From: a bacterium
Lineage (GTDB): Bacteria > UBP18 > UBA7526
DNA length: 32,940 bases
Assembly (NCBI GenBank): GCA_030615855.1
Contig: JAUWYL010000014.1
Coordinates: 1 to 32,940 of the forward strand
Direction of reading: 5' to 3'
Positions 1-32,940 of this stretch are shown here, piece by piece; position 1 is the first letter of the stretch; every line of letters begins with the position of its first letter. The notes beneath the pieces are model-generated. The model was not told where the DNA came from and searched no databases. It was given only the letters and a program-made list of their open reading frames with translations. The position numbers and the translations under genes are program-made.

Positions 1-3000
1 GTCCAGACTCAAATCTTTCCCGCAGTCAACGTAATCGTCAACCCCGTCAAAGCTCAAGGCAGTGTCGATCCTTCCCGCTGCTCCATAAGTGGCCCCATAA
101 TTTATTCCGTGATTACCCTGAACTGAAGAGTCCTCTATGTCGTACCCGCCTGGTGCTCCTCCGCCAGCGGTCTCGTCCAGGTGCATCCAGAGCACGCGGC
201 CTACCGGTGATTGCATGGTATCGAGGATAATGGTATCGCTGGATGCTTCTGACCAATTACCAGCCACATCCTTGAACTTGACATAGACTGTTCTCTCTCC
301 GTCATCTCCAGAGACTAAAATCCAGGACTTAGAAGTAGAGTAAGCTTCAGCTTCGCTGTAGCTAACCCCATCGTTAGAGAACTTCATCTGACTGACCCCA
401 CTTCCACTATCATTAGCTGAAAGGGTTAAAGTAACTGAAGTGGAGTTAGTGGTAATATTTCCACTATTGATGGAGATAGTCCCGGTAGGTGGCAGGGTGT
501 CTAAGGTGATGGAGTCACTTAGGATATTACTCTCATTAAGGGGTGCATCCCTCACTTTACAATAAACGGTCTTTGCTCCATCTCCGCTTGATAGACTAAA
601 GGTGGTGGGGTCTTCATAGGGAACCCAACTACCGACAATGAAGTTTGGATCCTCAGAGAGAATCATCTCTGTTGGTTCCCCAGAGGCAACCAAATCAACG
701 TCTATTGTCTGGCTATTGGTATAGGTTGTGGATCCACTATCTTGATCAGAGAGGGTAATGCTTGTTAGCTCTGGGGAAACAGTATCTATCCTGATCTGAT
801 AGTGGTCTGGATCGCCCCAGTTGCCTGCTCCATCTTGAGCCCTAACATGGAAGCACCAGATGCCATCTACCACATCAATATATGATGCGTTATTTCCAGT
901 GGTATCGATGACCGTATCGGGAACAGTTTCTGCAATCTGATCTAAAATGTAACTATAGCCAGCGATTCCCGAAGAATCTTGGGGAGTAGTCCAATCAAAC
1001 AATAGATCGTTGTTAGAATACCAAATATTCTCATTGGGATGAGTGGATGATGAGATGACCGGGGCTGGTGGAGGAGTAGTATCAAGGGTGAAAGACCAAG
1101 TAGCTGACCAGTCTCCATCTGTAGTTCCATCATTGGCAGAGACTCTCCAGTACCAGGTATCGTCTGCCAAGGGATCTCCAGCTGGTATGCTCTTCGAAGT
1201 CTTATCTGTCTCTTCTGCAATGTTAGAATACGTCCGTTTGCTTGGGGTATTAAAATTATCTGAGGTATCAACTTCTAAGGTATATGTCAAAGTGTCATTA
1301 TCTGGATCAGTAGTGTTATTCCAGGTAAGAGTCGGGGTATTATCCTTTGTCAATGTCCCATCTGCTGGAGAGTCTAAATTCGGCGCAGATGGTGCGCTAT
1401 TCAATATAGTCACTGAAGGAGAGGTCTTTAGTACACCGAAGTCTGTTCCATCACATGGCTTCACTGTGAAGTGCCATTTCTCTCCCTTTGCCGTGGCGAT
1501 TGAGGGGATAGTCAGTTGGTCATTGTAATTCGGTTGTAAAACATTGTCTTTATACCATCTGATCTCTGATCCACTCTCTGGATCATCGTCCGCATCATAG
1601 TAATCATAGCTTCCCACTAAATTGTGAGTAGTCTTGGGACTTTCTGGCGAGATACTTAGGTTACTTGCTATTGGTGGAATATTTGTGGTGTAGCTTATTG
1701 TGACCTCGCTTAGGATGGGAGTGTTTTGATTATTGGTTGTTTCAAGTATCGCTTCATATTGAATCCATCTATTAGAAGGGCTGATTATTACTGAGCCACT
1801 CGTTGTATAGTAATCACTCCACGCGCTCCAGGAAGAACCATCTGGAGATGTCCTTGTCCTAAACTTAATACTTGTTCCTTGAGTAGAAGTGTCAGCAGTC
1901 CAACTTATGGTACCCCAATCAGCAGGAGAGCCAGCATCATAGGCTGAAGAAGTAAGGGTGCCTGTGTTTCCTACTACTCTACCAGTATAGTATCTGACAT
2001 AATCCCATTTAATTTTTGTTATGTTGGTTGTCCAAAAAAGTATGCTAAACCTTACATAATTAGTCGTATAGTCAGAAGCAGTTCCTGTCCATTTTAATAA
2101 ACCATCAACATAAATTTTGTAAATTTCGTTTTTTAGTGTTAAACGATAAATATGAAAATTCCCATCATCTATACCATCTGTTCCAAAATTAAAAGATGCC
2201 CTTTTTGTTCCATCAGATATTGTAAATCCTACACTACCATCAGGATCAAAATTAAGGACTTTTAGTCTTACTTCCACTGTATTCCCGACAGAATTTTGAC
2301 TTAGAACATTGCTTCGACTATACATAACGTGCCCATATTGGGCACCAAATTGATCAACTGATAGTATTCCATCAGAAATATATATATTTGGAGCACCCGA
2401 ATTAAAAAAGCAGTCTTTATTCCACACAGGACTACTATTTTCTGGCAAAGCGTCAGCAGTATAATTAACTGTCCAATTTGAGCCTTCAAATAATTTTGAT
2501 TTTAGTTTTACATCTCCTGGACTGCTGATAGTATCTACATTTCCATTGTCAGATTTATACATTGTTGGGTCATCCCAGACATCTTGACCAGGACCGCCCG
2601 ACCAATCAGTTTGAGTCCAGTCATCTATACTAATGCCTACTGGACCCGAGGTCTTAAGTTCACCAAAGTATATTCCATCCTTTGGCTTTACTGTGAAGTG
2701 CCATTTCTCCCCCTTTGTCGTGGCGCTTGAGGCAAGGGTTACCGGGCTATGGGCATCATTATTATCGTAGTCTGGCTGATGAACACCATTTTTATACCAC
2801 TTGACCTCTGTTCCGCTTTCTGGATCTTCATCGAGATCAGAGTAGGTATAATTTCCCACTAAATCGTCAGTAGTCTTGGGGCTTTCTGGAGAGATAGATA
2901 GATTGCTTGCTACTGGTTTATGGTTAAGAGTGGTGAACTCTTTATCACTTCCATAGGTAGTTCCTCCGACATTGGAGGCATAGGCCCGAAAATGATAGGT

Positions 3001-4758
3001 AGTGCGGGCAGTAAGTCCAAAGATTCTCTGGTGGAAGGTTCCAGTAGTTGATTTATTAACCTTGCTGGTTTTGGATCCATAAGAAGTTGTTTTCCCATAC
3101 TCAAACCATACCTTACAGGCAGTGGGATAACCAAGATCGGTCAGATCACCATTCAGGATAGCACTATTTGCTTCAATATTGGTAGCGTCTTGAGTAGTCA
3201 CTGTTGGTGAAAAAAGAAGCATCCTTAAAAATGGATAGCTTACCCCTTCGTCAATGTTCCAAATAGTATCAAAGTCCCACCCAGCGTCTGTAAAGGTAGT
3301 TTTCACTTTCATCTCTGCTGTTGTTTTTCCTATTCCACAAGCACTTGAGGTTTGTCCTGAAGTTTGTTTATCCCAAAAACAGTTATTACAAGTGCCACCA
3401 CTATTAACACCAAGAAAACCTTTACCATTCACACTTCCTGTAGAATAACAATTAGTTATATCGCCTCTACTCCAGCCAACTAAACCACCAACTTCATAAT
3501 CTACAGCATTTACACTTCCCGTAGAATAACAATTAGTTATACTACCTTTACCATTACAACCGACTAGACCACCAACAGTAGCCCTTCCACTTACACTCCC
3601 TATGGAATAATAACAACTAGTTATATCACCTATATTACTACCAACTAAACCACCAATCGCAATATCGCTTCCATTTACACTTCCTGTAGAATAACAATTA
3701 GTTATAGGAGCAGTAGAACTATCATCAGCACTATTGCGACCATTATAACCGACTAAACCACCAACTTGGCTAATGCCACCCACATTACCTGTAGAATAAG
3801 AATTAGTTATAGGAGTGCGAAAAGTAGCACCAACCAAACCACCGATAAAAGTACCAACAGCACTTACATCTCCTGTGAAATAACAATTAGTTACACGGCT
3901 TTGGCCAGTATAACCAATCAAACCCCCGACATTATAACTGCCGTTCACACTTGCTGTAGAATAAGAGTTAGTTACAGTGCCTCCTTGCTGCTCACCAATC
4001 AAACCACCGACGTCTTGTCTACCATTCACACTTCCTGTAGAATAAGAGTTATTTATCATAGCACCTACACTATAACCAACCAAACTACCAGTATTGTGTC
4101 GACCCCCAGTTATATCGACATTTATCAAACCAACATCTTTGATTGTGCCACCTACAATATGACTAAATAAACCAACATTATTAAGAGAACTTCTATTTAT
4201 AAATAAATTAGTTAGTGTATGTCCATTTCCGTTAAAGCGACCTCTAAATTTATCAGCTGCAGTTCCAATAGGAATAAATCCTTTTCCATCGTTCCAATTT
4301 TTAGTATCGGAAGCATCAATATCATTACCTAACTCATACCAAGCAGTTAAATCATCCCTCACGTTTTGAAGGTCAGTTGCATTTTCAATTATATATGGGT
4401 CTTGTTCTGTTCCTGAACCTGTCATTGCAGCCACGGATGCGGACGCGAAAGTAACCAAGGTGAAGAAGGCAGTCGCGGACGCTAGTACGAGTATCAGACA
4501 TAGCGTGAGCGAGCCAACCTTTCTTCCGAAGAAACGTTGACGAAAGAAACCAGACTTTTTGACATTTTCGTGAACCTTTCTCAAAGGTTCTTTTGATGGA
4601 ACTGTTTCTAAAAGCTCCTTATTGCTCTTCCCAGACGTTTCTGATAATCCCTCCCGGCTCTCAGGTCCTCTCCAATGCCTTCTGAAGAAGGTGAAAAATC
4701 CCGTTCCCATCATCCCTTTCCAGAATTCAAGACCTACTTGTTTTTTACTTTTAATCAT
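1..4758 (-). CDS. Very large surface/adhesin-like protein, C-terminus truncated by window edge: N-terminal leader/TM, GLUG repeats, Ig/FnIII-like modules, LamG/concanavalin-like segments
   Basis: Minus-strand ORF from ATG at 4758-4756. It is absent from the ORF track, probably because it has no stop within the window. I translated it at several points (4758-3250, 2340, 1080, 60) and it stays in one frame. It contains repeated GLUG-type units (GGLVGxNxGxITNCYSTGSVNG), two copies of an ASNLSISPESPKTT...DPESG...KGEKWHFTVKP module, and a LamG-like start at the edge (RVLWMHLDE...ALSFDGVDDYVDCG). SD-like AGAAGGAGGACAAGAA lies upstream. Confidence 0.85.
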   Translation of the reverse strand, partial: MIKSKKQVGLEFWKGMMGTGFFTFFRRHWRGPESREGLSETSGKSNKELLETVPSKEPLRKVHENVKKSGFFRQRFFGRKVGSLTLCLILVLASATAFFTLVTFASASVAAMTGSGTEQDPYIIENATDLQNVRDDLTAWYELGNDIDASDTKNWNDGKGFIPIGTAADKFRGRFNGNGHTLTNLFINRSSLNNVGLFSHIVGGTIKDVGLINVDITGGRHNTGSLVGYSVGAMINNSYSTGSVNGRQDVGGLIGEQQGGTVTNSYSTASVNGSYNVGGLIGYTGQSRVTNCYFTGDVSAVGTFIGGLVGATFRTPITNSYSTGNVGGISQVGGLVGYNGRNSADDSSTAPITNCYSTGSVNGSDIAIGGLVGSNIGDITSCYYSIGSVSGRATVGGLVGCNGKGSITNCYSTGSVNAVDYEVGGLVGWSRGDITNCYSTGSVNGKGFLGVNSGGTCNNCFWDKQTSGQTSSACGIGKTTAEMKVKTTFTDAGWDFDTIWNIDEGVSYPFLRMLLFSPTVTTQDATNIEANSAILNGDLTDLGYPTACKVWFEYGKTTSYGSKTSKVNKSTTGTFHQRIFGLTARTTYHFRAYASNVGGTTYGSDKEFTTLNHKPVASNLSISPESPKTTDDLVGNYTYSDLDEDPESGTEVKWYKNGVHQPDYDNNDAHSPVTLASSATTKGEKWHFTVKPKDGIYFGELKTSGPVGISIDDWTQTDWSGGPGQDVWDDPTMYKSDNGNVDTISSPGDVKLKSKLFEGSNWTVNYTADALPENSSPVWNKDCFFNSGAPNIYISDGILSVDQFGAQYGHVMYSRSNVLSQNSVGNTVEVRLKVLNFDPDGSVGFTISDGTKRASFNFGTDGIDDGNFHIYRLTLKNEIYKIYVDGLLKWTGTASDYTTNYVRFSILFWTTNITKIKWDYVRYYTGRVVGNTGTLTSSAYDAGSPADWGTISWTADTSTQGTSIKFRTRTSPDGSSWSAWSDYYTTSGSVIISPSNRWIQYEAILETTNNQNTPILSEVTISYTTNIPPIASNLSISPESPKTTHNLVGSYDYYDADDDPESGSEIRWYKDNVLQPNYNDQLTIPSIATAKGEKWHFTVKPCDGTDFGVLKTSPSVTILNSAPSAPNLDSPADGTLTKDNTPTLTWNNTTDPDNDTLTYTLEVDTSDNFNTPSKRTYSNIAEETDKTSKSIPAGDPLADDTWYWRVSANDGTTDGDWSATWSFTLDTTPPPAPVISSSTHPNENIWYSNNDLLFDWTTPQDSSGIAGYSYILDQIAETVPDTVIDTTGNNASYIDVVDGIWCFHVRAQDGAGNWGDPDHYQIRIDTVSPELTSITLSDQDSGSTTYTNSQTIDVDLVASGEPTEMILSEDPNFIVGSWVPYEDPTTFSLSSGDGAKTVYCKVRDAPLNESNILSDSITLDTLPPTGTISINSGNITTNSTSVTLTLSANDSGSGVSQMKFSNDGVSYSEAEAYSTSKSWILVSGDDGERTVYVKFKDVAGNWSEASSDTIILDTMQSPVGRVLWMHLDETAGGGAPGGYDIEDSSVQGNHGINYGATYGAAGRIDTALSFDGVDDYVDCGKDLSLD
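3430..4170 (-). repeat. GLUG motif repeat region (coding)
   Basis: At least eight imperfect repeats of (V)GGLVG.N.G.ITN(C/S)YSTGSVNG; at DNA level the phrase 'acttcctgtagaataacaattagttat' recurs. Confidence 0.85.
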
Positions 4759-4958
4759 TTCTTGTCCTCCTTCTGACCTAACCACGGTTAAATATAAAGT
4801 TAGCTACTTTTTTCATCTTCTTATCTTTTCTTACCCTTCTCTTCTAACTAAATTTTTATGCAGATTGGTACAGATTTTAATTCTAAATTTTAAATGCTTA
4901 GTATAAATTATTTTCATGTTTTATTCGTGAGTCGTGGCACGTCGCTCGTTACTCTCTG

Positions 4959-7900
4959 TCATTCCCAGATGGGGTATTTGTGGGGAGGTCTTGTTTTTCT
5001 TTTAGCCAGCCAGAGGATAGGCTTTAACCCTGCTCTTATTATGGGCTTCAAGGCTTTCTTTTTCTCAATGAATTTGGATATTGAGGAACTATGGTGATAG
5101 TAAAAACGGACGAAGGCTCTACCCGTCTTATTGGTGAGCAAGCATTCATCCCGGAAGTTGCGGAATACTTCTACCTCCTCTGCCATAGAGGTGCCATAGG
5201 CAACAGAGGCGATGGGGCAGGTATGGCCATGAGTATGACCATCCTCACCAGGAGGAAACTTCAATCCTAATGCCGGATCGCCGAGCAAGCCGAAGGTATC
5301 AGCAACGTCTTCATAGCCATTGGCCAGTGCCGACATCTTGGCTTGGGAGATGGCCTTTCCAATAATGTTAGTGGTGCCTCCAAAGAAGGCCTGGAATAGT
5401 CCCTCATTGAGTATTTTCTGTCCAGAGCAAGGGGTTATCCCCGTTGATGAGAAAGTAGCAATGGCTCCTATTCCTTTTTCTTCATCATCCTTTGCTCTTA
5501 ATAATTCTTCAGCCAGACATTCATAACCTGCATAATAGGCGAAGTAGCCATCCTCGCAAGTCATATTAATAAAGAAGGGAAGTTTCTCCTCATTGTTAAG
5601 AGAGGAAATATCTGAGGAGTGGAAGATAGTTTCATCTGCCCATAGATTCCAGGCACCATGGCCTACATAGTTAACGATTAAAACACCGCTTTTGATGGTA
5701 TCGATGATTGCCTGTCTGCAAGCGCTTTGGCCCAGTTCACTGAGATATGCTTTGTAAAGCTGGTAGTCAGACGAGGGGTAGTTTCTGACACTATCGTTAG
5801 TTGTCTCAAATATTAATTCACCTATCCTTTTGGCATCATCAGCAACATAGAGGATATTTCTCTCCCAGGTATCAGTATAGGCTGCATTTTCATAATCCAC
5901 TATTTTATTAACAATAACCCCCAATTTATCATCAGTAGTCTTTACTGGCAGGCGACCGATATAGATATCGGGCACGATATCCTCATCGTTCACTACCCCA
6001 TCGTCATTGTCATCATTGACACAGACGAACCAGTTCTCATTGATCGTCTCCCCCATATATTCTGTCTCTGAGAGGTAGACAGGCAAATAATTATGATGTT
6101 GCTCTTCTCCCCTATTGTTCTTGTAATCGTAGGTAGCATCTCCTACTAAGAGGACATAGGTTGGCTTGGGTGCCGTCCAGTTATCATAGGCATAGATCAA
6201 GAAGTACTTTATTGCCTGGGGAGAGACAATGCCGTAATTGAACTCATCATAGATGTCGCTTACCTTTACTACCTTGACCCTCAGACCCTGGGACTCCCGG
6301 TGATTCTTGAGTTTTATGATGGGATTATCGGGGTCATTCTCATTGTAGAAGTCATCGTAGGTGATGATGATATAGTCTGCCCTATTATTTGGAGAACGGA
6401 TACCAGAGTCTTCGTATTTCTCAATGGCTGAGGCTGGAAGGGTAAGCGGCTCCTGTGCCAGATACTCAGTAGTTGCCAAGATATTATCTTTGAAGCTTAA
6501 GGTGCCATCCGTAATATCAAAGTTATTGATCTTTTGATCGTTTGTAATGTCAAAGACCTCTATATCATTATTGGTGAAGTTAGTGTTGAAGTCTGAGATC
6601 TCGAAGAGGTGGTCGCCAGCATCCTGGTTGAAACTCAGGGAATTGTTACTTGCTTTGAAGTCGCGCCAGTAGTCAATCTCAAACCAGTTGGCATAGACCT
6701 CGTCATTCTCCACCCCGGGATCAAGGATGACCTGAACGGTAATGGTATTAATCCCGTCCTGGAGTTGGAGATCGGATTGGGGTATAGACTTATCAATACT
6801 ACGCTCTCCTACCCCTGACCAGGTGGTATCCTCAACTACATTATTATTAATCTTAAGTATGGTATGGTGGGTAACATCAAAGAAACTGTAGAGGGCAGCT
6901 TTTATTTGAGCATTACCACTTGGTGAATGAAGGGGATCGGTCAAGGTAATGGTATAATCTCCTGGCGAGTCTTTGGCAGCGGTTTGGGAGAAGAACCACC
7001 TGTCGACACTCGCTGCACCCGTAACGGCATAGGAGTATGTTTGATCCCGTTCATAATGCTCTGTTGAAAGGAAGGAATTTGGAGTAGTACCAGAATCTGG
7101 AGTACCATCCTTGGTAGTCATACGCAGGCCATCATTCGTGCCGCCGCTGTCCAGCCAGTAGACGTTGGTAGAGGTATATTTTGTGGGTTCGATCTTTCCA
7201 TAGAACTCGATATAGTCATCAGAGTGGAAGGTCCCATCACTCTCTCCTTTTACATAGATGCGGATCTGATTGCCTTGACTGTCATAGATCTTGAAGGTCC
7301 TGGGATCAAGAGAATCTAGTTCAAGATCGGTATTCGCCTGTAGATAATCATAGGTCAACTTATAGATTCCTTCCTGGACTCCCTGGTAAAGGCCGCTTTC
7401 GCTGTAGGCATAGTCAAGGGATAACTTATAGGTTGGGCCAGTAAAGGCAGGAAGGGAAGAGGGACTGGGGTCTGCCCAGGCGGGAGTAGAAAATAGAGAG
7501 CGAATCGGTGAACCGGTGAACCGGTGAACCGGAGAACTGGCTAACTGGCTAACTTCACTAAAATCAAGTCTTACTCTTATCTTTTTATAGAATTTGAGTT
7601 CATTAGTTACTGGATTGAACTGGATGGGATAGAGTTTTATCTGAACGACCTTCTGCTCCCTCATATATCCTGTGAAGCCAAGTTCTGTTAAATTATCGGG
7701 ATAGAAGGCATCTGAAGTGTAGGCTATTTCATCCTTGGTAAATATCTCTTCCACATACTTAATATCCCCTGATTCCTTGGTCTCTTGAGTGGGAACGGGA
7801 TAGAGGTTATAGTCAGGCAGGATAGTAGATTCAGAGTCAAGGATGCTGATCTCAATTGAGGAGTCAGTGGGCACACCAAGTAAAACACCCTTCATGGGGA

Positions 7901-10499
7901 CCTGGGGCTTTCCTATCTCAGAAGAATGGCCGTGGATATAACCGGGAATGGAGACTCTCTGATAGGTGATCCCCTCCTCTATCTTCTCCTCTTCATCAAA
8001 TTCATCTGTGGTGAGTTCTAAGGTCACCCCGGTTTCATCAGATTCAATGATCTCTATCCCCTCTCCTTTAGCACTGGGACCTTCGGGCTCTGGGGGACGA
8101 GGAGGCGTGACTCCTTCTATATCTGGAACATAGGGATCGGTATCATTCAGGAACTCTTCATAGTTGGTGAAGCCATCATAATCCGGGTCAAGCCCTCCAT
8201 CATTTATATTAGGATTAAGACCATACCTCTCCTCCCAGCCATCTGGAATGCCATCATCATCAGAGTCTATTCCTGGAGTAGCCCAGACCGGCCCGTGCCT
8301 CTCCTTTCCACCAAAGAAGTCAACATCCTCCAACTTGTAATAATAGGTTTTTCCCGGGATGACATTTGGATCAGTATACCAATAGAGTCTGCCAACGATA
8401 GAGTATCCCAGTCCAGGGATGAGGGATGAATTCAACTTAGTATAAGGCCCATTCCTATTCTCGCTCCGATAGATATTGAAGCCCGCGTTGTTGTGCTCAC
8501 TGGCCGTCCTCCACCAGAGCCAGACCCCATCCTCATAGCCCAGAGCCTGAAAGCCTGTCAGGGTGACCAAAGTGGGGTTGCAGGGCCACCAAGCGGGAGC
8601 GGATGTACCTTCACCAAACCAGGCCGCCCCTATGTATACCTGGACGCTATTCCTTAACCTTATCTCTAAGCCTAAACTAGTTCCTGTCCCTGAATCGCCA
8701 TGATATCGGGCTAACTCAGACCACTCATTGAGAGTGGGGACCTCATAATACGCAGTATCTAGGCTGCCACCCGATTCTCTCATACCGAGACCTATATTCT
8801 CATGCTTACTATTGGTAGGTGGATCGCTCCAATCACCTGTTGCTATGGGATATACCCATATCTCCATACTGTAATTCCCCCCTGACCCTTGGCCGAGATT
8901 CACTTGTTTGAGGCCTACCGCAGTGCTGGAGTCATTGGCAGTACAGTTTGTAGAGTAATCAGTACCATAATCATCTACACAGGCCTCAGTTGAGCAGCGG
9001 GCGATATTACCCGTGGCACCTTCCCATTCCCAATAGTCGGGGGGAACTCCGGAGGTTCCTGATGACCAGTCCCTAAAGAATTCGTTCTTCAATAGATTAT
9101 CCGTGGTCGATTTCACTACTACCGTTGGAGAGCCGCTTGACAATGGTGTTAGTGTCCCTCCCGATCCCTTGCTCTTCATGGTAAATGTATATGTGCCCAC
9201 ATAGGCATCCTCGCCTGGTTCTGGACGAGCGCCAGCGGCGGGTCCTGCTTGATTCCCATACTCAACTATAAAGTAGTTGCCTGATACAAATGTTGTTAAT
9301 GGTACGGTTATTGTGTCGCCAGAGATATCCATGGTGCCGATAGTTCCGGTATTTGTTATGGTGCAGTATCCTGCGCCACTTGAATTATTCTTCTGAGGGT
9401 TTGTCCAATTACCGGGGATATCGATGGTTGACTGTCCACCCGATATGGTTGCTGTTGCGGTATAGGTGATGTTAAATGCATTGTAGTCCTGGCCGGCCAA
9501 GGTTGCCGCAACATCTGGATCAATGGTCCCAGTGCCAGATCCATCAGCAACAACGGGTCCCCAGCGGTAGAAATCTGTTTCCCCTTCTCCCCTCATGAGC
9601 CAGACATTGTTGTTATTAAAGGAGAGCCTTGAACCGCAGTAGTTACTCCCGTTGGCTAAAGTGAAGGGGAGATCGGTCAATGTCTCCCAGGAATTGCCAC
9701 TAATACTGAATCTCCAGAAACCCTTGGTTGCTCCTCCCTGAAGAGCATAGATATAATCGCTTCCGTCCCAGCATAAGGAACTTTCTTTACTAACTGCTGC
9801 TGAATCAATAGGAGCGTTCCAGGCGGAGGGAGTTCCCCAGTTGTTTCCACTTATTGAATAGCGATAAAATCCTGGGCCCTGTCCTCCCCCAGTAGCATAG
9901 ATGTAGTCTCCTCCTCCCCAGACAAGATCAGCGCCATTTCCGGCATTTACTGGCATACCAGCAAGTGTAGCCCAGGAACCTCCTTCAGATGATGCTCTAA
10001 AGTAGGTTCCAATGGTATTGTTTCCTGGGTGGGCAAAGACCATCCCACCACTATTCATGGCCATGGCTGTATTTCTCTTCAGGGCAAGGAAACTGGTTGC
10101 CGCTTCCCAGGTAGTATTCCCAATATTATAGCGGGACATCTGCTTATTGGTAGCAGCATTGGTTCCTTGTCCTCTGAGAACATAGATATTATCTCCCCCT
10201 CCCCAGCAGATTCCTGAGTTTCTATTTATGGGAGTAGCACCAGTGTAGGTGGAATCGCCCATCTGAGTCCAGGTATTATTTCCCGTATTATAGCGATAAA
10301 AGGCATTATTTGTACCACCGATCAAGACCCAGATATACTGGTTACTGTGAAACCCCACCAGTTGACCACCATTAAGCACAGCAGTGGAAACAGCGTTCAT
10401 GGAAGTCCACTGATTGGCAGCCAGAAGAGAGTCTGTAAAGAGAATAATTGGGGCTGCTATGGCTATTAAGAAAATTAAGAATTTTTGTATTTTTTTCAT
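4959..10499 (-). CDS. C25 (gingipain-like) cysteine peptidase, secreted, with N-terminal Kelch-like repeats, FnIII-like and TSP3-like Ca-binding segment and C-terminal CFI-box-like domain
   Basis: 1846-aa ORF with signal peptide MKKIQKFLIFLIAIAAPIILFTDSLLAA; C25-type catalytic regions VNYVGHGAWNLWADE (His) and FFINMTCEDGYFAYY (Cys); IDSDDDGIPDGWEERYGLNP...DYDGFTNYEEF; C-terminus CPIASVAYGTSMAEEVEVFRNFRDECLLTNKTGRAFVRFYY resembling CFIATAAYGS-type CTERM domains. Confidence 0.88.
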   Translation of the reverse strand: MKKIQKFLIFLIAIAAPIILFTDSLLAANQWTSMNAVSTAVLNGGQLVGFHSNQYIWVLIGGTNNAFYRYNTGNNTWTQMGDSTYTGATPINRNSGICWGGGDNIYVLRGQGTNAATNKQMSRYNIGNTTWEAATSFLALKRNTAMAMNSGGMVFAHPGNNTIGTYFRASSEGGSWATLAGMPVNAGNGADLVWGGGDYIYATGGGQGPGFYRYSISGNNWGTPSAWNAPIDSAAVSKESSLCWDGSDYIYALQGGATKGFWRFSISGNSWETLTDLPFTLANGSNYCGSRLSFNNNNVWLMRGEGETDFYRWGPVVADGSGTGTIDPDVAATLAGQDYNAFNITYTATATISGGQSTIDIPGNWTNPQKNNSSGAGYCTITNTGTIGTMDISGDTITVPLTTFVSGNYFIVEYGNQAGPAAGARPEPGEDAYVGTYTFTMKSKGSGGTLTPLSSGSPTVVVKSTTDNLLKNEFFRDWSSGTSGVPPDYWEWEGATGNIARCSTEACVDDYGTDYSTNCTANDSSTAVGLKQVNLGQGSGGNYSMEIWVYPIATGDWSDPPTNSKHENIGLGMRESGGSLDTAYYEVPTLNEWSELARYHGDSGTGTSLGLEIRLRNSVQVYIGAAWFGEGTSAPAWWPCNPTLVTLTGFQALGYEDGVWLWWRTASEHNNAGFNIYRSENRNGPYTKLNSSLIPGLGYSIVGRLYWYTDPNVIPGKTYYYKLEDVDFFGGKERHGPVWATPGIDSDDDGIPDGWEERYGLNPNINDGGLDPDYDGFTNYEEFLNDTDPYVPDIEGVTPPRPPEPEGPSAKGEGIEIIESDETGVTLELTTDEFDEEEKIEEGITYQRVSIPGYIHGHSSEIGKPQVPMKGVLLGVPTDSSIEISILDSESTILPDYNLYPVPTQETKESGDIKYVEEIFTKDEIAYTSDAFYPDNLTELGFTGYMREQKVVQIKLYPIQFNPVTNELKFYKKIRVRLDFSEVSQLASSPVHRFTGSPIRSLFSTPAWADPSPSSLPAFTGPTYKLSLDYAYSESGLYQGVQEGIYKLTYDYLQANTDLELDSLDPRTFKIYDSQGNQIRIYVKGESDGTFHSDDYIEFYGKIEPTKYTSTNVYWLDSGGTNDGLRMTTKDGTPDSGTTPNSFLSTEHYERDQTYSYAVTGAASVDRWFFSQTAAKDSPGDYTITLTDPLHSPSGNAQIKAALYSFFDVTHHTILKINNNVVEDTTWSGVGERSIDKSIPQSDLQLQDGINTITVQVILDPGVENDEVYANWFEIDYWRDFKASNNSLSFNQDAGDHLFEISDFNTNFTNNDIEVFDITNDQKINNFDITDGTLSFKDNILATTEYLAQEPLTLPASAIEKYEDSGIRSPNNRADYIIITYDDFYNENDPDNPIIKLKNHRESQGLRVKVVKVSDIYDEFNYGIVSPQAIKYFLIYAYDNWTAPKPTYVLLVGDATYDYKNNRGEEQHHNYLPVYLSETEYMGETINENWFVCVNDDNDDGVVNDEDIVPDIYIGRLPVKTTDDKLGVIVNKIVDYENAAYTDTWERNILYVADDAKRIGELIFETTNDSVRNYPSSDYQLYKAYLSELGQSACRQAIIDTIKSGVLIVNYVGHGAWNLWADETIFHSSDISSLNNEEKLPFFINMTCEDGYFAYYAGYECLAEELLRAKDDEEKGIGAIATFSSTGITPCSGQKILNEGLFQAFFGGTTNIIGKAISQAKMSALANGYEDVADTFGLLGDPALGLKFPPGEDGHTHGHTCPIASVAYGTSMAEEVEVFRNFRDECLLTNKTGRAFVRFYYHHSSSISKFIEKKKALKPIIRAGLKPILWLAKRKTRPPHKYPIWE
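7502..7556. repeat. Octamer array inside the C25 protease gene
   Basis: GAATCG GTGAACCG GTGAACCG GTGAACCG GAGAACTG GCTAACTG GCTAACTT; reads in frame as ...SQLASSPVHRFTGSPIRSL. Confidence 0.85.
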
Positions 10500-12856
10500 G
10501 CTTTCACTCTCCTTCCATTCATTACTTCTTCTTCAGTGACCTTTAGACTAATCTCTCTTTCTCCTACCTTTAACTTATAGGGCTCCTCAGATACTGTCTG
10601 ATAGGGACTATTCTCTGTGGCATAGGGGAGGATAACCTCAAACTCTCCTTTCTCATCAGCCTTTATCACATTTCTATAGAGGAACCTTCTTCCGGCATTA
10701 CTGATAAGGGGAAGGGAGATCTCTATCTCTTCCAAAGGATTAGTTCTTCCTCTATATCTTGCCCCCTTCACATATTCAAAGACTTTCATCCTGCTGGTAG
10801 AGCCCGGGCCACCAAAATAGGTGAAGTCTGAGTATTCTGGGGACTCATAGATAAGTCTATACTGGCTTACCCCCGGGATATCTAAGTCTGGAATGATGGG
10901 CTGGGAACCATCGTGGAGATGGAGGCAGTTCCCCATTAAAGAGAGATACTCTCCCTTGGGGATTCTGACTAAAGGACCATCATACTCTAACAGACGGTAG
11001 GCTTCTTCTGGATAACGGAGGCTGATCTTCCTCAAGGCTTCCACCAAAAGAAGGAGATCCTGGCTAATGACGAAGCGGCAATTTGATTTCTCCATCACCA
11101 TATTCGCTTCCTTTTCGTTTTTGGCTAAGAAGAAGTCGCACATTCGATCAACGCCCTTTCCATAGGGATTGACCGTTGCTGGCCTTTCGCTCAGATATTC
11201 AATGAAATGGCCCAGATCCCAAAAAGCCATTATACCATACTCTGGCTTAATTTCTAAATCGACATTGTTATAGGAACTGGTCTTTGGAGTATTCTCCTTT
11301 ATCCAGATATAGGTCTCATATTCGCCACGGGAGAGGAATGGTCTACTCATTCTAAATCCAGCATAGAGCATCTTAGAATGGCTAAAGAGGAAGATGAGGC
11401 CGATTAGGATGACAATCATCTGGGGCTTGAAGGTTAGTATTCCTTTTAAAAACTTGGGAAGTCGTTCTCGAAGAGCGAGAAATCTCTCTGAGACAATTCT
11501 TACTTCCACTATCTTACTAAACCTTCTTTCTTTCAGATAATCATAGCATTTAAAGAAGAGATAGCCAGTTAAGAGAGCGATGTTGGCTCCAAAGATATAA
11601 GCAAACCTCAACTTTGCCAAGGTTATCAGACAAAAAGAGATTGTCCAGATGAGGAGAAAGAGGACCCTTACCGGCTCCTTCCTTCTTGTAAAAAAGAGTA
11701 GGAGAAGGGCAATGGGAAAAAGGTAAAAAGCCCAGGAGAGTTGGAAGACGGCCCTTAATGGTGAGAAATTTTCGCCAAAGTAAAGCAGGGGTTGGTTCTC
11801 TCCAATGGTGGTAAGCCAGACATTCTCTGTCTTCGTTATCCAGGAGACTCCCTTAAAGAACAACCTTTGAAAATCAGGGAAGAATATCCGGGAGAAGACA
11901 AATATTAATCCCACGCTAAGTAGTGACGAAGAGAGGATAATTTTCGGAATACTTTGTATTCTCTTTTTAAGCATTCCAGAAAATATTCTCACTCCGACAA
12001 AGAAGAGAATGAGAAAGGAGAAAAGATATATCTGGAAGTAGGATAAGGCCTTCTGGTTGAGGAGGGCCCGCCTTCCCCACCAAGAGGTAAGACAGGGATA
12101 GAGAAGAAAGAGTAATGCTACCAAGGGAATAAGGATATAGAGGTTGAGCATTCTACCCAGGGATTCTTTATTGATAAAGAAGAGGGAGAGAAACATAACC
12201 GATATCACTGGAAAGAGATAGAGGGTGGTCCCTGACCAATTGAGATAGCTGAGATATATGGCAAAGCCGGTCAGAAAAGCCCAGAGATAGTTTTTTTGTC
12301 CAGTAGAGTCATTCTTCCTTCCTAGGGTCATGATGAAGAAATAGATAAAGAGCAAGGTAAAAAAGGTCTCCCCAACATGCTGGTCGACCTTGCCAAGCGT
12401 GGAATAGCTGAGGTGGCCGGGCTGAAGGGCAAAGAGGAATGCGGAGAGGATTCCCACCTTATGAGAAAAGAGTTCCTTTCCTATGAGCCAGACGAGAAAG
12501 ATGGTCAGGCTACCCATCAGAGGAGGAAACCAGGCAGCGACCCTCTCTGTAAGTTCCTTGGCAGGTGCCCCTCTACCAATGAGCAAAGCAGAAACAGAGA
12601 TTATTCTATCGAATAGATGGGGCCAGAAACTCACCTGGCCCTCAGGATAATTGAGATAGGGATCAAACCCCAGTACCTTCATAGAGTGATCGAGGGCATA
12701 GACTATCCTCCTCATATGGTAATAGGGGTCGGTATCAACGAAGATAACCTTTCCCTCAATGAAGACCTTGGAATAGAAAGGAATGGTGCGGAGGGAAAAG
12801 GCTAAAGCAAATATTCCGATTAGGATGAGAAACGAAATTATCCTGGTCTTATTCAT
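10496..12856 (-). CDS. STT3/PglB/AglB-like oligosaccharyltransferase (membrane)
   Basis: ORF track start is 12904. I prefer ATG at 12856 (MNKTRIISF...) because it overlaps the GT2 stop as ATGA. OST-like motifs: VDTDPYYHMRR (DxD), LGKVDQHVGETFF, TIGENQP, and MAFWDLGHFIEY in place of WWDYG. Many TM segments. Confidence 0.82.
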   Translation of the reverse strand: MNKTRIISFLILIGIFALAFSLRTIPFYSKVFIEGKVIFVDTDPYYHMRRIVYALDHSMKVLGFDPYLNYPEGQVSFWPHLFDRIISVSALLIGRGAPAKELTERVAAWFPPLMGSLTIFLVWLIGKELFSHKVGILSAFLFALQPGHLSYSTLGKVDQHVGETFFTLLFIYFFIMTLGRKNDSTGQKNYLWAFLTGFAIYLSYLNWSGTTLYLFPVISVMFLSLFFINKESLGRMLNLYILIPLVALLFLLYPCLTSWWGRRALLNQKALSYFQIYLFSFLILFFVGVRIFSGMLKKRIQSIPKIILSSSLLSVGLIFVFSRIFFPDFQRLFFKGVSWITKTENVWLTTIGENQPLLYFGENFSPLRAVFQLSWAFYLFPIALLLLFFTRRKEPVRVLFLLIWTISFCLITLAKLRFAYIFGANIALLTGYLFFKCYDYLKERRFSKIVEVRIVSERFLALRERLPKFLKGILTFKPQMIVILIGLIFLFSHSKMLYAGFRMSRPFLSRGEYETYIWIKENTPKTSSYNNVDLEIKPEYGIMAFWDLGHFIEYLSERPATVNPYGKGVDRMCDFFLAKNEKEANMVMEKSNCRFVISQDLLLLVEALRKISLRYPEEAYRLLEYDGPLVRIPKGEYLSLMGNCLHLHDGSQPIIPDLDIPGVSQYRLIYESPEYSDFTYFGGPGSTSRMKVFEYVKGARYRGRTNPLEEIEISLPLISNAGRRFLYRNVIKADEKGEFEVILPYATENSPYQTVSEEPYKLKVGEREISLKVTEEEVMNGRRVKA

Positions 12857-13545
12857 CTTTCTTTGCCTTTTAGGGGAATGAAACGATTCTTGATTAATGT
12901 CCATAGAGCAGGGAAGCCATCGCGCCAGGTGATCTTTTTTCCTCCCGAATATCTTCTACCCTGATAACTGATGGGAACCTCATAGATAGGGATATTATGG
13001 CGTAGGAGTTTTGCCGTTACTTCGGGTTCAAATTCAAATCCCTTTGCTTTCAAGTTTAGATTCTTTAATATCCTGGTCTTGAAGAGTTTATAACAGGTCT
13101 CCATATCAGTCAGATGGGAGCCATATAAAAGATTGGTAACCAAGGTTAAAAATCTATTCCCCCAGTAAAATAGGAAGAAGAAGTTTTTGGGCTCCCCTAA
13201 GAAACGGGAGCCATATATTACCTCTGCCTTGCCCTCTATAATAGGGGGGAGTAATTTAAGATAATCCTGGGGATTATACTCCAGATCAGCATCCTGAACA
13301 ATGACTAAATCTCCCTTCACCCTTTTTAACCCACTCCGAATAGCCATCCCTTTTCCTTGATTCTTTGAATGATAGATTACCTTGATCCTATTCTCTAAGT
13401 CCTTTAATATTTCTCTGGAACCATCTGTGGAATAATCATCAACGGCAATAATCTCCTTCTCAACGGGTACCTTCTCCACCTTCTCTATCAGTTTCAAGAG
13501 ATTCCGCCTCTCATTATAGACCGGGATGATAATCGATAATTTCAT
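12853..13545 (-). CDS. Family 2 glycosyltransferase, polyprenyl/dolichyl-phosphate hexose synthase-like
   Basis: MKLSIIIPVYNERRNLLKLIEKV...AVDDYSTDGSREIL...NQGKGMAIRSGLKRVKGDLVIVQDADLEYNPQDY: DPM1-like GT2 fold. Confidence 0.88.
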   Translation of the reverse strand: MKLSIIIPVYNERRNLLKLIEKVEKVPVEKEIIAVDDYSTDGSREILKDLENRIKVIYHSKNQGKGMAIRSGLKRVKGDLVIVQDADLEYNPQDYLKLLPPIIEGKAEVIYGSRFLGEPKNFFFLFYWGNRFLTLVTNLLYGSHLTDMETCYKLFKTRILKNLNLKAKGFEFEPEVTAKLLRHNIPIYEVPISYQGRRYSGGKKITWRDGFPALWTLIKNRFIPLKGKER

Positions 13546-13601
13546 TCCTTTATCAAGTTCTGGAAAAATCTTCTTTTACTCATTGTCTTTCCTTATGTGT
13601 A

Positions 13602-13649
13602 CCGGTTAGCCAGTTGACAAGTTAATAAGTTAACAAGTTGAGTGGTTAA
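13602..13649. repeat. Octamer array upstream of the GT2 gene's neighbour
   Basis: CCGGTTAG CCAGTTGA CAAGTTAA TAAGTTAA CAAGTTGA GTGGTTAA. Confidence 0.85.
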
Positions 13650-13762
13650 AACACAAGCTACGTGTTACGAGTTATGGGTAAGAATTGCTCTTTAGGTCAA
13701 GGTTCTTTTTTTCATAAACTGCTGTAAATTCTGCCTTATTTGTTCCGTCATCTTCTCTTAAA

Positions 13763-13996
13763 CTATTCGGATTTACTTTTGTTTAATAATCTTAAGAACT
13801 CTTCGTAATCCCTGCCTGTCAGCAGGCAGGCTTTTCTATTCTCATTCTTTAAATCCTTATTTATTTTAAAATACTCCTCTCTCAAAAGCTGGACAGCGCT
13901 CAATCTTTCTTCTGGAGAAAGGGATAGATTATATTGATCATCGAACTCTTCTGCTTTTTGGAAGGAATTCGTCTTATTCAACCAGACTTTTTTCAT
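13763..13996 (-). CDS. Small conserved-looking hypothetical protein (77 aa)
   Basis: ORF overlaps the MerR-like gene by 23 bp (probable coupling). Sequence ...YNLSLSPEERLSAVQLLREEYFKI... resembles small ORFs that often precede nucleotidyltransferase-type proteins; no partner is seen here. Confidence 0.55.
   Translation of the reverse strand: MKKVWLNKTNSFQKAEEFDDQYNLSLSPEERLSAVQLLREEYFKINKDLKNENRKACLLTGRDYEEFLRLLNKSKSE
13811..13830. repeat. Palindrome CCTGCCTG-tcag-CAGGCAGG inside the 77-aa ORF
   Basis: 8-bp perfect stem with 4-nt loop, read in frame as KACLLTGRD; same word set as 15122-15133 and 15590-15610. Confidence 0.75.
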
Positions 13997-14285
13997 TTTT
14001 TTCTCCAGAGTTGAACTGCCTGTCTATCCTCTCCTTGATCTGGGCCAGGCTTGGTCGCTGGCTGTTGATTTTTTTGATCTCCCTTAGTCTGGCCAGGCTC
14101 TCTTCCTCCTCATAGAGGCGGTGGCCACCCGGGGTGGTAGAAGCCGGGCATAGAAGGCCGACATTGGTATAGTGCCTTATGGTAGAGGATAGAACCCCAG
14201 CCCTTTCTGCTAACTCCCCTACCCTCAACAGTCCCTTTTTCAACCTCTCACTACGAGTCATATTTTCCTCCCAGATAAGCCTCAC
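13974..14285 (-). CDS. MerR-family transcriptional regulator (HTH only, short)
   Basis: LLRVGELAERAGVLSSTIRHYTNVGLLCPASTTPGGHRLYEEEESLARLREIKKIN: MerR winged-helix signature. Confidence 0.85.
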   Translation of the reverse strand: MRLIWEENMTRSERLKKGLLRVGELAERAGVLSSTIRHYTNVGLLCPASTTPGGHRLYEEEESLARLREIKKINSQRPSLAQIKERIDRQFNSGEKNEKSLVE

Positions 14286-14303
14286 TATCGTTCGGCAATT
14301 TCA

Positions 14304-14378
14304 CCCCGCACCTTTTAAATATTCAGAATTTCTTGAATACTTAAATAATGCCTTTATGAATGCTAAAAAGGTGCGGGG
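14304..14378. repeat. Short element with 13-bp perfect terminal inverted repeats CCCCGCACCTTTT...AAAAGGTGCGGGG
   Basis: Arms 14304-14316 and 14366-14378 are exact reverse complements; related to the element at 20189-20296. Confidence 0.8.
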
Positions 14379-14490
14379 CAAGCAGATTAGCACAGATTTG
14401 GAACACGGATTACAGGATGCGCTTCGCTGGCATCCTAGAGAGCATAAATAATTAAGCATTGACACTGATTTAATCTGCCTGTCCCGTAGC

Positions 14491-14509
14491 CTCCGACTTT
14501 AAGTCGGAG
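14491..14509. repeat. Perfect hairpin CTCCGACTT-t-AAGTCGGAG
   Basis: 9-bp perfect stem, read directly. Confidence 0.75.
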
Positions 14510-14585
14510 TGGTATGGGGTGCCCATCCGTGTAACTATTCAAGTTCCGATACGACAAAATCTTAGAACTAACAGTCAATTTTAAT

Positions 14586-14614
14586 TTTATCATAGAAAAA
14601 GCCATTTGTCAAGT
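14586..14614 (-). promoter_or_regulatory. Sigma70-type promoter upstream of the MerR gene
   Basis: On the minus strand TTGACA (14614-14609), 17-bp spacer, TAAAAT (14591-14586). Confidence 0.65.
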
Positions 14615-14734
14615 TCTAATTTGATTCCTGAAAAAGTCACGAATGCATACCCCGTAAAGTTGCTACGCATCAACGGGGCAGGCAGGCGCTTGAATCCCTT
14701 CTTTATATTATTGAAGTGCCAATGCTTTTAACTA

Positions 14735-14768
14735 CACAAATCAATCGACGATCGTCGATCAATTTGTG
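14735..14768. repeat. 34-bp near-perfect palindrome CACAAATCAATCGACGATCGTCGATCAATTTGTG
   Basis: 15 of 17 arm positions pair; core ATCGACGATCGTCGAT is perfect. GACGATCGTC recurs at 14801-14810. Confidence 0.8.
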
Positions 14769-14828
14769 CTCTCACAATTCAGTATGTGCACAGTTTTAGA
14801 GACGATCGTCTTGAAAAATGTGCGAAAA

Positions 14829-14853
14829 GGGGAGCGAGAATTTCTCGCTCCCC
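14829..14853 (-). terminator. Probable Rho-independent terminator
   Basis: Perfect 12-bp stem GGGGAGCGAGAA-t-TTCTCGCTCCCC; on the minus strand it is followed by TTTT. Confidence 0.6.
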
Positions 14854-15105
14854 TGATCGGCAATTACAGAGTAGGGAACTTCGCCTCAAGAAGTTAGCAT
14901 AATCCAACTATTCGGTTACGGTTATGATGCCCGCTTTTATCTTTCAGTAATGTAATACGGTTAGGGTTACCCGTCCGCCGTAATAGTATTACTATGGAGG
15001 GCGGGTGACGCCCGTTTTGTTGAAGTCGGAAAACAGTTGATGGAAACCTGAAAACGGTAGTGAAATCAGAAATCTGAAATCAGAATTTTCCCGTTTTTTA
15101 AATAG

Positions 15106-15150
15106 TGATACGGGTTTTCTACCTGCCGGCAGGCAGGCGTTACCGTAACC
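15106..15150. repeat. Dispersed repeat GATACGGG...CTGCCGGCAGGCAGGCGTTAC, copy 1
   Basis: Matches 15576-15621; contains the perfect palindrome CCTGCCGGCAGG. Confidence 0.7.
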
Positions 15151-15184
15151 TTTGTTTACTTATCTCGCTCTGGTGTCTTTACAG

Positions 15185-15376
15185 TCACTTCTTCTCTAGT
15201 AGTTTCAGGGTTCCTAAGGCGATGGCGAATAGTAGGCAGACGCTGGAAAACTGGAGGAAGGCATGGGCCTCAACCCGGAGACCACCGAAGAAGGGCTGAA
15301 TCATTATTCGTGAGATAATCCCCAGAAGAGCACTTACTGCCGCCACAACAATAGCAATGATGGAAAGCGTTCTCAT
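15185..15376 (-). CDS. Small two-TM membrane protein (63 aa)
   Basis: MRTLSIIAIVVAAVSALLGIISRIMIQPFFGGLRVEAHAFLQFSSVCLLFAIALGTLKLLEKK, preceded by a very strong SD (AAAAAGGAGGTGATTAGAG-ATG). Confidence 0.75.
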   Translation of the reverse strand: MRTLSIIAIVVAAVSALLGIISRIMIQPFFGGLRVEAHAFLQFSSVCLLFAIALGTLKLLEKK

Positions 15377-15436
15377 CTCTAATCACCTCCTTTTTAAAAC
15401 ACGGATTAGCACTGATTTTTATCACACTGATTAGAT

Positions 15437-15566
15437 AACAAAATCAAATATTAAATATCAAAGATAAAAATGACATATTAAATATCAAAATTACAGATTA
15501 AAATTTTACATTTTGTCCGTCTCAGGCGGATCATTTTGATTTTTGCATTTTGATTTTTGATATTGT
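15437..15566. repeat. AT-rich inverted 'AAATATCAAA / TTTTTGATATT' array with inserted TCCGtctcaggCGGA palindrome
   Basis: Left half rich in AATATCAAA words, right half in their complements (ATTTTTGATATTG). Confidence 0.6.
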
Positions 15567-15575
15567 GACCTATTA

Positions 15576-15621
15576 CTTGATACGGGCTTCCTGCCTGCCG
15601 GCAAGCAGGCGTTACTCGTTA
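15576..15621. repeat. Dispersed repeat GATACGGG...CTGCCGGCAAGCAGGCGTTAC, copy 2, overlapping the stop of the beta-helix gene
   Basis: Alignable to 15106-15150; extends into the TAA at 15619-15621. Confidence 0.65.
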
Positions 15622-17808
15622 CAGCCCTTCAACCAGACTTTCGATGTTAGCGATTAATGATTGGGCGGCCTTGATGAGTTGGGCAGCATCCTCTTCTGTA
15701 ATCTTCTTTCCCGATTGGGCTTTTACTTGATTGATGAAGGCATTTATCTTGTTTATGGCAGATGCTGCCATATTCTCAGCATGTTCAATGTCTCCATTCT
15801 CAATATCTGCTTGAGCAGTTAGTACCTTATCCAATACTGTCTCCAGTTTCGCCTCAAGACTTCCTTCAACCTGTTGAGGAATATCCATTTCCTCTATCGT
15901 AGTAATTAGCGCTTCCAATTCTTTATCGGGTGTCAATACTTCAACCTCTGTTCCTGGCCCACCATAAGCGCCCATATCATTCCTTGTTCCATCAGGATCA
16001 TTGTAAATTGGGTCTGGATCACCTGCATCGATACAGGGTGAACCTGCCTGTAGATGATAGTCGTGATTTTCTGGGTCTATAAATAACGGATTTTGTGAGA
16101 TCGCGCCTTCGCCAGGTGCAGGTGTATAGTAGAGTGAACCCATCCCAGTATAGTCTTTAGCATTCTTCCAGACATCATTATAAGCGATCGAAATTAAGTT
16201 AGTAACATTTGGATCAGTAATTTCTATTCCTATACCAACATAGCCATCAATGATAATATTATTTATGATTTTACCCGAAAGGGTAGACCTATTCTCAGCT
16301 AAAATATAAATACCTTCACCCTCAATATCCGCAATTGTATTATTGAAAATTCTTGCCTCTAATAAATCATCATTTTGTACAAACCCATAAAACCCAGCAA
16401 AGCAGTTATAAATTAGATTATTTTGAATTGTAATGGTATTTTCTCCAGCTGCCTCCTCAAGCAGTATAGCCCCATCATTTCCGCATCCCGTAAAAATATT
16501 GTTTTTGATAGTTACCGAGGAAACATGGCCAGTGATGATCCCGGTAGCACGAGAATCACCGTTGAAAGTAAATCCCGCGATTGTGAAATTTTCAATCCCG
16601 TAACGGTGTTTATAAACACCCAGCATATAAAAGCAGGTATCTCCAGCCAGTAATATGGTATTCTCAGCCCCTGAGCCCTTCAAAGTTATTCCGTTCTTTG
16701 TAATACGTATTCTTTCAGTAATATTATAGAGTCCTTCCGCTACTAAAACAGTATCGCCACTACCAGCAGCAGCTATTCCTTCCTGAATAGTATTATAGGG
16801 ATGTTCGAAACTTCCGTCTTCAATGCCAGAGGTATTATTGAGATCAACATAGATAGTAATGGGTGGTCGACAAGCTAATTGAGTTAATGCTTTATCATAG
16901 TAGGTTGAGCCATCAGAGGCAACATATAGACGAAGAACCTTATATTCTATTTCTGGTGTTTCTGGAAGATAAATAGTCAATTCTTGGCCACCGTCATAAG
17001 TGATGGTAACCGTATCTCCTGCCTCTATCGAAAGTGGCTCGTGAAATGGCTCAAATTCAAGAACAAGGCAAGAAACATAAGCAAAATTATCCTTAAAAAA
17101 TTCTTGGTTATTGTCTAAGGCAACATAACCAAATGCCTCATCAGGATAAGGTTCTCCATGAATCCTTATGTTCCAAATCGGATCCCAATTCGGATATCCG
17201 TAACTGCCAGCTGTTCTGAGAGTAGTTGTTACATCCTCTAGATCTTGGATGTTTAAAGGCTCTGCTACATCAGACATTTGTGGGGATGCTTGGGCCAACC
17301 GAGTCAATGCTCTATCATAGTAGGTTGAGCCATCTGTGGCTACATATACACGAAGCCAATTTTCCGTTGTTGTTGGAAGATAAATAGTCAATTCTTGGCC
17401 ACCGTCATAAGTGATGGTAACCGTATCTCCTGCCTCTATCGAAAGTGGCTCGCATATTCCCTCAAGGTCAAGAACAAGATGAGAAACATAAGAAAAATTA
17501 TCATAAAAAAATTCTTGGTTACCGTCTAGGTGAACATCACCAAATCTCTCATCAGGACAAGGTTTTCCATAAATCAACAGATACCAAGTCGGATCATTGT
17601 TCGGATATCCGTAGCTACTAGCTGTTCTAACAGTAGTTGTTACATCCTCTAGATCTTGGATGCTTAAAGGCTCTGCTGCATTAAGGGTTGCAGTAGTTAA
17701 ACCCACAAATAATCCCACCAACACCAAAACCAATAAACTCTTTTTCTTCACCCCGTTAGAGATAGGTCGCCTTGGGCGACCGTAATTTACATCATTTACT
17801 AGCTTCAT
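15619..17808 (-). CDS. Secreted right-handed parallel beta-helix protein with two N-terminal ~130-aa repeats and C-terminal helical region
   Basis: ORF track start 17970. The likely start is ATG 17808 (MKLVNDVNYGRPRR...) with SD AAGGAGGGAAAA. Contains IYVDLNNTSGIEDGSFEHPYNTIQEGIAAAGSGDTVLVAEGLYN (DUF1565/beta-helix type). Confidence 0.82.
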   Translation of the reverse strand: MKLVNDVNYGRPRRPISNGVKKKSLLVLVLVGLFVGLTTATLNAAEPLSIQDLEDVTTTVRTASSYGYPNNDPTWYLLIYGKPCPDERFGDVHLDGNQEFFYDNFSYVSHLVLDLEGICEPLSIEAGDTVTITYDGGQELTIYLPTTTENWLRVYVATDGSTYYDRALTRLAQASPQMSDVAEPLNIQDLEDVTTTLRTAGSYGYPNWDPIWNIRIHGEPYPDEAFGYVALDNNQEFFKDNFAYVSCLVLEFEPFHEPLSIEAGDTVTITYDGGQELTIYLPETPEIEYKVLRLYVASDGSTYYDKALTQLACRPPITIYVDLNNTSGIEDGSFEHPYNTIQEGIAAAGSGDTVLVAEGLYNITERIRITKNGITLKGSGAENTILLAGDTCFYMLGVYKHRYGIENFTIAGFTFNGDSRATGIITGHVSSVTIKNNIFTGCGNDGAILLEEAAGENTITIQNNLIYNCFAGFYGFVQNDDLLEARIFNNTIADIEGEGIYILAENRSTLSGKIINNIIIDGYVGIGIEITDPNVTNLISIAYNDVWKNAKDYTGMGSLYYTPAPGEGAISQNPLFIDPENHDYHLQAGSPCIDAGDPDPIYNDPDGTRNDMGAYGGPGTEVEVLTPDKELEALITTIEEMDIPQQVEGSLEAKLETVLDKVLTAQADIENGDIEHAENMAASAINKINAFINQVKAQSGKKITEEDAAQLIKAAQSLIANIESLVEGL

Positions 17809-17884
17809 TTTTCCCTCCTTGTCCTTTTTCTTATTTTCAAAAATTCTTTCTACTATCAAATTTGCTCTATCATCTCTAACGGGG
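17751..17884. repeat. 134-bp inverted-repeat element CCCCGTTAGAGAT...ATCTCTAACGGGG spanning the start of the beta-helix gene
   Basis: 13-bp arms 17751-17763 and 17872-17884 are exact reverse complements. Confidence 0.8.
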
Positions 17885-17972
17885 TTCATTTCTTTGTTCC
17901 TCCTTTTAGACACGGATTTTCTTGCTTTGCTTATTGTGTGAGAAAAATACCACGGATTAGCACGGATCAATT

Positions 17973-18020
17973 AATTAGTCGATAAGTTGAATAGTTAATA
18001 AGTTGACAAGTTGATAAGTA
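17973..18020. repeat. Octamer array (GATAAGTT-type)
   Basis: AATTAGTC GATAAGTT GAATAGTT AATAAGTT GACAAGTT GATAAGTA, no phase slip. Confidence 0.8.
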
Positions 18021-18067
18021 TCACAGATTTGCACAGATTTATTACGGATTAGCACGGATCACAGATA
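18021..18067. repeat. Decamer-like array (CACAGATTTG / CACGGATTAG)
   Basis: CACAGATTTG CACAGATTTA TTACGGATTAG CACGGATCACAGAT; related runs at 15399-15435, 17951-17968 and 14388-14416. Confidence 0.65.
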
Positions 18068-18072
18068 AAGGT

Positions 18073-18136
18073 CATCCGGCAATCCGGTAATCAGGAACTA
18101 GGATATCCGGATAACCTGATAGCCTGATAACCTTAT
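18073..18136. repeat. Strand-switching octamer array (ATCCGG / CCTGAT) downstream of the AAA ATPase
   Basis: CATCCGGC AATCCGGT AATCAGGA ACTAGGAT ATCCGGAT AACCTGAT AGCCTGAT AACCTTAT; switches orientation at palindromic ATCCGGAT. Confidence 0.8.
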
Positions 18137-18142
18137 GTTATT

Positions 18143-18949
18143 TTACCATCTTCCTCCCAGGTCGCTGGCTACCTCTCTAACGATATCCTCCCCTATCCTG
18201 GGAACCTCCTTGCCGAAGCCGATGAAGAGGGCCATATCGCAGATATTATTTATCTCCCTGGGACAGCCCTTGGACTGCCTGTGGATTAGGTCCAATGCTT
18301 CAGCATCGAAGAGCTCCTCCTCCCTCCCCGCTATTCGCAGGCGATGGGCGATGTATTTCCCGGTTTCCTCCGCATTCAGGGTGGTAAGATGATACCTTAT
18401 GGGAAGGCGCTGCTTGAACTGGGGGATGCGGTTTATCTTCTCCCTCAATTCGGGTTGGCCTAAAAGGAGGAGGGTGAGAAGGAACCTCTTCTCCCACTGA
18501 AAGTTCAGAAGCATCCTCAGTTCCTCGAATATCCTCTGGTCGGCGATAAGCTGGGCCTCATCGATGATGATGACGGTATCCTTTCCAATATCCACATTCC
18601 TCTGCAGTATCTCGTTCAGGATGTGGAGGAGGTCTGACTTTCTGAAGGGAGGGGTCTCATTCTGTAATTGACGCACGATCTCCCTCAGGAACTCTATGGC
18701 TGTGATCTGGGTATTGGTGATGTAAATGAGCTTATACTTCACGGGATCGAGTTCATCCAAAAGGACCCGGGATATGACGGTTTTCCCGCTTCCGAACTCC
18801 CCGGTCATTACTGCTCCTCCCTTCCTCTCCTGAATGGCATAGATTAAGCGGGTTAAAGCCTCCTCATGCTTTGGGGAGCGATAGAGGAAGCGGGGATCGG
18901 GAGTATTCTCAAAGGGCTTCTCCTTCAATCCCCAGTAGGCCTCATACAT
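18143..18949 (-). CDS. AAA ATPase, ExeA/GspA-like (secretion-associated)
   Basis: MYEAYWGLKEKPFENTPDPRFLYRSPKHEEALTRLIYAIQERKGGAVMTGEFGSGKTVISR (Walker A), DTVIIIDEAQLI (Walker B). Confidence 0.88.
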   Translation of the reverse strand: MYEAYWGLKEKPFENTPDPRFLYRSPKHEEALTRLIYAIQERKGGAVMTGEFGSGKTVISRVLLDELDPVKYKLIYITNTQITAIEFLREIVRQLQNETPPFRKSDLLHILNEILQRNVDIGKDTVIIIDEAQLIADQRIFEELRMLLNFQWEKRFLLTLLLLGQPELREKINRIPQFKQRLPIRYHLTTLNAEETGKYIAHRLRIAGREEELFDAEALDLIHRQSKGCPREINNICDMALFIGFGKEVPRIGEDIVREVASDLGGRW

Positions 18950-18962
18950 AATAGACTCCTTT

Positions 18963-19010
18963 AATCAGGGTATCGGGTAATCGGGGTATCGGGTAATCAG
19001 GATATCATAA
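18963..19010. repeat. Octamer array (TATCGGGT/AATCAGGA)
   Basis: AATCAGGG TATCGGGT AATCGGGG TATCGGGT AATCAGGA TATCATAA, no phase slip. Confidence 0.85.
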
Positions 19011-19034
19011 AGATTGCGATTTAACAATAATTTT

Positions 19035-20189
19035 TTATTCAGAGACCTCTTTTAAGGTTTCAACGATGTATTCTATCTCTTCCCTCTTTAGTTCGGGATA
19101 GATGGGAAGAGAGATTACTTCTTTAGCGCATTCTTCTGCAACTGGGAAATCCCCTTTTTTATATCCTAAACGATGATATACTTTTTGGAGATGTAAAGGA
19201 AGAGGATAGTGAATGCCACAGAAAATACTTTTCCCCTGCAAGAATTTATAGATCTCGTTCCTTCTCTTTATTCTTATGACATAGAGGTGATAGACATGCC
19301 TGGCGTATTCTTCTTCATAAGGAGTGATGACATCGAAATCTTTTAACAACTCATTATAGATCAAGGCATTCTTTCTTCTCTTCTCGTTCCATTCATCGAG
19401 GTATTTGAGTTTTACTCTCAGGATAGCGGCCTGGAGGGCATCTAACCTATAATTATAACCAACCATGAGATGCTCATACTTTTCTCTCCTTCCATGATCC
19501 CGAAGCATTCTGATCTTATTAGTCATCTTCCCATCATTGGTGACCACCATTCCTCCATCCCCATAGGCTCCCAGATTCTTTCCGGGATAGAAGCTGAAGC
19601 ATCCAATATCTCCTATGGAGCCCACTCTCTTTCCTTTATACTTTGCTCCGTGTGCCTGACAGGCGTCCTCAATCACCTTGAGATTATACTTTTTGGCTAA
19701 TTTCAGAATAGGGTCCAAATCTGCTGGCTGGCCATAGAGATGGATGGGGATGATGGCTCTGATTAGTTGGTTGGTTTGTTTGTTGGTTGGTTGGTTAGTT
19801 TTGGAATTAACCTTACATCTCTTTTTAATGAATTCCCCGAGTTTTTGGACATCGATATTGTAGTCTCTGGGATTAATATCAATAAAGACTGGTTTCGCCC
19901 CAGAGTGGATAATGGTCTCGACCGTTGCCGTGAAGGTATAGGGGGTGGTGATGACCTCATCCCCTTCTCCAATCCCCAAAGATAATAGGGCGAGGTGGAG
20001 GGCAGAGGTCCCACTCGAGGTTCCTACTGCGTATTTCGTATTACAGAATTTAGCAAACTCTTCTTCAAATTTAGCGAGCTCTTCACCCAGAATAAAGGCC
20101 GTTGAATCCAAGACCCTATTTATTGCCCCCTGAATCTCATCCTTTATCTCCTCATACTGACTCTTCAGGTCTACTAAGGGAATCTTCAC
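19035..20189 (-). CDS. DegT/DnrJ/EryC1/StrS-family aminotransferase (sugar aminotransferase), GTG start
   Basis: [17 protein letters not shown]...[38 protein letters not shown]...[24 protein letters not shown]. Confidence 0.92.
19765..19803. repeat. TTGG/TTTG tetramer array inside the DegT gene
   Basis: TTAGTTGGTTGGTTTGTTTGTTGGTTGGTTGGTTAG, translated in frame on the minus strand as [14 protein letters not shown]. Confidence 0.85.
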
Positions 20190-20296
20190 TCCGCACCTTC
20201 TCCGTATTCTATTATTTTTATTTAACTACTGTGTCAACCTCTATGTCCCCACACCCTCTTATCAAGAATATGATTGAATATAAAGAAGGTGCGGGG
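20189..20296. repeat. Element with CTCCGCACCTTCT...AGAAGGTGCGGGG terminal inverted repeats, exactly filling the nadD-degT gap
   Basis: Arms at 20189-20201 and 20284-20296; related to 14304-14378. Confidence 0.75.
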
Positions 20297-20297
20297 T

Positions 20298-20879
20298 TCA
20301 TAGGTATAGCCGGTGCTGATAGATGTATCTCTCCACCTTCTCTGGGAGAAGATACTTTATGGTCTCGCCCCTTTTCAGGCGCTTCCTGATATCTGTGGAT
20401 GAGATGGCCAAGGCAGGAACCTCGATTAAGCGGGTATGCCTCTCATATCTCGGGGGTAGTTTTCTTAGTTTAAAGCCCGGTCGGGAAGCAGCGATAAACT
20501 CGCACAAAGTGGGTAATTCCTTGGCCTTCTTCCACTTGGGCATCTGAGCGATGGCATCCGCTCCCGTGATAAAGAAGAGTTTCGTCTCTTTCCCAAACTT
20601 TTTCTTAAATTCTTTCATGGTATCCCGGGTGTATGACTTTCCCCTTCTCTTAATCTCAATATTGGATACTGAAAAATAGCCATTATTCTCTATGGCTAAT
20701 TTTGCCATCTTGTAGCGATGAGAGGAAGAGATTAAGTCTCTTCTCCCTTTATAGGGAGTGCGATAGGAGGGAACGAAGATCACCTTGTCCAACTTGAACT
20801 TATCCCTCACTACTTCTGCGGTCACCAGGTGGCCGTAGTGGATGGGGTTAAAGGTCCCGCCCATGATCCCAATGCGCAT
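20298..20879 (-). CDS. nadD: Nicotinate-nucleotide adenylyltransferase
   Basis: MRIGIMGGTFNPIHYGHLVTAEVVRDKFKLDKVIFVPSYRTPYK...; ISSTDIRKRLKRGE. Confidence 0.95.
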   Translation of the reverse strand: MRIGIMGGTFNPIHYGHLVTAEVVRDKFKLDKVIFVPSYRTPYKGRRDLISSSHRYKMAKLAIENNGYFSVSNIEIKRRGKSYTRDTMKEFKKKFGKETKLFFITGADAIAQMPKWKKAKELPTLCEFIAASRPGFKLRKLPPRYERHTRLIEVPALAISSTDIRKRLKRGETIKYLLPEKVERYIYQHRLYL

Positions 20880-20894
20880 ATTTCACCTGCCAAG

Positions 20895-20933
20895 TTCAGG
20901 ATATCGGGTAATCAGGATATCGGGTAATCGGGT
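20895..20933. repeat. Octamer array (TATCGGGT/AATCAGGA)
   Basis: TTCAGGA TATCGGGT AATCAGGA TATCGGGT AATCGGGT. Confidence 0.85.
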
Positions 20934-20950
20934 TAAAAACATGTAATGTA

Positions 20951-21322
20951 TTAATCGTCGCTATCCCGTTTTCTACGAATATATTTGATGTAGGCGTTAA
21001 TTCCTTTTATTAACTCCTCATATTCGTTGACTAAACGATCGCTACGTTCCTTATCAATATATTTCTTCCCTTCAAGTTTCCTTAAATGGTTTTGGGTCTC
21101 ACCTGCCTCTCTGCGTGCTGTATACATCCCTTTCATCTTATTATTGTAATAATAACTGGTGTAACCTTCGGCAATGTTATCAGGAACTGAAGAAGACGAC
21201 CTTTCTATTTGACTCCGATCCCTAAAGCGCTCATCTGAAGGTAATGATTTAGCAATGGTGTGAACCTCGAGCATCAATTTATGCGCCTGTTGCCAGATTC
21301 TTAGTTTTTCAAACCCCGCCAT
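20951..21322 (-). CDS. Four-helix-bundle protein (23S rRNA intervening-sequence / S23 family)
   Basis: MAGFEKLRIWQQAHKLMLEVHTIAKSLPSDERFRDRSQIERSSSSVPDNIAEGYTSY: characteristic family signature. Confidence 0.9.
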   Translation of the reverse strand: MAGFEKLRIWQQAHKLMLEVHTIAKSLPSDERFRDRSQIERSSSSVPDNIAEGYTSYYYNNKMKGMYTARREAGETQNHLRKLEGKKYIDKERSDRLVNEYEELIKGINAYIKYIRRKRDSDD

Positions 21323-21333
21323 TTCTTACCTGT

Positions 21334-21373
21334 TCTCCTGATAACCTGATCCCCTGATCTCCCGATAACCCGA
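21334..21373. repeat. Octamer array in opposite orientation (TAACCTGA/TAACCCGA)
   Basis: TCTCCTGA TAACCTGA TCCCCTGA TCTCCCGA TAACCCGA. Confidence 0.85.
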
Positions 21374-21376
21374 TCC

Positions 21377-22636
21377 TCATTCTCTAACCTGTCCCTTCCC
21401 GTAGACTAAGTACTTATAAGTGGTGAGTTCCTCTAGGCCCATGGGCCCTCGAGCATGGAGCTTCTGGGTAGAGATCCCAATCTCGGCTCCCAGACCAAAC
21501 TCCCCACCATCATTGAGCCTGGTTGAGGCATTGACGAAGACCGCACTGGCATCGACCTCTTTCAAGAACCTCTCTGCCGCTCTCTTATTTCTGGTAATTA
21601 TGGCCTCTGAGTGGCCTGAGCCATACCTTGAGATATGGTTTAAGGCCTCAGCGAGGCCTTTTACTACCTTGATGGACAGGACCAAGTTCAGGTACTCTGT
21701 CTGCCAATCGATTTCGTTTGCTCTTTTAATTTGAGAAATAATCCTTTTGGTCTTGGGACAACCCCTCACCTCCACTCCTGCTTCTTTTAGTCTTTCGATT
21801 ATTCGGGGTAGAAACTTCTTGGCGATATCTTTATGAACCAAGAGGGTCTCAAGAGCATTACATACCCCTGGCCTCTGAACCTTGGCATTATAGACTATTT
21901 CCTCCGCCATGTCCAGATTAGCATCCCGGTCCACATAGGTATGGCATAACCCCTTGGCATGGGCGATGACCGGGATAGTGGATTCCCTTCGCACCATCTG
22001 GATGAGACCCTCTCCTCCCCGGGGGATGACGAGATCGATGTAGTCATCCAGCCTCAGTAATTCCTTTACCGCCTTTCGAGAAGTGGTCCCGATTAGTTGA
22101 ATGGCGTTTTCAGGAAGGCCTTTAGTTCCGTTCAAAATTTTGGTGATAATAAGGTTAGAGTTCTGGGCCTCGCTTCCTCCCTTTAGAATGATGGCGTTCC
22201 CGCTCTTGAAGGCCAGGCCACTGGCTTCTACCGTGACATTTGGCCGGGCCTCATAGATCATGGCGATTACCCCGATGGGAACCCTCACCTTCTTTATTAC
22301 TAGGCCATTGGGTCTTCTGGTGGTTCTCATTATCCTTCCCACGGGATCGGGAAGGGAGGCGACCTCTCTCAGGGATTTTGCCATATTCCTGATGCGTAAG
22401 AGAGTCAGAGTGAGGCGATCTATCAGGGCCTTGCTTAGACCTTTCTTCTTAGCCAGTTTAATATCCCTTTCGTTTGCTCTTAAAATTTCTTTCTTCCTCT
22501 TAAGGATTCCCCTTGCCATATTCTTTAGGATGCTATTCTTGACAGGGGTGGAAAGTCTGGCCAATTCTTCCGAGGCCCTCTTGGCCCTCTTGGCCATTCT
22601 TATCATCTCATTCTTAATATCCACCTTAACACCCAT
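21377..22636 (-). CDS. proA: Gamma-glutamyl phosphate reductase
   Basis: PVGRIMRTTRRPNGLVIKKVRVPIGVIAMIYEARPNVTVEASGLAFKSGNAIILKGG...FVNASTRLNDGGEFGLGAEIGISTQKLHARGPMGLEELTTYKY. Confidence 0.97.
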   Translation of the reverse strand: MGVKVDIKNEMIRMAKRAKRASEELARLSTPVKNSILKNMARGILKRKKEILRANERDIKLAKKKGLSKALIDRLTLTLLRIRNMAKSLREVASLPDPVGRIMRTTRRPNGLVIKKVRVPIGVIAMIYEARPNVTVEASGLAFKSGNAIILKGGSEAQNSNLIITKILNGTKGLPENAIQLIGTTSRKAVKELLRLDDYIDLVIPRGGEGLIQMVRRESTIPVIAHAKGLCHTYVDRDANLDMAEEIVYNAKVQRPGVCNALETLLVHKDIAKKFLPRIIERLKEAGVEVRGCPKTKRIISQIKRANEIDWQTEYLNLVLSIKVVKGLAEALNHISRYGSGHSEAIITRNKRAAERFLKEVDASAVFVNASTRLNDGGEFGLGAEIGISTQKLHARGPMGLEELTTYKYLVYGKGQVRE

Positions 22637-22642
22637 ATAAGA

Positions 22643-22914
22643 AGTAACCAGTAACCAGTTTACAGCAAAAAGTAGAAGGATACCAGAAGATCAGAATATC
22701 AGTAGGAAGGATACCAGTACATCAGGATATCAGGAAAAATCTATTAAAGCCTGATATTCTGGTACCCTGATACTCTACCTACTGATTTGCTGATACCCTG
22801 ATATGCGTTTCATCTTGTTTGTAATTTGTTATTTGGAATTTAAACATTCTGGTTACTGTTCGTCCGCCCCAGAGGGGCGAGACCTCGCCTTCGGCGGGCT
22901 GGTTACTGTAAACT
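22643..22914. repeat. Composite nested-palindrome element, copy 1 (proB-proA gap)
   Basis: Outer AGTAACCAGTAACCAGTTTACAG ... CTGGTTACTGTAAACT; inner ~57-bp imperfect arms of ATCAG octamers around AAAAATCTATTAAAG; shares blocks with 25652-26053. Confidence 0.8.
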
Positions 22915-22936
22915 CTCTGCCTTGCCCTCTAACTTG

Positions 22937-24046
22937 TTAAAGGATGACCAGATTATCTCTATGGATGATTTCATCGTAGTCCTTATAGCCCAGGATCTTT
23001 CTTATCTCTTGGGTCTTCTTTCCCTTTATTTCATCAATTTCATTTGAAGAGTAAGAGACTATTCCCCGGGCAAACTCTTCATCTTCTTCATCGATAACGC
23101 TCACCCCGTCTCCTATAGAGAACCTACCCTCGACCTCTCTGATTCCAGAGGGAAGGAGACTTTTGCCTCTTTTAGAAATGGCCTCCTTGGCCCCCTCGTC
23201 TATCTTTATCTTCCCCCTGAGGACGACTCCAAAAGCGATCCATCTCTTCCGCGACTTGAGCCTTTCCTTAGGGAGGAATAGGGTTCCCAGGCGCTCCCCA
23301 GCTAGGAGCCGGGAGATCGCGTTCTTTATCCTTCCATCAGCGATGACCATGGCCACCCCAGAGGAGCGGGCAATCTTGGCCGCCCGGAGTTTAGTTACCA
23401 TCCCACCCGTTCCCCTCAGGGTTCCCGAGCCAGAGGCCATCCTTTCTAACTGAGGGGTAATCTGGGACACCTCTTCTATGAACCTAGCCCCTCCTCCCCT
23501 CTTAGGGTCCGTGGTATATAATCCCTTAGTATCTGTTAGGATAATTAGTAGATCGGCCTCTACCTTACTGGCTACCAAGGCGGAGAGGGTATCGTTATCT
23601 CCAAACTTTATCTCATCTACTGCTACGGTATCGTTCTCGTTGACGATGGGGATGGCCTTGTAATTCAAGAGGGTTAAAAGGGTATTTCGGGCATTGAGGT
23701 ATCTCTCTCTATTTTGAATATCCTCTGAGGTTAATAGAACCTGGGCCACGAGGCAGCCCCTCTTCTTGAAGAGCCTCTCGTATATCCCCATCAAGAGATT
23801 CTGGCCGATGGCTGCCGCGGCTTGCTTCTGAGGCATGGTGGTGAGTTTCCTCAGGTTCAGCCTCCCCATTCCGCTGGCAATGGCACCAGAGGTGACGAGG
23901 ATGATTTCTCTATTCTTCTTCTGTAAAGAGGCTAGTTGATCTACGATCCCCTCCATCCTCTTCAGGTTCAGTCTATTCTTTTCTGTTAAGAGGCTGGAAC
24001 CCACCTTAACCACGATGCGCTTTGCTTTTGAGAAGTCTCTTTCCAT
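22937..24046 (-). CDS. proB: Glutamate 5-kinase (with C-terminal PUA domain)
   Basis: AKRIVVKVGSSLLTEKN...ILVTSGAIASGMGRL...PIVNENDTVAVDEIKFGDNDTLSALVASKVEADLLIILTDTKGLY. Confidence 0.96.
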   Translation of the reverse strand: MERDFSKAKRIVVKVGSSLLTEKNRLNLKRMEGIVDQLASLQKKNREIILVTSGAIASGMGRLNLRKLTTMPQKQAAAAIGQNLLMGIYERLFKKRGCLVAQVLLTSEDIQNRERYLNARNTLLTLLNYKAIPIVNENDTVAVDEIKFGDNDTLSALVASKVEADLLIILTDTKGLYTTDPKRGGGARFIEEVSQITPQLERMASGSGTLRGTGGMVTKLRAAKIARSSGVAMVIADGRIKNAISRLLAGERLGTLFLPKERLKSRKRWIAFGVVLRGKIKIDEGAKEAISKRGKSLLPSGIREVEGRFSIGDGVSVIDEEDEEFARGIVSYSSNEIDEIKGKKTQEIRKILGYKDYDEIIHRDNLVIL

Positions 24047-24085
24047 CTACTGCTCCCTTTGGTCGCAAGTAAGAAGGGAGATTGG

Positions 24086-24200
24086 GATGCGGGTGAGTTG
24101 TGGGTTATGAGTCGGGTTGTGCGGGTGAGGGTGAGTTTTAATTCCCCATCCTCACAACTCATCCCCGACCCACTACTCACAACCCATCCTCACCCTTAAT
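24086..24200. repeat. GGGTGAG/CTCACCC inverted low-complexity array (proB-obgE gap)
   Basis: Left arm GCGGGTGAGTTGTGGGTTATGAGTCGGGTTGTGCGGGTGAGGGTGAG; right arm CATCCTCACAACTCATCCCCGACCCACTACTCACAACCCATCCTCACCC. Confidence 0.65.
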
Positions 24201-24280
24201 CATTCCCTTACTTTTTACTTGGTGTTTGAATATTGGTGATTGTTTGGTAATTGTTTCTTGTATCTTGTTTTCGCGCTTGC

Positions 24281-25279
24281 TCACTTTCCCAGTATTTCCA
24301 GTCCTTCTGCTATTGCTTCCTTTAACTCTTCTGTTCCTTCTCCAGTTAAGGCGGAAATAGGATATACCTTATATCTCTGGTTTCTAAGCTCTTTTTGGAA
24401 CTGGGGGAAGTTCTCCCTGGCCTCCTTCAGATCCATCTTATTCGCCGCCACGATCTGAGGCCTCTCGAAGAGCAAGGGATCATGAGCTTTAAGCTCTTCA
24501 TTTATCGCCTGGAAGTTAAAGAGGGGAGGATTTTTTCCATAGCCAGTAAGATCGACAATGTGGATGAGGAGACTGGTTCTCTCTATGTGGCGCAGGAAGT
24601 CAACTCCCAGCCCCTTCCCTTTATGGGCCCCTTCAATGAGTCCTGGGATGTCAGCCAGGATGAATTCTCTTCCTTTAAAGGAGGCAACCCCCAGGTTGGG
24701 GGAGAGGGTGGTAAAGGGATAGGATGCGACCTTGGGCCGGGCACGGGTAAGAGAGGCCAAAAGGGTCGACTTCCCACTATTAGGGTAGCCGACCAATCCC
24801 ACATCTGCAATTAGTTTTAATTCTAATTCTAACTCCTTTTCCTCACCTGTCTGCCCTTCCTCGGCAAAGCGGGGGGCAGGGTCCCGAGAAGAAGCAAGGG
24901 AGGCATTTCCCTTTCCTCCCTTCCCTCCCTTAGTGATTAATATCTTCTGGCCCGGGTTTACCAGATCAGCGATGAGTTCTCTATTCTTTCTATTCCTTAT
25001 TACGGTTCCCGGGGGGACCCTAACGATTAAGTCCTCTCCCGCCTTTCCACTTTTTTTCTTTCCCTTACCATGGGCCCCGTTTCGTGCTCTATAGTGAGGA
25101 TGATAACGAAGGTCGATTAATGTCTTGAGCCTCTTATCTACCTCCAGGTAGATACTCCCTCCTCTTCCCCCATTTCCTCCATCCGGACCACCGCGGCGAT
25201 GTTTCTGGCGGGCAAAGGCGGTACAACCATTTCCTCCATTGCCTGCCCTAATAAAGATGTTTGCCCGATCAATGAACAT
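24281..25279 (-). CDS. obgE: Obg GTPase
   Basis: MFIDRANIFIRAGNGGNGCTAFARQKHRRGGPDGGNGGRGGSIYLEVD...DVGLVGYPNSGKSTLL...DIPGLIEGAHKGKGLGVDFLRHIERT. Confidence 0.97.
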   Translation of the reverse strand: MFIDRANIFIRAGNGGNGCTAFARQKHRRGGPDGGNGGRGGSIYLEVDKRLKTLIDLRYHPHYRARNGAHGKGKKKSGKAGEDLIVRVPPGTVIRNRKNRELIADLVNPGQKILITKGGKGGKGNASLASSRDPAPRFAEEGQTGEEKELELELKLIADVGLVGYPNSGKSTLLASLTRARPKVASYPFTTLSPNLGVASFKGREFILADIPGLIEGAHKGKGLGVDFLRHIERTSLLIHIVDLTGYGKNPPLFNFQAINEELKAHDPLLFERPQIVAANKMDLKEARENFPQFQKELRNQRYKVYPISALTGEGTEELKEAIAEGLEILGK

Positions 25280-25281
25280 GG

Positions 25282-25358
25282 TTCGGGATATCAGGTTATC
25301 GGGATATCAGGATATCTGAAGGTTCCCGATCACCCGATCCCCTGATTACCTGATCACC
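25282..25358. repeat. Strand-switching octamer array (rpmA-obgE gap)
   Basis: TTCGGGA TATCAGGT TATCGGGA TATCAGGA TATCTGAA ... CCCGATCACCCGATCCCCTGATTACCTGATCACC. Confidence 0.8.
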
Positions 25359-25363
25359 TACCT

Positions 25364-25630
25364 TTAGTGGGTCATCTTAAGAGAGGGATAGATAGAGACT
25401 CTCTTCCTCTCCCCGGCTCTCTCAAAGGAGACGAAACCATCTATCATGGCAAATAGGGTATCATCCCTTCCCAAGCCGACATTCAAACCCGGTCGAAATC
25501 TCGTCCCCCTCTGCCTGACAATGATGGCTCCTGCTCTTACCTTCTGGCCAGAGGAGGTCTTGATCCCCAATCTTTGGGAAGCGGAATCCCTTCCGTTCCT
25601 TGAGGAACCCATTCCCTTCTTATGTGCCAT
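25364..25630 (-). CDS. rpmA: 50S ribosomal protein L27
   Basis: [65 protein letters not shown]. Confidence 0.97.
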
Positions 25631-25651
25631 AATTTCCTCCCTTATAGATTA

Positions 25652-26053
25652 GAAGTTTACAGTAACCAGTTTACAGTAAAATTACAAGCACCAAATTAGA
25701 TAAATCAAAAGCATACCAGGGTACCAGAATATCAGTGGGTAGAGTATCAGGGTACCCCCGAAGGAAAGCCTGTGGCTTCCAACGGGGCAGGCAGAATATC
25801 AGGCTTTAATAGATTTTTCCTGATATCCCGATAATCTGCATTCGGAGTATCGCGAAGAATTTAGCCAGCTTGTCTGGCGTCTATCCTTCCTACTGATGTT
25901 CTGATGTTCTGATTCGCTTATTGTTTTGGTCATTTGGTCATTGTATATTGTTTGTGATTTGTAATTTGTTATTTGGAATTTACTGTTCTGGTTACTGTTC
26001 GTCCGCCCCAGAGGGGCGAGACCTCGCCTTCGGTGGGCTGGTTACTGGTTACT
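25652..26053. repeat. Composite nested-palindrome element, copy 2 (rplU-rpmA gap), with inverted core and two inserted blocks
   Basis: AGAAGTTTACAGTAACCAGTTTACAGTAAA ... ATCAG core ... GTAATTTGTTATTTGGAATTT...CTGGTTACTGTTCGTCCGCCCCAGAGGGGCGAGACCTCGCC...; see findings. Confidence 0.8.
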
Positions 26054-26107
26054 TTATTACGTCTTGACCAGAACTTAGCCCTCAAAGTAACAAGGTTCTT
26101 GACGAAG

Positions 26108-26425
26108 TCAAGGCGTCCTTATAATTTCCTTGATGAGCAATGCAGTATATTCCTGGCGATGCCCGGCCTTTCTTCTGTATCCCTTCCTCTTCTTGAACTT
26201 ACCGATCACTATCTTCTTCTCCCTCCCCTGCTCCTTCACCTCTGCAATAACCTTTGCTCCAGAGAGAAGGGGCCTTCCCACCAGGACCTGATCCTCATCC
26301 TTGATCAGTAGGACTTCCTTTAGCTCTATCTTCTCTCTCACTTTGGAGTCTATTCTTTCTGTGCGGATAGTATCCCCGACCTCTATTTTATACTGCTTGC
26401 TTCCGCTTTGGATTATGGCGTACAT
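26108..26425 (-). CDS. rplU: 50S ribosomal protein L21
   Basis: MYAIIQSGSKQYKIEVGDTIRTERID...GKFKKRKGYRRKAGHRQEYTALLIKEI. Start corrected from 26437 (TTG) to ATG 26425 with SD GGAG. Confidence 0.95.
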   Translation of the reverse strand: MYAIIQSGSKQYKIEVGDTIRTERIDSKVREKIELKEVLLIKDEDQVLVGRPLLSGAKVIAEVKEQGREKKIVIGKFKKRKGYRRKAGHRQEYTALLIKEIIRTP

Positions 26426-26542
26426 ATCGTTCTCCAATTACTCTATTTTATTTCAATAAAAGAGTCAACTTGTTTGGCTCATTTTAAGGTACCGAAATTT
26501 CAATAAAACAAGGTTCTTGTGAAGCGAGGTTTTTATTTGTTA

Positions 26543-26571
26543 AGTATATCATTAATTACGAGATTTGTCAA
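26543..26571 (-). promoter_or_regulatory. Sigma70-type promoter for the rplU-rpmA-obgE-... operon
   Basis: Minus strand TTGACA (26571-26566), exactly 17 bp, TATACT (26548-26543), ~115 bp upstream of rplU. Confidence 0.75.
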
Positions 26572-26617
26572 ATATTGTCTTGAGGTCCTTGCTAACTTCC
26601 CTCTTGTTGCCTGGGTC

Positions 26618-27670
26618 TTAAAACATAAATCTTCTCATTCTAATATTGAGCAAGAGGCCGATTGAGGCGAGGCTGGTTACTAAGTGGCTTCCCCCATAAC
26701 TTAAGAAAGGAAGGGGCAATCCCGTGGCAGGCAGGATTCCGGTTGCCATGGCGATATTGATGATGATCTGGCTGGCGAGGAGAATGGCCACCCCTGCTGC
26801 TAAGAGGGATCCCAATCTATCCTTAGCATGGAGGCTTATTTCAATGGCACGAATGATGAGAAAGAAGTAGATTCCCAAAAGGAGAAGGGAGCCCAGAAAG
26901 CCCCACTCCTCTGCAAAGGAGGAGAAGATGAAGTCGGTATGATGTCCGGGTAAAAAACTACTTTGGGTGCTATTTAGAAATCCTTTTCCCAGGAGCCGGC
27001 CAGAGCCGATGGCGATCTTAGACTGGATGACATTGTAGCCCGCACCCAGAGGATCCCGGGCGGGACTTAAGAAGGAGAGGATCCTCCTCTTCTGATAGTC
27101 ATGCAGGAAGAGCCAGACTAGGGGAGAAACAAGTAGGAAGGAACCGATTAAAAGGAGAAGATGCCTTATCCGGGCACCAGCGAGATAGACGAGAATGAAT
27201 CCCAAGGGCAGGAAGAGGAAGGCAGTTCCCAGGTCGGGCTGACTGGCTATTAAAAGAAGGGGTAGGACGACAATGATTAAAGGAATGAAGAGGTCTGTCT
27301 TCTCTTTTTGGCTTAGGTATCTGGCGAGAAGGAGAAGGGTTGCTACCTTGGAGACTTCTGAAGGCTGGAAGGTTAAGAAGCCAATGGAGAGCCAGCGCCT
27401 GGCACCCAATACTGAGTGGCCGAAGAAGAAGAGGAGCGAGAGAAGCGCCAAGCCTGCAAGATAAAGGAGAGGAGCCCATCTCGCCCACTTATGATAATCG
27501 ATGGAGAAGAGAATCATACAGGCAACCAGGCCCAGACCCAGAGAAGCAAACTGCTTCAGGTGATGGGGAGTGGCGGTACTATAGATGGTCAATATCCCGA
27601 TAAGGCAAAGGAGAAGGGTGATGGCGAGTAAGCCCCAGTCAAAGTTCTTGAAAAGCCTTCTATCGAACAT
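26618..27670 (-). CDS. rodA: Rod-shape determining SEDS glycosyltransferase
   Basis: RRLFKNFDWGLLAITLLLCLIGILTIYSTA...YLSQKEKTDLFIP...LVASQPDLGTAFLFLP...AEEWGFLGSLLLLGIYFFLIIRAI...TGLPLPFLSYGGSHL. Confidence 0.95.
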   Translation of the reverse strand: MFDRRLFKNFDWGLLAITLLLCLIGILTIYSTATPHHLKQFASLGLGLVACMILFSIDYHKWARWAPLLYLAGLALLSLLFFFGHSVLGARRWLSIGFLTFQPSEVSKVATLLLLARYLSQKEKTDLFIPLIIVVLPLLLIASQPDLGTAFLFLPLGFILVYLAGARIRHLLLLIGSFLLVSPLVWLFLHDYQKRRILSFLSPARDPLGAGYNVIQSKIAIGSGRLLGKGFLNSTQSSFLPGHHTDFIFSSFAEEWGFLGSLLLLGIYFFLIIRAIEISLHAKDRLGSLLAAGVAILLASQIIINIAMATGILPATGLPLPFLSYGGSHLVTSLASIGLLLNIRMRRFMF

Positions 27671-27686
27671 CGCCCACCTCCGGTGG

Positions 27687-27775
27687 GAGTTGACAAGTTA
27701 ATAAGTTAATAAGTTAATGCGGTAATGCGAAATGCGTTAATGCGAAAAAAAGTTAACACATTAATGCGAAAATAA
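27687..27775. repeat. Octamer array (AAGTTAAT / GCGTTAAT vocabularies)
   Basis: GAGTTGAC AAGTTAAT AAGTTAAT AAGTTAAT GCGGTAAT GCGAAAT GCGTTAAT ... ACATTAAT GCGAAAAT. Confidence 0.8.
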
Positions 27776-27843
27776 GAACCTTTCGCTTTGCTCAAGAACC
27801 TTGTTTTCTCGCTTTGCTCGAAAATACGGGAATAAGTGATTAA

Positions 27844-27985
27844 AACATCCAACCATCCAACCATCAAACTATTCACCTAATCCAACCAATCCACCTATTC
27901 CACCCAACTTACTATCCATTTTCTCACCTGCTCACTTTCCCACTTTCTCACTTTCCCTCCGGGGCAGAGCCCCTCTGGGGCGGAG
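27844..27985. repeat. CATCCAAC and TTCTCACT octamer arrays plus GC-rich hairpin CTCCG...CGGAG abutting the mrdA stop
   Basis: CATCCAAC CATCCAAC CATCAAAC TATTCACC ...; TTCTCACC TGCTCACT TTCCCACT TTCTCACT TTCCCTCC; CTCCGGGGCAGAGCCCCTCTGGGGCGGAG. Confidence 0.75.
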
Positions 27986-27987
27986 CC

Positions 27988-29814
27988 TCATTTTCCTGTA
28001 AAGTAGGCCTCAAATATTTTTTTGGCGACCGGGGCCGCAGCCTCCCCTCCCATCCCTCCGTGTTCGATGAGAATGGCAAGCGCTATCTCTGGCTTCTTGT
28101 GGGGAGCGAAACCAATGAACCAGGCGTGGTCCTCTCCTAATGGATTCTCAGCAGTGCCCGTCTTCCCTGCTGCTTCTACTCCCTTTATCTTTGCCCGCCA
28201 ACCGGTCCCCAGCTCATTGACCACACCGGAGAGGGATTTTCTCAGAAGGTCGAGATTTTCCTTCCTTAATTTCACTTCTCTTATTAAGCGGGGTCTCGCT
28301 TCCCTTATCACCTTCCCTTCTGGTGAAAGGATTCTCTTTACCAGATAAGGGCGATAGAGCCTCCCTCCATTGGCAACAGCAGCTATTAGATTTGCCATCT
28401 GCAAAGGAGTAACGAGCAGATACCCTTGGCCGATGGAGAGATTAACGGTATCTCCCTCATACCATCCCCTGCCCAGGGAGTCCTTCCTCCATTTCTTAGA
28501 AGGTAGAAGACCTTTTTCTTCATAAGGAAGGCCTATCCTGCTTGGCTGGCCCAAGCCGAACTTTTGAGAGAAATCCACGATATTATCTACCCCGGTCTCA
28601 AGACCTAATTGATAGAAGTAGATATCGCAGGAATGGATAATGGCCTCTTTTAGATTCAAGGTCCCGTGTCCCTCTTCCTTCCAGCACCTGAAGACCCGAT
28701 CCTTAAAGGGGAAGGCACCGGAGCATGAGAACTCCTTATCTCGAGAGGCTATTCTCTTCTCCAAGGCAGTGATAGCCGTGATTACTTTAAAGGCAGAACC
28801 CGGGGCATACTGACCCTGGGTAGCGCGGTTGGTCAAGGGATGTAGGGGATCTTTTTTCAGAGAAAGCCACTCCTCTTGGGAGAGGAACCCTGCGAAGAGG
28901 TTGGGGTTATAGGCTGGAGAACTTACTAAACTTAGTATCTCCCCATTATTGGGGTCCAGGACTACAACGGCTCCTGGTCGCCCTTCGAAGGAATCCCAGG
29001 CCACTCTCTGTAACTGGTGATCGATGGTCAGTACCAGGTTATTCCCGGGAAGCGGCCTCCTATAGTCCATTACTCCCACCCTCTGGCCACGGTTGTTCAC
29101 CCTAATCTGCCAACCCCCATCCTCACCCCCCAGATACTCATCATAGACCTTCTCCACTCCATCCTGTCCTATTCTCTCACCCAAGCGATAGCCCTCACCT
29201 CTTAAAACCTCGAGTTCCTCCTTATCAATCTCTCCTAAGTGCCCCAGAACCGGAGCTAAAAGTTCTTCATCTGGATAGTAGCGCCGGGGCTGCACCTGGA
29301 GATCAACTCCAGCAAGCTCTAATTTTCTCACCAAGATCTTAGTGGCCGTCTCCAGATCAACATCCTCTCTTAGAGAGATGCTGGAGAAAGGCCTCTGGGA
29401 CTCTTTAATGGTCTGGTAGATTCTTTTTTCCGCCACCCCAATAATGGGAGCTACCTCTCTGACGGTCTTGGCTAAATCCTCTCGACTTAGGTTCCAGGGA
29501 TAGATAGTGAGGGAGAAAGAGGGACGACTTTTGGCCAGAACCTTCCCTTTTCGGTCATAGATAATCCCTCTCGGGGCGCGGGAGGGGAGGAGGCGGATGC
29601 TATTATTCTGGGCTAAGGAGCGATATCTCTCGCCCTGGATAATCTCCAGGACCCAGAGCCTTCCCAAGAGGATGAGAAAAGAGAGAGATATAAGAATGGT
29701 AAGGATTAAGAGCCGCTTTCGAAATTCCGCTCCGTCGCTGAAGCTATGCCCGTCCTCCGCAGTAGCACTGCTACGGAGGATGGAGAGCGTAGGCGACTTC
29801 TTTTCAGAAGACAT
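27988..29814 (-). CDS. mrdA: Penicillin-binding protein 2 (transpeptidase)
   Basis: LPSRAPRGIIYDRKGKVLAKSRPSFSL...QYAPGSAFKVITAITAL (SxxK)...AAGKTGTAENPLGEDHAWFIGFAP (KTG). ORF track start 29823 is TTG; ATG at 29814 is preferred. Confidence 0.95.
   Translation of the reverse strand: MSSEKKSPTLSILRSSATAEDGHSFSDGAEFRKRLLILTILISLSFLILLGRLWVLEIIQGERYRSLAQNNSIRLLPSRAPRGIIYDRKGKVLAKSRPSFSLTIYPWNLSREDLAKTVREVAPIIGVAEKRIYQTIKESQRPFSSISLREDVDLETATKILVRKLELAGVDLQVQPRRYYPDEELLAPVLGHLGEIDKEELEVLRGEGYRLGERIGQDGVEKVYDEYLGGEDGGWQIRVNNRGQRVGVMDYRRPLPGNNLVLTIDHQLQRVAWDSFEGRPGAVVVLDPNNGEILSLVSSPAYNPNLFAGFLSQEEWLSLKKDPLHPLTNRATQGQYAPGSAFKVITAITALEKRIASRDKEFSCSGAFPFKDRVFRCWKEEGHGTLNLKEAIIHSCDIYFYQLGLETGVDNIVDFSQKFGLGQPSRIGLPYEEKGLLPSKKWRKDSLGRGWYEGDTVNLSIGQGYLLVTPLQMANLIAAVANGGRLYRPYLVKRILSPEGKVIREARPRLIREVKLRKENLDLLRKSLSGVVNELGTGWRAKIKGVEAAGKTGTAENPLGEDHAWFIGFAPHKKPEIALAILIEHGGMGGEAAAPVAKKIFEAYFTGK
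29733..29799. repeat. Imperfect long palindrome (TCCTCCG...CGGAGGA core, GTCGC...GGCGAC outer) inside the mrdA 5' end
   Basis: GTCGCTGAAGCTATGCCCGTCCTCCGCAGTAGCACTGCTACGGAGGATGGAGAGCGTAGGCGAC; coded as SPTLSILRSSATAEDGHSFSDGA. Confidence 0.75.
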
Positions 29815-29816
29815 GA

Positions 29817-30323
29817 TTACCAAACCTTTGTCTCATTAGAAGTATTTCTAATGGGGGTTATCCTCTTAAAGACGTAAAAGAGGAGAGGGGTAAGAAGGGA
29901 GGTATAGAGAGAAGCGGGAAGGATGATGTAAAGAAAACAGTGGCGGAAGGGTGGGGTAAGATAGAACGAGGAGAGGAGAATGAAGAGAATCATTCCTTCC
30001 AAGAACATGCCTATAAATAGAAGGAGCCCCTGGGTGAGGGGGGCTTTGAAATATAGAAGGGGAGCAACCACTCCTGCTAAAAATCCAAGAACCGTCTTAG
30101 AGAAAGCATTGGTCCCTAATGAGACGGGGGAAAAAAGATCCAAAAGAATCCCGGCCAAGAAACCACACCAGGCTCCAGAGATGGGTCCTTTATAAAGACC
30201 TATAAAGATGACCAGTATGAGGAGAAGGTCGGGCTTAATTCCCAGGATGCTCAGCCGATTCAAGAGGGTGGCCTGGAGAATAGCCAGGAAGAGAAGGAGG
30301 ATGAAGGGAACTATTCTTCTCAT
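29817..30323 (-). CDS. mreD: Rod-shape determining protein MreD
   Basis: Hydrophobic ~168 aa (LNRLSILGIKPDLLLILVIFIGLYKGPISGAWCGFLAGILLDLFS) between mreC and mrdA; ATGA overlap with mreC. Confidence 0.92.
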   Translation of the reverse strand: MRRIVPFILLLFLAILQATLLNRLSILGIKPDLLLILVIFIGLYKGPISGAWCGFLAGILLDLFSPVSLGTNAFSKTVLGFLAGVVAPLLYFKAPLTQGLLLFIGMFLEGMILFILLSSFYLTPPFRHCFLYIILPASLYTSLLTPLLFYVFKRITPIRNTSNETKVW

Positions 30324-31042
30324 TGAGTCTTAAGGACTAGGACCTCTTCTAAGCTGCTCAGGTTTACTTCTGGGATAACAACTATCTTCAAGAAGAGGTC
30401 CTGGGGATGGGGAGGTTCTATTTTCTTTACTCTTCCTATGGCCAGACCCTTAGGGAAGAGCCCGCCTTCTAAACCAGAGGTGATGACTAGATCCCCCTCC
30501 CGGACATCTGCCCCTAAGGGGAGATACTTCAAGATGAGATACTTTCCCTTTCCCTGGATTACTCCCTGAATACGACTCCTCTGAACTAAAGCACCGATCT
30601 CGCTTCCCGGATCGGTGATGAGCAAAACCTGGGAAGAGTTTTTATTCGCCTTAATTACTCTTCCTGCCAGGCCCTTTGGGGTAATTACTACAGAATTCTT
30701 TTCTACTCCCCACTTTTCCCCTCTATCGAGAAGAAGGGCATGGAACCAGTTGCTTGGCTCCCGGGCAATGACAGAAGAGACCAGACCCTCATAGATGGAA
30801 TGCTCCTTTAGGTCCAAGAGCCTCCGTAACCTCTTATTTTCCTCTTCGACCTCAAGCAAGAACCTCTCTTTTCCTTGGACTGGCACTTCTTTCGGTCCAG
30901 AAGGTGCCCTGGCCAGGACCTTCACTGGCAGGTAGATAATGGTGGTTAGGCCCTCCTCTAATTTAGTACCCCGCTTCTTAGAGAGCAAAAAAAAGAGAGC
31001 TATTAAAATAAGCAAAACTAAAACAAAAACTTTCTTCTTCAT
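30320..31042 (-). CDS. mreC: Rod-shape determining protein MreC
   Basis: EEENKRLRRLLDLKEHSIYEGLVSSVIAREPSNWFHALLLDRGEKWGVEKNSVVITPKGLAGRVIKANKNSSQVLLITDPGSEIGALVQRSRIQGVIQGKG. Confidence 0.95.
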   Translation of the reverse strand: MKKKVFVLVLLILIALFFLLSKKRGTKLEEGLTTIIYLPVKVLARAPSGPKEVPVQGKERFLLEVEEENKRLRRLLDLKEHSIYEGLVSSVIAREPSNWFHALLLDRGEKWGVEKNSVVITPKGLAGRVIKANKNSSQVLLITDPGSEIGALVQRSRIQGVIQGKGKYLILKYLPLGADVREGDLVITSGLEGGLFPKGLAIGRVKKIEPPHPQDLFLKIVVIPEVNLSSLEEVLVLKTQ

Positions 31043-31086
31043 CAGACGCTGATTTCCTTTTACTGCTTACTGCTTGGGCTTACTAG

Positions 31087-31480
31087 ACGCGGATACTCAA
31101 CGTACTTTCCCGCTTCTAGCGGGACCCCGCCATTCGGCGGTGGCGTTTGCCTTGAGGAGTAACCGCTGATAATAAGGAAGCCTCCCCGATTCATCGGGGA
31201 GAACCTTGTTATTCGGGCTTCTTTAGTAGAGGGGGCAAGCAAATGCGCGCCCTTATAATAAAGATGCCTTCGCTTTGCGAAGAACTTTGTTATTCCTCCG
31301 CATCTTTAGTAGACGAGGCAAGCGAAGCGCGTCGTCATAATAAAGACGCCTTCGCTTCGCGAAGAACTTTGTTATGCCAGCGCGTCTTTATTAGACAGGG
31401 CAAGTGAAACGCACTGTCATAATCTGCGGTCATTGCTTGATATTCATGCTCTCTCGGATGAAAGCTGTGCGCATCCGGCA
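31087..31480. repeat. mreB-mreC intergenic structured repeat array: multi-hairpin domain, three tandem ~82-86 bp palindromic units, and a terminal hairpin
   Basis: Unit A 31171-31256, unit B 31257-31338, unit C 31339-31420, each AATAA-stem1-C-stem2-AACYTTGTTAT-stem1'-stem3; flanking hairpins TCCCGCTtctAGCGGGA and CGGATG...CATCCG. Confidence 0.85.
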
Positions 31481-31489
31481 TCTGCGTCC

Positions 31490-32530
31490 TCAGTAGCGGT
31501 GATGGATAGGAGCTAAAATGTGCTTTAGGGTATCCAGTTCATCCAGGACCTTACCCGTTCCTAGAACAACTGTAGACATAGGATCCTCATCGAGATTAAC
31601 GGGAAGTCCGGTCTCCTCAGAGAGTAGCCTATCCATTCCCCGGAGCATGGCTCCCCCACCTGCCATCATAATTCCTCTCTCCATAATGTCTGCGGATAGC
31701 TCTGGTGGGGTACGTTCTAAGGTGCTCTTCACCGCCTCCACAATGACCCCTAAGGTTTCTTGTAAGGCTTTTCTTATCTCCTGGGAAGTGATGGTCACTG
31801 TCTTGGGCAAACCTGCTATCAGGTCCCTTCCCTTCACCTCCAGGGTGAGTTCCTCTTTTAAGGGGTAGGCGCTCCCAATCCTTATCTTAATCTCCTCTGC
31901 AGTATGCTCTCCAATAGCCAGGTTATAGGTCTTCTTAAGATAGGCCATAATGGCCTCATCCATCTCATTCCCGGCCACGCGAATCGAGCGATGACAGACG
32001 ATCCCGCCCAATGAGATTACTGCTACCTCACAGGTTCCCCCACCAACATCTACGATCATATTTCCCGCGGGTTCGGCAATGGGGAGTCCGGCTCCAATGG
32101 CGGCAGCCATGGGCTCCTCAATAAGATAAACCTCTCTGGCTCCTGCCTGCCGAGCGGATTCTTCCACCGCCCTCTTCTCCACCCCTGTTATTCCTAAGGG
32201 AACACAGACGATAATTCGGGGTCTTACCAGGGCCCTTCTCTTATGGGCCTTGGTAATGAAGTAGCGTAGCATCTCCTCTGTGACCTCGAAATCGGCGATT
32301 ACTCCGTCCTTCATAGGTCGGATGGCCACGATATTGGCCGGGGTCCTTCCCAGCATCCTTTTGGCATCGCTTCCCACCGCCACTACCTTGCCTGTCTCTT
32401 TCAGGATGGCCACCACGCTTGGTTCCCTCAAAATAATTCCCTGGCCCTTAACATAGGCTAAGGTGGTAGAGGTCCCCAGATCGATGGCCACATCGTTAGA
32501 GAATATTCCCAAGAACCAATCGAATAACAT
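31490..32530 (-). CDS. mreB: Rod-shape determining actin-like protein MreB
   Basis: [30 protein letters not shown]...GTPANIV-like [32 protein letters not shown]...[19 protein letters not shown]; perfect SD AAAGGAGGTTGTAAG. Confidence 0.97.
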
Positions 32531-32586
32531 CTTACAACCTCCTTTCAGGTAGGTATTAGTTAACAGTAACCAGTTTACAGTAAAAA

Positions 32587-32940
32587 TTACAAAGAATTGA
32601 TTAGCCCAGTAATCATACTGGTAATCTCTCGACCATCCTTACGTAGGTCTTTAAATACTGCTTTATCAATAAGCGATTGCCTGATTAAGACATTGAATAC
32701 AGAAATACATTCCCTCGTGGAATCTAAAGAAATTCCAAAGTAACGAGCCTTCTCTTTCTTTGATATTTTGCCACTTCCCTCTGCCAGATTGTTTGCAATA
32801 GATAAACCGGCTCTTAAAAGATTATTGCCTATGGAATATTTAAATTCTTTTGGTAGTTTTCTATACACCTCAAAGATTTTATCTATAAACTTTAGGGCAA
32901 ATTGGTAGACCTTTAGCCTTTCAAAATCAAACTGAAAATC
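32587..32940 (-). CDS. Four-helix-bundle protein (S23/IVS family), N-terminus beyond window
   Basis: The ORF track starts at a GTG (32868), but the frame is open to the window edge: [77 protein letters not shown]. Confidence 0.88.

Follow-up and report, generated by a model that had tools for sequence, protein, structure and literature searches.

The gap between mreB and mreC in the window, by which we mean the whole stretch of 32,940 nucleotides that was analysed, is occupied by three head-to-tail units (31171 to 31420, plus strand) that are supported as copies of a dispersed, mobile and modular element, in all likelihood a non-autonomous miniature element of palindromic build. The element is best read as a mobile repeat specific to this lineage, non-autonomous and built of two hairpins, whose action resembles that of REPs and Rickettsia palindromic elements (RPEs). 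Selection on its structure probably acts through mobility rather than through a local function. Because the units are mobile and dispersed, lie in both orientations relative to genes and also occur within coding genes, the array is probably not a regulator of the mre genes, which are on the minus strand (mreC at 30320 to 31042, mreB at 31490 to 32530).

Each unit is modular, consisting of a left hairpin module, F, and a right REP-like hairpin, H. The parts of the array are as follows, G001 being the genome of a sister species:

31163 to 31173, plus strand: left junction, CGCTGATAAT; its empty-site counterpart in G001 is CCGCTGATATCTGTGG
31171 to 31256, plus strand: unit A, an F+H element (covariance-model match of 104 bits, E 1.2e-20); its F module has stem 1, in which TAAGGAAGCC pairs with GGGCTTCTTTA, around stem 2, CTCCCCGAT/ATCGGGGAG, plus the invariant AGAACCTTGTTAT; its H module is GAGGGGGCAAGCAAATGCGCGCCCTT, with the right end ATAAT
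31224 to 31259, plus strand: H hairpin of unit A, with guide AGTA and right end TAAT
31257 to 31338, plus strand: unit B, an F+H element, matching a unit elsewhere in the sister species (G001:C116) at 100% identity
31307 to 31341, plus strand: H hairpin of unit B (H-model match of 59.8 bits)
31339 to 31420, plus strand: unit C, an F+H element, with 93-95% identity to units of other species and genera
31389 to 31423, plus strand: H hairpin of unit C (H-model match)
31419 to 31430, plus strand: right junction, ATAATCTGCGGT, formed by the right end of unit C and the flank, from the comparison with G001

The preliminary description had placed the three units exactly, on the plus strand, and every pairing arm that it listed was found, but it understated the length of stem 1, which is really 10-12 bp (12 bp in unit C, where TAATAAAGACGC pairs with GCGTCTTTATTA). 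Stem 2 is nested within stem 1. Stem 3 forms a hairpin of its own, in which an internal G.G or G.A mismatch is conserved and the apex is GC/GC plus GC(GAA)GC. The shared word AACYTTGTTAT has eight exact or one-mismatch matches in the window, compared with 1.3 expected, and its three exact matches are units A, B and C.

As plus-strand DNA, units A, B and C fold better than all 200 dinucleotide shuffles (z = -3.2, -3.9 and -5.3), and folding of the minus strand is weaker (z = -2.4, -2.4 and -4.5). The proposal that the arms diverge while their pairing is preserved was supported by covariation over the 11 full units of the window genome and, in the genome-wide alignment that had been suggested as a check, over 41 different H sequences. 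Among the full units, 10 of 24 pairs have changed on both sides, and 96.2% of cells pair; this share drops to 86% in shuffles and to 59% or less with a slid partner. Both-side changes affect 10 of 13 pairs in H, whose covariation score is 0.349; shuffles give 0.176 +/- 0.012 (0 of 500 reach the observed value) and slid partners at most 0.158; the unit and H copies are related sequences, and these shuffle controls overstate the significance. One-sided changes in 116 distinct H rows, read in the plus sense, comprise 55 G.T and 17 A.C, with a binomial p of 8e-6 that serves as a guide only, the copies being related. Because of this preference for G.T, the folded strand is most likely the plus strand, opposite to the mre transcript, as had been surmised from the wobble positions of unit A. 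The units have no match above chance in Rfam at gathering or relaxed thresholds, which agrees with the earlier statement that no named family was recognised.

The word GAACYTTGTTAT occurs 11 times in the window genome (1.375 Mb, 45 contigs), compared with zero occurrences of the reversed control word, and all 11 copies are full units. Covariance model R1 recovers the same 11 (E < 1e-15), followed by shorter matches of about 30-39 bits, which are stem 3, that is H, standing alone. R1 units are present in all six genomes of the family, comprising G000 (the window's own), G001 and G002 of one genus together with G003 to G005, and in 0 of 54 others. A pattern scan of GTDB matched only four MAGs, all of this family: CSMAG_2684, CSMAG_2758, KR13_S3.mb.88 and HyVt-354. 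The host lineage looks isolated, in a searched panel with no genomes between family and domain level.

The two modules also occur separately. H, with or without F, is found by model R2 in all six family genomes (48, 37, 29, 6, 30 and 48 copies in G000 to G005) and in 0 of 284 genomes outside the family; its commonest stand-alone form is TTAGACGAGGCAAGCGAAGCGCGTCGTCATAAT, and its apical core, GGCAAGCGAAGCGCG, is fixed while the lower arms covary freely. The F module is laid out as AATAAGG..CCT, a hairpin and AGAACCTTGTT, and also appears alone or with other right ends. Counts of this last word in the six genomes are 40, 44, 28, 2, 27 and 36, whereas the reversed control word occurs 0-1 times. 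Three F-type elements lie elsewhere in the window:

26054 to 26125, minus strand: F-type element ATAAGGACGCC[TTGACTTCGTCAA]GAACCTTGTTAC without H, from the F-word search, and a weak match to model R1 (23 bits)
26500 to 26538, minus strand: F-type element AAATAAAAACCTCGCTTCACAAGAACCTTGTTTTATT, adjoining the reverse complement of a family D left hairpin
27771 to 27825, plus strand: F-type element with another right end, AATAAGAACCTTTCGCTTTGCTCAAGAACCTTGTTTTCTCGCTTTGCTCGAAAAT, from the F-word search

The upstream neighbour of H is generally another hairpin, variable in sequence (138 distinct contexts), a place that F takes in the window units; across the 127 contexts with enough upstream sequence, the longest stem there averages 7.5, compared with 5.6 in shuffled sequence. 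Further families include D, with a unit of 57 bp, and C, with 42-bp units in head-to-tail arrays. Family C arrays (ATCTGTCGCTAGACAGAAACGGGGCAAGCGAAGCGCGCCGTT) are seen at loci L143, L144, L145, L150 and L152 of G004 and G005, several of them lying between a family D element and the TTTT that forms its right end, which looks like amplification within that element. Additionally, at one locus in each of two genomes (L035:1635-1689 and L080:1636-1690), a hairpin, CCTGCTTGTCGGCAGACAGG or a close variant, sits exactly in the apical loop of H.

Units A, B and C are 71-83% identical to one another and closer to units elsewhere than to their neighbours in the array. Local tandem duplication is rejected on this ground, and the preliminary description was right to deny a simple duplication. 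Judged from these similarities, three different subfamilies meet in the array, which would have arisen by three separate insertions into the intergenic spacer. The orthologous gap of G001 is empty, reading CCGCTGAT/ATCTGTGG where the window reads CCGCTGAT, the three units and ATCTGCGG. The G001 gap carries a different F element 20 bp off, at a position that is empty in G000. Similarly, units occupy the -10 box TATAAT of rpsO in G000 and G005 but are missing there in G001, G002, G003 and G004, and four family D insertions within coding genes have empty counterparts in relatives.

Units lying in frame within coding genes were found in DnaA, MiaA, MnmE, a lipid A acyltransferase (two units), endonuclease V, an aminotransferase and type III pantothenate kinase, and Pfam still detects the protein family around or beside the insert. 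The miaA gene at L077:863-2116 (plus strand, G005:C18) holds four tandem units of 28 codons with the frame kept, adding about 112 residues within the IPP transferase domain, and dnaA at L058:270-1715 (minus strand, G004:C100) holds one in-frame unit (NKEALPQSGKNLVTRASLVEGASEARPHN) in its N-terminal domain, ahead of the ATPase domain. Both orientations and different frames are represented among the intragenic units. Their length is a multiple of three in 13 of 15 units in open reading frames, compared with 11 of 30 (Fisher p = 0.002), an excess that is partly circular because long spanning frames were required and these select in-frame inserts. Units that hit genes would survive only when their length is divisible by three and they contain no stop.

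The 5' foot of H suggests how a copy may choose its site. Past one bulged base, the 4-6 bases of this foot have their complement in the right end, T', and in many copies also in the left-flank word, T. Over 62 distinct combinations, guide and right end pair at 3.29 of 5 positions, compared with 2.36 +/- 0.12 when right ends are shuffled (maximum 2.77 in 2000 shuffles), a control that likewise overstates the significance because the copies are related. Target and guide change together in the classes TAAT/ATTA, TAAA/TTTA, TTTTG/CAAAA, TTTCG/CGAAA, TATTAA/TTAATA and TCTGTC/GACAGA; within the window, the guide ATTA at the H foot of unit C pairs with TAAT on either side. The foot tetramer is AGTA in 35 of 128 H copies, mostly giving AGTAG, and others are ATTA, AAAA, CAGA, AATA, TTTA and GAAA. 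The guide rule is blurred by family C, whose right ends often match the guide of a neighbouring family D element and not their own, and the left flanks of F+H elements match TAAT loosely (ATGAT, CGAT, GGAT, GAAAT). Some junctions are ambiguous, as an intrinsic right end and a short duplication of the target would look the same; the empty sites are precise, but with a right end that resembles the target the junctions are also compatible with duplications of 0-6 bp. Elements of the IS200/IS605 family produce no or minimal target duplication.

The element would be recognised as two hairpins on one DNA strand. A putative single-strand nuclease or transposase would recognise H and, in the manner of IS200/IS605 elements and REPs, pick its cleavage and target sites by letting the foot bases pair with T. 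The second hairpin, to the left of H, has an almost arbitrary sequence, its place being taken by F in the window units. With the target word present again at the right end (TAAT in units A, B and C), an incoming copy would be able to insert beside an old one and head-to-tail arrays would form; the array in the window would then have no specific role in mre expression. Taken alone, this guided single-strand mechanism falls somewhat short of an even chance. We suggest only tentatively, as a proposal with the odds rather against it, that the guide bases have diversified together with the target words TAAT, TAAA, TTTTG, TTTCG, TATTAA and TCTGTC within one lineage, a natural retargeting by guide-target pairing that would be carried out by a single-strand enzyme other than a recognisable Y1.

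Two copies with the guide CGAAA bear on this mechanism. Behind H, their flank is ATTTCG or ATTCCG; at the L169 site, ATTTCG is the sequence in three out of four empty orthologs, and the single available ortholog of L180 reads ATCTCA. We read these flanks and orthologs as guided insertion, with copying of the target into the element as the main alternative. The left hairpin and the complementarity between T and guide could both be by-products of DNA synthesis, the target having been copied into its reverse complement by snap-back or template switching during insertion or repair, with the guide playing no part in the choice of target. Such an origin, which competes with the mechanism and not with mobility, would account for the stems of arbitrary sequence left of H, some of them long and perfect (ATTGATTCTT...AAGAATCAAT and GAAAAAATC...GATTTTTTC), and for the head-to-tail reiteration within arrays, but it is unlikely in view of three further observations. 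Pairing of T and guide can be imperfect, as at L161 (target ATTTGA, guide TAAAA); the left T at L191 matches the guide and not the target in the ortholog, so that T came with the element; and both CGAAA copies share the subfamily sequence GCATCGG, which indicates an inherited guide.

The enzyme that would move the two-hairpin element was sought in the six family genomes, which are 53-94% complete. Y1 transposase (PF01797) was found in 0 of 6 even at E <= 1, with control genomes positive, and the same six yielded no reverse transcriptase and no TnpB above cut-off. All three are rejected as movers, bar one sub-threshold TnpB-like match, and the mover is therefore missing, foreign or of another kind. 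A single gene could escape detection in one incomplete genome, less easily in all six. The sole sub-threshold match (G004:C46:3129-3269, L233) is to a TnpB-like Zn-ribbon, at E 5.6e-5 and below the Pfam cut-off, in an open frame of 331 aa.

H resembles REPs of the GTAG-3 type, which are mobilised by TnpA-REP (RAYT), in its short palindrome, internal mismatch, GC/GC apex and unpaired tag at the 5' foot, and in having copies that are dispersed, clustered and sometimes inside genes (PMC3733652). A palindrome of 20-40 bp with many dispersed copies, here 6-48 per genome, is a further likeness. The differences are that the tag of H is not a conserved GTAG or CGTC but varies with the flanking word, that no RAYT/Y1 transposase (PF01797) was found in the six incomplete genomes, and that head-to-tail arrays, absent or under-represented in most known REPs (PMC3733652), are common in the present family. 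By the tests made, with a variable tag, no RAYT and no sequence match to E. coli REPs, the element is not a member of the GTAG/RAYT class. Searched with the R2 model of H, a 49 kb stretch of E. coli K-12 spanning the malE-malF gap, a REP site, gave nothing at E values up to 10; homology of H to E. coli REPs is thus not supported by the model, and the likeness is one of resemblance only.

The REP-like shape with its conserved stem mismatch, the dispersal and the tandem arrays would also suit DNA structural sites domesticated by the host and kept for chromosome function, with mobility secondary. E. coli BIMEs, which bind gyrase, IHF or Pol I, are sites of this kind. A mobile element fits better with the low copy number (6-48 H per genome), the strong polymorphism between sister species and the insertion into essential reading frames, and domestication is very unlikely.

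RPEs are likewise palindromic repeats that lie in frame within unrelated housekeeping genes (PMC10969869, PMC3733652), as the present units do in DnaA, MiaA, MnmE and others. CGTC-tagged repeats, including two RPE families, apparently do without a dedicated transposase (PMC3733652). Compared by description, the present repeats differ from RPEs in their host lineage, two-hairpin build, tandem units within one gene (four in miaA) and unit length, 42-92 bp as against about 150 bp for the first RPEs. A likeness to IS200/IS605 elements lies in strand specificity and in a hairpin whose 5' foot carries a guide that is the complement of the cleavage or target site (PMC8266576). For IS200/IS605 elements, and for REPs in the one case tested, a tetranucleotide so placed determines by its complementarity where cleavage occurs, and altering this guide retargets IS608 (PMC8266576). 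The present elements differ in that no tnpA or full-length parent was found for them, in a left hairpin of free sequence, and in guides that vary in length and pair more perfectly than IS608 does with its mixed linear and cross pairing.

Some copies lie directly behind -10 boxes. A good -10 box together with a -35 box at 16-18 bp is present at 12 of 49 sites, compared with 2-9 at other spacings, and these include two perfect TTGACA-17-TATAAT promoters; this modest excess is suggestive of promoter targeting. Copies so placed, as at rpsO, would form the 5' end of a leader, and together with the promoter spacing, the strong RNA folding of the units and a structure rich in G.T on the plus strand this could point to a structured RNA, whether a riboswitch-like leader, an antisense RNA or an attenuator, acting on mreBC or on the genes behind the copies. 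Such an RNA is highly improbable, as copies lie in both orientations to genes and in several frames inside them, the same site is filled in one sister species and empty in another, the neighbouring genes inspected share no pathway, and the units have neither a T-tract terminator nor an Rfam match. A riboswitch or a role in mre regulation is made unlikely by the empty mreB-mreC site and the copies inside coding genes. Integron attC sites, considered for their structured, sequence-free arms and AAC/GTT words, are dismissed, as the array lies directly between the mre genes with no cassettes between units.

The spread of palindromic DNA in frame through coding genes is known above all from Rickettsia, and the present lineage has repeats of a different build with the same behaviour. 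Empty sites in sister species bracket the boundaries of the elements, several subfamilies co-exist, and the guide-like tag changes with the target. Should the guide rule prove right, nature would have run an experiment on programmable single-strand insertion in the genomes of this family. Through the repeats in dnaA and miaA, the way in which proteins accommodate 19-112 additional residues also becomes open to test.

Other features of the lineage's intergenic regions deserve mention. A hairpin-rich leader (GCCGTTGCTGGGAGAATCGCCTCCCC...GATTCTCTCGGCAATTGGC) lies upstream of rpsO, for example at L082:1700-1840 (reverse complement) and L035:1690-1770; it is conserved in five of the six genomes, not being seen in G003, had no Rfam match in the one copy tested, and is possibly an S15 autoregulatory leader. 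Further short palindromes, CCCGCTTCTAGCGGG and CCCCGCCATTCGGCGG, occur at 31100 to 31165 of the window and in other intergenic gaps of the lineage, which are also filled by the reiterated phrases ACACGGATT, CTTACTGCTTACTGC and CAGATTATCAGA.
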